A stretch of 51,865 nt of DNA from Anaerosomatales bacterium. GTDB taxonomy: Bacteria; Actinomycetota; Coriobacteriia; Anaerosomatales; SLCP01. Where the stretch lies: contig JARGFT010000007.1 of assembly GCA_029210645.1 (NCBI GenBank), positions 3,432 through 55,296 of the forward strand, read 5' to 3'. The position numbers were made by a program, and so were the translations under genes. This document shows positions 1-51,865 of this stretch, piece after piece; positions within the stretch are counted from its first letter, which is position 1, and each line of letters starts with the position of its first letter. The notes beneath the pieces are model-generated. The model did no database searches and was not told where the DNA came from. It worked only from the letters and a program-made list of their open reading frames with translations.

Positions 1-787
1 CTACGAAGTTCGCATGCACCTCGGAGACCCGGGCGGCGCCCACAGAGTAGCCCTTGAGGCCACATGCCTCGATCAGTCGGCCCGCAGAGTCACCCTCGGG
101 GTTGACGAACACACTTCCCGCGTTGGGTGTTCCCACAGGCTGTGTCGACTTCCGGGAGCGGAAACGCGCGTCCATCGTGCGCCGGATGCGCTCACGGTCG
201 CCCTGCTCGAGAAGGAGCGAGCACTCGACGATCACTCCCTTGTCGGGCAGTCCGCTCGACCGGTACCCCCACTCGACCTCCGGTCCGCGCAGCACCGCGA
301 GACCATCACCCGGAACGTACAGGGTGACCGATTCGACCCTTTCGCCGATCCACTGGTCCCGCGATCCCGCATTCATGGCGAGCGCCCCACCGACGGTCCC
401 GGGGATCCCGACCGCGAACTCGATTCCGGAAAGGCCGCGCGAATACGCGTCTTGAACGAGCGCGGCGAGTATCACGCCCGCACCGGAGCGGACCTGCTCG
501 CCCTCGGTCCGGTGCCGTTTGAATTCCTTGCCGAGGATGATGATCGCGCCATCGTAGCCGTCATCGGAAACGAGAACGTTGCTCCCCTTGCCGAGCACCG
601 TCCACGCCATCCCCTCGTCGTCCAGCAGGGTGATGGTAGTGGAAAGATCCGCGATCGTATCGCACACGATGAGGAGGGCCGCCAGACCGCCGATGCGATA
701 CGTGGTGTGCCTCGCCATCGGCTCGTCACGCCGAACCGGTCCGCTCAGCCGGCGAGCAAGGCGCTCGTGGATCCGCGCCAGGGTCAC
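1..787 (-). CDS. murB: UDP-N-acetylenolpyruvoylglucosamine reductase MurB (partial, 3' end outside window)
   Basis: MurB reduces UDP-GlcNAc-enolpyruvate to UDP-MurNAc with NADPH and FAD in the cytoplasm, the second committed step of peptidoglycan precursor synthesis. I translated 262 codons from a GTG whose GTGA overlaps the murC stop. FAD-binding motifs are visible: YRIGG near residue 30, GKGSN at 66-70 and GIPGTVGG at 127-134. The catalytic Tyr-Arg pair is at 175-176 (YRSS), and the NAGSVF motif at 222-227 carries the proton-donor serine (S225). The frame runs off position 1, so roughly the last 40 residues, including the C-terminal catalytic glutamate, are not seen. It is the last dcw gene visible; ftsQ, ftsA and ftsZ may follow outside the window. 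Confidence 0.95.
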   Translation of the reverse strand, partial: MTLARIHERLARRLSGPVRRDEPMARHTTYRIGGLAALLIVCDTIADLSTTITLLDDEGMAWTVLGKGSNVLVSDDGYDGAIIILGKEFKRHRTEGEQVRSGAGVILAALVQDAYSRGLSGIEFAVGIPGTVGGALAMNAGSRDQWIGERVESVTLYVPGDGLAVLRGPEVEWGYRSSGLPDKGVIVECSLLLEQGDRERIRRTMDARFRSRKSTQPVGTPNAGSVFVNPEGDSAGRLIEACGLKGYSVGAARVSEVHANFV

Positions 788-2172
788 CTGGTGACCTCCA
801 TCTCGTCCGTCAGCGCACGGAGGATCTCGGGGCCGAGAGCCGTCACGTCACCGGCTCCCATCGTGATGACGAGGTCGCCCTCGCGCGATGAGAGGGCAAG
901 ATAGGCGGGGATGTCCGAGCGGTGCGGCAGGTAGGTGACGCGGGCACGGGGGTCACGAAGCAAGAGCTCCTCGACGAGCGTCTTGCCTGTCACGCCCGGT
1001 ATCGGCGTCTCGCCTGCACTGTAGACCTCCATCAGGATGACGCGGTCGGCGTCGCCGAAGGCCGCGCCGAACTCGGTCGCCAGCGCCGCGGTCCGGGAGT
1101 AGCGGTGCGGCTGGAAGACGACGGAAACGCGCGCGGCACCCACAGCGCGCGCGGCTGCCAGGGTCGCCCGAACCTCAGTGGGATGGTGAGCGTAGTCGTC
1201 GATGACCCTGACTCCGCCGGCCACGCCCACCTCATCGAAGCGTCGCTTCACTCCTGCGAAACCCGCGAGGGCGCCTGCTGCGCCGGCGACATCCAGGCCG
1301 AGGGCGTAGGCGACGGCGAGGCACGCCGTCGCGTTGAGGACGTTATGGGTACCCGGGACCATGATCGAGGCCGCGCACGACACTCCGCCAGGCAGCGTCA
1401 CGGTAAACGAGTGACCCGTCCCGGTCGGCCTGAGATCGTCGCAGCGAACATCGGCCGCAGCCGAGCATCCGTACGTGACCATCCGGGCTCCGCTACTCTG
1501 GGCCACCGCCATCGCGCGGTCATCGTCCGCACACACGACAACTGAGCCATCCGGGGCGGTACGAGCCGCGAACTCCTCGAAGATCTCCTCCACCGCTGCC
1601 AGCGTGCCGTAGTGATCGAGGTGATCGGCCTCGACATTGGTGATGACCGAGACGGTCGGATCCAGGTACAAGAAGGAGCCGTCGGACTCATCGGCCTCGA
1701 CCACGTAGTAGTCACCCGCTCCGCAGGCCGCGTTGGTGCCGAATCCGCATACCTCGCCTCCGATGAGATAGGTGGGGTCGAGCTCCAAACCGGCCAGCAT
1801 CGTCGCAACCATCGAACTCGTCGTGGTCTTGCCATGGGTGCCGGCGACCGCGATGGTCCGGCGGTCCCCTGCAAGATGTGCGAGCATCTTCGCTCGTGGC
1901 CAGATGGGAAGCTCGCGCTTTCGGGCCTCGACGAGTTCGGGATTCGAGTCAGGGATTGCCGAGGAGACCACGACGACCTCGGGCTTGCCGAGGTTGGTCG
2001 CCGCGTGACCGATCGCCACGGGGATGCCCGCTTCCCGCAGTGCATGAGAGTAGCGCGACTCCCTCAGGTCCGAACCGGTCACAACGACGCCACGGTCGTG
2101 CAAGACCCTCGCGATGCCGCTCATCCCCGCGCCACCGATGCCTATGAAGTGTGCGTAAACCGTACTGCTCAC
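784..2172 (-). CDS. murC: UDP-N-acetylmuramate--L-alanine ligase MurC
   Basis: MurC adds the first amino acid (L-Ala) of the stem peptide to UDP-MurNAc with ATP, in the cytoplasm. The 462-aa protein has the N-terminal Rossmann motif GIGGAGMSGIA (residues 11-21), the Mur-ligase ATP loop GTHGKTTT (111-118), and the usual central and C-terminal ligase domains (VEADESDGSF, DDYAHHPTEV). Length is normal for the family. The start is GTG, with GTGA overlapping the murG stop. The 3' end overlaps murB by 4 bp, so translation along murG-murC-murB is probably coupled. Confidence 0.97.
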   Translation of the reverse strand: MSSTVYAHFIGIGGAGMSGIARVLHDRGVVVTGSDLRESRYSHALREAGIPVAIGHAATNLGKPEVVVVSSAIPDSNPELVEARKRELPIWPRAKMLAHLAGDRRTIAVAGTHGKTTTSSMVATMLAGLELDPTYLIGGEVCGFGTNAACGAGDYYVVEADESDGSFLYLDPTVSVITNVEADHLDHYGTLAAVEEIFEEFAARTAPDGSVVVCADDDRAMAVAQSSGARMVTYGCSAAADVRCDDLRPTGTGHSFTVTLPGGVSCAASIMVPGTHNVLNATACLAVAYALGLDVAGAAGALAGFAGVKRRFDEVGVAGGVRVIDDYAHHPTEVRATLAAARAVGAARVSVVFQPHRYSRTAALATEFGAAFGDADRVILMEVYSAGETPIPGVTGKTLVEELLLRDPRARVTYLPHRSDIPAYLALSSREGDLVITMGAGDVTALGPEILRALTDEMEVTR

Positions 2173-3290
2173 CGGTTGTCTCCGTCATCCGTGTGCCCTG
2201 CACACTCCAGTATGAGTCGTTCCAGACGCCGCGCAGCATCGGGAGCCCCGAGCCGACGAGACGCGGACGCCATGCTGTCCCGTTGCGCCTCGTCATGGAT
2301 GAGGGCGTCGAGCGCCTCCGCAAGGGCGTCAGAGTCGAGTTCGCTGTCGGGGACGAGCATCGCGCCGCAGCCCTCTGTCACGTCCCGGGCGTTGAGGGTC
2401 TGATGGTCGTCGGTAGCGTACGGGTAGGGCACCAGGATCGCGGCTCTTCCGATCGCGGTGATCTCGGCGATCGATGTCGCCCCGGCGCGCGACACGACGA
2501 CGTCGGCCGCAGCGATCGCCGAACCCATGTCCTCGATGTAGTCCACAACCCGATACCGCCCGCCCTGCTCAACCCCCGTGCGCGGGAGGGCTTCCCGCAC
2601 AGATGCTGCCTCGTCCCGGCCCGCAACGTGGACGACGTGGACCCGCACGTCGGCAAGGAGCCGGCCGCTCAGGGCAACGACCGCCTCGTTGATGTGACGC
2701 GCTCCCCTGCTCCCACCGAAGACGAGCACGACCACCGCATCGTCCGGAAGACCGAGAGATCCACGACCCGAGCTCCTGTCCGCACGAAGGATCGCCTCAC
2801 GCACGGGATTGCCCGTCACCTCGACCCGGGTTCCCGGCTTCAGGTGGCTCACCGAGCCCTCGTACGTCACACCCACTGCGCACGCGCGCCGGGAGAGCGC
2901 CTTGTTGGCCATTCCCGGCACCGAGTTCTGTTCATGAAGCACGAGCGGTATGCCTCTGAGAACGGCCGCGGCTCCCACCGGAAGCGACACGTAGCCGCCG
3001 AAACCCACCACCACCTCCGGCCGCAGCCTCCCGAGCAGGATCCACGACCGCAACGCGGAGGACGCAAGCTGTAGCACCGCGGTGAGCAGCGAGAGCGGTC
3101 GGGAGCGGTCGAAGCCCCGAGCCGGTATCGCGTGGAAGACCAGGCCCGCCTCACGAGCGAGACGGGCCTCCGGACCGTTCGGAGTGCCGACGAAGCTCAC
3201 CTCATGCCCGTCGGCGCGCAACCGATCTGCCACCGTCAACGCTGGATAGATGTGACCGGCGGTCCCCCCGCCGCTCAGCACTACGCGCAC
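2169..3290 (-). CDS. murG: Lipid II synthase glycosyltransferase MurG
   Basis: MurG transfers GlcNAc from UDP-GlcNAc to lipid I on the inner face of the membrane, forming lipid II. The 373-aa GT28 protein starts at GTG with the canonical N-terminal GGGTAGH loop (residues 7-13). It also has the acceptor-side HEQNSVPG motif and the donor-site GGSRGARHIN motif. Because the N-terminal beta strand directly before GGGTAGH is required, the start is secure. It follows that the start lies 89 bp inside the end of ftsW. It is followed by murC with a 4-bp overlap. Confidence 0.97.
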   Translation of the reverse strand: MRVVLSGGGTAGHIYPALTVADRLRADGHEVSFVGTPNGPEARLAREAGLVFHAIPARGFDRSRPLSLLTAVLQLASSALRSWILLGRLRPEVVVGFGGYVSLPVGAAAVLRGIPLVLHEQNSVPGMANKALSRRACAVGVTYEGSVSHLKPGTRVEVTGNPVREAILRADRSSGRGSLGLPDDAVVVLVFGGSRGARHINEAVVALSGRLLADVRVHVVHVAGRDEAASVREALPRTGVEQGGRYRVVDYIEDMGSAIAAADVVVSRAGATSIAEITAIGRAAILVPYPYATDDHQTLNARDVTEGCGAMLVPDSELDSDALAEALDALIHDEAQRDSMASASRRLGAPDAARRLERLILECAGHTDDGDNR

Positions 3291-4437
3291 CGGCGGTCTC
3301 CCTGCTCCCGGAGCGTTCGCGCCTCACCGCGCGCCCTCCGTAGGTCGAAACGGACAGTATGATGCCGATGCACAGCATCGTGAAAATCATCGACGATCCA
3401 CCGGAGCTCACCAGCGGCATCGGAATTCCCGTTACCGGCAGAAGGCCGGTAACGGCTCCCATGTTGATGACAGCCTGCGTGACCAGCATCGCGGTAAGCC
3501 CGCCTGCAAGCACCCGGCCGTAACCGTCGCGCGCACCGAGAGCGATCCGCACACCCGCGTATGCGATCACGGCGAACGCCGCCACGACGGACAGCGCCCC
3601 GATCAGGCCGAGCTCCTCCCCGATGATAGCGAAGATGAAGTCGGTGTGCGCTGCCGGCAGGTAGAAGAACTTCTGCCGGGACATCCCGAGTCCGACCCCG
3701 TCCAGTCCACCCGATCCGAACGCGTAGAGCGCCTGGATGGACTGGTAGCCGCTTCCCTGGGGATCGGCGAAGGGGTCGAGGAAGGACGTGATCCGGCGCA
3801 TACGGTAGGGCGCAATCATGACAAGCCCGGCGATCCCGGCCAGACCGCCCAGCGCGACTCCGCCGAGAAGCCCCAGGCTGACTCCGCCGATCAGGAGCGC
3901 CAGATAGACGGAGAGCACGATGGCGATCGTGGTGCCGAGGTCGGGTTGGAGCATGACGAGCACCACCACCACGCCAACTACGAGACCTACCCTGCGCCAG
4001 AACGTTCCCCTGTCGATCCTGCCCGAGCGGTACTGCTGCAGGAGCAGTGCCGCGACCATGACGCATCCGAGCTTGGCGAACTCCGAGGGCTGCACGGTGA
4101 AGGGGCCGAGATCGAGCCAACGGGTCGCCCCCCATTTCCCGACTCCGAGCGCAACGACAAGCAGCAGTCCGAGTACCGAAACACCCCACAACGCCGGACC
4201 TGCCCAGCGCGCCTTGCGGTAGTCGAGCGACATCGCGACGACCAGTGCGACTCCGCCGGCCAGGGCTCCGATCGCCTGCCGCCTGAGGTGGTACGCGCTG
4301 TCCTGCAGGTTGACGAAGTCCGCGACCGAAGAGGCCGAGTAGACCATGACCATGCCGCCGAAGAGCAGGAAGAGCATGCTCCCGAGCATGAGGTAGCGCG
4401 GCAGGGGGCCGCCGGCGTATCTGGTGTGCTCCTTCAC
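3202..4437 (-). CDS. ftsW: Peptidoglycan glycosyltransferase / division protein FtsW (SEDS family)
   Basis: FtsW is the SEDS-family glycan polymerase of the divisome, working with FtsI. The chosen start is the GTG two bases after the murD stop (VKEHTRYAGG); a longer upstream frame reads antisense-type residues within murD and is rejected. The 411-aa product has about ten membrane segments and SEDS motifs such as the region around GATRWLDLGPFTVQPSEFAK, AHTDFIFAIIGEELG and PLVSSGGSS. The last 40 or so residues are basic, hydrophilic and RS-rich, and are encoded across the first 89 bp of murG. A frameshift near the end cannot be excluded, but all core motifs are upstream of the overlap. Confidence 0.94.
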   Translation of the reverse strand: MKEHTRYAGGPLPRYLMLGSMLFLLFGGMVMVYSASSVADFVNLQDSAYHLRRQAIGALAGGVALVVAMSLDYRKARWAGPALWGVSVLGLLLVVALGVGKWGATRWLDLGPFTVQPSEFAKLGCVMVAALLLQQYRSGRIDRGTFWRRVGLVVGVVVVLVMLQPDLGTTIAIVLSVYLALLIGGVSLGLLGGVALGGLAGIAGLVMIAPYRMRRITSFLDPFADPQGSGYQSIQALYAFGSGGLDGVGLGMSRQKFFYLPAAHTDFIFAIIGEELGLIGALSVVAAFAVIAYAGVRIALGARDGYGRVLAGGLTAMLVTQAVINMGAVTGLLPVTGIPMPLVSSGGSSMIFTMLCIGIILSVSTYGGRAVRRERSGSRETAGARSAERRGDRRSHLSSVDGGRSVARRRA

Positions 4438-4438
4438 C

Positions 4439-5827
4439 TCACACTTCCCCCTCGGCCATCTCGCACACGAGGCGGCGGAAGACGCTACCCCGCTCGGCAT
4501 ACCCGCTGAACTCGTCGAAGGACGCACAGGCGGGCGAGAGCACGACCGCACCGCCCGGCCTCGCAAGCGCGGCGGCCATGCGCACCGCATCCGGCAGGCG
4601 ACCGGCCCGCTCGAAAGCCACGCCGCTCGCCTGAAGGTCGCCCGCGATCTGTTCGGCGGCTTCCCCGAACACGATCGCACGGGCACCGGCTCGCGCCATC
4701 GCCCGTCCGAGCTCGCCGAAGTGAGCGCCCTTGTTCCTGCCCCCGAGCAGCATAACCACGTCGCGCTCGACCAGCGCCCCGAGCGCCTTGAGAGCGGCAT
4801 CCGGGTTGGTCGCTTTCGAATCGTTGAAGTACTCCACACCGCGAAGGACACCGACCGGCTCGAGCCGGTGCTCGATGGGCTCGAACGTGCGCAGGCCCGC
4901 CGCGATCGCGTCCGTCGGGGCACCGAACGCATGAGCGGCGGCAGACGCGGCGAGCGCATTGCTCACGTTATGGTCTCCCTTGATGAGCAGGTCATCTCTG
5001 TGAACAAGCCCCAGGCCGCCTGCGACCGTATCGAGAGTGAGTGTCCCATCAGGTGCCAGGCCGGCTCCTCCTGCAGGAATGCTCCCGATGCTGACCTCGA
5101 CGACCCGCACACCCTGCGAGCGGACTTCCTCGATCATGAGCGCTGCACCGGAATCGTCACGATCGATGATCGCCGTGTCCTCGCCGTTCTGCCGCGCGAA
5201 TACGCGTGCCTTGTCCCGTGCATACGTCTCGAGGTCGCCGTGCCAGTCGAGATGATCGGGCGTGATGTTGAGCAGCACGGAGACTCGCGGGTGGAAATCC
5301 CGGGTCAGGGCGAGCTGGAACGAGGAGACCTCGGCCACGAGAGCACCTGCCGGACCCGCCTCGTCGACCATGCTGATCGCGGGAGTCCCGATGTTCCCGA
5401 CGACCGTTGCCGACACGCCGGCCGCTTGCAGCAGATGCCCGAGGAGACTGGTCACCGTCGTCTTGCCGTTGGTACCCGTGACCGCAAGCCACGAGGCATC
5501 CGAGCGCCGGTAGGCGAATTCGAGCTCGGAGATCACCTCGACGGCCGCCTCGCGCACCTCGCCCATCAACGCTGCATGCGGGGGTATGCCGGGACTTGCG
5601 ATGGCCAGGTCATACGATCCCGCCACGTGCGCTGCGCCGAGGTGGACACTCGCGCCCAGTTCGCCCAGGCGCTGCGCACGGGCCCATAGCGTGTCCGAGT
5701 CGCCGGAGTCGATCACGGTCACCGTCACCGGATCGCCGTTCGCCGCACGCTGCAGGCAGTATGTCGCCGCAGCCTCTCCGGAGGCCCCCAGTCCGACGAC
5801 GAGGATGTCACCGTGGAGCTGTTCCAC
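4439..5827 (-). CDS. murD: UDP-N-acetylmuramoyl-L-alanine--D-glutamate ligase MurD
   Basis: MurD adds D-Glu to UDP-MurNAc-L-Ala in the cytoplasm. The 462-aa protein has the N-terminal nucleotide-binding motif VVGLGASGEAAA, the ATP loop GTNGKTT (residues 118-124), the central NITPDHLDWH segment and the C-terminal FNDSKATNPDA motif that binds the substrate. GTG start one base after the mraY stop. The 3' end lies directly before the ftsW start, in the usual mraY-murD-ftsW-murG order. Confidence 0.97.
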   Translation of the reverse strand: MEQLHGDILVVGLGASGEAAATYCLQRAANGDPVTVTVIDSGDSDTLWARAQRLGELGASVHLGAAHVAGSYDLAIASPGIPPHAALMGEVREAAVEVISELEFAYRRSDASWLAVTGTNGKTTVTSLLGHLLQAAGVSATVVGNIGTPAISMVDEAGPAGALVAEVSSFQLALTRDFHPRVSVLLNITPDHLDWHGDLETYARDKARVFARQNGEDTAIIDRDDSGAALMIEEVRSQGVRVVEVSIGSIPAGGAGLAPDGTLTLDTVAGGLGLVHRDDLLIKGDHNVSNALAASAAAHAFGAPTDAIAAGLRTFEPIEHRLEPVGVLRGVEYFNDSKATNPDAALKALGALVERDVVMLLGGRNKGAHFGELGRAMARAGARAIVFGEAAEQIAGDLQASGVAFERAGRLPDAVRMAAALARPGGAVVLSPACASFDEFSGYAERGSVFRRLVCEMAEGEV

Positions 5828-5828
5828 G

Positions 5829-6872
5829 TCATCCCCTCACGGACTCGACGAAGTACAGTGCGAAGCCGGCGCCGGCAAGGGTTCCGGTCACGACCCAGAA
5901 GCGCACCATGACCTTCGTCTCGGACCAGCCCTTCATCTCGAAGTGGTGGTGGATCGGCGCCATCCGGAAGATGCGCTTCCCGGTGAGCTTGAACGACGCG
6001 ACCTGGAGTACCACCGACAGGGCCTCAACAACGTAGATGCCGCCGATGAGTGCGGCCAGCAGCTCCGTCTTGGTGATGACCGCCAGTCCGGCGATAGCAG
6101 CACCCAGACCGAGCGAACCGGTGTCGCCCATGAAGATATCGGCGGGATACGCGTTGTACCAGAGGAACCCGATGCAGGCCCCTGCGATGGCCGCGGCAAG
6201 CAGCGCGACGTCGAGGTTGTCCTGACGGAATCCGATACCCGCGTAGGCGAGCATGACGATCATCACGGTTCCCGCCGCCAGGCCGTCCAGACCGTCAGTC
6301 AGGTTCACGGCGTTCGAGAAGCTCAGGATGATGAAGAATACGAGTCCGAGGTAGAGCCAGGGCACGACGATCGCCACGCCTCCGACCCGAAAGACTGTCG
6401 TGATGGCTCCCATGTCGAGCATCAGCCCGGTAAGCGGCACCTCGACATCGGTCGACAGCCCCGCCCAGTTGACAGCCAGCACGCCGAACGCAAGCGCGAC
6501 CAGCGCCTGGCCGGCTATCTTCGCGCGCGGCGTCAGCCCCAGCGAGCGCTCGTGGACGACCTTCGCCCAGTCGTCGATGAATCCGAGAAGGCCGCAGGCA
6601 CCCGTCAAGGCGAGCACCAGCAGGCTTGTCCGCCCGAAACTACCGAGGAACACGTAGGTGCCTGCCACGACGAGCAGGATGAGTACTCCCCCCATCGTCG
6701 GGGTTCCCTGCTTGACGAGGTGTCCCTGTGGACCATCCGCCCTGACCTGCTGTCCGATGCTGCGGAATCGCAGGAGCCGGATCCAGAATGGAAGGAGCAC
6801 GATCGCCGCGACGATCGCGATGACGATCGCGACGAATACCTGATATGACGGGTACTGCGCCAGCCTAAACAC
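5829..6872 (-). CDS. mraY: Phospho-N-acetylmuramoyl-pentapeptide transferase MraY
   Basis: MraY transfers phospho-MurNAc-pentapeptide to undecaprenyl phosphate in the membrane, giving lipid I. The 347-aa polytopic protein has TPTMGG (residues 57-62), the GFIDDWAK aspartate pair, NLTDGLDGLA, FMGDTGSLGLG and the MraY-specific HHHFEMKG motif. These make it the true MraY, in contrast to the paralogue at 26723-27676. GTG start inside the end of murF (8-bp overlap), so translational coupling to murF is likely. Confidence 0.97.
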   Translation of the reverse strand: MFRLAQYPSYQVFVAIVIAIVAAIVLLPFWIRLLRFRSIGQQVRADGPQGHLVKQGTPTMGGVLILLVVAGTYVFLGSFGRTSLLVLALTGACGLLGFIDDWAKVVHERSLGLTPRAKIAGQALVALAFGVLAVNWAGLSTDVEVPLTGLMLDMGAITTVFRVGGVAIVVPWLYLGLVFFIILSFSNAVNLTDGLDGLAAGTVMIVMLAYAGIGFRQDNLDVALLAAAIAGACIGFLWYNAYPADIFMGDTGSLGLGAAIAGLAVITKTELLAALIGGIYVVEALSVVLQVASFKLTGKRIFRMAPIHHHFEMKGWSETKVMVRFWVVTGTLAGAGFALYFVESVRG

Positions 6873-8277
6873 GGGGCTCGACGATCCCTTCGACGACGCG
6901 TTCCAGTCCCATCACCCTCGACGCCTTGACGAGCACCATGTCCCCGGGCTCGAGCAGGTCGTCAAGAACCTCTGAGGCCTCCTCGGGAGTAGCACACGGA
7001 CGCACGCGGTCAGGCTCCATCCCCTCGGCCCGCGCCCCGTCCGCGATGCGGGCGGCACGCTCACCGACCGTGACCAGGACGTCGACCGGCTTATCCGCAA
7101 GCTCCTCCCCTATCCGGAAGTGAGCGAGTTCGGCCAGCGACCCGAGCTCCGCCATGTCGCCGAGCACTGCGATGCGACGCTGCGCACTCGTCATGCCGGC
7201 AAGGGTATCGATGGCCGCGCGCATCGAGGTCGGGTTCGCATTGTACGCGTCGTTGATCACGTGGACGCCACCGGCACTCGTGAATCTCTGCATCCGCATC
7301 TCGCCCGCACTCGCACCGGCAAGACCCTCGCTGATCTGGTCCGGCTCCAGACCGAGGCGCATCGCGACCGCTGCAGCCGCCAGGGCGTTGTACACGTTGT
7401 GCCTGCCCGGGATGGCGAGGGACACGGGAGTCGTCACCTCACCGGCGATGATGTCGAAGGACGCGAGGCTGTGGTCGTCAACGGTGATATCGACCGCGCG
7501 GACGTCGCACGAGTCACCGAGTCCGTACGTGACGATGGGCGCCCGCGACGACAGAGCGAGTGTTGCGCTGAAGGCATCATCGCCGTTGAGGAAGACGACG
7601 CCCTCCTCCTGGATCGCTTCGACGAGCTCGGCCTTGGCGGCAGCGATAGACTCCTGTGTGCCGAGCAGCTCGAGGTGGCTCATGCCCACGTTCGTCACGA
7701 GCCCCATCGTCGGACGTGCGATCCTGCACAACTCGGCGATCTGCCCTCTTCCGCGCATCGCCATCTCGACGATCAAGACGTCGGTGTCTGCACCGGCGTC
7801 CATCACCGTCAGCGGCACGCCGAGCTCGTTGTTGCGATTTCCCTGCGTGGAGACGACCTTCATCCGCGTGCCGAGCACGGCCGCGAGGAACTCCTTGGTG
7901 GTCGTCTTCCCGGTCGAGCCGGTAACGCCGATGACCGGGCAAAACAACCGCTCGCGGTGATGTCGGGCGAGGGCCTGCACGGCAGCGAGCACGTCGGATA
8001 CCCGCACGATCGCAACGTTCCTCCGGGTAGCGCTCTCTACGACATCGCCCATCTCATCGGCGGAACGGGTAACGAGCAGAGCACGCGCTCCCGAGCCGAT
8101 GGCCGGACCGAGGTAGTCGTGTCCGTCGACCTTCTCGCCCTCAAACGCGACGAACAGGCCCCCCGGCTCGATGGATCGGGAGTCGGTGAAGACACCATTG
8201 ACCATCGTGTCGGCGGAACCCTGAAGGAGGGTGCCACCCGTCACCGAGACCAGCATCTCGACAGAGAGCGTCAGCAT
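6865..8277 (-). CDS. murF: UDP-MurNAc-tripeptide--D-Ala-D-Ala ligase MurF
   Basis: MurF adds the D-Ala-D-Ala dipeptide to UDP-MurNAc-tripeptide. The 470-aa protein has the MurF-type N-terminal domain (GVFTDSRSIEPGGLFVA), the ATP loop GSTGKTTTK (residues 120-127 region), NVGMSHLELLG, and the C-terminal INDAYNANPTSM motif. ATG start 7 bp inside the end of murE. Length is usual for the family. Confidence 0.97.
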   Translation of the reverse strand: MLTLSVEMLVSVTGGTLLQGSADTMVNGVFTDSRSIEPGGLFVAFEGEKVDGHDYLGPAIGSGARALLVTRSADEMGDVVESATRRNVAIVRVSDVLAAVQALARHHRERLFCPVIGVTGSTGKTTTKEFLAAVLGTRMKVVSTQGNRNNELGVPLTVMDAGADTDVLIVEMAMRGRGQIAELCRIARPTMGLVTNVGMSHLELLGTQESIAAAKAELVEAIQEEGVVFLNGDDAFSATLALSSRAPIVTYGLGDSCDVRAVDITVDDHSLASFDIIAGEVTTPVSLAIPGRHNVYNALAAAAVAMRLGLEPDQISEGLAGASAGEMRMQRFTSAGGVHVINDAYNANPTSMRAAIDTLAGMTSAQRRIAVLGDMAELGSLAELAHFRIGEELADKPVDVLVTVGERAARIADGARAEGMEPDRVRPCATPEEASEVLDDLLEPGDMVLVKASRVMGLERVVEGIVEPRV

Positions 8278-9731
8278 TGCTCCTCCAGGATCTCGCGCGC
8301 GACCTCGCGATCGTCGAAGTGGATCGTTCGGTCCGCGAAGATCTGGTAGTCCTCGTGACCCTTTCCTGCGATGAGAACGGCATCTCCACGGGTGGCCTGC
8401 ACGAGGGCAGCAGCGATGGCGGTCCGGCGATCGACCTCCACCTCGTAAGCGACGCCCGTCTCACGAACGCCGTCCTCGATCTGAAGGATGATGCCGACCG
8501 GGTCTTCGGATCGGGGGTTGTCGCTGGTGATGATCACGTAGTCGGCTTCTCTGCCGGCCGCCGCACCCATGAGAGGTCGTTTCTCCGGGTCGCGGTCCCC
8601 GCCGCATCCGAACACGACGAAAACCCGACCCGGAGTGATCGCACGCACGGCCCTGGCGGCCTTACCCAGACTATCGGGTGTATGCGCGTAGTCGACGTAG
8701 ACGCCGAAGCCCTGTCCCGCATCGACACGTTCGAGTCGCCCGGGTACCTGCGGAGCCGAGGAGAGGCCTTCGACGATAGCATCCAGCCCGACACCGAGCG
8801 CGAGACCACACCCTGCGGCCACGAGAGCATTGCTGACGTTGTACTCCGCGGCAAGCGGCAGTTCGACGCGCTGTACGCCGATCGGAGTCACCAGCGTGAA
8901 GCGGGACCGGTCCGGCAAGAGCTCCTCGTCGGTTGCACGGACGTCCGCATCCTCGTCGCGGCCGACGGTCAACACGGCACCGAGTTCCAGGGCCATCCCC
9001 GCACCGTAGACATCGTCGATGTTGACCACCCGCTCCCCCACCTCGAAATCCGTGAAGAGTCTGCGCTTCACGGAGTAGTACTCCTCGATAGTGTGATGAT
9101 AGTCCAGGTGGTCCTGTGTGAGGTTGGTGAAGGCTGCAACTGCAAACCTGACGCTCTCCACGCGCTTCAAGTGGATCGCGTGTGATGAGACCTCCATGGC
9201 CACACTACTGACGCCGGAGTCGCGCATGCGAGCCAGCAGCTCCTGGAGGTCGGCCGACTCGGGCGTGGTTCTTCCTGCATCCAGACGATCGGGCCCGATC
9301 CTCGTCTCCACGGTCCCTATCAGGCCGGTCCTGCGGCCTGCGGCACGGACGATACTGTCGATGAGATAGGTGGTGGTAGTCTTGCCGTTCGTGCCGGTAA
9401 CGCCCACAACGGCCAGCTCGTGGCTCGGGTCGCCCTGAAACGTCGCGGACGCTCGTGCGAGCGCCGCCCTTGCGTCATCCACCGTAACGACGGGGACGTC
9501 ACCGATGCCCTCGGGGCGACGCTGACACACGAGTGCCGCAGCCCCGCGAGCCACTGCATCAGCGGCGAAGTCATGACCGTCGTGCGCGAACCCCGGAACG
9601 CAGAAGAACACGTCACCAGGGGTGACGCGGCCCGAACGGTAGGCGACGCCACCCACAGAGACGTCTTCGGCGGCGGCTTCGATCCGAGCATCGATGCCTC
9701 TGAGCAGGTCGTGAAGTCGTATCGTACTCAC
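8271..9731 (-). CDS. murE: UDP-MurNAc-tripeptide synthetase MurE (meso-diaminopimelate type)
   Basis: MurE adds the third stem-peptide residue. The 486-aa protein has the ATP loop GTNGKTT (113-119), FTNLTQDHLDYH (201-212), VDYAHTPDSL (346-355) and the specificity motif DNPR at 404-407. DNPR is the signature of meso-diaminopimelate ligases, so meso-DAP peptidoglycan is predicted. GTG start. There is a 49-bp gap after ftsI that holds a good extended -10 (TGGTAGAAT), so murE may also have its own promoter in addition to read-through from mraZ. Confidence 0.97.
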   Translation of the reverse strand: MSTIRLHDLLRGIDARIEAAAEDVSVGGVAYRSGRVTPGDVFFCVPGFAHDGHDFAADAVARGAAALVCQRRPEGIGDVPVVTVDDARAALARASATFQGDPSHELAVVGVTGTNGKTTTTYLIDSIVRAAGRRTGLIGTVETRIGPDRLDAGRTTPESADLQELLARMRDSGVSSVAMEVSSHAIHLKRVESVRFAVAAFTNLTQDHLDYHHTIEEYYSVKRRLFTDFEVGERVVNIDDVYGAGMALELGAVLTVGRDEDADVRATDEELLPDRSRFTLVTPIGVQRVELPLAAEYNVSNALVAAGCGLALGVGLDAIVEGLSSAPQVPGRLERVDAGQGFGVYVDYAHTPDSLGKAARAVRAITPGRVFVVFGCGGDRDPEKRPLMGAAAGREADYVIITSDNPRSEDPVGIILQIEDGVRETGVAYEVEVDRRTAIAAALVQATRGDAVLIAGKGHEDYQIFADRTIHFDDREVAREILEEQC

Positions 9732-9757
9732 ACTCTCTCACCACGATTGAACGGTCG

Positions 9758-9766
9758 ATTCTACCA
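9758..9766 (-). promoter_or_regulatory. Candidate extended -10 promoter for murE
   Basis: On the minus strand the ftsI-murE gap reads TGGTAGAAT, matching the extended -10 pattern TGnTAnnnT. No convincing -35 is seen at 16-18 bp upstream, as expected for extended -10 promoters. Transcription would begin about 20 nt before the murE GTG. The same nine bases occur before aroC (49329-49337). Confidence 0.45.
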
Positions 9767-9780
9767 CGGGCATCTCGCGC

Positions 9781-11562
9781 TCACTGCGGGGCGTCCGCAG
9801 GTGTTGCCGTTTCGCTATCCGACCGCTCTCCGGCGCGTATGGAGGTCGGTGGGATCTTCAGGTGCGAGACCGCGAACGACGCCACCTCGGAGAAGGCCGG
9901 CGCCGCAACAACACCACCGTAGATAGCACCCTTCGGCTCATCGATGATGACGATCACGAGGACTTGCGGGTCGTCGGCGGGCAGGAATCCGGAGAACGAT
10001 CCGATGTACTTCCCGGCGGCGTATCCCCGGCCGTCCGTGCGCGCTTTCTGGGCCGTCCCGGTCTTACCCGCGACCTCGTAGCCGTCCACCGCAGCCGCGC
10101 CGCCGGTTCCCTCGGTGATGACCGCTGTCATCACTTCGCGCGTGGCTGCAGCCGCGTGCCGCGAGATCGCGCGCTTCTTCGGCCAGGTCGTCTGTACGCC
10201 GGAGTCCTCGGGGGCCTCGAGCAGGAAGTGCGGGGTCACGAGTTCTCCACCGTTGCCGATCGCCGAGAGTGCGCGAGCGAGCTGCAGTGGGGTCATGGAC
10301 ACCCCCTGCCCGAAGGGGATGTTCGCGATCGACGTCGCCGACCAGTTCTCCACTGCAGGCAGGTAGCCCACCGATTCACCCGGGAAGTCCACGCCGGTTG
10401 CCGCGGTGAACCCGAAGCGCTCCAGATAGTCGTAGAGCGGCTTCTCGCCGAGTGCCATGCCGAGTCTGACCGCACCGACGTTAGAGGAGTTCGTCACGAT
10501 ATCGGTGAGCGACCAGTTGACCGTGGGACGCGGGTGCGCCTCTTTGATGGTTCTCCCGCCGATCTTGAGTGTCGGCGGCAGTTCGAACATGCTCTCCGGT
10601 CCGAAGAGTCCTGCGTCGATGACGGCGGCCGCCGTGATGGACTTGAACGTCGAACCCGGCTCGTACACGTCCGTGACGGGCCTGTTCCGGTAGAACGACG
10701 CATCCGCCTCCCAGAAGCGGTTGGGATTGAAGCCGGGTACCGACGCCATGGCGAGGATCTCGCCGCTACGCGGATCCATCACCAGCACAGAGCCCGCCGC
10801 CGCACACCACTGCTCGACGGCCTGCTGCAGTGCTACCTGAGCCGTGTACTGGATGTCCTTGTCGATGGTGAGCACGATGTCTCTGCCGTCGACCGGGTCC
10901 TCGTAGTGCATCACTCCGCCCGGGATAGGACGCCCGAAGGGATCGCGCTCGGCCAGGACCGATCCCGGCTCTCCGGACAGGACGTCGTCGTAGTACTGTT
11001 CGAGTCCCCAGAGGCCGTCGCCATCGGTCCCGACGAAACCGAGAACCTGGGCCGCCAGCTCGCCCGAAGGATAGGCTCGCCGCGAGTCCTTCAGGATCCC
11101 GATCCCGCTCAGGCCGAGCGCCTCTACCGCCTCTGCCTGCTCGACCTCGACCTTGCGTGATACGTAGGCGAATCCGCTGTCCTTCTGGAGCCGCTCGGCA
11201 TACTCGGCCGTATCGCCCCCGAGCACGTGGGCGAGCGCCTCCGCCGTGCTCGTCGCGTCGGTGACGAACCGGGGGGACGCGTAGATAGTCCGGGCTTCGC
11301 GAGAGACCGCGAGCGGGTCGCCCTCACGGTCGTATATGGTGCCCCGTTTCGGTGCGATCTCGATGTCCCGGGTGCGCTGGGCGTACGCCTTCTCGGCATA
11401 CGCCGGAGCCGCGTAGACCTGGAGATAGACGAGGCGGGCGCCGATGGCGAGCAGACCGAGTGAGATCAGCACGAGTACCAGACCGTGGCGTTCGCGACCG
11501 GGGCGCCGTGCTGACCTGCGCTTAACCACCGGCACACCTCTTGCGCGCCGCGGCTTGTTCAT
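9781..11562 (-). CDS. ftsI: Septal penicillin-binding protein FtsI (PBP2/PBP3 class B transpeptidase)
   Basis: FtsI cross-links new septal peptidoglycan and forms the divisome synthase with FtsW. The 593-aa protein has a basic cytoplasmic N-terminus, one membrane anchor (about residues 28-48), the dimerisation region starting at RGTIYDREGDPLAVS, and a C-terminal transpeptidase domain. The active-site motifs are S304-T-F-K307, S359-S-N361 and K500-T-G502. No PASTA repeats follow the transpeptidase domain. ATG start, with ATGA overlapping the ftsL stop. Confidence 0.96.
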   Translation of the reverse strand: MNKPRRARGVPVVKRRSARRPGRERHGLVLVLISLGLLAIGARLVYLQVYAAPAYAEKAYAQRTRDIEIAPKRGTIYDREGDPLAVSREARTIYASPRFVTDATSTAEALAHVLGGDTAEYAERLQKDSGFAYVSRKVEVEQAEAVEALGLSGIGILKDSRRAYPSGELAAQVLGFVGTDGDGLWGLEQYYDDVLSGEPGSVLAERDPFGRPIPGGVMHYEDPVDGRDIVLTIDKDIQYTAQVALQQAVEQWCAAAGSVLVMDPRSGEILAMASVPGFNPNRFWEADASFYRNRPVTDVYEPGSTFKSITAAAVIDAGLFGPESMFELPPTLKIGGRTIKEAHPRPTVNWSLTDIVTNSSNVGAVRLGMALGEKPLYDYLERFGFTAATGVDFPGESVGYLPAVENWSATSIANIPFGQGVSMTPLQLARALSAIGNGGELVTPHFLLEAPEDSGVQTTWPKKRAISRHAAAATREVMTAVITEGTGGAAAVDGYEVAGKTGTAQKARTDGRGYAAGKYIGSFSGFLPADDPQVLVIVIIDEPKGAIYGGVVAAPAFSEVASFAVSHLKIPPTSIRAGERSDSETATPADAPQ

Positions 11563-12131
11563 CGTGACGACGCAAGCCCCGCATCGCCGACGAGGAGTAC
11601 CTGCGCCTCACCGGCGGTCATCCTCATGATGCTCGCCAACAGCCCGGCGATGCGTCCGGATGACACGGACACGTCCGACCCGGCGTACGCATATCGCGTG
11701 CCGGATTGATCACCTGGCGCTGCGGGCATCTCGATGTAGGCCACGTTGTGCGCCGAGCCCATGCGCATCGACGTCTCGGCGATGCCCTCGATGCGCGCAG
11801 GGGTCGCCAGTGCCGTGCGCTGTGCCTCCAGACGCTCACTGCGGATGCGCTCGCTCTCGATGTCCTTCCGGAGCACATTGGCGGTTAGCGAGGCCTCGGT
11901 TGCGCGCACCGTGAGCTCCACCCGCACCATCGCGACTGCGGAGACGAACACGATCACCGCGCATGCGACGCGGAACCCGCGCCTGCAGCGGGCGACCTCG
12001 GCGGCGCGAGATCGCGAAGGGGCACACTGTCGCGACCGGGCGGTGACAGGCCGTGTTGGGCGCACGAGGCGCAGACGCGGCGCCACCGCCGGGCTGCGGG
12101 GGTAGTCTCGTTTCCCTGCCGGCAACGCCAT
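11559..12131 (-). CDS. ftsL: FtsL-like septum formation protein
   Basis: Bitopic protein of 190 aa placed between rsmH and ftsI, the standard ftsL position. It has a long basic, Arg/Pro-rich cytoplasmic tail (residues 1-53), one membrane helix (about 54-70) and an extracytoplasmic coiled coil (about 74-110). A FtsL/DivIC-like PARIEGIAETSMRMG segment follows, then a C-terminal tail longer than usual. The start chosen is the ATG preceded by GGAGG at 7-nt spacing; a longer frame would overlap rsmH and has no good ribosome site. FtsL recruits FtsI/FtsW with FtsB and FtsQ. Sequence similarity in this family is weak, so the call rests on topology and position. Confidence 0.85.
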   Translation of the reverse strand: MALPAGKRDYPRSPAVAPRLRLVRPTRPVTARSRQCAPSRSRAAEVARCRRGFRVACAVIVFVSAVAMVRVELTVRATEASLTANVLRKDIESERIRSERLEAQRTALATPARIEGIAETSMRMGSAHNVAYIEMPAAPGDQSGTRYAYAGSDVSVSSGRIAGLLASIMRMTAGEAQVLLVGDAGLASSR

Positions 12132-12172
12132 CTCTGCACCTCCGTCCTTTAGTCTCTGTCGCGCGTCCGCGC

Positions 12173-13108
12173 TCACACTCTCTCTGCGGCCCGCAGCTTC
12201 GCGCTGCGCGCACGAGGGTTCTCCTCTATTTCCTGCGGCCCGGGAACGACCGGGCGTCGTGTCACGATCCGGAGTACCGGCACCTTGCCGCACGTGCAGA
12301 CGGGTAACTCGGGTGGACATTCGCAGCCCGAGGCCAGCTCTGAGAAGACGCGCTTGACGACCCGGTCCTCAAGCGAGTGGTAACTGATGACGACGATCCG
12401 CCCGCCGGGAACGAGCCATCTGACGGCCGAGCGCAGTCCCTGCTCGAGAACGTCTATCTCGTGGTTGACCTCGATGCGCAGGGCCTGGAATGTCCTGCGC
12501 CCCGGGTGCGGGCCGCCCCTGCGTGCGGAAGCCGGGACCGCGTCTTTGATGATCCCGACGAGCTCGGCGGTGGTCTGTACGGGACGGCGGGCCCGCGCGG
12601 CTACGATGAATGCTGCGATGCGCGAGGCCCACCGTTCCTCACCGTACTCCCGGATGATCCGCGTCAGCTCTGCTTCCGAAAACGTGTTCACGACATCGGC
12701 AGCGGTGAGGCCGCCTCCTGCCGGATCCATCCGCATATCGAGCGGCGCCTCGTCATGGTAGGAGAAGCCGCGTTCGACCACGTCAAGCTGGGGCGAGGAA
12801 ACCCCGAGGTCGAAGAGGAACCCATCCGCGTACGCTATGCCCGCCTCGGACAGGAGGCGGTCGAGCTCGGAGAAGTTGCCCTTCTTCAGGATGATTTGCC
12901 GGCCGAGGCGGAGTGTGTCTGCTGCTGCGATGAGTGCTGCGTCATCTTGATCGATCCCCACCAGTGTCCCGGTGGGTGCTATGGAGTCTGCTATCCGCTT
13001 CGCGTGTCCTGCCCCGCCTAAGGTACAGTCGACGACGATCGAACCGGGGTGCAACGATAGGTACTTCGTGACCTCGGCCGGCAAAACTGGGGTGTGCCGG
13101 TATTCCAT
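12173..13108 (-). CDS. rsmH: 16S rRNA (cytosine1402-N4)-methyltransferase RsmH (MraW)
   Basis: RsmH uses S-adenosylmethionine to methylate N4 of C1402 in 16S rRNA. The start MEYRHTPVLPAEV is the conserved family N-terminus, giving 311 aa; a 31-residue upstream extension overlaps mraZ and is rejected. Motifs seen: DCTLGGAGHAKRI and GIDQD (cofactor binding), DLGVSSPQLD, RGFSYHDEAPLDMRMD, and the C-terminal YHSLEDRVVK. It begins 11 nt after the mraZ stop, in the usual mraZ-rsmH-ftsL order. A string of cysteines (GCECPPELPVCTCGK) near the C-terminus is typical of many Gram-positive RsmH proteins. Confidence 0.96.
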   Translation of the reverse strand: MEYRHTPVLPAEVTKYLSLHPGSIVVDCTLGGAGHAKRIADSIAPTGTLVGIDQDDAALIAAADTLRLGRQIILKKGNFSELDRLLSEAGIAYADGFLFDLGVSSPQLDVVERGFSYHDEAPLDMRMDPAGGGLTAADVVNTFSEAELTRIIREYGEERWASRIAAFIVAARARRPVQTTAELVGIIKDAVPASARRGGPHPGRRTFQALRIEVNHEIDVLEQGLRSAVRWLVPGGRIVVISYHSLEDRVVKRVFSELASGCECPPELPVCTCGKVPVLRIVTRRPVVPGPQEIEENPRARSAKLRAAERV

Positions 13109-13119
13109 TCTCAATGTCC

Positions 13120-13557
13120 CTAGAGCAAACCCGAATCGGCAAGCTCCCTGGCGAGGTCTTCGATCGAGCCCTCGGCCTCGCCCGTCTGATACGCGGTCCA
13201 TGCGTCGGCGTCCCAGATCTCGATACGGTTGCCGTTACCGGTGACCGCGACATCCTTGTTCAAGCGTGCATATTCGCGCAGATTGCCAGGCAGGCTCACA
13301 CGGCCGGCCGAGTCGAACTCGGTCTCGACAGCACCGGTCGTAAAGAACCTGCGGACCTTGCGGATGCGGGGATCGAAGTCCTCCCGGGAGACCAGCTCTT
13401 CCACGAACGCGTTGTACTCCTCGGCGGGGTACACGTAGAGGCACTCGTCGAGACCCTTGGCGATGACGAGCTTGCCCGTCATCGCTCCACGGAACTTCGC
13501 GGGCAGTGAAACGCGTCCCTTGGCGTCCAGCGTGTGCTGGTAGTCGCCCAGAAACAT
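13120..13557 (-). CDS. mraZ: Transcriptional regulator MraZ
   Basis: MraZ is the first gene of most dcw clusters and, in the species studied, a DNA-binding protein that represses its own operon. The 145-aa protein has two AbrB-like half-domains, each with the family signature: DAKGRVSLPAKFR at 11-23 and DSAGRVSLPGNLRE at about 82-95. ATG start preceded by GGGAGG. The promoter region 80-130 bp upstream contains repeated TGGGA boxes like known MraZ targets, so autoregulation is likely here too. Confidence 0.97.
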   Translation of the reverse strand: MFLGDYQHTLDAKGRVSLPAKFRGAMTGKLVIAKGLDECLYVYPAEEYNAFVEELVSREDFDPRIRKVRRFFTTGAVETEFDSAGRVSLPGNLREYARLNKDVAVTGNGNRIEIWDADAWTAYQTGEAEGSIEDLARELADSGLL

Positions 13558-13637
13558 CTCCGCGTGCCCTCCCCTGCTCCTCCCGCGGCGCCCCGTGCAG
13601 CTCGTGTGTGCCGGTGACGTCGTCCCTGATGCACCAC

Positions 13638-13666
13638 ACTGTATGACACTTCATCCCACCGCGCAA
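13638..13666 (-). promoter_or_regulatory. Putative dcw operon promoter upstream of mraZ
   Basis: On the minus strand TTGCGC (-35, 13666-13661) and TACAGT (-10, 13643-13638) are separated by exactly 17 bp. Transcription would start near 13631, leaving a leader of about 73 nt before the mraZ ATG. One TGGGATGAA box lies inside the spacer, so a bound protein would block RNA polymerase. Confidence 0.6.
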
Positions 13667-13690
13667 TACTTTTGTGGGAATTCATCCCAC
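13650..13690 (-). promoter_or_regulatory. Candidate MraZ operator boxes
   Basis: The minus-strand 10-mer GTGGGATGAA occurs twice, at 13690-13681 and 13659-13650, 31 bp apart (about three helical turns). The upstream copy is also half of an inverted repeat GTGGGA-TGAAT-TCCCAC (13674-13690). TGGGA-type boxes are the established MraZ recognition elements, usually as closely spaced direct repeats. Here three boxes occur in mixed orientation with wider spacing. The rest of the gene-free stretch 13558-13914 holds the mraZ leader, these sites and, on the plus strand, the promoter at 13843-13872. Confidence 0.6.
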
Positions 13691-13842
13691 TAATCTACAC
13701 ATCGTCACATCCGGAGCCCGGGTTGAGCGCTGACTTCATTCCTCCAGCGCGAACCGCACCACCGCCGGGAGCGTCTATAGGAAAGGAACGGGAAGGGAAT
13801 CGGCCTTGACAGCGGAATCCAACGACCAGGGACATGCACAGG

Positions 13843-13872
13843 TTGCCCGCCGCGCGCGTGAGCGAGTAGAAT
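13843..13872 (+). promoter_or_regulatory. Putative promoter of the plus-strand small-protein/DUF4349 operon
   Basis: TTGCCC (13843-13848) and TAGAAT (13867-13872) are 18 bp apart. Transcription would start near 13879, about 36 nt before the ATG at 13915. The promoter is divergent from the mraZ promoter, some 170 bp away. Confidence 0.5.
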
Positions 13873-13914
13873 CATCTGCAGGTAATTCGGGCGATACGGA
13901 GGTGACACTCCCTG

Positions 13915-14049
13915 ATGACGGCGAACATCGCAGGTGCCCTGTTCAACACTCTGGTCCTGATCTTCTTTGTCGTAGTGGCTATCGGCGTTGCGCTCGGCGC
14001 GTACGCGGCAACACAGATGAAGAAGATGGAGGAGAAGATCCAGAAGTAG
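13915..14049 (+). CDS. Small single-pass membrane protein, 44 aa
   Basis: A 45-codon frame starting at ATG, preceded by GGAGGTG with a spacing of about 9 nt. The peptide has a polar N-terminus, one hydrophobic helix (about residues 7-29, FNTLVLIFFVVVAIGVALGAY) and a short charged tail rich in Lys and Glu (MKKMEEKIQK), an architecture typical of small membrane proteins. No family is recognised. It has a plausible promoter of its own and lies 97 nt before the DUF4349 lipoprotein gene, with which it may be co-transcribed. An imperfect hairpin between the two genes (about 14098-14129) is too weak to call a terminator. Confidence 0.6.
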   Translation: MTANIAGALFNTLVLIFFVVVAIGVALGAYAATQMKKMEEKIQK

Positions 14050-14146
14050 CGCCTCCTCTCCGCGTATGGCCCGGACGCCCTCCCGCCGAGATCGGTGACG
14101 GGGGCGTTCGCTTGTTCGGGCGAACCCCGATGACGGGAGGCACATG

Positions 14147-15172
14147 ATGAAACGCACATCACGCCGAGATGCACGTAGAGCCCGATGGGCGATTGTCATC
14201 GCTGTTGTTCTCGGCGTCTCACTGCTCGCCTCGTGCGGCTTCGTGGCGAGCAGCGGGCCCGAGGAAGGAGCCGTGACCGACACCTGGCAGATGACCGCCG
14301 ACGAGATGGGGGCCGGCTACGGGGACGGCGCCGAGTACTCGCGCGATTCGCTCGCCGTCTCTCCACAAAGCCCCATCGAGCCGCCGGTCGCCGGTTCAGG
14401 CGAGGACGCATCGACCGTCCCTCCTGACGAGCGATACGTCATCCGGTCCGTCGGACTCCGCATCCAGGTCGACCAGGTCGCCGATGCCATCGAGCAGGTC
14501 CGCGACGAGGTAGCGAAGGTCGAGGGGATCATCACCGGTGTCCAGGTGAGCACGGACGAGGACATCCCGATCTATCGCTACGAGGCGACCGGCGCTCTCG
14601 CCGACGGCGCGCCGCTGCGGGGCTTCGTGGTGGCCCGCATCCCCGCGCACTCTCTCGAGGCCTTCGTCGAGTCTGTCTCGGCCCTGGGCACCGTGCAGCG
14701 CCAGGCCGAGGACGAGAGCGACGTCACCCAGGAGCACATCGACCTGTCCGCGCGACTCGAGAACCTGAAGGCCCAGGAGCAGCGGTTGCGTGACTTCTTC
14801 GACGAGGCAGAGAAAGTCGAGGAGATGCTCGCGATCGAAGAGCAGCTCGGACGCGTCCGGGGCGAGATCGAATCCTTGAGCGCCCAGATCGCCTACCTGG
14901 AACGCCAGTCGGCCATGGCCACCGTTACGGTCGAGCTCGCCGGCGTCCCGCCGGTCGTCAGTCCGGTCGGGCCCGATTGGGGCTTCGTGCGCGCCATCAC
15001 CCAGGGCATCCGTGGGTTCGTCGGCACGATCAACGCCATGATCGTCGTTGCGATGAGCGCACTCCCGCTCGTCGTGGTCGCCATCGTCGTCTGGCTCGTC
15101 ATCCGGGCGCTCCTCCGCCGGCGGCGTTCCACTGCACCGGATGACTCGTCCCCGCCGGAGCCCATGGCGTGA
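14147..15172 (+). CDS. DUF4349 domain lipoprotein
   Basis: Putative envelope lipoprotein of 341 aa. It has a basic N-terminus, a hydrophobic signal and a lipobox LLASC around residue 27, so lipid-anchored export is expected. The body matches the DUF4349 pattern: a beta-rich domain (RYVIRSVGLRIQVD to GFVVARIPAHSLEAFVESV), then a heptad-rich coiled coil (about residues 200-260, SARLENLKAQEQRLRDFF and QLGRVRGEIESLSAQIAYLE). A C-terminal membrane helix (about 295-318) and a basic tail follow. Function of the family is unknown. ATG at 14147 is 6 nt from GGAGG; ATG at 14144 is an alternative with a 3-nt gap. The stop overlaps the next gene's GTG. Confidence 0.85.
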   Translation: MKRTSRRDARRARWAIVIAVVLGVSLLASCGFVASSGPEEGAVTDTWQMTADEMGAGYGDGAEYSRDSLAVSPQSPIEPPVAGSGEDASTVPPDERYVIRSVGLRIQVDQVADAIEQVRDEVAKVEGIITGVQVSTDEDIPIYRYEATGALADGAPLRGFVVARIPAHSLEAFVESVSALGTVQRQAEDESDVTQEHIDLSARLENLKAQEQRLRDFFDEAEKVEEMLAIEEQLGRVRGEIESLSAQIAYLERQSAMATVTVELAGVPPVVSPVGPDWGFVRAITQGIRGFVGTINAMIVVAMSALPLVVVAIVVWLVIRALLRRRRSTAPDDSSPPEPMA

Positions 15173-15420
15173 TCCGCCCGAGCTTCAGACTGCCGCTGTG
15201 GGCGGCGGTGGCACTGCCCGCCGCCGCCTACGTGCTGCGTTCTCTCATCCGTGGCGGCGACTTCGCACCGGACCTGCCGGGTGACGCCATCGCTTACGGG
15301 CTCCTCGCCCTCGTCGTGCTCGCCGTCTGGCTAGCCAGAACGCGCTCTGCGGATTCCGTGGACGACGAGCTGCCCGGCGAGGTGGACGAGGAACACGACT
15401 CCCCCGGCGAGGAGCGGTAG
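15169..15420 (+). CDS. Small two-helix membrane protein, 83 aa (unknown function)
   Basis: GTG start, with GTGA overlapping the stop of the DUF4349 gene, so the pair is probably translationally coupled. The predicted protein has two membrane helices (about residues 8-25 and 38-56) and a very acidic C-terminal tail of about 25 residues. No family is recognised. Its last 90 bp overlap, antisense, the end of another possible small membrane protein on the minus strand (15331-15588); both frames have high third-position GC. I favour this frame slightly because of the coupling. Confidence 0.6.
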   Translation: MIRPSFRLPLWAAVALPAAAYVLRSLIRGGDFAPDLPGDAIAYGLLALVVLAVWLARTRSADSVDDELPGEVDEEHDSPGEER

Positions 15421-15588
15421 CAGCACGACATCCTCCATCAGGTCCAGGGCTTCCACCCCCGGAGCGCCCGCTCCTCCCACCGCGGTAAGCCAACCCCCGA
15501 GAGCGACCCCGATCCCCGCACCGACTCCCCACGTAGCAGCCCAGAAGAGCGCCCGGAGAGCCGGTCTGATCGCAGACGAGGCGGCCAC
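15331..15588 (-). CDS. Possible small membrane protein, 85 aa, downstream of the permease operon
   Basis: GTG start 7 nt after the stop of the second permease gene, which would make it the last gene of the transporter operon. The product is Gly/Ala-rich with two or three hydrophobic stretches (about 14-35 and 52-75) and no cysteines. No family is recognised. The ribosome site is weak (AGAG before the start), and the 3' third is antisense to the plus-strand gene 15169-15420. Existence of the protein is uncertain. Confidence 0.45.
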   Translation of the reverse strand: MAASSAIRPALRALFWAATWGVGAGIGVALGGWLTAVGGAGAPGVEALDLMEDVVLLPLLAGGVVFLVHLAGQLVVHGIRRARSG

Positions 15589-15595
15589 GGGTTCT

Positions 15596-16549
15596 CTACG
15601 CCTTTTCGTACGGCTTGCCCACGGCAGCCGGAGCCACCGCTCGGCCGACCACGCCGGCCAGCACGATGACGGTCAGTACGTAAGGCAGCATCAGGAAGAA
15701 CTGCGACGGGATTCTGATCACGTCCCTAAAGAGCTGTAGTTTGATCTGGAGCGCGTCAGCGAACCCGAAGAGCAGCGATGCCAGGTAGCTGCCCGCGGGT
15801 GTCCAGCGCCCGAAGATGTTCGCCGCAAGCGCGATGAATCCCCGGCCGTTGGTCATGTTCTCCGTGAACGACCCGACCTGCTCGAGCGTGAGATTCGCTC
15901 CGGCGAGTCCGCCAAGGGCACCGCTCACGATGACTGCGGAGTACCGTCCCCGGATGACGCTGATGCCGACGGTGTCGGCCGCGCGGGGGTGCTCGCCAAG
16001 GGCGCGCAGGCGCAGGCCCCAGCGCGTGTTGAACAGAGCCCACTGCCCGACAACCGCGATGATGATCGCCAGGTAGACGATGGGCGTGTAGCTGAACACG
16101 ATCGTGTCCACCCACCGCCACACACTCCCGAGCACTCCTTGGGTCGGGCCGTTGATGCTGAAGACCGGCATCAATCTGGCGACCGGGTCGGTCGTTCCGG
16201 GATGCCCGATGATCACTTCCATCAGAAAGCCCGTCAGACCCAGCGAGAGGATGTTGATCGCCGTACCGGAGACTACCTGGTCGGTACGTAGCGTGATCGA
16301 TGCGAATGCGTGGACGAGCGCCAGGCCCATTCCCGAGAGCATGGCTATGAGCGCGCCGAGCCACGGACTTCCCGTGTACATCGTGCCGATGACGCCCATG
16401 AAGGCGCCGAAGAGCATCATGCCCTCGAGAGCGATGTTGACGATGCCCGAACGTTCGCAGATCGTGCCGCCGATCGCGGCGAGCGCCAGTGGCGTCGCCA
16501 TGCGGATCGCCGAGGCGAACAGGTCCGGCGTGAAGATATCAGCCAGCAT
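15596..16549 (-). CDS. Nucleoside-type ABC transporter permease (NupQ-like, BPD_transp_2)
   Basis: Polytopic 317-aa membrane protein of the branched-chain-type permease family (BPD_transp_2), subgroup found with BMP lipoproteins. The N-terminus ATPLALAAIGGTICERSGIVNIALEGMML carries the conserved E-R-x-G-x-x-N-I-x-x-E-G motif typical of the second permease of nucleoside importers. GALGGLAGANLTLEQVGSFTENMTNGRGFIALAANIFGRW is the conserved cytoplasmic loop contacting the ATPase. The ATG start is 11 bp inside the upstream permease gene. It should form the heterodimeric channel with the 16539-17642 product. Confidence 0.9.
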   Translation of the reverse strand: MLADIFTPDLFASAIRMATPLALAAIGGTICERSGIVNIALEGMMLFGAFMGVIGTMYTGSPWLGALIAMLSGMGLALVHAFASITLRTDQVVSGTAINILSLGLTGFLMEVIIGHPGTTDPVARLMPVFSINGPTQGVLGSVWRWVDTIVFSYTPIVYLAIIIAVVGQWALFNTRWGLRLRALGEHPRAADTVGISVIRGRYSAVIVSGALGGLAGANLTLEQVGSFTENMTNGRGFIALAANIFGRWTPAGSYLASLLFGFADALQIKLQLFRDVIRIPSQFFLMLPYVLTVIVLAGVVGRAVAPAAVGKPYEKA

Positions 16550-17642
16550 TCTCTGCCGCCCCCCTTCGTCCGGTGCGGCCTATGATCCACCGGGCGATCT
16601 GTTCGGCAGCCACCAGGAAGATGATCAGCGCCTGGATGATGAGGATGACTTTCTGAGGCACATCGGCCTCAAGCTGCATGGTGCCGCCGCCTGCCGAGAG
16701 CCCACCGAAGAGGATCGCGGCGGCGATCACTCCGATCGGATTGTTCTTGGCGAGCAGAGCGACGGCAATGCCGGTAAAACCGAAGCCCGCCGAGAACTGG
16801 TCGAACAGGCGCATGTGCACGCCCATCACCTCGGTCACCCCGGCCAATCCGGCAAGCGCACCCGAGATGCAGAGTGCCTTGATGGTGGTTGCCGACACCG
16901 AGATGCCGCCGGTCTCAGAAGCCCAGGGGTTGTAGCCGACGGCGCGCGACTCGTAGCCGAGCGAAGTGTACTTCAGCACCCACCAGATGAAGAACGCCAG
17001 TACCACCGCCACCACGAATCCCAGGTGTACGCGGGAGGGCGTGAGGAACGGCAGGATCTCGTGCATCTTCGGAAGCGTTGACTCGACGGGCAGACGGTTC
17101 GTCTGGGGTATCTGTCCCTCGGCCTTCAGCGGACCGGTGACCAGCCACGACACGATGTAGCGCCCGATGTAGGTGAACATCATCGTGGTGATGACCTCGT
17201 GGGCCCCGACCTTCGCCTTGAGCAGCGCGGGGACGAACGCCCACGCGGCCCCGATGGCGGCACCTGCGACGAGCATCAGGATGATGTTGAACGGCCGTGG
17301 CATCCCGGCGAGCACGATGCCCAGCCACGCCGCCGAGAGGCCGCCCATGAAGAGCTGGCCCTCGGCTCCGATGTTGAACAGCCCCGCCCGGAAGCCGTAT
17401 GCGACGGCCAGTCCGGTGAACATGAGCGGGGTTGACCGCAGCATCGTCTCACCAATCTGGCGGCCGCTGCCAAAGGCACCCTTGAACATCGCCGCGTACG
17501 CAGCCAGCGGATCGAATCCTGCGATGAGCATGATGACCGAGCCGATGATTGCGGCGATGGCGACCGAGACCAGAGGGACAGCCAGCTCTCTCAGGACCGT
17601 CGCCAGCCTGCTCGAGGACTGTACACGCACCAGCTCAGGCAT
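16539..17642 (-). CDS. Nucleoside-type ABC transporter permease (NupP-like, BPD_transp_2)
   Basis: Membrane protein of 367 aa, about eight to nine helices, partner of the 15596-16549 permease. It shows the family segments RSTPLMFTGLAVAYGFRAGLFNIGAEGQL (conserved FNIGxEGQ motif), the AKVGAHEVITTMMFTYIG loop, and SGALAGLAGVTEVMGVHMR near the C-terminus. It has a short periplasmic insertion (LKAEGQIPQTNRLPVESTLPK). ATG start 8 bp inside the end of the ATPase gene; the operon order ATPase-permease-permease is the usual one. Confidence 0.9.
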   Translation of the reverse strand: MPELVRVQSSSRLATVLRELAVPLVSVAIAAIIGSVIMLIAGFDPLAAYAAMFKGAFGSGRQIGETMLRSTPLMFTGLAVAYGFRAGLFNIGAEGQLFMGGLSAAWLGIVLAGMPRPFNIILMLVAGAAIGAAWAFVPALLKAKVGAHEVITTMMFTYIGRYIVSWLVTGPLKAEGQIPQTNRLPVESTLPKMHEILPFLTPSRVHLGFVVAVVLAFFIWWVLKYTSLGYESRAVGYNPWASETGGISVSATTIKALCISGALAGLAGVTEVMGVHMRLFDQFSAGFGFTGIAVALLAKNNPIGVIAAAILFGGLSAGGGTMQLEADVPQKVILIIQALIIFLVAAEQIARWIIGRTGRRGAAENAG

Positions 17643-19188
17643 CCGCTCTCACCTCCTCGCTGCCGGAGGTGAGTTTGTCTCCGCCACCGCCGGTCATGTA
17701 GTAGCCCAACTCCTCGTCGCTGGCCTCTCCCGCGGTGAACTCCTTGACGATCTGCCCTTCGAAGATGATGAGGATCCGGTCGGCAAGCGACTGAACCTCC
17801 TCGAGCTCGAGGCTGACCAGGAGGACGGCTTTGCCGTTGCCCCGTTCCGCAAGGATCTGGTTGTGAACGAACTCTATCGCCCCGACATCGAGTCCGCGGG
17901 TGGGCTGTGCGGCGACGAGCAGGTCCGGATCGCGACCGAGTTCGCGGGCGAGCACGAGTTTCTGCTGGTTGCCACCGGACAGCGCAGACGCCTTGACCCG
18001 CTCCGACGGAGTCCGCACGTCGTAGTCGGCGATCCGCTTACGTGTGACCTCGGTGATCGCGTGGAAGTCCAGTACTCCCCGCTTCGCGAAGGGAGCCTGA
18101 CGATGATCGCCGAGGATCGTGTTCTCCATCAGATCGAACTCGAGAACCAGCCCCCGGCGGTGGCGGTCCTCGGGCACGTGAGAGAGGCCGGCCGCGATAG
18201 CTTCGCGTGCCGCAGCGTGCGTGATGTCGACGCCCTTGAGCCGCATCGAGCCTCCGGTGACCTTGCGCAGGCCCGTGATCGCCTCGATGAGCTCGGTCTG
18301 GCCGTTGCCGCTCACACCGGCGAGCGCCACGACCTCGCCGGCGCAGACCGTGAACGACACCCCTTTGACGGCCTCGAGCCGCCGTTCGTCGAGCACCCGT
18401 AGATCCTCGATCTCGAGTATCGTGTCCCCGCAGGCGGAGGGCGGCTTCTCCACCCTGAAAACGACCTCCCGGCCGACCATCATCTTCGCGAGCCCGGCGG
18501 TGTCGGTATCCTGCGGCCGGGTCTCCCCGACCACGCGGCCGTCACGCATGACGACGACGCGGTCTGCAACAGACATGACCTCTTCGAGCTTGTGCGTGAT
18601 GAAGACGACGGCAAGGCCCTCCGTGACGAGCGAACGGACCACCGCGAAGAGCTCTCTTACCTCCTGCGGCGTGAGCACAGCGGTCGGTTCGTCCAGAATC
18701 AGCACCCGGGCGCCGCGATAGAGGGCCTTCAAGATCTCCACGCGTTGCTGCATACCGACCGGGAGATCGCGCACGGTGGCGTCGGGATCGACCGCGAGTC
18801 CGTAGCGACGGGAGATCTCCCTGACTTCCTCGCGTGCCTGCTTGAAATCGATCACGCCACCGCGTGTGGGCTCGTTTCCCAAGACGATGTTCTCGGTGAC
18901 CGTCAGCGGCGCAACGAGCATGAAGTGTTGGTGCACCATACCTATACCGAGATCGATCGCATGACGCGGCGAGCGGATGTGGACCGCCTCGCCCTCGACG
19001 AGCACCTCCCCTCCATCTGCCGAGAGAAGGCCGTAGACGACGTTCATCAGTGTGCTCTTGCCCGCGCCGTTCTCGCCCAGCAACGCAACGATCTCGCCTG
19101 GCTTCAGCGAGAGCGAGACCTTGTCGTTGGCGAGCACTCCCGGGAACTGCTTTGTGATCTCGCGCAACTCGATGAGCGGGGGTGCCAT
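17635..19188 (-). CDS. Nucleoside-type ABC transporter ATPase with two nucleotide-binding domains (NupO-like)
   Basis: 517-aa double ATPase energising the two permeases. The first domain has Walker A GENGAGKST (38-46), the signature-like LPVGMQQRVEI and Walker B LILDEPTAVL. The second has a degenerate Walker A (GVSGNGQTE) lacking the catalytic Lys, the signature LSGGNQQKL and a D-loop region with QPTRGLD. A degenerate second Walker A is usual in sugar and nucleoside importers of this type and is not a defect. ATG preceded by GGGAGG. It is separated from the binding-protein gene by 96 bp with a strong hairpin. Confidence 0.92.
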   Translation of the reverse strand: MAPPLIELREITKQFPGVLANDKVSLSLKPGEIVALLGENGAGKSTLMNVVYGLLSADGGEVLVEGEAVHIRSPRHAIDLGIGMVHQHFMLVAPLTVTENIVLGNEPTRGGVIDFKQAREEVREISRRYGLAVDPDATVRDLPVGMQQRVEILKALYRGARVLILDEPTAVLTPQEVRELFAVVRSLVTEGLAVVFITHKLEEVMSVADRVVVMRDGRVVGETRPQDTDTAGLAKMMVGREVVFRVEKPPSACGDTILEIEDLRVLDERRLEAVKGVSFTVCAGEVVALAGVSGNGQTELIEAITGLRKVTGGSMRLKGVDITHAAAREAIAAGLSHVPEDRHRRGLVLEFDLMENTILGDHRQAPFAKRGVLDFHAITEVTRKRIADYDVRTPSERVKASALSGGNQQKLVLARELGRDPDLLVAAQPTRGLDVGAIEFVHNQILAERGNGKAVLLVSLELEEVQSLADRILIIFEGQIVKEFTAGEASDEELGYYMTGGGGDKLTSGSEEVRADA

Positions 19189-19230
19189 CCTGCCTCCCTC
19201 AGGCCGGTACCGCGATCCGTACCTCGAGAA

Positions 19231-19260
19231 GAGGGCGACCGGGTCCCACCGGTCGCCCTC
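19231..19260 (-). terminator. Strong stem-loop between binding-protein gene and ABC ATPase gene
   Basis: Perfect 12-bp stem (19231-19242 with 19249-19260) and a 6-nt loop. On the minus strand it lies 24 nt after the lipoprotein stop and is followed only by TTCTC, not a run of T. It is probably a partial terminator or an RNA 3'-end stabiliser that lowers expression of the ATPase and permeases relative to the binding protein, as in many ABC operons. Confidence 0.65.
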
Positions 19261-19284
19261 CGTGTGGAGCTTGGGCCGTCAGTG

Positions 19285-20394
19285 TTACAGCCTTGTCTTC
19301 TCCAGCTCTGAACGCAGGGCGGGAACAGTCACCGTGCCATCGAGAACGGCCTGGCGAGCATCCTCCACAGCATCCTTGATGGCCTGCGAAACCGCGCTGT
19401 CGAAGTCGTGGTAGGGAGCGAGGCCGACGCCGTCCTCGGCGAGACCGAACTCACGGTTCTCGGCACCCACGAACGTGCCCTCGACGACCGCCTTGATCGT
19501 CTCGAACACGGCGGTGTCGACGCGCTTGATGGCCGACGTCAGCATGACGTCGCCTGAGCCGGGAACGGTCTCATACTGATCCGCATCGACGCCGATGAAG
19601 AGCGCACCGCGCTCCTGGCAGGCGGTGATGGAGCCGAGGCCGGTCAGGCCGGCGGCGGCGAAGACTACATCGGCACCCTGGTCGATCGCCGAGAGGGCGA
19701 GCTCCTTACCCTTGGCCTGATCGTCGAAGCTGCCAGCGTACAAGCTGATGACCTCGACGTCCGGATTGACCGAGCGTGCGCCGGCGATGAAGCCGACTTC
19801 GAACTTCTCGACCGGCGGGATGTCCATGCCGCCGACGAAGCCGATCACGCTCTGATCGTTGATGCGGTCATCCAGATCGTTGTCCAGCGTCGCGAGGCCT
19901 GCCACGACACCGGCAAGATAGGCCGCCTCGTTCTCCTTGAAGAGCAGACCGGCCTGGTTCTCGGCAGGCTCCTCGAAGAACTGGTCGATGCCACCGAAGA
20001 CGACGTCCGGATACTCGGGGGCCTTGGCGGTAGTCGTGTCGGTCATGAGGAAGCCGACCGTGAAGATCGCGTCGTAGCCGGCGTTTGCGAGCTGGTCGAT
20101 GTTGGGCTCGTAGTCGGCGATCTCGTTGGACTCGAGCGCACGGATCTCGACACCGAGCTCCTGCTCGGCCCGAAGCAGGCCCTCCCACGACATGTCGTTG
20201 AACGACTTGTCGCCCAGACCACCCACGTCTGTGACCATGGCCGCCTTGACGTCTGTGGTCGGAGCCTCAACGCCGTCACCGTTGTCCGCAGGCTCTTCTT
20301 CCTCGCCACCACCGCAGCCGACCGCGAACACAGCCACGAGAGCGAAGACAAGCAGCAGCGCAAGTACCTTTCTGAACTTCGCGTCCACGCGCAT
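19285..20394 (-). CDS. BMP-family ABC transporter substrate-binding lipoprotein (nucleoside type)
   Basis: Surface-anchored binding protein of 369 aa. The signal ends in a lipobox AVGC with C27, followed by an acidic linker (GGGEEEEPADNGDG). The BMP (PnrA-like) fold is indicated by KAAMVTDVGGLGDKSFNDMSWEGL, GYDAIFTVGFLMTDTT, GFVGGMDIPPVEKFEVGFIAGAR and FIGVDADQYETVPG. Characterised members bind purine nucleosides; the actual ligand here cannot be read from sequence. ATG preceded by GGAGGAGGGAG, a very strong ribosome site, in keeping with high expression. Confidence 0.93.
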   Translation of the reverse strand: MRVDAKFRKVLALLLVFALVAVFAVGCGGGEEEEPADNGDGVEAPTTDVKAAMVTDVGGLGDKSFNDMSWEGLLRAEQELGVEIRALESNEIADYEPNIDQLANAGYDAIFTVGFLMTDTTTAKAPEYPDVVFGGIDQFFEEPAENQAGLLFKENEAAYLAGVVAGLATLDNDLDDRINDQSVIGFVGGMDIPPVEKFEVGFIAGARSVNPDVEVISLYAGSFDDQAKGKELALSAIDQGADVVFAAAGLTGLGSITACQERGALFIGVDADQYETVPGSGDVMLTSAIKRVDTAVFETIKAVVEGTFVGAENREFGLAEDGVGLAPYHDFDSAVSQAIKDAVEDARQAVLDGTVTVPALRSELEKTRL

Positions 20395-20431
20395 CTCCCT
20401 CCTCCAACACGGAAACTATCTCTGCCTATTC

Positions 20432-20437
20432 ATTCTA
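20432..20437 (-). promoter_or_regulatory. Candidate -10 element upstream of the BMP transporter operon
   Basis: Minus-strand TAGAAT lies 38 bp before the lipoprotein ATG in the 132-bp gap after xerD. No clear -35 at 16-18 bp. TAGAAT is also the -10 candidate before pyrG, murE, aroC and the 44-aa gene in this window, which raises its plausibility. Confidence 0.35.
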
Positions 20438-20526
20438 TCGCTTCTTGCGCGATGTAGTACGGCAATTCCTTCACCCGGCACGAACACCTCACAACCGCGG
20501 CCGGCCTCGGCCCGTGGCGAGGTGCC

Positions 20527-21447
20527 CTATCGCATCCGTGCGCGCGGGTGGGTCGACAGATACTCCTCCCGCAGATGCGCGACACCGACGTGCGTGTAGA
20601 CCTGGGTCGTCGAGATATCTGCGTGGCCGAGCATCTCCTGAAGCGCGCGCAGGTCCGCACCTCCCTCGAGGAGGTGGGTAGCGAACGAGTGCCGCAGGGT
20701 GTGGGGATGGATGTCCAGCCCGACGCGACCACCGTACCGCTTCACGATCCCGAAGACCGCCTGGCGCGTAAGTCGTCCTCCGCGCACGTTCACGAAGACC
20801 GCCGAGGGGTCGGTCCCTCCACGGCTCCTTGTGGCCTTCAGGTGGGGCCGACCGTGCCTGAGGTAGTCGTCGAGCAGCGCCTCTGCGACTCCTGCCACCG
20901 GTACGACCCGGTCTTTGTCGCCCTTGCCCCGCACGCGCAGCATTCCCTCGTTCAGGTCGAGGTCGAGCAGATCGAGTCCGGTGAGCTCGCTCACTCTCAG
21001 CCCACAGCCGTAGAGAGTCTCAAGGATGGCACGGTCCCGCATGCCGGCAGGATCCTCGGCAAACGGCTGGGAGAGCAGCCGCTCGATGTCCTCGATGCTG
21101 ACCACGTCGGGCAGGCGCGATGGCTTCTTGGGCAGCGGCACCCTGCCCGCAGGATGATCCTCGGCCAGACCTTCACGAACGAGGAACTTGTGGAAGCTCT
21201 TCACAGCGGCAAGCGATCGCTCGACGCTCGCAGGCGCAAGCCCCCTCTGCTGCAGTGCGAACACGAATGCTCCGACGTCCTCACGGGTCGCGAACGCCGG
21301 ATCGCCGACCCCTCGCGACCGGAGGAGCGACTCGTACGCCCGCAGATCCCGGCGGTACGCGGCCAGCGTGTTGCGAGAGGCGCCTCGCTCCACCGTCAGG
21401 TGAGAGATGAACTCCTCGGCCGAGGAGTGTAGAGGTGCGGCATCCAT
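20527..21447 (-). CDS. xerD: Site-specific tyrosine recombinase XerD/XerC type
   Basis: 306-aa tyrosine recombinase, the usual length of chromosome-dimer resolvases acting at dif. It has an N-terminal core-binding domain (FISHLTVERGASRNTLAAYRRDL) and a C-terminal catalytic domain with the full set R151, K175, H249-x-x-R252, H275 and Y284. The start ATG (MDAAPLHSS) was chosen because upstream codons cross a terminator hairpin. A TATCAT -10-like hexamer ends 6 bp before the ATG, which would give a leaderless transcript. XerC and XerD cannot be separated by eye; in single-Xer actinobacteria the name is arbitrary. No other xer gene is in the window. Confidence 0.92.
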   Translation of the reverse strand: MDAAPLHSSAEEFISHLTVERGASRNTLAAYRRDLRAYESLLRSRGVGDPAFATREDVGAFVFALQQRGLAPASVERSLAAVKSFHKFLVREGLAEDHPAGRVPLPKKPSRLPDVVSIEDIERLLSQPFAEDPAGMRDRAILETLYGCGLRVSELTGLDLLDLDLNEGMLRVRGKGDKDRVVPVAGVAEALLDDYLRHGRPHLKATRSRGGTDPSAVFVNVRGGRLTRQAVFGIVKRYGGRVGLDIHPHTLRHSFATHLLEGGADLRALQEMLGHADISTTQVYTHVGVAHLREEYLSTHPRARMR

Positions 21448-21453
21448 GGGCCG

Positions 21454-21459
21454 ATGATA
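21454..21459 (-). promoter_or_regulatory. xerD: Candidate -10 for a leaderless xerD transcript
   Basis: Minus-strand TATCAT is followed by six bases and then the xerD ATG, so transcription would begin at or next to the start codon. No Shine-Dalgarno sequence is present. No clear -35 is visible. Confidence 0.35.
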
Positions 21460-21473
21460 CACCGCAGAAACGG

Positions 21474-21499
21474 CGACGGCCGCCATGCGGCGGCCGTCG
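21474..21499 (-). terminator. Rho-independent-like hairpin after ald
   Basis: Perfect 11-bp GC-rich stem (21474-21484 with 21489-21499) with a 4-nt loop. On the minus strand it begins 25 nt after the ald stop and is followed by CCGTTTCTG, a short T-rich tract. It separates ald from xerD. Confidence 0.6.
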
Positions 21500-21523
21500 G
21501 AGTACCCGGGCGACTGCTCTGTG

Positions 21524-22654
21524 TCAGGACACCGCGGGATAGCCGATGATCTCCTCGAGCGGCGTGTATTCCATGCCATGGGCCTCGGCCACGGGGCGGT
21601 AGGTGATCTTGCCGTCGAGTACGTTCACGCCCTTGGCAAGTGACGCGTCGTCGAGCACCGCCTGCTTCCAGCCCTTGTCCGCGATCGCGAGGCCGTAGCG
21701 CATTGTGGCGTTGGTGAGGGCGAGAGTGGACGTGTTGGGGACCGCACCCGGCATGTTGGCCACACCGTAGTGGAGCACGTCGTCGACGAAGTAGATCGGG
21801 TCAGCGTGGGTGGTGGGTTTGGTGGTCTCGATGCAGCCGCCCTGGTCGACGGAGACGTCCACGAGAACCGCGCCCTTCTTCATGGTGGGCAGCATGTCCC
21901 GTGTCACAAGATAGGGAGTCTTGGCCCCCGGCAGCAGGACCGCACCGATGACGAGATCGGCCTCGGTCACGATCTTGGCGACGTTGAGCTTGCTCGAGAA
22001 CAGGGTGCGGATGCGGTTGCCCCAGATCTCGTCGAGGTAACGCAGCCTGTCCAGGTTCACGTCCATGATGGTGACATCGGCACCCATGCCCATCGCGACG
22101 TACGCAGCACTGGTGCCGACCACGCCGCCGCCGAGGACAACGACCTTGGCGGGAAGTACGCCGGGGACTCCTCCCATGAGCACGCCGCGGCCCCCGTTGG
22201 GCTTCTGGAGGTATGCTGCACCGACCTGAGCGGCCATACGACCGGCGACCTCGGACATCGGCGCAAGAAGCGGCAGAGTGCGGTTCGGGAGTTCGACGGT
22301 CTCGTAGGCGATGCACACTGCCCCTGAACCGATAAGCCCCTCGGTCTGGGGAAGATCGGGAGCGAGGTGAAGATAGGTGTAGAGGATCTGTCCCGGGCGC
22401 AGCATCTCGATCTCAGCGGCCTGGGGCTCCTTGACCTTGACGATCATGTCCGCCTCGGCGAAGACCGTTGCAGCCGTGTCCACCAGGCGAGCACCTGCTG
22501 CGCTGTAGTCCTCATCGTGGAAGGACGAGCCGTCGCCCGCGCTCTTCTCCACAAGCACGGTATGCCCGTGCGCGATGAACTCAGCGACGCCACCGGGCGT
22601 CATCCCGACGCGGAACTCGTTGTTCTTGATCTCCTTGGGCACCCCGATTATCAC
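21524..22654 (-). CDS. ald: Alanine dehydrogenase
   Basis: Ald catalyses NAD-dependent interconversion of L-alanine and pyruvate plus ammonia. Starting from GTG ([20 protein letters not shown], the conserved family N-terminus) the protein is 376 aa, normal for Ald. The start is preceded by AAGGAGAAGGAG. The NAD-binding loop [17 protein letters not shown] and the catalytic region [14 protein letters not shown] are present. A 71-residue upstream extension has low-complexity shadow composition and is rejected. The 121-bp upstream gap has a TACACT -10 candidate and a hairpin, and a terminator follows, so ald is probably a single-gene unit. Confidence 0.95.
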
Positions 22655-22688
22655 AGTCGGCTCCTTCTCCTTCTGGACGCGGACACGA

Positions 22689-22713
22689 CCGGATGCCGCA
22701 AGGCGCCATCCGG
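22689..22713 (-). other. Hairpin in the ald leader
   Basis: Inverted repeat CCGGATG ... CATCCGG (7-bp stem, 11-nt loop) between the candidate -10 and the ald ribosome site. It may be a leader structure or an operator half-site pair; no known riboswitch is recognised. Confidence 0.3.
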
Positions 22714-22728
22714 AGACAAACCCCGAAC

Positions 22729-22734
22729 AGTGTA
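22729..22734 (-). promoter_or_regulatory. ald: Candidate -10 for ald
   Basis: Minus-strand TACACT, 74 bp before the GTG start, in the gap between the DUF3866 gene and ald. The -35 is weak (CTGTCC at 17 bp). Confidence 0.35.
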
Positions 22735-22775
22735 GCGCAGCCGCCCGGGCCGGACAGCAGGAAGACCGCCCCGAT

Positions 22776-23882
22776 TCAGCCATCCACCGGGAATCTCGAA
22801 TCTCCCGAGGCCACTCTCGCGCACGCCTCCCCCGCAGCGAACGCCGCGGCGAAGAATGCGGGGTCATCCCCGGGATCCCGGCCCATGGTCGAGACCCGAA
22901 CGCCCCTCATGTCGGGCGCCGGCGCGAAGCCCGAGCCGCACTCGATGCGCCGATGGCGCCGGAGCACTCCGGAGGTATCGAGCACGTCCGCGACCTCCGC
23001 GGCCTGAACGGCCGGCAGCAGCGGGACGGGGATCAGCGCGGGCGCCAGCGCGATGCGCGAGAGTGCGGTGAGCGTATGGTGGCTCACGACCCGGTGTCGT
23101 GGGCGCTCGTCCGAGAACGAGACCCGCAGCGTCGCCACGGGCGTTCCCCGGAGCGCTCCGACGGCGTTGATCGCCTCGCCCTGAGCGACACCACCGTGCC
23201 CGAACGGGGTCGCGGTCCCCACGACTCCCGGCCCGATCGCGACGATGGCGACATCAGCATTGGCGACGTGTCGGGCGGCCAGAAGCCCGGAGTGCGCGTT
23301 GACCGCCTCGTACTGGCCTCCGAACGCCTGCCCGCACGTGATCGTGGCATCGATAAGACCGGCCTCTACCGACGCACGGATGACTTCGGACAGCGCGAGC
23401 GGAAGTGCGGCGAAGTCGGTCATGACGTAGGCGACCGTGAGCGCAGGGTCGGCCTGCTTGACCGCTGCGGCGACGAGCGGGACCTGGCTGTGCAGCCCGC
23501 AGCAGGCCACCGGCATACCGCCGAGATCGTCTGCGGAGCGCATGGTCTCGTGATGGACACTCGACTGCTCCTCGACCGAGCAGACGTCGATCTGCAGGGG
23601 CGCGTAGCGCAGCTTCATGATGTGACCACCGGACGGTTCGTCGAGCGCGACCCCCTCGCCCTCCCCCACCCTGGCGACGACGAAGTGCAGCCCGCCGGTG
23701 CCGAGCCCGAGGTCGACGGCGGTGGTGTTGACCAGCACCCGGTCGCCCGCAAGACACGCTCCCGACAGCCGCGGATAGGCGACCGCAGGGCCTGCTGCAC
23801 CGTCGTCGAGGATGACTTCGAGCCGCTGAGCATCGCCGGTAGCCGGCAGAAGCCCGCTCACAGTCCCCCAGACGAGCCTCAT
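22776..23882 (-). CDS. DUF3866 family protein
   Basis: Soluble 368-aa protein matching the DUF3866 family of Firmicutes and Actinobacteria, recognised by [13 protein letters not shown] near residue 90, [22 protein letters not shown], and [26 protein letters not shown]. No signal peptide, membrane helix or catalytic triad is evident. Function is not established. The ATG start overlaps the M20 peptidase stop (ATGA), so the two are probably made together, downstream of pyrG. Confidence 0.85.
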
Positions 23883-25003
23883 CTCTGCGACCCCGCGAAT
23901 CGCGCGATCGAAGCGCTCACAAGGCGTGTCAGCGCTTCCAGCTCCGCAACGCTCAGGGTCTCGTCAGTGGAGTGTACCGAGCGCATACCGCACGAGAGCA
24001 CCACAGTGGGCGTGCCCCGCTCGGCGAAGATGCTTCCGTCGCTGCCGCCGCCGGTCGCAAAGAGGCGTGGTGTCACCCCGGCATCGGCACAGGCGTCACG
24101 CATGACAGCGATGGCGGCCGAGTCTTCAGGCGTGTGGAACGCTTCGTACTCCTTCGTCCAGACGACCTCCACCTCCCCGTCGAGCGAGGCCGCCGCATCC
24201 TTCATCGCCGCGTCCATCGCGCCGCGGACCTCGTCGATCCGGTTCGCGTCGAGCGAGCGGCACTCACCGGCCAGCGTGACGCGGGCCGGGACCACATTGG
24301 TGGCGGTTCCGCCCTCGATCGTCCCGACGTTGGCGGTGGTGTGCGCATCGAGACGGCCGAGCTGCATCGCATCGACAGCCCGGGCTGCCATCAGCAACGC
24401 GGAGCGACCCTGCTCGGGAGCAACGCCTGCATGCGAAGCGGCGCCCGTGAACGCCGCAGTGAACGTGTAGTGAGTCGGCGCACCGACCACGATCCCGCCG
24501 GGCTCGCCATCGGCATCAAGCACGAGACAGAGGTCGGCTGCGGCGTCCGCGGGCTCGAGTGCCTTTGCCCCCCTGAGTCCGCACTCCTCAGCAACCGTCA
24601 GGATCACGCGGACGTCCCCGCGCATGCTGCCCGCCTCTATCGTCCGGCGGACTCCCTCGAAGATCGCGGCGATGCCGGCCTTGTCATCGGCCCCGAGGAC
24701 CGTCTCTCCGGCCGAGGAGATGATCCCGTCGGTCACGACCGGCTCGACGCCGCGGCACGGCTCGACACAGTCGAGGTGAGCAGAGAGCAGCAACACGGGT
24801 GCCCCGGGTGCCGTTCCCGGCAGCTCCGCGATGAGGTTGCCCGTGTTCGAGCCGGTGAGAGCCGCGGATGCATCGAAACGCACCGAGAAACCCATCGCTT
24901 CGAGCTCCGCTGCACAGCGACCGGCGAGTGCCGCCTCCAACCCCGAGGGGCTGTCGATGCGCACGAGATCGATGAAGGTAGCGAGCAGCCGGTCCGTGCT
25001 CAT
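23879..25003 (-). CDS. M20-family metallopeptidase (PepT-like tripeptidase/deacylase)
   Basis: 374-aa di-zinc peptidase. Metal and catalytic residues follow the M20 pattern: H76-L-D78 (SAHLDCVEP), the bridging D106 of GADDKAG, the E139-E140 pair (VAEECG) and the C-terminal histidine of RSVHSTDE. A lid/dimerisation domain lies between (THYTFTAAFTGAASHAGVAPEQGRSAL). The form is closest to tripeptidase T-like enzymes of Gram-positive bacteria. Exact substrate is unknown. ATG start 4 nt after the pyrG stop; the end overlaps the DUF3866 gene. Confidence 0.9.
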   Translation of the reverse strand: MSTDRLLATFIDLVRIDSPSGLEAALAGRCAAELEAMGFSVRFDASAALTGSNTGNLIAELPGTAPGAPVLLLSAHLDCVEPCRGVEPVVTDGIISSAGETVLGADDKAGIAAIFEGVRRTIEAGSMRGDVRVILTVAEECGLRGAKALEPADAAADLCLVLDADGEPGGIVVGAPTHYTFTAAFTGAASHAGVAPEQGRSALLMAARAVDAMQLGRLDAHTTANVGTIEGGTATNVVPARVTLAGECRSLDANRIDEVRGAMDAAMKDAAASLDGEVEVVWTKEYEAFHTPEDSAAIAVMRDACADAGVTPRLFATGGGSDGSIFAERGTPTVVLSCGMRSVHSTDETLSVAELEALTRLVSASIARFAGSQR

Positions 25004-25007
25004 CGTC

Positions 25008-26621
25008 CTACCCCTTACGGTTCTGCTTCCGCTCCACCGCGGCCCCGACGAAGTCCCGGAAGAGCGGTGCAGGACGCGTGGGCCTGCTCTTGAACTCGGG
25101 GTGCCCCTGACTGCCGACGTACCACGGATGGTCGGGCAGTTCGATCATCTCGACGAGCCGGTCATCCGGTGACACTCCCCCGACGACGAGCCCTGCATCG
25201 ACCAGCTGCTGGCGGTACGCATTGTTGACCTCGAAACGGTGGCGGTGGCGCTCGTAGATGACTTCCTCGCCGTACGCGGCCAACCCCTTGGTGTCCGACG
25301 AGACCTTGCACGGATACGAACCCAGCCGCATCGTACCGCCCATGTCGTGCACGTCGTGCTGCTCGCGCATCAGATCGATAACGGGATGCTCGGTCGCGGG
25401 CTCGAATTCGGGCGAGTTCGCACCGGCCAGGCCTGCGACGTGGCGCGCAAACTCGATCACGGCCACCTGCATGCCGAGGCAGATGCCAAGATACGGTACG
25501 CCGTTCTCGCGCGCGTGCCGCGCTGCACGCACCTTGCCCTCGATGCCCCGGATGCCAAACCCACCCGGAACCAGGATGCCGTCCATGCCGATCAGCACCT
25601 GATCGACCTCCTCGGGAGTGAGGCTTTCGGCATCGACCCAGTGCACGTTGACCTTGTGATCGTGGTGAACGCCCGCGTGATCCAGCGCCTCGGTGATCGA
25701 CAGGTAGGCGTCGGGCAGCTGCACATACTTGCCCACGAGAGCGATGTCGACGGTGTCGGCAAGCGATGAGGCATGTGCCACAAAGCGCTCCCACTCGTGC
25801 ATGTCCGGGCCTCCGCACTCCAGCCCGAGGCGATCGATGACCATCTCGTCGAGCCCCTGCTCGCGCAGGCGCAGAGGCACCTCGTAGATCGACCGCGCGT
25901 CCTGTGCACTGACGACGGCCTTCGCGTCGACGTCGCAGAAGAGTGCGATCTTGCGGCGAATACCTGCGTCGATGGGCCGGTCGGAGCGGCACACGATGAA
26001 GTCGGGCTGCACGCCGATCGAACGCAGCTCCTTGACCGAGTGCTGCGTCGGCTTCGTCTTCAGCTCGGCAGAGGCCGCGATGTAGGGAACGAGCGTGACG
26101 TGGATGTAGCAGACGTTGTTGTAGCCGACGTCCTTGCGCAGCTGGCGAATCGCTTCGATGAACGGCAGCGACTCGATGTCACCGACCGTGCCACCCACCT
26201 CGGTGATGATGACATCGGGTTGGGTCTGCTCGGCCAGGCGCGTGATGCGGTCCTTGATCTCGTTGGTGACGTGCGGGATGACCTGCACGGTTCCACCGAG
26301 GAAGTCGCCCCGGCGCTCCTTGGTGATGATCGTCTGGTAGATCGAACCCGCCGTCACACTGCAGTCGCGGGAGAGGGACTCGTCGATGAAACGTTCGTAG
26401 TGCCCGAGGTCCAGATCGGTCTCTCCTCCGTCATCAGTGACGAAGACCTCGCCGTGCTGGAACGGGCTCATCGTGCCGGGATCGACGTTGAGATAGGGGT
26501 CGAGCTTCTGGACGGTGACCTTCAGGCCCCGTGACTTGAGCAGCCTGCCGAGAGACGCCGCCGTGATGCCCTTCCCGAGAGAACTCACCACGCCACCGGT
26601 CACGAAGATATGTTTTGCCAT
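25008..26621 (-). CDS. pyrG: CTP synthase
   Basis: PyrG aminates UTP to CTP using glutamine and ATP. The 537-aa protein has the N-terminal synthetase domain ([23 protein letters not shown] with its P-loop, and [32 protein letters not shown]). It also has the C-terminal class I glutaminase domain with the nucleophile Cys in YLGICLGMQ and the His/Glu pair in GHPEFKSRP. Length is standard. ATG start; a TAGAAT -10 candidate lies 49 bp upstream. No reiterative G-tract or attenuator as in Bacillus pyrG is seen. Confidence 0.98.
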
Positions 26622-26669
26622 CTGTCGGATCCCGCCTCCGTCCGCCTCGAGCCGCCCTGTCCCTCTGCC

Positions 26670-26675
26670 ATTCTA
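26670..26675 (-). promoter_or_regulatory. pyrG: Candidate -10 for pyrG
   Basis: Minus-strand TAGAAT in the 101-bp gap between the MraY-like gene and pyrG. The -35 is weak. Transcription would start about 42 nt before the pyrG ATG. Confidence 0.4.
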
Positions 26676-26722
26676 ACCGCGCGCACCGACATGCGGGGCG
26701 ATTCATTCCCGCCGTACGTCGG

Positions 26723-27676
26723 TCACTCCTCCTCGGGGGTCCTTCCCCACCTGTCCGCCGCCGCGAGCCAGCCCGTTCGTTCGATGACCGACGAAAACGA
26801 GACGCGCTCGGAGATAAGGTTCAGGCCGAAGAGCACCACCGCGGCGACCACCGCACCCGCGAACGGGAGCGCTGAGACCAGCAGCAGCCCGACGAGCATC
26901 CCGAATGCGTTCGCCCCGGCATCGCCGAGCATGCCCGTCTCGCCGAGATCGTAGCGCCACACAGCCACGACCGGTCCGAGGGCGATCAGCAGTACGAGAA
27001 GGCCATCGAACAGAGCGCTCGCCACCGGGAGTCCGTCATCGACACGAATCAGGGACCAGACACCCATGAGGACCGCGATAACGGCGAGGAGCGAGTACGC
27101 CTTGAGCGCACGTCCCGGGCGCAGGTCGAAAAGGTTGACCGTGTTGGCCGCCAGCCCGATCACGAGCACGGCCACGCCATAGTGCACCGCCGTGCGCATC
27201 GTCAGGCCTTGCCAGACCAGTGCCGACGGCGCCGCGCCGAGCAATGCGAGCAGCCCGATACCGAAGAGCTTGATCGCACCGGTGGTGAGCTGACCGTGTC
27301 GCAACGCCGAGAGGTGTCCCCGGAAGCCCTTGTGCCCCGCCGTGCCGAAGGCGTCGTCGATGAGCCCGAGCGCGAATGCTCCGGCCACGAGCGGTACCGC
27401 AACGACGATCTCGAACCAGAGCGACGAAGTGTACTCGTGCGGCAGGACGAGCGCCAACGCCACCACCTGATGCATGCCGACCCCGGCGGCCCAGAGGACC
27501 CACACGACACCGAGGCCGAGCGGCACCTGTCGTCCCCGGTAGTTGCGAACGGTGCGACCACTCGCGGCAAGCGAGGGCGCCAGCATGCGCATCCCGACCC
27601 ACGGCAGCAGGACTGCGGCGAGGAGGATTGCGAACAGTCCCGCGAGGTGCCATCCCAGTTCCGGGGCGCCCGGCAC
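26723..27676 (-). CDS. MraY/WecA-like membrane sugar-phosphate transferase, divergent
   Basis: Polytopic 317-aa protein, about nine to ten helices, of the polyprenyl-phosphate N-acetylhexosamine-1-phosphate transferase superfamily. Superfamily motifs are present in order: NYRGRQVPLGLG (45-56, counterpart of the TPTMGG region), GLIDDAFG (104-111, the Asp pair), NTVNLFDLRPGRA (178-190) and GDAGANAFG (251-259). The normal NxxNxxDGxDGL motif is replaced by NLFDLRPGRA and the MraY HHH motif is absent, so this is not a second MraY. Donor substrate is unknown. The GTG overlaps the stop of the upstream gene (TAGTG) and is preceded by GGGAGGGGAGG, indicating tight coupling to the pseudo-phosphatase gene. 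Confidence 0.75.
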   Translation of the reverse strand: MPGAPELGWHLAGLFAILLAAVLLPWVGMRMLAPSLAASGRTVRNYRGRQVPLGLGVVWVLWAAGVGMHQVVALALVLPHEYTSSLWFEIVVAVPLVAGAFALGLIDDAFGTAGHKGFRGHLSALRHGQLTTGAIKLFGIGLLALLGAAPSALVWQGLTMRTAVHYGVAVLVIGLAANTVNLFDLRPGRALKAYSLLAVIAVLMGVWSLIRVDDGLPVASALFDGLLVLLIALGPVVAVWRYDLGETGMLGDAGANAFGMLVGLLLVSALPFAGAVVAAVVLFGLNLISERVSFSSVIERTGWLAAADRWGRTPEEE

Positions 27677-29982
27677 TAGCCCTCCCCTCCCTCAGCTACG
27701 GATCGCGGGAGCCTCCACAGCATGAGGTGCAGGATGCCCACGCCCACGTAGATCATGATGAGCGCCGGGATCACGATCCCCGAGTCCTCCGTGACGTAGG
27801 CGGCGAGGCCTCCGATCAGGCACGCAGCCATCCCCGCCGAGTACCCGGGATTCTCCCGAAGAGTCGCCGCAAAATCACCCTGCGGACGCCAGCGCATGAA
27901 GCCGAGGAAGGCCAGCACGGCTATGAGCAGGTACGACCAGTTGGTCCGCGTGAGCACCCTGACGTTGGTCTCGATCTTCCGCACGGCGATCAGCCACAGC
28001 TCGGAGACCCCGCCCCGCGCCATGCTCGCCCACGCCCGCGCGAGATGCGATTGTGAACCGGTATCCGCCCGCACGTCGATGAAGGAGAAGACCCCTATCA
28101 GCAGCACCATCACCACCACGGAGCCGCTGACGATGCGCCAGTCGACCTTGACCCCGTTGTAGATGACCCACATCGCCCCGAAACCGACGACGCCCCAGAT
28201 CGCGACGGCCACGTTCGCGCCGAGGTTGGGCGCCGCTCCGATCCAGGTCACCGCCAGGCCGAGCAGCGGGATTCCCCACAGCCCCGCATGTCGCACCCAG
28301 TGCGCGTCGCGATACTCGTCGAGCAGCATCGCCAGCCCGATGACAGCCGCGCCGAAGATCAGTGCGGCCCCCTCGTTGCCCAAACCGTAGTAGCGGGCAG
28401 CGAGTAGCGGCGAGTAGCCGAGAAAGCTCGTGAACGAGAGTGGTGCACCCAGGAGCTGGTCCACACCGATAACGAGCACCGCCAGCAGGCTCAGGGCGAC
28501 CACGGGAATGCGCGGCCCCGCGAACCATTCGAGCACAAGGCCGATCGCCCAGAGTATCGCCAGGGCGATGAAGAAGTTCACGAGCGCGGCTGCCGATGTG
28601 GCCGGACGCGGATCGACCAGGAACATGAGCAGCGAGGCGGGAGGCACCGCGAGCGCAAGCATCATGAGCCTGCGACCGTACACAGAGACCAGCCTCACGG
28701 TCCGCTCGTTCCAGAGGCGCGCACGCAGAAGTGCGACCGTGCAGAGCAGCAGCAGGATCGTGGTGGCAGCAATGAAGCCGTTGATGACGGGCGGCTTAGC
28801 CGTGTCGACCGCGATCGCAGTCCTGTTCGCTGCGTCGAGTGTCGCGATCCGATCGTCGACCGCGCTCTGGGCACCATCGGAGACCATGCGGTTCCCGAGC
28901 ACCTCGACCGGCACGTCGATCCCGAGCTCGCCGAGTACCGTTGCCGCGACGTCGAGGTTGGTGACAAGCCCGTTGCGCTGGGTCGAGGAGGAGCTAAGAT
29001 ACCCCGACCAGCCGGGCCCGTGGATGACTGCCGGGCCGAGCCCCGTGACCGTGCCGGCCTCACGGGCCAGCACCTGCGCAACGACCATGAGGACACCGTC
29101 GTCGGGCAGCGAATCCGCCGCCATCTTCACGACGCGGTCGAGCGTGCTCACCGCAGCGAGCCGGTGTGCCTCCGCAACGGCCGGGGTCACGTCCACCGCC
29201 ACCTCGCGCGCGCGGTGCGGATCTCCGGCGTCGAGCACGATGAAGGAGGGGCCCTCCTGCTCCCCGGCGGCCTCGACAACCCGCTGGTACTCGGCAGCAA
29301 AGGCCTCGAGATCGGTGGCGAAGCCGAATGGGACATCGGGATCGTTAACGAGCAGCTCGCTCGAAACGTTGCCGAGCGGCACCCGGCCGTCCTCGTCCAT
29401 CGCGACCACCGCTGCAGGCCGGTTGCGCCACAATCCGCGTACCTCGTAGCCGGAGTCGGAGTTGCCGACGGCGGCCGTGATGCCACCGGCATCGGCAACA
29501 GCCTGCCCGAGCGTTCCGGGCCTCACCGCAAGCGTGGCAGCGCGCTCGTTGAAGCGCGCCGTCCTCGGCAGGCCGAGGAAGACGACGTCGTATCCGGTCG
29601 CATCGACGCCGGTCATCCGCGTGAACGCGTCGAGGGCCGTGCCACCCTCGTAGTACTCGTCGACACTGTGAGGCTGGGGTGCCACCGGATCGGCGGCCGC
29701 CCACGAGCCGGCAGAGAAGGTAAGTGCTCCCTGCAACGGGGAATCGGTGGTCGCGATGCGGCTCCTGCTGCGCAGGTTGATGTTGCCGACGGCACCCTCT
29801 TCGGCAAGCGCGTATATCGCGGGTGCCACCTCCGGGTCGATATCACTCCATTGGAGGTAGGGAGCGAGGACGAGCACGACACGTGACGAGGAAGCCTCTG
29901 TACCGGAGGCGGGGGTGGGAGCGGTGTATCCCCCGGCGAGCGCCAGGGTGCAGACCAGAGCAAGTATGGCGATGCGCTTCAT
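27676..29982 (-). CDS. Large membrane protein with degenerate alkaline-phosphatase-like extracytoplasmic domain
   Basis: 768-aa protein: signal sequence (1-27), an extracytoplasmic domain to about residue 400, then ten or more membrane helices to the end. The outer domain follows the layout of the alkaline-phosphatase/sulfatase fold: VVLVLAP (35-41), DSPLQGALTFSAG (80-92), VLMVVAQ (297-303) and LVTNLDVAATVL (339-350). The metal Asp of the first strand, the Thr/Ser nucleophile site and the usual SDHG are not recognisable, so it is probably catalytically dead or very divergent. ATG chosen for the signal peptide; a 38-residue upstream extension is rejected. Coupled to the MraY-like gene; divergent from murJ. 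Function unknown. Confidence 0.75.
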   Translation of the reverse strand: MKRIAILALVCTLALAGGYTAPTPASGTEASSSRVVLVLAPYLQWSDIDPEVAPAIYALAEEGAVGNINLRSRSRIATTDSPLQGALTFSAGSWAAADPVAPQPHSVDEYYEGGTALDAFTRMTGVDATGYDVVFLGLPRTARFNERAATLAVRPGTLGQAVADAGGITAAVGNSDSGYEVRGLWRNRPAAVVAMDEDGRVPLGNVSSELLVNDPDVPFGFATDLEAFAAEYQRVVEAAGEQEGPSFIVLDAGDPHRAREVAVDVTPAVAEAHRLAAVSTLDRVVKMAADSLPDDGVLMVVAQVLAREAGTVTGLGPAVIHGPGWSGYLSSSSTQRNGLVTNLDVAATVLGELGIDVPVEVLGNRMVSDGAQSAVDDRIATLDAANRTAIAVDTAKPPVINGFIAATTILLLLCTVALLRARLWNERTVRLVSVYGRRLMMLALAVPPASLLMFLVDPRPATSAAALVNFFIALAILWAIGLVLEWFAGPRIPVVALSLLAVLVIGVDQLLGAPLSFTSFLGYSPLLAARYYGLGNEGAALIFGAAVIGLAMLLDEYRDAHWVRHAGLWGIPLLGLAVTWIGAAPNLGANVAVAIWGVVGFGAMWVIYNGVKVDWRIVSGSVVVMVLLIGVFSFIDVRADTGSQSHLARAWASMARGGVSELWLIAVRKIETNVRVLTRTNWSYLLIAVLAFLGFMRWRPQGDFAATLRENPGYSAGMAACLIGGLAAYVTEDSGIVIPALIMIYVGVGILHLMLWRLPRSVAEGGEG

Positions 29983-30099
29983 GCAGACATCCCTTGCGAC
30001 GCGAACGGCGCGCTGAGTCCGGTGGTGGTTCGGGCGGGGGCTTGGTGCAGGGTCGAGGCCGGTACGACCGGCCGACCGGGCGTCTGGCGCCCGCATGCA

Positions 30100-30105
30100 A
30101 GTATA
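30100..30105 (-). promoter_or_regulatory. Candidate -10 for the pseudo-phosphatase/MraY-like pair
   Basis: Minus-strand TATACT, 117 bp before the ATG at 29982; no clear -35. The intergenic stretch 29983-30297 (315 bp) holds this element, a 14-bp tandem repeat and the murJ promoter and ribosome site, and no supportable gene. Confidence 0.35.
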
Positions 30106-30128
30106 GCCGAACGCGCACGGCGGGCATG

Positions 30129-30156
30129 ACGTCCGTAACGGAACGTCCGTAACGGA
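30129..30156. repeat. Two perfect tandem copies of a 14-bp unit containing CCGTAACGG
   Basis: ACGTCCGTAACGGA occurs twice head to tail (30129-30142, 30143-30156). Each copy contains the near-palindrome CCGT-A-ACGG. It lies between two divergent promoters, so it may be a two-site operator; a chance duplication is the alternative. Confidence 0.7.
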
Positions 30157-30202
30157 ACGGTCACCGCACCGCGGATACGACGTGACTACGCTGCGGAAGG
30201 AT

Positions 30203-30208
30203 TACAAT
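30203..30208 (+). promoter_or_regulatory. murJ: Candidate -10 for murJ
   Basis: TACAAT, one mismatch from consensus, 54 bp before the AUC candidate start and 90 bp before the ATG at 30298. The -35 is poor (GTGACT at 15 bp). Confidence 0.4.
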
Positions 30209-30297
30209 ACTCCGGAGCGCTGCGGGATCGTGACGAGGGATGCCGTGCGGGAGGAGGACCCATCAGCACACCGGCGATAGCCCGTTCCACTGCCATC

Positions 30298-31866
30298 ATG
30301 TCGATCTCGACCGCGCTCTCACGTATCACGGGGTTCGTGCGCACGTGGGCGACCGCGTATGCGCTCGGCGTTACGGCGATGGCGGCTTCCTACAGCGTCG
30401 CGAACAACATCCCCAACATGATCTACGAGTTGGTGGCGGGTGGCGTCATAAGCTCGCTCTTCATTCCCGTCTTCATGCAGCGACGCAAGGAAGCGGGCGA
30501 GGAGGACGCGTGGCGCTACGCGAGCTCGCTCTTCAACCTTACCGTCGTGTCGCTCGGCATCGTCTCGATCCTCGCCACTATCTTCGCCGCCGAGGTGGTC
30601 CGCACGCAGACCTTCCGGATCACACCGGACGAGGCGCGCGTGGCCACCGAGTTCTTCCGCTTCTTCGCAGTACAGATCGTTGCGTACGGCGCCGGGGCAG
30701 TCATCAGCGGGCTCCTGAACGCCCAGCGCCGGTTCCTCTGGCCTGCTCTCGGCCCGGTCTTCAACAACCTGGTGGTCATCGTCACGCTGCTCGGCTTCTA
30801 CGTGCCTCTCTACGGTCACAGCCCCGACCTGGCGTTTGTCGTGCTCGCTGCCGGGACCTCCCTCGGGGTCTTCGCGATGTTCCTCGTCCAGCTGCCGAGT
30901 CTCATCAAGTCCGGGGTACGCTACACCGCGACCATCGACCTGCGTCATCCGGGGATGCGCGCGATGGCCCGCATGGCGGTGCCGACCGTGATCTACGTCG
31001 TGACGAACATCGTCGCGGTCTCCTTCAGGAATGCATACGCGCTGGAGACCTCGCTCGAGGGTCCTGCAACACTCCTCTACGCCTGGATGTTCTACCAGCT
31101 GCCCTACGGCATCTTTGCCGTGGCGCTCGCGACGGCGATCTTCACCGAGCTCTCGGATGCCGCCGGACAGAAGGACTGGGCGGCCTTCAAGTACCAGTTC
31201 GCTCGCGGATTCCGGGCCACGGCGCTCCTGATCGTACCGATGGCTGCGATGCTCATCGCTCTCAGCCGTCCCCTCATCACTCTGTACCGCGCCGGCCGAT
31301 TCACCGCCGAGGACGTGCCTGCCGTGGCCGAGGTCTTGGTCTGGTGGGCCGCGGGGCTCTTCTTCTTCGCGTCCTTCATGTACGTGCTCAAGACCTTCTA
31401 CTCGATGCAGGACACGCGCACTCCGATGCTCACGAACCTCGGACTCACCGTCATCCAGGTCGCACTGTATGCGATCCTGACGACCGGCATCGCCGGCTGG
31501 GCGGGCGTCGGGCTCAAGGGGATCCCCATCGCGGACGGCGTGTTCTACCTGCTGAACCTGACCGCACTCGCGTTGATACTCCGCACCCGGATCGGGGGCT
31601 ACGATATACGGGGGATCGCATCGCTCGTCGCCCGCGTACTCTTCGCTGCCGCTCTGGGCGGAGTGAGCGCATGGAGCGTGGCACACCTCGTGGGAGCGTC
31701 CGGGGCACCGGGAGGCGCACTGCTTCAGGTGATCGCAGGCGGCATCGTCGGCTTGGCCGTGAGCTACGGCCTGGCGTGGCTGATGGGCGTCAGTGAGGTC
31801 GCAGCCGGAGTCGCCATGGCTCGTCGGGTGCTCGGACGGATGGCCGGACGGAAGAATCGCCCATGA
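30298..31866 (+). CDS. murJ: Lipid II flippase MurJ (MviN family)
   Basis: MurJ moves lipid II across the cytoplasmic membrane. The 522-aa frame has about 14 helices and the family features LSRITGFVRTWATAYALGVT (first helix region), SYSVANNIPNMIYELVAGGVISSLFIPVF and YSMQDTRTPM. The first ATG at 30298 has no ribosome site. Twelve codons upstream, in frame, an ATC at 30262 is preceded by GGGAGG at 7-nt spacing and would add a typical hydrophobic lead (ISTPAIARSTAI). No ATG, GTG or TTG lies in frame between. The true start is therefore uncertain. It overlaps the following GT2 gene by 4 bp, on a plus-strand island among minus-strand genes. Confidence 0.93.
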   Translation: MSISTALSRITGFVRTWATAYALGVTAMAASYSVANNIPNMIYELVAGGVISSLFIPVFMQRRKEAGEEDAWRYASSLFNLTVVSLGIVSILATIFAAEVVRTQTFRITPDEARVATEFFRFFAVQIVAYGAGAVISGLLNAQRRFLWPALGPVFNNLVVIVTLLGFYVPLYGHSPDLAFVVLAAGTSLGVFAMFLVQLPSLIKSGVRYTATIDLRHPGMRAMARMAVPTVIYVVTNIVAVSFRNAYALETSLEGPATLLYAWMFYQLPYGIFAVALATAIFTELSDAAGQKDWAAFKYQFARGFRATALLIVPMAAMLIALSRPLITLYRAGRFTAEDVPAVAEVLVWWAAGLFFFASFMYVLKTFYSMQDTRTPMLTNLGLTVIQVALYAILTTGIAGWAGVGLKGIPIADGVFYLLNLTALALILRTRIGGYDIRGIASLVARVLFAAALGGVSAWSVAHLVGASGAPGGALLQVIAGGIVGLAVSYGLAWLMGVSEVAAGVAMARRVLGRMAGRKNRP

Positions 31867-32543
31867 GAACAGTCGCGCTGATCCCGGCCCACAATGAAGC
31901 CGAGCGCATCGCGGCAACGCTGGAGGCGCTCGGCTCGGTTGCAAACATCGATCACGTGATCGTTGTCGACGATGCGTCCAGCGACGGTACGGCGGAGGTA
32001 GCTCGCTCCTGCGGGGCGACCGTCGTGCGACTCGAGCATAACCTCGGCAAGGGTGGCGCCCTGGAAGCCGGCGTGGAGCACGCGCAGGACCCGGACGTAC
32101 TCCTGCTGCTCGACGCCGACCTCGCCGAGACTGCCGCGCAGGCGGGCGCGCTTCTCTGCCCCGTTCGCGAAGGCATCGCCGACATGAGCATCGCCTGCTT
32201 TCCGAGACCCGCCGGCAAGGCGGGGTTCGGGCTGGTGAAGGGCCTCGCCCGGTGGGGCATACGCCGGCTGGGAGGGCCGTTCGATGCCAGAGCTCCACTT
32301 TCGGGTCAGCGAGCACTGAACCGCAGCGCGCTCGCGGCCTGCCGACCCTTCGAATCCGGCTACGGCGTGGAAGTCGCCCTCACCATACGCGCACTGAGAG
32401 CCGGTCTGAGACTCGTTGAGGTCCCGACCACGATGGCGCACGCCGCTACCGGTCGTGACGTCGCGGGCTTCGTGCACCGCGGGCGACAGTTCGGGCACGT
32501 GGCGGCCGCATTGCTCCGCCTCGCCGTCGAGCGCACCCGCTGA
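31863..32543 (+). CDS. Family 2 glycosyltransferase
   Basis: Soluble 226-aa GT-A fold enzyme with the N-terminal strand VALIPAHNEAERIAATLEAL, VVDDASSDGTAEVA, NLGKGGALEAG and the metal-binding LLLLDADLAE, followed by an acceptor-side segment (LSGQRALNRSAL, GVEVALTIRALRAGLRLVEVPTTMAH). The pattern resembles polyprenyl-phosphate or glucosyl-phosphoglycerate type GT2 enzymes. Neither donor nor acceptor can be named. ATG start overlaps the murJ stop (ATGA). It converges with the SteB-like gene with only 6 bp between, and no terminator is seen there. Confidence 0.85.
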   Translation: MRTVALIPAHNEAERIAATLEALGSVANIDHVIVVDDASSDGTAEVARSCGATVVRLEHNLGKGGALEAGVEHAQDPDVLLLLDADLAETAAQAGALLCPVREGIADMSIACFPRPAGKAGFGLVKGLARWGIRRLGGPFDARAPLSGQRALNRSALAACRPFESGYGVEVALTIRALRAGLRLVEVPTTMAHAATGRDVAGFVHRGRQFGHVAAALLRLAVERTR

Positions 32544-32549
32544 CCGTAC

Positions 32550-33386
32550 CTACCGGGGCCAGGGAGCCTGGGCGCCGTCGCCGATGCCGTAGTAGCCCTC
32601 AGCCCTTCCCGCGAGAATCCAGGTCAGTGAGTATGCTCCCTCGGGCGTGCCGATGTGGTCGACGCCGGACAGACCTGACTCGAGTGCAGCGGCCGCAACC
32701 CCGGTGGTCTGACTCTGCGCCTCGATCGCGCACGCTGCAGCGCCGCCATCGGCAAGCGAGCGGGCGAGCGCGAGTGCCCCCTCGTCGGGCACGCCGTTGA
32801 AGGAGGCCAGGACGGCCACGGCATCGATCGCCGCTCCCCCGTCGCCGTCCACGCGCAGAACGCCCGCTTCAGCCAGCGCGATGGTGAGCGGCCTGGACTC
32901 GGCGGGCAGCAGCCACTCGGCAGCCAGCCCGTCAGCGATCTCGTCGAGCAGCGCGTCGGGCTCGACAGGGCCGATCGTCTCCGTGACCACGGAGGAGACT
33001 GATGGGTCGCCCGCGCCGAGCAGCGGTGCCGAGAGAAGCAGCGTAACCGGGGTACCCCCGGCGCTCCTGATGGCATCGGCGGTACTCCCCAGGCCGTCAG
33101 CCCTCCCGGTGCTCGCCACGACGAGCACCGTGCGGCCCTCCAGCGAGCCCTCCACAGCAGCCTCGAGGAGAGCGTCGACGAGCTCTTCCCGTGAGGTGAG
33201 CGACTCCCGCAACTCGTTGTTCGCGGTGTTGAGCGTCCGGAACTCCTCCTGCAGACTCTCGATGATGCTCTCCTTCTGACGGTCCAGCGTCCCACGCTCG
33301 ACCACGATCGTTCCCAGGAGCAGCCCGATGGAAAGCGAGAGGAACACCGCGACCAGCGAGGTGATGTGATACCGCAGGTTGTACAT
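32550..33386 (-). CDS. steB: SteB/MctB-like single-pass membrane protein (copper transporter family)
   Basis: 278-aa protein with a membrane helix at about residues 8-27 (HITSLVAVFLSLSIGLLLGTIVVERG), a coiled coil at about 28-68 and an outer Ala/Gly-rich alpha/beta domain. This N-terminus and architecture define the MctB family (named for a mycobacterial protein tied to copper homeostasis). In corynebacteria the recN-steA-steB order is linked to daughter-cell separation. Position directly after steA supports the SteB role; copper transport is not supported by any Cys or His motif seen here. Confidence 0.82.
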   Translation of the reverse strand: MYNLRYHITSLVAVFLSLSIGLLLGTIVVERGTLDRQKESIIESLQEEFRTLNTANNELRESLTSREELVDALLEAAVEGSLEGRTVLVVASTGRADGLGSTADAIRSAGGTPVTLLLSAPLLGAGDPSVSSVVTETIGPVEPDALLDEIADGLAAEWLLPAESRPLTIALAEAGVLRVDGDGGAAIDAVAVLASFNGVPDEGALALARSLADGGAAACAIEAQSQTTGVAAAALESGLSGVDHIGTPEGAYSLTWILAGRAEGYYGIGDGAQAPWPR

Positions 33387-33413
33387 ACTCGGACTCCCTC
33401 GACAGGGTTTGCG

Positions 33414-34535
33414 TCAGATACCGATCCATGCGCGCATGCGCAACAGCACCAGCTCGACCATGGACCGTGTAGCCGGTGAGATGGTGATGATAACCGAGAT
33501 CGCCACGAGAGCCGCACCCGCAACGAGCATCAGGTCGACGGGGCGCACCGACGTCCGGTAAAGCTTGCTCACGCCCTTGGCGTCAACCAGTTTCGGACCG
33601 ACCTTCAGGCGCACGAGGAAGGTGGATGCCATCCCTTTGCGTCCCTTGTCGAGGTACTCAACGAGGTTCGCGTGCGTGCCCACCGCGACGATCAGGTCGG
33701 CCCCGGACTCGTAGGCGAGCAGCAGAGCCAAGTCTTCGCTCGTCGCGCCGATGGACCACGCGATCGCTGTTTGGCCGAGTCCGGTGATTCGCTCCATGGC
33801 CGGACACGTGCCGTCAGGGTAGGCGTGCGCTATGAGTTCCGCGCCGCTCGTGAGAGCCGCATCGCTCACCGAGTCCATGTCTCCGACGATGATGTCAGGG
33901 GCAAAGCCCGCCTCACGTATCGCGTCCGCTCCGCCGTCAACGCCGATCAGGACCGGGCGCATCTCCCGGATGTAGGGCGACAGCGTACGCAGGTCCTCGC
34001 GGTAGTCGTACCCGCGTACCACGACGAGCACGTGGCGCCCGCTCATCACCGTCCGCGTCTGCGGGACGCCCGCGCCCTCGGTCAGCAGAGCCTTCTCCCG
34101 CTCGAGGAACTCCAGGGTGTTGCGGGCGAAACGATCGAGCTGATCGCCTAGTCCTGCTTTGGCAGCCTCCATCGCCGCCTCCACGGAACTCACCGTCAGA
34201 CGCTCTCCGGTCGCCACGACACGGCCGGCGAGAAGCAGCTCCTCGCCGGCCACCTCTACCACGTCGCCTTCCGTGACGCGTTCGAAGACCTCGGGGCCGA
34301 CTGCATCGAGGATCTGCACGCCGGCACGGGCGAGCAGCAGCGGTCCCACGTTGGGGTAGGCACCGGAGATCGAGCGTGACGCATTGACCACGACTTCGAC
34401 TCCGGTGTCGAGCAGCCCTTCAGCGCTGACGCGGTCCATGTCGACGTGATCGATGATGGCGATGTCGTCACGGCCAAGCCGCTTGACGAGGTCCTTCGTG
34501 CGCTTGTCCAGACGTGCGGCTCCCAGGTATCTCAT
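33414..34535 (-). CDS. steA: Putative cytokinetic ring protein SteA
   Basis: 373-aa protein. It has an N-terminal region RYLGAARLDKRTKDLVKRL, and a thiamine-pyrophosphokinase-like nucleotide-binding domain with VDGGADA (199-205) and GDMDSV (218-223). A C-terminal membrane segment (about 345-362) and a short basic tail follow. In corynebacteria SteA is recruited to the septum with SteB and affects cell separation; it is not a thiamine enzyme there. ATG start overlaps the recN stop (ATGA), and steB follows after 27 bp. Confidence 0.88.
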   Translation of the reverse strand: MRYLGAARLDKRTKDLVKRLGRDDIAIIDHVDMDRVSAEGLLDTGVEVVVNASRSISGAYPNVGPLLLARAGVQILDAVGPEVFERVTEGDVVEVAGEELLLAGRVVATGERLTVSSVEAAMEAAKAGLGDQLDRFARNTLEFLEREKALLTEGAGVPQTRTVMSGRHVLVVVRGYDYREDLRTLSPYIREMRPVLIGVDGGADAIREAGFAPDIIVGDMDSVSDAALTSGAELIAHAYPDGTCPAMERITGLGQTAIAWSIGATSEDLALLLAYESGADLIVAVGTHANLVEYLDKGRKGMASTFLVRLKVGPKLVDAKGVSKLYRTSVRPVDLMLVAGAALVAISVIITISPATRSMVELVLLRMRAWIGI

Positions 34536-36175
34536 CGGGATGTCCCGCTGGCGGCACCGGACGCCTGCGCCAGCAACTCCTCGGCATGGGCAAGGCTTGC
34601 ATCGGTATCGCTCCCGGAGAGCATGCGGGCGATCTCGGCGACCCGCGCTTCTCCGTCCACCGGCTCGACGGTGGTGACCGTCCTGCCCTCGACCGTGTCC
34701 TTGTGCACCACGAGGTGGTGAGTCGCGTAGGCGGCGACCTGTGGGAGATGCGTCACCACGAGGACCTGCCGGTCCCCGGCCAGGCCCGCGAGCCGCGCGC
34801 CGACCGCCAGACCGGTCACTCCGCCGATCCCGGCGTCGACCTCATCGAACACGAGAACGGGAACGTCGTCAGCACCGCCCAGAGCAGACTTCAGCGCAAG
34901 CATCACCCGGGATATCTCACCACCGGACGCGATCTTGGCGAGCGGCCGCGCCGGCTCACCCTCCGCAGGCGCGAAGAGGAACTCGACGCGCTCGGGCCCG
35001 TCCGGTCCCCACGAGTCGAACTCGAGCTCGTCGAAGGACACTTCGAAGCGCGCACCGGCCATGTTCAGCCCTTCGATCGCTGTGGCGAGGGCGTCGGTGA
35101 ACGAGTCGGTCTCGCTGTGTCGCACTGCAACCAGTTTCTCTGCCGCATCAACGAGCTCCAAGCGCCTTTCCTCGACGCGTTCCCGCGCGCGGGCTATCTT
35201 CGCGTCCCCGGTCTCGACAGCCGCCAATCGCTCGGTGGCGTCATCGCGCGCGGCGAAGACCAGTTCGAGCGAGGGACCGTACTTCTTCTTCAACCCCGAA
35301 AGCGCCGCGAGCCGGCTCTGCACGTCGTCCAGTGCGCGGGGATCGTGCTCGAGGCCGTCTGCGTACGTCCGCATCTCCGCTCCGATGTCTTCGAGCTCGG
35401 CGGAAGCGCTGGCCAGGCGCCGTCCCAGCGCGTCAAGGGTATCGTCGAGACCCTCGACTCGTTGAAGCACGGCACGGGCCGAGGCGATCGCGTCGACCGC
35501 CCCTCCCTCTCCCCGTGTGGCTGCGTTCGCCGCGCGCGCGGCCTCGGCCAACTTCTCCGCGTGGATGAGCGCCGGGAGCCGTTTCTCGAGCTCCTCGTCC
35601 TCACCAGGTGCCGGGTCGACCGCAGCGATCTCCTCCAGCACGAAACGAAGGTAGTCCGCCCGGCGCTCGGCATCCGCCAGCTCGGCGGTCAGACGCCCGA
35701 GGTCGGACTCGGCGGCGAGGTGGGCTTCACGCGCGCTCCGATACCTCCCGAGCGCGTCGGCCGCCTCCTCCCCGATGTAGCGATCCAGGTAGCCCACGTG
35801 GCGCCCCGGGGTGAGGAGAGCCTGGTGTTCGTGCTGACCGTGCAGGTCGACCAGCGGACCGAGCACGCGCGCAAGCTCGCCGACGGTTGCCATCGAACCG
35901 TCGAGGGTGCACCGGGAGCGCCCGTCAGCGGTCAGGCGACGGCGCGCGACCACCTCGGCACCGTCCACCCTGAAGCGTCCCTCGACGACGGCTTCGGCCG
36001 CACCGGAGCGCACCACACCCGAGTCGGCCCGCTCGCCCAGGAGCAGCTTCAGCGCACCGACCAGCGCGGTCTTGCCCGCGCCGGTTTCGCCGGTGAGCAC
36101 GGTGAGCCCGGAGCCGAACTCGATCCAGGCCTCGTCGATCAGCGCGAAGTTTCTGACGTGGACTTCCTCGAGCAC
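34532..36175 (-). CDS. recN: DNA repair ATPase RecN
   Basis: SMC-like ATPase of 547 aa acting in double-strand break repair. Walker A GETGAGKT at 29-36, a central coiled-coil region rich in Ala/Glu/Leu/Arg (about 150-370), and the C-terminal ATPase half with GGEISRVMLALK and Walker B VLVFDEVDAGIGG. The start is a GTG (VLEEVHVRNFALID, conserved) with GAGGGG at 6 nt, two bases after the nadK stop; an upstream 40-residue extension would run through nadK and is rejected. Confidence 0.96.
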   Translation of the reverse strand: MLEEVHVRNFALIDEAWIEFGSGLTVLTGETGAGKTALVGALKLLLGERADSGVVRSGAAEAVVEGRFRVDGAEVVARRRLTADGRSRCTLDGSMATVGELARVLGPLVDLHGQHEHQALLTPGRHVGYLDRYIGEEAADALGRYRSAREAHLAAESDLGRLTAELADAERRADYLRFVLEEIAAVDPAPGEDEELEKRLPALIHAEKLAEAARAANAATRGEGGAVDAIASARAVLQRVEGLDDTLDALGRRLASASAELEDIGAEMRTYADGLEHDPRALDDVQSRLAALSGLKKKYGPSLELVFAARDDATERLAAVETGDAKIARARERVEERRLELVDAAEKLVAVRHSETDSFTDALATAIEGLNMAGARFEVSFDELEFDSWGPDGPERVEFLFAPAEGEPARPLAKIASGGEISRVMLALKSALGGADDVPVLVFDEVDAGIGGVTGLAVGARLAGLAGDRQVLVVTHLPQVAAYATHHLVVHKDTVEGRTVTTVEPVDGEARVAEIARMLSGSDTDASLAHAEELLAQASGAASGTSR

Positions 36176-36177
36176 CG

Positions 36178-37026
36178 CTAGCCCCTCAGGAACTCGGAGC
36201 GGACGACCTCGTAGAAGTCCCGCCCATCGAGCTTGAGCAGAAGCACGTCGTGCTCGCCCCGCACCACGGTGACGGACTCGACGTCGCGCCTGCACGGAAG
36301 CAGTTCACCGTCGACAGCCACACACGCGTCACGCCGCTGCGGGTTGGGTAGGTGGATCTCAACGCTGTCCGAGGGGCCGACCACGAGCGCACGCGCCGCG
36401 ATCGTATGGGGCGCGACCGGCACGACCACGGCACACGCGACGTCGGGCGAGACGATCGGGCCGCCTGCCGAGAGGGCATACGCCGTCGAGCCGGTCGCCG
36501 TGGCGGTGATGATTCCGTCGCATCGCATCCGCGAGACGAGTATCCCGTTGATCATCAGCTCCGCGTCTATGACGCGCATGGAAGCTGTTCGACCGAGGTA
36601 TATCTCGTTCAGCGCACGGTAGCGGCCCACCACGCGCCCGTCCATCTGGACGCTTGCCGCCAGCGTCGAACGCCGCTCGACACGTCCCTCTCCGGCAAGC
36701 GCGGCTGCGACCGCCTCCCTGATGTCGTCCGTGCCGGTTCCCGCCATGAACCCCAATCTCCCGAGGTTCACGCCGAGGATCGGGACCTCGACCGGTCCGA
36801 GCAGGTGCGCGGCCTTGAGTATGGTGCCGTCACCCCCGAGAGCCACTACGAGGGCGGGCCTTCCGATCTCCCTCGGAGAGATCCCGAACTCCTCGAGCCT
36901 GCATCCTGTAGCGTCGTCGACGGTGAGCACCGGCTCGAAGCCGGTCGCGGCGAGCCACGCGGCGAGATCGGTCGTCGAGGCGATCGCCGACGGATTGGCT
37001 GGATTCGGAACGAGCAAGACTCGCAC
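36178..37026 (-). CDS. nadK: NAD kinase
   Basis: NadK phosphorylates NAD to NADP with ATP or polyphosphate. From GTG at 37026 the product is 282 aa, with the nucleotide motif GGDGT (64-68), the NE/D site in RALNEIYLGR and the TATGSTAYALSAGGPIV segment. GTG at 37026 is preceded by AGGGGA at 6 nt; GTG at 37032, which overlaps the tlyA stop, is an alternative adding two residues. It sits between tlyA and recN, the common order in Gram-positive bacteria. Confidence 0.95.
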   Translation of the reverse strand: MRVLLVPNPANPSAIASTTDLAAWLAATGFEPVLTVDDATGCRLEEFGISPREIGRPALVVALGGDGTILKAAHLLGPVEVPILGVNLGRLGFMAGTGTDDIREAVAAALAGEGRVERRSTLAASVQMDGRVVGRYRALNEIYLGRTASMRVIDAELMINGILVSRMRCDGIITATATGSTAYALSAGGPIVSPDVACAVVVPVAPHTIAARALVVGPSDSVEIHLPNPQRRDACVAVDGELLPCRRDVESVTVVRGEHDVLLLKLDGRDFYEVVRSEFLRG

Positions 37027-37028
37027 GG

Positions 37029-37823
37029 TCACTCCCCTAGCTCGGCATGGGCCCCGGCGACAACGTCGGCGGGGTCGGGCGCTCCGGCGTCCCCGCCACG
37101 TGCACCCCACAACCAGAACTCGATGTTACCCTCAGGCCCCTTCAACGGCGACCACGTCAATCCGCGAACCGTCAGACCGCGCTCGCCGACCGCGCGCACC
37201 ACGGACCTCAAGACGTCCTCGTGTACGGCAGCATCGCGTACGACACCTTTCTTTCCCACACGACCCTTACCCGCTTCGAACTGAGGTTTGACCAGGGCCA
37301 CGAGATCTCCTTCTTCGGCAAGGAGCGGTTCGATGTGCGGCAACACCTTCTCGAGGCTGATGAAGGAGACATCCACCACGATGACGTCGAAGCGAGCTCC
37401 CATCTCGTCCGGGTCCACGGAGCGTATGTTCGTGCGCTCCAGCACCCGGACACGCTCGTCCTGTCGCAAGCGCCACGCAAGCTGACCGTACCCGACATCA
37501 ACGGCTGTGACGTGAGACGCGCCACGCTGCAGGAGGCAATCCGTGAATCCGCCTGTGGACGCGCCAACGTCGAGTGCGCGCGCACCCGATACGTCGATAT
37601 CGAAGCGGTCGAGGGCCCCGGCCAGCTTGTGACCCCCGCGGGACACATACTCCGGGACCTCTGCAAGCTCGAAGGATGCGTTCCCGTCGACCATCTCGCC
37701 GGCCTTGCGCACCGGTTCTCCGCCAACGCGGACCTCACCGGCCATGATCGCGGCACGTGCTCGTTCTCTCGAGGGAAAGAGCCCCCTCTCAACGAGAGTG
37801 ATGTCGGCTCGCTGCCGGCCCAT
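37029..37823 (-). CDS. tlyA: TlyA family rRNA 2'-O-methyltransferase
   Basis: 264-aa protein with an N-terminal S4 RNA-binding domain (RADITLVERGLFPSRERARAAIMAGEVRV) and a C-terminal FtsJ-type methyltransferase domain. The cofactor loop is DVGASTGGFTDCLLQRGA; catalytic-type Lys and Asp residues lie in VDVGYGQLAW, VVDVSFISL and LVKPQFEAGKG. Members methylate ribose in 16S and 23S rRNA. ATG at 37823 has GAGG at 6 nt; ATG at 37829 is possible. The start lies about 35 bp inside the end of dxs. Confidence 0.93.
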   Translation of the reverse strand: MGRQRADITLVERGLFPSRERARAAIMAGEVRVGGEPVRKAGEMVDGNASFELAEVPEYVSRGGHKLAGALDRFDIDVSGARALDVGASTGGFTDCLLQRGASHVTAVDVGYGQLAWRLRQDERVRVLERTNIRSVDPDEMGARFDVIVVDVSFISLEKVLPHIEPLLAEEGDLVALVKPQFEAGKGRVGKKGVVRDAAVHEDVLRSVVRAVGERGLTVRGLTWSPLKGPEGNIEFWLWGARGGDAGAPDPADVVAGAHAELGE

Positions 37824-39747
37824 CAGCATCCTCGGCGTGAGCGGCGGTATCCGGAAGTCCCTCGAGCCTGCCGAGTACGGCGCCACGGATACCTTCGGCG
37901 GTCAGCCCTACCTCGGTCAGGAGCTTGTCCATCGCACCGTGGGTAACGAAGCAGTCCGGGATCGACAGGCGCAACACGGGCACCTCGACGGCCAGGTCCG
38001 AGAGCGACTCGAGCACCGCAGCGCCCACGCCTCCGACGCCGGTGTTCTCCTCGATGGTAACCAGGAGCCGGTGGGAGGCGGCTGCCCACGACACCATCTC
38101 GAGGTCGAGCGGTTTGACCCAGCGGACGTTCACGACGCTGGCCGACACCCCGTCGTTCTCGAGCAGGTCCGCTGCCGCTTGCGCCGCGCCGACCATACGG
38201 CCGACCGCCACCAGAGCGACATCGGTGCCCTCGCGCCGCACCTCCGCCTTGCCCGCCTCCAGCACCTGCGCACTCTCCGGCAGGTCGAGTCCCACGCCCT
38301 TCCCCCTCGGATACCGGATCGCAACGGGTCCGTCGGCTTCGAGCGCGGTGCGCAGCATGTCGCCGAGTTCGACTTCGTCAGCGGGTGCGAGCACCATCAG
38401 GTTTGGCACCGACCTGAGATACGTCAGGTCGAACACGCCGTGGTGCGTCGGGCCGTCCTCGCCGACGAGGCCTGCACGGTCCAGGCAGAACACGACGTGC
38501 AGGTTCTGCAGCGCGACATCCATGATGAGCTGATCGTACGCACGCTGCAGGAAGGTCGAGTAGATGGCCACGACGGGAACCCGCCCGCCCGCGGCGAGGC
38601 CCGCCGCAAGGCCAACTGCATGCTGCTCGGCGATACCCACGTCGAAGAAGCGGTCGGGATAGGAGGCGGCGAACGCGTCGAGCCCCGTGCCGGAGGGCAT
38701 CGCCGCGGTGATGGCGACTATACGTTCGTCCCGCTCGGCTTCGAGCAGGAGCGCCCTGCTGAAGGCCGCAGTGTAGGAGATCGGACCGCCCGAGCCATTC
38801 ACTTTCCCGGTCGCGATCTCGAACGGGCTGATGCCGTGGAAGGTATCCGGCTTGTCCTCTGCGTACGCGTAGCCCTGTCCCTTGCGGGTGACCGCGTGGA
38901 TGATCACAGGCCCATCGACCTGCATCGCGCGGGTCACCGCGGACTCGACGGCACGAATGTCGTGGCCGTCGATCGGGCCAACGTACTTGTGGCCCAACTC
39001 TTCGAAGAGCATGCCCGGAACGAGCAGCTGTTTGACCGACTCCTTGGCCGCTTCACCTGCGGCAACCATCGCCGCACCGAGCTTGGTGCGCGCGAGCGCG
39101 CTCTCGACGTCGTCGCGCAGTCGGTTGTAGCGCGGGTCGAGCCGCACGCGCGCGAGGTAGCTCGCCAGAGCGCCGACGTTCTCGGCGATAGACATCTCGT
39201 TGTCGTTGAGCACGATGATCATCCGCGTGCCGCGATGGCCGATGTGGTTCAGCGCCTCGAACGCCATCCCTCCGGTCATCGAGCCGTCGCCGATGACGGC
39301 GCACACCGTCTCGGAACCACCCACCGCGTCTCGCGCCTCGGCCAGACCGAGTGCCACTGACAGCGAGTTCGACGCGTGCCCGGTGTCGAAGACGTCATAC
39401 GGGCTCTCGCTGCGCTTCGGGAACCCGCACACGCCGCCGTACTGCCGCAGCGTAGCGAACCCCTGCCTGCGGCCGGTCAGAAGCTTGTGGACGTAGGACT
39501 GATGCCCGACGTCCCACACGATCTTGTCGGTCGGACACTCGAGCGCGAGGTGCAGGCCGAGCGTCAGCTCCACCACGCCGAGGTTGGGCGCGAGGTGCCC
39601 ACCGGTCGAGGCGACGGTGTTGACCAACTCCTCGCGGATCTCGACGGCGAGCCGCTCGAGGGACTCATCGCTGAGATCGCGGAGTGCAGCCGGTGAGTCG
39701 ATGGAGTCTAGGATGCGCTCATCGCCCAAGAAACGGTCATCTCCCAC
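37789..39747 (-). CDS. dxs: 1-deoxy-D-xylulose-5-phosphate synthase
   Basis: Dxs condenses pyruvate and glyceraldehyde-3-phosphate with thiamine diphosphate, the entry to the MEP isoprenoid pathway, which supplies undecaprenyl carrier for wall synthesis. The 652-aa protein has STGGHLAPNLGVVELT (47-62), the thiamine-diphosphate motif GDGSMTGG (153-160) with NDNEMSIAEN (181-190), and DRAGLVGEDGPTHHG in the pyrimidine domain. The last 20 or so residues (AAHAEDADGPAASRHHSR) form a non-conserved tail that overlaps tlyA. GTG start without a strong ribosome site. Confidence 0.96.
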   Translation of the reverse strand: MGDDRFLGDERILDSIDSPAALRDLSDESLERLAVEIREELVNTVASTGGHLAPNLGVVELTLGLHLALECPTDKIVWDVGHQSYVHKLLTGRRQGFATLRQYGGVCGFPKRSESPYDVFDTGHASNSLSVALGLAEARDAVGGSETVCAVIGDGSMTGGMAFEALNHIGHRGTRMIIVLNDNEMSIAENVGALASYLARVRLDPRYNRLRDDVESALARTKLGAAMVAAGEAAKESVKQLLVPGMLFEELGHKYVGPIDGHDIRAVESAVTRAMQVDGPVIIHAVTRKGQGYAYAEDKPDTFHGISPFEIATGKVNGSGGPISYTAAFSRALLLEAERDERIVAITAAMPSGTGLDAFAASYPDRFFDVGIAEQHAVGLAAGLAAGGRVPVVAIYSTFLQRAYDQLIMDVALQNLHVVFCLDRAGLVGEDGPTHHGVFDLTYLRSVPNLMVLAPADEVELGDMLRTALEADGPVAIRYPRGKGVGLDLPESAQVLEAGKAEVRREGTDVALVAVGRMVGAAQAAADLLENDGVSASVVNVRWVKPLDLEMVSWAAASHRLLVTIEENTGVGGVGAAVLESLSDLAVEVPVLRLSIPDCFVTHGAMDKLLTEVGLTAEGIRGAVLGRLEGLPDTAAHAEDADGPAASRHHSR

Positions 39748-39788
39748 GTCGTGCGTGCCGGACCGCTCAAGCGGACCGTCTCACCAGG

Positions 39789-39794
39789 ATAATA
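39789..39794 (-). promoter_or_regulatory. dxs: Candidate -10 for dxs
   Basis: Minus-strand TATTAT in the 95-bp xseB-dxs gap, about 41 bp before the dxs GTG; -35 weak (GCTTTG at 17 bp). A small hairpin (CCGC-TCAA-GCGG, about 39764-39775) sits in the predicted leader. Confidence 0.4.
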
Positions 39795-39842
39795 CGGCGC
39801 ACAGAGACGGGCAAAGCGTGCGGGTGCACCGTCACCGGGGTG

Positions 39843-40172
39843 TTACTCCCCGGGTGCGGCCTCGTCATCAGGCAGAGGCGACTCGTCTGCCTCAGCTTCG
39901 CGCGTCTCTTCTGCAGGAACAGGCACGGCCTCAGCCTCGTCACCCGCGTCCACAGTCACGCCGGCCGTCTCACCGTCAGCAACCGCCTGCTCCTCGGCGA
40001 CGGTGCGCCACTCGGTATGGTCCGACAGCTCGGTACAGGTGTTTGCCAAACGGACTCCCTCTTCGAGCAGATCGAGACTCTTCTCGAGTGAGGTGTCCTT
40101 CTTGCGCACCTGGTTGACGATCTCCTCGAGCCGGGTGCGCGCCTGTGCGAAGTTGTAGCGTTCGTCAGCCAT
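39843..40172 (-). CDS. xseB: Exodeoxyribonuclease VII small subunit (long acidic tail)
   Basis: XseB is the small subunit of exonuclease VII. Residues 5-60 match the family (YNFAQARTRLEEIVNQVRKKDTSLEKSLDLLEEGVRLANTC). The usual length is about 75-85 aa; here the protein is 109 aa because of a very acidic Glu/Asp/Ala/Pro tail (about 65-109). The large subunit gene xseA, normally adjacent, is not in the window. ATG start overlaps the nusB end by 8 bp. Confidence 0.88.
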   Translation of the reverse strand: MADERYNFAQARTRLEEIVNQVRKKDTSLEKSLDLLEEGVRLANTCTELSDHTEWRTVAEEQAVADGETAGVTVDAGDEAEAVPVPAEETREAEADESPLPDDEAAPGE

Positions 40173-40635
40173 CCACGCCGTCCTCGTCGGTCTGCTCTCC
40201 GTCTGTCTCTGCGATGCGGCCGAGTACGCCGTTCACGAATCGCGACGAATCCTCGCCGCCGTACACCTTTGCCATCTCGACCGCCTCGTTGATCGAGACC
40301 GAGACGGGGACCGAGTCGAGGTGCAGTATCTCATAGGTCGCGAGCCTCAAGATGTTGCGGTCCACCAGGGGCATACGCGAGACCACCCAGTGTTTGGAGG
40401 TGCGGCCGATCGCTTCGTCGATCTCGGCAAGGTGCTCGCCCGTGCCAACGATCAGCGAGCGAGCGAACTCCGAGGGCTCACCGTCCTCGGTGTTGTACGA
40501 GCCGTCGGCGAGGACCGATGCGGGAGACACCCCGGTGATGTCACTCTGGTAGAGGATCTGCAGCGCCTGAAGGCGCGCTCTGCTGCGCTCCTGCATCCTG
40601 TCCGCCGAGAACACCCTTCGTTCGCCCGCGCTCAC
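40165..40635 (-). CDS. nusB: Transcription antitermination factor NusB
   Basis: NusB binds boxA RNA with S10 for rRNA antitermination. The 156-aa all-helical protein has RSRARLQALQILYQSD near the N-terminus and MPLVDRNILRLATYEILHLDSVPVSVSINEAVEMAKVYGGEDSSRFVNGVLGRI near the C-terminus, both diagnostic. It carries an acidic C-terminal tail. GTG start overlapping the Asp23 stop (GTGA). Confidence 0.96.
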   Translation of the reverse strand: MSAGERRVFSADRMQERSRARLQALQILYQSDITGVSPASVLADGSYNTEDGEPSEFARSLIVGTGEHLAEIDEAIGRTSKHWVVSRMPLVDRNILRLATYEILHLDSVPVSVSINEAVEMAKVYGGEDSSRFVNGVLGRIAETDGEQTDEDGVDG

Positions 40636-40973
40636 GCGGGGAACTCTATGCCGTCGATGAAGACATCGACGGCGGCGACACCGGCTCCCACCTGACTCTT
40701 GATCGCGTCGGCGACCTCGGCCTTGACCTTCTCCCCGATCTCCATGAGCGGGGTGCCGTACACCGCGGTGACGTGAACCGCCACCGAGACCTCGCCCTCG
40801 TCGTTCAGGGAGAACTCGACCGCTTTGCCGGCAGCCCGGTTCACCAGTCCGCCGATGCCGTGCCCCGATGAGGAGCAGGCGACTCCCTCGACGCTCTCGA
40901 CGGCCATCGTGACGATGGTGTCGAGGACCGCAGGCGCGATCTTCATGCCGTCGAGCGTGATCTCGTCACTCAT
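40632..40973 (-). CDS. Asp23/Gls24 family envelope stress protein
   Basis: 113-aa protein of the Asp23 family (KIAPAVLDTIVTMAVESVEGVACSSS, and VHVTAVYGTPLMEIGEKVKAEVADAIKSQVG). Members are small soluble proteins, in staphylococci membrane-associated through AmaP. The amaP gene is not seen nearby. Position between accC and nusB is common in Gram-positive bacteria. ATG start one base after the accC stop. Confidence 0.92.
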   Translation of the reverse strand: MSDEITLDGMKIAPAVLDTIVTMAVESVEGVACSSSGHGIGGLVNRAAGKAVEFSLNDEGEVSVAVHVTAVYGTPLMEIGEKVKAEVADAIKSQVGAGVAAVDVFIDGIEFPA

Positions 40974-40974
40974 C

Positions 40975-42348
40975 TCACACCTCGCCTCCGGCCTGGCCGG
41001 ATATCTCCGTCATGTGCGTGTCGACGAAGTCAGTATAGACGTCTCCGGTCTGAAACGCTTCGGTCTCGACCACGGCCTGATGGAAGGGGACGGTCGTCGG
41101 GATACCGACCACGATGAACTCGTCGAGCGCGCGGCGCGCTCGCGCCACCGCCTCTGCACGCGTCTCGCCCCACACGATGAGCTTGCCGAGAAGCGAGTCG
41201 TAGTACGGGGGCACCGTGTAGCCGGAGTACAGGTGGCTGTCCACCCGCACGCCGAGCCCTCCTGGAGGGTTGTAGACCGTGATCGTGCCGGGATGCGGGC
41301 GAAAACCGTGCGCAGGGTCCTCGGCGTTGATGCGGAACTCGATCGCGTGGCCGCGCAGCTTCACCGTCTCCTGGTTGGCGTGCTTCATCGGCTCGCCGGC
41401 GGCGATCCGGATCTGCTCCTTGACGATGTCGACCCCGGTGATCTCCTCGGTGACCGGATGCTCGACCTGCACGCGCGTGTTCATCTCCATGAAGTAGAAC
41501 GAGCCATCAGTGTCGAGGAGGAACTCGACCGTACCGGCATTGACGTAGTTGACGGCACGGACAGCCAGCAGCGCTGCTTCGCCCATGGCCTTGCGGGTCT
41601 CGGGCGTCAGTGCGAAACTCGGCGCTTCCTCGATGAGCTTCTGGTGGCGGCGCTGGATCGAGCAGTCGCGCTCGAACAGATGGATCGCGTTCCCGTGGGT
41701 GTCCGCGAGCACCTGGATCTCGATGTGGCGCGGCCGGAGCAGATAGCGCTCGATGTAGACAGTGTCGTTGCCGAAGGCCGCCGCCGCCTCGGTTCTCGCA
41801 GCGGTGAACTGTCCGGCAAGTGCCGAGGCCTCGGTGACCACCCGCATGCCCTTGCCGCCTCCGCCCGCCGATGCTTTGATCAGCACCGGGAAGCCGGCCT
41901 GCTCGGCAAAGTCCATCGCTTCCTCGGCGGTCTCGACTCCCCCGACCGAGCCGGGGACGCACGGAACGCCGGCTTCGATCATCGTCGCGCGCGCCATGGC
42001 CTTGTCGCCCATGCGTTCGATGGCCTCCGGTGACGGGCCGATGAACGTGAGCCCCGAGTCTGCGCACGCGCGTGCGAAGGCCGCGTTCTCGGCCAGGAAC
42101 CCGTAGCCGGGGTGTACCGCCTCGGCACCGGTGGTCAGCGCCGCCGATATGATGTTGGGCATGTTGAGGTAGCTCTGCATGCTGGAGGGCGGGCCAATGC
42201 AGACGGCTTCGTCAGCCATGCGGGCGTGCAGGCAGTCCCGGTCGGCCTCCGAGTAGACGGCCACGGTCTTGACGCCCATCTCCTTGCACGCGCGGATGAT
42301 GCGCAGCGCGATCTCGGCGCGGTTTGCGATGAGTATCTTCTTGAACAT
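40975..42348 (-). CDS. accC: Biotin carboxylase (AccC/PycA type)
   Basis: 457-aa ATP-grasp enzyme that carboxylates biotin on the carrier domain. Starts at [21 protein letters not shown], the conserved N-terminus; 20 upstream residues lie inside the preceding gene and are rejected. Key motifs: [13 protein letters not shown] (glycine-rich loop), [18 protein letters not shown] (metal and catalytic region) and [13 protein letters not shown]. It begins 4 nt after the fused carboxyltransferase/carrier gene, so the two probably make a two-subunit biotin enzyme such as pyruvate carboxylase, though it could also serve acetyl-CoA carboxylase. Confidence 0.94.
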
Positions 42349-42352
42349 GCGC

Positions 42353-44221
42353 CTACCCGAGCGGCTCGTAGTAGAAGAGCACGGTGCCGTACTCGACAGC
42401 GTCGGCATTGCCTACGGCTATCTCGCGAATCACGCCCGACTCCTCGGCGGTGATCTCGTTCATCAGTTTCATCGCCTCGAGGATGCAGAGCGGCTGACCC
42501 TCTTCGACCGAGTCGCCGACGTTGACGAACGCGTCCGCGCCGGGAGAAGGGGCGCGGTAGAAGGTGCCGACCATCGGTGCGATGATGTTCTTCCACGTCG
42601 CCGGCCGCTCGGAATCGTCGTGGACCGCGACATCAGTGGCGGGAGCCGCCGCATCGCTGGCGGCGGAGGGAGTGGGAGCAGGGGTCACGGCGGTCATCTC
42701 GGCGGGGGCGACCCCGGCGCCTCTGCGTACCACGACCTTCGCGCCACCCTCCTCGACCACGACCTCGTTCACATCGCTCATCTCGACGATCTTGATGAGC
42801 TCTCGGATCTGATTGACGTCCACGGAATCTTCCTCCCTGAGTGTGTTGATCTCCTCGCCCATCATGAAGACCGCCTTCTCGGCGCCTTCCTGGTGCATCG
42901 TGAGGTAGGTACGCGCCTCGTTGGGGAAGAGCGCGTACATGAGCACGTCTTCTTCGCTGTGGGCGAGATCACCGATCTCGGCGGCGACCTCGTCGTAGGT
43001 GGTGGTGACGAGCGAACCGGGGCGCACATCCGGCGCAAGCGGCTTGTCCTTGCCGAGCACCTTGGCGACGATCTCTGGATCCATCGGGCCGGGCGCCTTG
43101 CCGTAGTACCCCCGGACGTAGTCCTTCATCTCCTGAGGGACGACCGCCCAGCGCTTTCCGGTGAGCACGTTGATGACCGCCTGCGTACCGACGATCTGTG
43201 AAAGCGGCGTAACGAGCGGCGGGAAACCGACCTCGGCGCGCACCTTCGGGATCTCCTTCAGCACGTCATCGAGGCGATCGCCTGCCTTCTGCAGCTCGAG
43301 CTGGCTGATCAGGTTCGAGAGCATGCCGCCGGGCACCTGGTGGCTGAAGACCTCCATGTGCATGAGCGAGGTCACGCCGCGCTTGAGCTTCTTGCGCTTG
43401 CGGACGTCCTCCCAGTACTCGGCGATCTCGAAGAGCAGGTCCAGGTCCAGACTGGTGTCGTACGGGCTTTCCTTCAGGGCGGCTACGATCATCTCGACAG
43501 CCGGCTGGCTGCTTCCGAAGGCGACGGCGACGACCGCCGTGTCGATGATCTCCGCACCGGCCTCGACGGCCTTGAGGTAGTTCATCGGTGCCATACCGCC
43601 GATGTAATGGCAGTGCACGTGGACCGGCAGCCCCACCTCGTCCTTGAGCGCACGTACCATCTTCTCGGTGCGGTACGGGGTGAGCATGCCGGCCATGTCC
43701 TTGATGGCGATGGTGTCTGCACCCAACTCCTTGAGCTGCATCGCGTACTCGATGTAGGAATCGAGCGTGTGCACGGGGCTTACCGTGTAGCTGATCGCTC
43801 CCTCGAAGTGCCCGCCGCACTCCTTGACCGCCGCAGCCGAGACTTCGACGTTGCGGATGTCGTTGAGCGCATCGAAGATGCGAAAGATGTCGATCCCGTT
43901 GCGCTTGGACGCATGCACGAATCGCGTGACGATCTCGTCGGAGTAATGCCGGTAGCCCACCAGGTTCTGACCACGCAACAGCATCTGGAGCGGCGTTCGC
44001 GGGCAGTACTTCTTGATGACGCGCAGCCGCTCCCAGGGGTTCTCGTCGAGGAAACGCAGTGCGGCGTCGAAGGTCGCACCGCCCCAGACCTCCAGCGACC
44101 AATACCCGACCGAGTCCATCTTGGGAAGGATGGGCAGCATGTCGGCGACCTGCATGCGCGTCGCCCACAGCGACTGGTGCGCGTCTCGCAGGGTGGTGTC
44201 CATTATGTGTACGGGTCGCAT
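42353..44221 (-). CDS. Fused carboxyltransferase (PycB/OadA/5S-like) and AccB-type biotin carrier
   Basis: 622 aa. Residues 1-460 form a DRE-TIM carboxyltransferase for 2-oxoacids ([11 protein letters not shown] from residue 8, [11 protein letters not shown] with the active-site Lys, [12 protein letters not shown] metal ligands, [19 protein letters not shown]). About residues 475-515 ([30 protein letters not shown]) match the N-terminal segment of acetyl-CoA carboxylase carrier AccB. A Pro/Ala-rich linker and a biotinyl domain with EAMKLMNE and biotin Lys K585 follow. Likely activity is pyruvate carboxylation with AccC; transcarboxylase or oxaloacetate decarboxylase are alternatives. ATG chosen after AGGGG; TTG 18 bp upstream is possible. 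Confidence 0.9.
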
Positions 44222-44280
44222 ACCATCGTCCCCTCTCAACGGCGAGGCGGGCGGAAAGGCCGCGGCCGGAAGCGGTTACT

Positions 44281-44312
44281 CGGTCGGTCGGTCGGTCGGT
44301 CGGTCGGTCGGT
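44281..44312. repeat. Tetranucleotide microsatellite (CGGT)8
   Basis: Eight perfect copies of CGGT in the gap between efp and the carboxyltransferase gene. The last copy is also the first four bases of the 12-bp repeat that follows. Position is 60-90 bp upstream of the ATG at 44221, inside the probable leader. Confidence 0.95.
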
Positions 44313-44356
44313 CAGGCGTTCGGTCAGGCGTTCGGTCAGGCGTTCGGTCAGGCGTT
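44309..44356. repeat. Four tandem copies of 12-bp unit CGGTCAGGCGTT
   Basis: Perfect copies at 44309-44320, 44321-44332, 44333-44344 and 44345-44356, then a degenerate fifth start (TGGTCAGG). The unit begins with the CGGT of the neighbouring microsatellite, so the two arrays probably share an origin by slippage. Confidence 0.95.
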
Positions 44357-44366
44357 TGGTCAGGAC

Positions 44367-44372
44367 AGTATA
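44367..44372 (-). promoter_or_regulatory. Candidate -10 for the carboxylase operon
   Basis: Minus-strand TATACT, directly upstream of the tandem repeats and 11 bp after the efp stop. -35 not clear. If used, the leader of about 140 nt would contain both repeat arrays. Confidence 0.4.
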
Positions 44373-44382
44373 TCCGAGCACG

Positions 44383-44943
44383 CTAGACGCGGGTGATGTA
44401 GCGCCCGTCACGCGTATCCACCTTCAGGCGGTCACCGATCTCGACGAACATAGGGACCTGGACCACCGCGCCTGTCGTGAGCGTTGCGGGCTTCGTGCCA
44501 CCCTGGACGGTGTCGCCCTTGAAGCCGGGCTCGGTCTGTACCACCTCGAGCTCGACGAACATCGGTGGCTCGACGCCCATCATCTCGCCGCCCGCGTACA
44601 TGATCTGCACCTCATCGTTCTCGGACAGCCACTGCGAGGCGTCCCCTACGAACTCCCCGCCGAGCTCGAACTGCTCGTAGCTGTCGGTGTCCATGAAGTG
44701 GAAGGCGGATCCGTCGTTGTACAGGTACTGCATGCGCTTGGTCTCGATGCGGACGTCCTCGAGTTTCTCGCCTGCGCGAAAGGTCACGTCCACCACCCGG
44801 CCCGACTTGAGTTCCTTGAGCTTCGTCCGGACGAACGCGCCACCTTTGCCCGGCTTCACGTGCTGGAACTCGACGATGATCCACATCTTGCCGTCGTACA
44901 TGATGCACATGCCGTTCTTGAGGTTGTTTGTGGTGACAGCCAT
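44383..44943 (-). CDS. efp: Translation elongation factor P
   Basis: EF-P relieves ribosome stalling at polyproline. 186 aa with three beta-barrel domains. The tip loop of domain I reads P31-G-K33-G-G-A-F-V-R, with Lys33 at the position that is modified in some bacteria. Many actinobacteria have PGKGP here and use an unmodified Lys; this one has PGKGG, so its modification state is not predictable by eye. No modification enzyme (epmA, epmB, earP, ymfI) is in the window. It follows the M24 peptidase gene by 33 bp. Confidence 0.97.
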   Translation of the reverse strand: MAVTTNNLKNGMCIMYDGKMWIIVEFQHVKPGKGGAFVRTKLKELKSGRVVDVTFRAGEKLEDVRIETKRMQYLYNDGSAFHFMDTDSYEQFELGGEFVGDASQWLSENDEVQIMYAGGEMMGVEPPMFVELEVVQTEPGFKGDTVQGGTKPATLTTGAVVQVPMFVEIGDRLKVDTRDGRYITRV

Positions 44944-44976
44944 GCGTGATTACCCTTCCATCAACGGCGCAACGGG

Positions 44977-46065
44977 TCACATCTCGATGAGGTCACGTGG
45001 TGACGCCGAGAGCGTGCTGCACCCGTCATCCTCGACTCGTACTAAGTCCTCTATTCTAACACCGAACCGACCCTCCATATACACGCCCGGCTCGACCGTG
45101 ACCACGGCACCGGCAGGCACAGGACGGGTGCCCCTGGGCCCGACAGAGGGCAGCTCATGGACGTCGAGTCCCACACCGTGTCCGAGCCCGTGGCCGAAGA
45201 ACTCCCCGAAGCCTGCGTCGGAGAGCGAATCGCGGGCCACCCGGTCGATGTCGATACCGGGTGTGCCTCCCCTGACCGCGGCCGCGCCTGCCCTGTTGGC
45301 GGCAAGCACCGCGTCGTAGACCCGACGAAATTCCTCGCTGGCCCGACCCACGACGACGGTCCGCGTCATGTCGGCACAGTAGCCACCGATGCGAGCCCCG
45401 AAGTCCATCGTGAGTGGATCTCCCGGTTCGATGCGGCGTCCGGTGACGGTCGCGTGCGGTCGCGAGGAGTTGGGACCGCTGGCCACGATGCTCGGAAACG
45501 CCACGCCCTCCGACCCGTTTCTCCTCATGAAGGACTCGATCTCGACCGCGACCTCCGCCTCGGTCATCCCCGGTGCCAGCACGCCGAGAATGTGGTCGAA
45601 AGTGCGGTCGGTGAGTGAGGCGGCGGCCGCGATGCGTTCGGTTTCGGCGGCCTCCTTGACCTCACGCAGCTCCTCGACCCACTGCTCGGTCGCACACAGG
45701 TTCACGCCGGACTTCTCAGAGAGCGTGCGGTGGCGGGAGAAGGAGAGCGACGCCTCGAAGCCGAGGGTGGTCACGCCCGTTCCCGCCAGGTCCTCGCACA
45801 TGCGGTCGTCCAGCGGGTCCGAACTCACCGTGACCGACCATGCGGTCCCCCGCGAGGCCAGCTCGGCGACCTCTGCGTAGCGCGAGTCGGTGTAGGCGCG
45901 GGCGAGCTCGGCGGTGACGAGGCAGGCCGCGTTGGCGTGCTCGTCGAAGACGCCGTCAAAGCCGGTGACGTAGACGACGTTGGAGATCCCTGTGATGAAG
46001 AGCGCATCGGCCTCGGAATCCGCGAGACGGCGGCGGACCGCGGCGAGCCGCCTGTCCGCATTCAC
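44977..46065 (-). CDS. pepP: M24 family Xaa-Pro aminopeptidase/dipeptidase
   Basis: 362-aa metallopeptidase with a creatinase-type N-terminal domain and a pita-bread catalytic domain. Metal ligands: the two Asp of [17 protein letters not shown], the His of [15 protein letters not shown], and two Glu in VTVEPGVY and GVRIEDLV. Cleaves peptides at proline. GTG start overlaps the aroQ stop (GTGA). The aroQ-pepP-efp order is common in Gram-positive bacteria. PepP and PepQ cannot be separated by eye. Confidence 0.92.
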
Positions 46066-46505
46066 TGGGTTCTGCCCAGCACGACGAGGGCCGCCTCGAG
46101 GCCGAGCACGTACGAGTCAGGCCCGAAGCCGGAGATCTGCCCCGCGCACGCAGGCGCGATGACACTCGTTGCCCTGAACTCCTCGCGTGCGGCGATGTTG
46201 CTCAGGTGCACCTCGACCACGGGAATCGCAATCGAGGCCACTGCATCTCGCAGCGCGTACGAGTAGTGAGTCAGCGCCCCGGGGTTGATGACCACCGCGT
46301 CGTAGACACCTGCAGCCCCCTGCAGCGCATCCACTATCTCTCCCTCGTGGTTCGAGTGGAAGAACGACGCCTCGGAGTTGCGGAGCTGCGCCCGCTCCCG
46401 TACCAGGGCTTCGATGTCCGCCAAGGTAGCGGCGCCGTAGACCTCCGGCTCACGCGTCCCGAGCAGATTCAGGTTAGGCCCGTTGATGATGAGCACCTTT
46501 GCCAC
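46062..46505 (-). CDS. aroQ: 3-dehydroquinate dehydratase, type II
   Basis: Third step of the shikimate pathway. 147 aa, the normal type II length, with [17 protein letters not shown] (catalytic Arg and Tyr), [16 protein letters not shown] and [15 protein letters not shown]. The start is GTG ([11 protein letters not shown]) 7 nt after the aroB stop; a much longer upstream frame runs antisense-like through aroB and is rejected. The end overlaps pepP by 4 bp. Confidence 0.95.
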
Positions 46506-46512
46506 GCCGGTC

Positions 46513-47622
46513 TCAGCCCCTCTCGTCCACAGTATCGGTCCACTCTCGTACTTCCCGCTCGAGCACGTCGTCGCCCACGGGCAGCGCCACGTAGCGACCC
46601 GGATCCGGAACCAGCGCGAAACGCACGGTGCCGCCACGCGCCTTCTTGTCCGAGTGCATCGCGGCGACGAGTGCTTCGACATCACCAGCATACGCCGGTC
46701 GCGCGATGCCGAGCGCGGTGAGCATGGCTTCCTGGATCTCGCCGGTTTGTGCCGGTGCGTCAAGCAGATTAGCGGCGAGACGCGCTGCGAAGCGCATGCC
46801 CTCCGCCACCGCCACACCGTGCGCAATCGTCCCGTATCCTGCCACCCGCTCGATCGCATGACCGAGCGTATGACCGTAGTTCAGGCTCTCGCGCAGGTCC
46901 GCCTCGAGCTCGTCCGCAGAGACGACAGACGCCTTGTGCTCGATGGCGGCGATGACCGCCTCTCGGACCACCCCGGCTTCCCTGTCAAGCAGCGCACCGG
47001 CGTGGCGCGTCATCCACTCGACACGGCCCGGACCGGCCAGCATCGCCGTCTTGGCGACCTCGGCCAGCCCGCTCTGCCACTCCAGCGGCACCAGCGAAGT
47101 GAGCACATCGGTGTCGGCGAGCACCAGCAGCGGCTGCTTGAAGGAGCCCGCGAGGTTCTTGCCGGCGGCCAGGTCGACTCCGGTCTTACCACCGACCGAA
47201 GAGTCCACCTGCGCGAGAAGCGTGGTCGGCAGCTGCACGTAGTCGATGCCGCGCAGGTAGACGGCTGCGCAGAAACCCGCCAGGTCTCCCACCACTCCCC
47301 CGCCGAGCGCCACGATCAGATCGCTTCTCCCCACTCCGGCCCCGGCGAGCTCCTCCAGCACCGCTCCCGCACTCGGCCACGACTTGCTGGCCTCGCCGGG
47401 AGGCACCACGATCCGGACGACATCGAATCCGGTCTCGCTCAACGAGCCGGCGACCGTGTCTCCGTAGAGTGCATCGACGGTGGCATCGGTCACGAGCGCG
47501 CACCGGCGCGCATCCGTGACACGGGCAACGTACTCGCCTGCCGCCGGGAGGAGTCCATCCCCGACGAGCACGCTGTAGGAAGCTGCGGCGGCGCGTACGT
47601 CGATGCGCGACGGTGCGGTCAC
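46513..47622 (-). CDS. aroB: 3-dehydroquinate synthase
   Basis: Second step of the shikimate pathway, converting DAHP to 3-dehydroquinate with NAD and a metal ion. 369 aa with [31 protein letters not shown], and the metal ligands in [14 protein letters not shown] start overlaps the aroK stop (GTGA). Length and motifs are standard. Confidence 0.96.
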
Positions 47623-48149
47623 GAGGATGCGCCCCGGGACCCGACTGCAGCCAGGGCCTCGAACACCGCGTCCGCGACTGCGTCGCGATCCAGGCCACCC
47701 GTGTCGACCTCGACGTCAGCCACGGCGCGGTAGAGTGTCTCGCGCGCGGCAAGCAGGGTCGCGGCCATCGCTCCGGCATCACCACACTCGAGCAGCGGCC
47801 GGCCCGTGGTGTCACCGATGCGTGCGAGAGCTTCTCCGGCGCTCACCTTCAGGTAGACGACACGACCTGCCTCCTTCAGCAAGCGGCGGTTCTCGTCGGC
47901 CAGAACGATGCCGCCACCGCAGGCGACCACCGAGGAGGGTTCCCCCGCAACCGCTGCAAGCGCCACTCGTTCACGATCGCGGAACCCCTGCTCGCCCTCC
48001 GAGTCGAAGATCTCGACGATGGCGCGGCCGGCGTTGTGCTCGATGCGTGCATCGAGATCGACGAAGGGCAGATCGAGCCGCGCCGCGAGCCGCCGCCCCA
48101 CTGTTGACTTGCCTGCTCCCATGAAGCCGATGAGGAAGACGTGGCTCAC
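47619..48149 (-). CDS. aroK: Shikimate kinase
   Basis: Phosphorylates shikimate at position 3. 176 aa with the P-loop GFMGAGKST near residue 8, the substrate-binding Asp of DLDARIE, the Arg of FRDRE, and ACGGGIV. GTG start (VSHVFLIGFMG) overlaps the aroC stop; a 47-residue upstream extension lies inside aroC and is rejected. Confidence 0.95.
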   Translation of the reverse strand: MSHVFLIGFMGAGKSTVGRRLAARLDLPFVDLDARIEHNAGRAIVEIFDSEGEQGFRDRERVALAAVAGEPSSVVACGGGIVLADENRRLLKEAGRVVYLKVSAGEALARIGDTTGRPLLECGDAGAMAATLLAARETLYRAVADVEVDTGGLDRDAVADAVFEALAAVGSRGASS

Positions 48150-49297
48150 GGTGCGATCCTGGTCTTGTAGGCGGCCAGCGCGGACGTGATGTCGGAAAGG
48201 CAGTCCGAGCCGAACTTGCGCAGATAGGCGTCGGCGAGAACCATCGCGAGTTCGGCCTCGGCCACCACGGCCGCTGCCGGCACCGCGCACACATCGGAGC
48301 GCTGCCGCGAGGCGTCGACCGGTTCGTGCGTGTCGAGGTCGACACTTGCCAGCGGACGCATGAGAGTGGGTATCGGCTTCATGGCCGCACGGAGCCAGAC
48401 GGGCTCTCCGTTGGTCATCCCGCCCTCCAGGCCACCCGCCCGGTTGGTGCGACGCCGGTAACCGTGCTCCTCGTCGTGGACGATCTCGTCGTGGACGTGT
48501 GAGCCCGGCAGAGCCGCGGCCGCGAACCCCTCCCCTATGTCCACGCCCTTGATCGCCGGGATCGAGATGAGTGCGGCCGCCAGACGGGCATCGAGCCGCT
48601 CGGCCGCCTCGGCGTAGGTACCCAAGCCGGGAACGAGCCCGGAGGCGGTCACACAGAACGTGCCGCCGAGACTCTCACCATTCGCGCGAGCGGCGTCGAT
48701 CGCCGCCATCATACGCGCCGAAGCGTCGACGTCCGGACAGCGCACCTCACTTGACCCCACAGCTGCCGGATCGACGCCGGACGGGTCGGCGGGCATCTCG
48801 ATGGACACGTCTCCGATGGAGACCACGAACGACGCAACCGTGACCCCGAGTTCGCGCAGGAGTGCCCGGGCGATACCGCCGGCAGCGACGCGGGCAGCCG
48901 TCTCCCGGGCACTTGCACGCTCGAGGATGTCGCGGCAATCATCCGAACCCGTCTTCTGCACGCCGGCCAGATCGGCGTGCCCGGGGCGGGGCGCGGTCAC
49001 GCGCGCCGAAGTGGTGGCGTTGGCCTGGGGAGACATCACGTCGGTCCAGTTGTCCCAGTCGCGGTTGGCCACCGTGAGCGTGACGGGGCTGCCGATCGTC
49101 CTGCCGAAGCGAACGCCGGAGAGTATCAGCGCACGGTCCGACTCGATAGCCATACGGCCGCCACGACCGTAGCCCGACTGGCGTCGGGCGAGATCGGCAT
49201 CGATAGACGCGGTATCAACAGGAATGCCGGCGGGCACGCCGGTCACGATGGTGGTCAGTGCCCTGCCGTGGGACTCTCCGGACGAAACGTAGCGCAT
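48146..49297 (-). CDS. aroC: Chorismate synthase
   Basis: Last step to chorismate; FMN-dependent elimination of phosphate from EPSP. 383 aa beginning MRYVSSGESHG, with GYGRGGRM, RPGHADLAG, RASARETAARVAAG and GGMTNGEPV. ATG preceded by CCGGAGGCC. The first of four co-directional shikimate genes (aroC-aroK-aroB-aroQ); aroA, aroE and aroG are not in the window. A 56-bp gap to the pilus gene holds an extended -10. Confidence 0.96.
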   Translation of the reverse strand: MRYVSSGESHGRALTTIVTGVPAGIPVDTASIDADLARRQSGYGRGGRMAIESDRALILSGVRFGRTIGSPVTLTVANRDWDNWTDVMSPQANATTSARVTAPRPGHADLAGVQKTGSDDCRDILERASARETAARVAAGGIARALLRELGVTVASFVVSIGDVSIEMPADPSGVDPAAVGSSEVRCPDVDASARMMAAIDAARANGESLGGTFCVTASGLVPGLGTYAEAAERLDARLAAALISIPAIKGVDIGEGFAAAALPGSHVHDEIVHDEEHGYRRRTNRAGGLEGGMTNGEPVWLRAAMKPIPTLMRPLASVDLDTHEPVDASRQRSDVCAVPAAAVVAEAELAMVLADAYLRKFGSDCLSDITSALAAYKTRIAP

Positions 49298-49319
49298 ATG
49301 GGCCTCCGGGTCGGGGTCC

Positions 49320-49336
49320 GGTAGAGAGATTCTACC
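49320..49336 (-). promoter_or_regulatory. aroC: Inverted repeat overlapping the aroC -10
   Basis: GGTAGA-GAGAT-TCTACC, a 6-bp inverted repeat with 5-nt spacer, covers the extended -10 at 49329-49337. It may be an operator or simply chance. Confidence 0.35.
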
Positions 49337-49337
49337 A
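49329..49337 (-). promoter_or_regulatory. aroC: Candidate extended -10 promoter for aroC
   Basis: Minus-strand TGGTAGAAT, identical to the candidate before murE; transcription would start about 25 nt before the aroC ATG. It would let the aro genes be expressed apart from the pilus genes. Confidence 0.45.
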
Positions 49338-49353
49338 TCGCGACCAGCGAGGC

Positions 49354-49971
49354 TCACTTGACCGAGGGCGTGATCCCCTGACCGACGCTCAGTTGTACCG
49401 GAACGTCACCGAACTGCAGATTCACGGTCTGGCCGCTGATGCTCAGGACCTTCCACGGAGTCCCCGAGATGACCTCGCCGGCCTTGAGGGTGTAGGTCTG
49501 GCCGTCGAGCACGAGCACCGCAGCCGGCTCACCGTCAACCGCGACGACGTCCTGAAGGGTGATGGTGCCATCGTTCGGGTCGGCCGTGCCGGTCGTCGTC
49601 GTCGAGCCGTCGGTGGTTGGCGTGACCGGAGCGGGCGCCGGCGCCGGCTTGATCAGAGGTGCGAAGACGTCCCTGAAGGTGAAGACGCGCTTCAGCGGGA
49701 CGGGTGCGGGTTCGGTCGCATCGGCATCGGCAAGCGCCGGCGGCGGTGTCTCCTGCGTCACGTCCTGTGCCAGCACGGGATCGCCACTGTCAGATGGCGC
49801 CAGCACGAATACGTAGACGGCAGCCGCAGCGGCAAACGCCACGAGCACGAAGAGAGCGGCAGCGACGACCACGACACCCGTCTTCCTGCGGGGAGAGGCG
49901 CTGTCCGCGCCCTCGGGCGTGAGCGCCGGAGTTACACCTGAGTTGTTGTCTGGCTTCATCTGATCCATCAC
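49354..49971 (-). CDS. Type IV pilus assembly protein, PilP-like
   Basis: 205-aa bitopic protein: polar cytoplasmic N-terminus, one membrane helix (about 31-55), a Pro/Thr-rich linker with VFTFRDVFAPL, and a C-terminal beta domain (GQTYTLKAGEVISGTPWKVLSISGQTVNLQFGDVPVQLSVGQ) like the PilP/GspC homology region. It follows pilM-pilN-pilO, where pilP is expected. Sequence similarity is weak, so the name is by architecture and position. GTG at 49971 is 6 nt from AGGGAG; ATG at 49968 is possible. Confidence 0.7.
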   Translation of the reverse strand: MMDQMKPDNNSGVTPALTPEGADSASPRRKTGVVVVAAALFVLVAFAAAAAVYVFVLAPSDSGDPVLAQDVTQETPPPALADADATEPAPVPLKRVFTFRDVFAPLIKPAPAPAPVTPTTDGSTTTTGTADPNDGTITLQDVVAVDGEPAAVLVLDGQTYTLKAGEVISGTPWKVLSISGQTVNLQFGDVPVQLSVGQGITPSVK

Positions 49972-49986
49972 GGCTGGCTCCCTGAC

Positions 49987-50595
49987 CTACTGCTGCTCGG
50001 TATCGGGCGCGGGCGGCGTCGCCGGCGGAGCGATCTCGGTCGGCATCGTGTACACGCGGATGGTCATGCCGGTCTCGACGACGTTGGTCGTGTCACTGTC
50101 GTCCTCATCGCGGCTCTGCTGGACGGCGGTGTTGAAGCCCACGATCCGCACCTGGCGCGTGAGTCTCGGCAGCCGCTGCATGAGGTCTACCGTGTCCTGC
50201 CACGTGCCTCTCACCAGCATCGCCATCGTGATCTCGGAGTAGCCGGCTTCGGTCACCGAGGGCTCGGTGGGCGTCAGCGAGGCGAACTCCAACCCCGCGT
50301 CGTTCACCGTGTCCTGCAGCTCGATGATGAGCGAGGGCAGTTCGGGCGTCTCGGGCATCTGGTTGGCCAGCCGGATGCGCTTGGCCTCGGTCTCGGCCGA
50401 GCGTGCCTTGACTGCCTGGCGCTGTGCCAGCAGCGACTGTGCCTGCGAGATCTCCTGATCGGCCTGGGCGATCTGGTCCTCGTACGTCCGCATGCGCTGG
50501 AACTCAGGCACCACAAGCAGGAGGAGGACCAGAACGGCCAGGAGAACGGCGACCGCACCGGCGAGTATGAGCTTGTTCCTGTAGGAGAGCTTCAT
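49987..50595 (-). CDS. pilO: Type IV pilus inner-membrane protein PilO
   Basis: 202-aa protein with one helix (about 9-29), a coiled coil (about 33-75) and a ferredoxin-like outer domain (ELQDTVNDAGLEFASLTPTEP, MLVRGTWQDTVDLMQRLPRLTRQVRI), the standard PilO plan. PilO pairs with PilN in the alignment complex between pilus base and envelope. ATG start 18 nt after the pilN stop. Ends in a Pro-rich tail. Confidence 0.88.
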   Translation of the reverse strand: MKLSYRNKLILAGAVAVLLAVLVLLLLVVPEFQRMRTYEDQIAQADQEISQAQSLLAQRQAVKARSAETEAKRIRLANQMPETPELPSLIIELQDTVNDAGLEFASLTPTEPSVTEAGYSEITMAMLVRGTWQDTVDLMQRLPRLTRQVRIVGFNTAVQQSRDEDDSDTTNVVETGMTIRVYTMPTEIAPPATPPAPDTEQQ

Positions 50596-50613
50596 CTCAA
50601 TGCGTCCCGTTCT

Positions 50614-51237
50614 CTACTGGCCGGACCCTGTCGGCGGGGCAGGCACGCTATCTTCGTCTCCGTCAACGCCTGGACGCTCGACAGCGGTGGTCACGGTAAA
50701 GTCGATCACTGGCTTCTCTTCGTACTCCGTCTTTATCGACGAGCTCAACCACACGCTTGAGAGCTGGTCGAGGTCGGCGAGGCGCACGAGCGTCTTGGCG
50801 ACCGCCTTGTGCCCCACGTCCGGCACGTCGGTCTCGCTGTCCACCGCCCGGGCGAACATCGTCACACCCTGCTCCTCGTCGGTGGTCAGCGTCACCACCC
50901 AGACATCGGAAGGCATGATCAGCGAGAGCTCGTTTGCGAGGCGTCCCCACTCGACCCGACCCGCGAGTGCCTGCTCGGCCAGACCGAGCCGTGCCTCGAG
51001 ATCGGACTCCTTCTCCTCGAAGATTCGGAATGCCTCGGCCTGAGCCTGAAGGTTAGCTGCGGTCTGCTTGCGCTCCTGAAGCTCGGCGTTGCGCTGGCTG
51101 ACCTGTACCGCGAAGAGCCCGTAGGCCACGAACAGCACCGCGAGCACCGCGAGACCGGCGACGATGACGTACCTGATGTCGCGCTCGAAGCGGCGCTTCT
51201 CGAGGATCTCCTGGGGGAGCAGGTTGATGCGCACCAT
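50614..51237 (-). CDS. pilN: Type IV pilus inner-membrane protein PilN
   Basis: 207-aa protein starting with MVRINLLPQE, the conserved cytoplasmic INLLP motif that binds PilM. A membrane helix (about 25-46), a coiled coil (about 47-90) and an outer domain with LIMPSDVWVVTL follow. The ATG directly follows the pilM stop codon with no spacer, so coupling is likely. Confidence 0.93.
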   Translation of the reverse strand: MVRINLLPQEILEKRRFERDIRYVIVAGLAVLAVLFVAYGLFAVQVSQRNAELQERKQTAANLQAQAEAFRIFEEKESDLEARLGLAEQALAGRVEWGRLANELSLIMPSDVWVVTLTTDEEQGVTMFARAVDSETDVPDVGHKAVAKTLVRLADLDQLSSVWLSSSIKTEYEEKPVIDFTVTTAVERPGVDGDEDSVPAPPTGSGQ

Positions 51238-51865
51238 CTAGATCACACCCCCCAGCGCCAGGCCGATGGCCGGGGCCGCACCCATGCGGTCCTCTTCCAC
51301 CAGCGCCCGGGCCCCCGAGCCCACCTGTATGAAGCGCAGCGGGTCGCTCAGGACCACTTCGGCCTGCAGACCCTTTTCGAGGTAGGTGTCCAGATTGGCC
51401 AGCTGGGCGCTGCTCCCCGTCAGGTAGATGCGCCGGATGGTGCGGGCCTGCGTGGTCTGTGTCAGGTAGTAGTCGAGCGAGCGCCGGACCTCGGCGATGA
51501 ATTTGTTGACCTCGCGTTCCAGCGCGTCCTGGGCCGTCTGGATCATCCCGGCTTCCGGGTCCTCGGGAGCGGCCAGCACGTGCGCGTTGATGTCGGGCAG
51601 GCCGGCCCGGATCTTGAGGCGCTCGGCATCGTCGAAGGTCAGGTTCAGCACGTTGCTGATCGCCTGGGTGAACTGGTTGCCCGAGAGTGACGAGACACGC
51701 GTGAAGCGGGGGACACCTTTCTCGACCACGGCGATGTTGGTGAGCCCCGAGCCGATGTGGATGACCGCGACCGCCTCGCCGGGGCCCTCCTCGTCCTCGG
51801 AGAAGACGTTGAGCCCCGAGCCGAGCGTGGAGCGCACGAGCGCGAACGAGGTAACGTCGATGCTC
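51238..51865 (-). CDS. pilM: Type IV pilus assembly ATPase-like protein PilM (partial, 5' end outside window)
   Basis: Actin/FtsA-like cytoplasmic protein that binds the PilN N-terminus. About 208 codons of the C-terminal part are visible, in frame from the right edge (SIDVTSFALVRS). Visible motifs: AVIHIGSGLTNIAVVEKGVPRFTR (phosphate 2 loop region), EVRRSLDYYLTQT and IYLTGSSAQLANLDTYLEKGLQAEV (adenosine motif). The first part of the gene and any promoter lie outside the window. Confidence 0.93.
   Translation of the reverse strand, partial: SIDVTSFALVRSTLGSGLNVFSEDEEGPGEAVAVIHIGSGLTNIAVVEKGVPRFTRVSSLSGNQFTQAISNVLNLTFDDAERLKIRAGLPDINAHVLAAPEDPEAGMIQTAQDALEREVNKFIAEVRRSLDYYLTQTTQARTIRRIYLTGSSAQLANLDTYLEKGLQAEVVLSDPLRFIQVGSGARALVEEDRMGAAPAIGLALGGVI

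Follow-up and report, generated by a model that had tools for sequence, protein, structure and literature searches.

MraY, WecA and DPAGT1, polyprenyl-phosphate N-acetylhexosamine-1-phosphate transferases, form one superfamily (PF00953), and the second motif of MraY contributes to its uridine pocket. YejM/PbgA, LtaS and, by topology, eukaryotic PIG-N are membrane proteins with alkaline-phosphatase-fold ectodomains. SteA and SteB regulate a septal peptidoglycan hydrolase in cell separation, their septal localization and hydrolase regulation being known only from Corynebacterineae (PMC6705760, PMC12977500). SteA is a thiamin-pyrophosphokinase relative repurposed as a regulator, and in C. glutamicum its nucleotide pocket is stabilized by GDP or UDP, the ligand itself being unknown (PMC12977500). 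We describe here a locus in which steA and steB lie beside a divergent member of the MraY superfamily, referred to hereafter as T, and a membrane protein, referred to as P. The window (the whole stretch of DNA analyzed, 51,865 nucleotides of an Anaerosomatales genome) carries these genes together with murJ and a glycosyltransferase gene as follows.

26723-27676, minus strand: T, 317 aa with a GTG start, a divergent MraY/WecA-fold polyprenyl-phosphate transferase-like protein
27676-29982, minus strand: P, a 768-aa membrane protein (the ORF is open to 30096, 806 aa)
30298-31866, plus strand: murJ, lipid II flippase family (TIGR01695, 277 bits versus a cut-off of 235.55)
31863-32543, plus strand: GT2 glycosyltransferase, 226 aa (PF00535, 73.5 bits versus a cut-off of 23.3)
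32550-33386, minus strand: steB, MctB family (PF11382, E 3.2e-30), adjacent to steA
33414-34535, minus strand: steA (NF040608, 480 bits versus a cut-off of 150; the C-terminal domain model, SteA-like_C, is also matched)

Open reading frames confirm these six genes, with the coordinates and orientations given in the initial annotation, and curated models confirm SteA, SteB, MurJ and GT2: P and T are divergent from murJ and GT2, which converge on steB and steA, and T and P precede pyrG on the minus strand. The P stop and the GTG start of T overlap by one base (TAGTG) and murJ and GT2 overlap in an ATGA, hence each pair is likely to be translationally coupled; the proposed coupling of an MraY/WecA-like protein with a 768-aa membrane protein is thereby upheld, the fold of T being that of MraY/DPAGT1 (see below). 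The P start was placed at the methionine at 29982, which gives the 768-aa form and fits a signal-peptide-like N-terminus. An Rfam search of the sequence returned no structured RNA, no sigma-70 sites were found, terminator-like sites were no more frequent than in shuffled sequence, and PADLOC found no defense role. The canonical mraY lies in the same window (about 5829-6872), adjoining murF in a dcw-type cluster.

T co-occurs near-obligately with SteAB, and is linked to it, in two phyla. Of 396 Actinomycetota genomes, 137 have T, 150 have a SteA that passes the model cut-off and 127 have the two together; the corresponding counts for 249 genomes of Bacillota (the phylum of Clostridioides, T threshold E below 1e-30) are 160, 161 and 159, and the Fisher tests applied to this co-occurrence, which ignore phylogeny, serve as description. 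Where T and SteA share a contig they lie within 16 kb of one another in 113/114 actinomycetotal cases and within 3.9 kb in 141/141 from Bacillota. The T-only Actinomycetota comprise seven genomes from one family of Streptomyces-like genome size and three others. The SteA-only genomes mostly belong to a single family, f45 (probably Mycobacteriaceae-like), in which T was not detected; the Actinomycetota search used a single query sequence, and some SteA-only genomes may therefore hide a distant T. Within Coriobacteriales, SteA is present in 8/9 genomes checked, several of which carry it away from the T locus.

The gene order around T is recurrent. All forty first-round loci place T between recN/steAB and pyrG, and since almost all of the loci inspected show some version of the arrangement, it is not the product of chance. 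Ninety-one loci with wide flanks include steA in 78/91 and at least one of GT2, murJ and P in 85/91, in the company of the housekeeping genes recN (70/91), pyrG (67/91) and tlyA (64/91), with DUF3866 present in 46/91. Three layouts occur: steA-steB, a reversed GT2-murJ and then P-T-pyrG in Coriobacteriia; steA-steB-T-murJ-pyrG in many other Actinomycetota, with GT4 after murJ where read and sometimes P; and steA-steB-GT2-T-(pepT)-DUF3866 in Bacillota, where the two loci read lie directly downstream of spoIVB and spo0A (a steAB-spo0A link is also noted in PMC12977500). The constant core is SteA-SteB-T, to which one or more of GT2, MurJ, GT4 and P are usually added. The initial annotation had named a survey of neighborhoods across Actinomycetota and Firmicutes, for linkage of the transferase, the phosphatase-like protein, GT2 and steAB, as the check that could overturn its proposal. 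The survey does not refute it: T proves nearly inseparable from SteAB (127/137 and 159/160 of the genomes with T) rather than lying mostly away from it, although P is an optional component of the locus, often with a truncated ectodomain. We found no description of the T-SteAB link in the open-access literature searched; what is new is that T forms a variant within the MraY superfamily and that SteAB is its near-obligate partner.

In the window, genes for a DUF3866 protein and a peptidase-like protein (22776-23882 and 23879-25003) adjoin pyrG, and the same string of genes accompanies T in Actinomycetota and Bacillota. Three Streptomyces-like loci (L107, L108 and L109) have no steAB, and their T retains the acidic residues described below. 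A tree of T separates Bacillota roughly from Actinomycetota; two MAGs named Actinobacteria and Firmicutes (L210 and L196) have a T that groups with the opposite phylum, and are either mislabeled or the product of transfer.

The reading that we prefer, and to which we give about even credence, is that these genes specify a pathway for a lipid-linked glycan, one that works in partnership with SteAB, the regulator of cell separation. Its central component would be T. The protein of the window matches no Pfam or NCBIfam model, and PF00953 is matched by 26/57 of its relatives (best 1.3e-12). When the sequences of the PDB are searched with a profile built from 30 relatives of T, MraY is retrieved (E 4.7e-7), and hhalign aligns T with the MraY and the WecA of its own genome at about 95% probability each. 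The AlphaFold2 model (pLDDT 92.9) finds MraY or DPAGT1 in all of the top Foldseek matches (TM about 0.5), and these are its only convincing fold matches. T therefore has a divergent form of the MraY/WecA/DPAGT1 fold and, given that the genome encodes both an MraY and a WecA of its own, is a third member of the superfamily in this organism. The following motifs distinguish it.

27353-27358, minus strand: catalytic-type DD pair of T (D107 D108), invariant in 57 relatives and aligned to the GLIDD of WecA
27110-27145, minus strand: T signature NxxNLxDLRPGR (N178-R189), replacing the NxxNxxDGxDGL of MraY/WecA
26915-26926, minus strand: GDxG motif (G251 D252 G254), invariant and aligned to WecA and MraY
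26741-26812, minus strand: C-terminal motif SERVSFSxVIExxxxLxxxDxxGR, standing where MraY has its HHH loop and last helix

Eight residues (D107, D108, N178, N181, D184, G251, D252 and G254) are invariant across the 57 relatives of T. The signature reads NLLDLRPGRAxK in place of NxxDGxDGL, such that the first aspartate is retained (D184) and the second is replaced by P187. Given that the second motif of MraY forms part of the uridine pocket, this alteration suggests, at the level of sequence, a different donor or a changed chemistry for T. Neither an HHH (or equivalent) loop nor the last transmembrane helix was found in T, which ends in SERVSFS...LDxxGR; with that loop and the second aspartate both gone, T may lack activity or work by a different chemistry. 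The SERVSFS motif is itself missing from two aligned Streptomyces-like T proteins (L107 and L108), both from loci that have no steAB.

These same features open the way to an alternative in which T is no biosynthetic enzyme at all, and is instead a relative of MraY, silent or altered in catalysis, that serves SteAB as its regulator or its partner in the membrane, for instance through binding of the lipid carrier or of precursors attached to it. Besides the loss of the second motif aspartate and the HHH loop, such a role would suit the absence of SERVSFS from T proteins whose loci have no steAB, the degenerate phosphatase that forms the ectodomain of P, and the precedent of SteA, itself a thiamin-pyrophosphokinase relative turned to regulation (PMC12977500). 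We nevertheless consider it unlikely, as the four active-site acidic positions (D107, D108, D184 and D252) are invariant in 57 relatives from two phyla, GT2 or GT4 accompanies T, often with a flippase paralogue as well, and in the one Streptomyces-like locus read, which has no SteAB, T is still accompanied by GT4.

P has no match in Pfam or NCBIfam, and its AlphaFold2 model (pLDDT 84.7) consists of an N-terminal ectodomain followed by many helices, which divide the gene as follows.

28873-29892, minus strand: ectodomain of P (roughly residues 31-370), with the fold of alkaline phosphatases and sulfatases but no conservation of the metal-ligand motifs
27679-28860, minus strand: P membrane part (about residues 375-768), conserved polar residues at predicted outer helix ends

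For the ectodomain, a fold search with the model returns an arylsulfatase (E 3.7e-5) and YejM (target TM up to 0.51), and the predicted structure is that of a degenerate alkaline-phosphatase/sulfatase fold. Inspection of the alignment for metal ligands and nucleophile found no DHG or final His motif, and the first-strand aspartate of the phosphatase fold is kept in some relatives only (e.g., L155, L182 and L190). The phosphatase-like outer domain first proposed for P is hence right as to fold, whereas the metal-ligand motifs of a phosphatase are not conserved. As the ectodomain is mostly missing in several relatives (L121, L122, L131 and the MurJ-fused forms described below), it is not the core of P. 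The membrane part, which had no match in profile or fold searches, conserves D508, R530, GxGNE at 533-537, P585, G588, D636, H646 and D733-S734-G735; predicted helices put these residues at outer ends (assuming that the ectodomain is outside), an arrangement that, in the model, fits an extracytoplasmic transferase site. Our impression is of a topology resembling that of an O-antigen ligase or a GPI ethanolamine-phosphate transferase. Two groups of P are set apart: in the Tepidanaerobacter group (L155:4472-6718 and L182:4804-6987) the gene lies upstream of steA, is transcribed away from it and retains the first-strand aspartate, and in the Actinoplanes group (L195 and L208) P keeps R530-G533-G535, without the NE and DSG residues, and possibly has a divergent function.

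The GT2 protein has an invariant DxD (D84, D86), and its profile matches glucosyl-3-phosphoglycerate synthase (GpgS, 1e-20) and dolichol-phosphate mannose synthase (DPMS, 3e-18) about equally; searched against the NCBIfam equivalogs it misses every cut-off by far (AglJ 81 of 325, PpgS 53 of 370). The actinomycete loci read have a GT4 gene adjoining murJ, and in one Streptomyces-like locus lacking steAB (L108) it is T that adjoins GT4.

The flippase tells a different story in the two parts of Actinomycetota. This genome has no strong MurJ other than the one at the locus, as is the case in most of the class, and the locus MurJ must therefore also serve as the ordinary lipid II flippase; it is not dedicated to the locus here. 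Other Actinomycetes with a locus MurJ carry it in most cases as a divergent second copy, and in a FastTree phylogeny (midpoint rooted, the argument resting on the separation of clades rather than on the root) these copies form a clade of their own apart from the canonical MurJ of the same genomes, while the locus MurJ of Coriobacteriia groups with canonical MurJs. A MurJ-family flippase thus appears, from this tree, to have joined the T neighborhood at least twice independently, which inherited gene order alone would not lead one to expect. Gene fusions tie the components further. In five Coriobacteriales MAGs (L133, L136, L138, L141 and L143) P and MurJ form one ORF of about 1,180-1,490 aa, in which the P ectodomain is truncated and MurJ full-length, and in two related genomes GT2 is fused to the N-terminus of P (L092:10274-13495 and L103:6485-9409). 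The fusions and the two recruitments of MurJ point to one working unit. The first of the GT2-P genomes (L092) has a second copy of P besides the fusion. Apparent T-MurJ fusions in several loci (e.g., the 803-aa ORF of L095) were rejected as long open frames in GC-rich DNA that overlap a neighbor.

The sole, canonical-type MurJ of the Coriobacteriia locus, together with the fusion of P to MurJ in five MAGs, could also be read to mean that the module acts on ordinary lipid II, altering it or directing it to the synthesis of septal wall, and makes no separate polymer. We think this improbable: the locus of other Actinomycetes has its own divergent MurJ with the canonical MurJ elsewhere in the genome, which indicates a substrate other than lipid II. 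Least likely among the rivals is that steAB, T, GT2 and murJ merely persist inside an ancient housekeeping block (tlyA-recN ... pyrG-DUF3866) with no common function, for although recN, pyrG and tlyA do share these loci and the T tree roughly follows the two phyla, T and SteA tend to be present or absent together in the 645 genomes, and genomes in which the two are unlinked still keep SteA. The GT2-P and P-MurJ fusions and the separate recruitments of MurJ also speak against it.

Returning to the lipid-linked glycan pathway paired with SteAB, the order of events may be pictured as follows. T would move a sugar phosphate from a nucleotide donor, perhaps one other than the standard UDP-sugars, to polyprenyl phosphate at the inner face of the membrane; a sugar would then be added or supplied by GT2, or by GT4 in other Actinomycetes; export of the lipid-linked product would fall to the MurJ-family flippase; and in genomes that have P, this protein would receive, polymerize or transfer the product outside. 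The scheme of loading, flipping and handing over put forward in the initial annotation is partly supported: it agrees with the combination of T, GT2/GT4, MurJ and P, with the fusions and with the recruitments of MurJ, though MurJ is not dedicated to the pathway in this genome and action at the division site is conjectural. What the analysis establishes is the identity of the genes, the folds, the retained residues, the linkage, the fusions and the MurJ paralogue clade; the activity of T, its donor and product, the part played by P and the signal to SteA are inferred from these. SteA could read a nucleotide or nucleotide-sugar of the T/GT pathway and SteB would relay its state to the septal peptidoglycan hydrolase, such that cells separate only once the wall glycan is in order. 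A signal for SteA that originates in glycan synthesis is attractive because its pocket is stabilized by GDP or UDP while its ligand is unknown (PMC12977500). On another contig of this genome, some 12 kb separate its single LCP (LytR-CpsA-Psr) match from a WecA homologue (G000:C2:778-1230 and C2:12500-12958); the two perhaps mark a separate wall-polymer locus.

A wider evolutionary reading is offered tentatively, as possible rather than probable. SteAB would be the sensor-output arm of an undescribed lipid-linked glycan pathway of Actinomycetota and Bacillota, with SteA sensing a nucleotide or nucleotide-sugar that T and GT2/GT4 use or release, and licensing septal wall cleavage; Corynebacterineae would have kept the switch and lost the pathway, and Streptomyces-like bacteria would have lost the switch but retained T, which has GT4 beside it in the locus read.

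The near-obligate co-inheritance with SteA in two phyla of what is likely a nucleotide-sugar-using enzyme pair makes that pair a direct candidate for the source of the SteA signal. The link between T and SteAB also suggests a tie between cell separation and a dedicated wall glycan, or an undescribed lipid-linked sugar pathway, and T represents an uncharacterized branch, with an altered substrate pocket, of a superfamily that is a major antibiotic target.

Set against the known systems, T shares with MraY, WecA and DPAGT1 the fold, the DD pair, NxxNLxD and GDxG, and differs from them in bearing NLLDLRPGRAxK for NxxDGxDGL, in having no HHH loop and in stopping before the last helix. The locus MurJ passes the TIGR01695 cut-off for the lipid II flippase and is the sole strong copy here, whereas the locus of other Actinomycetes carries a divergent paralogue clade distinct from canonical MurJ. 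GT2 is related by profile to the polyprenyl/dolichyl-phosphate sugar synthases (AglJ, PpgS, DPMS) and to GpgS, with which it shares the DxD, but falls below the NCBIfam equivalog cut-offs of AglJ and PpgS. P, like YejM/PbgA, presents an alkaline-phosphatase-fold ectodomain on a membrane protein; unlike YejM/PbgA, LtaS and PIG-N, its ectodomain precedes the membrane part, the metal-ligand motifs are missing and the membrane part is unmatched. Finally, the same SteA equivalog and the same MctB/SteB family, encoded by adjacent genes, make up the SteA/SteB complex of Corynebacterineae (PMC6705760, PMC12977500), yet the work on steAB there (in C. glutamicum and M. tuberculosis) has been done without a T gene, and here it stands with T, GT2, MurJ and P.
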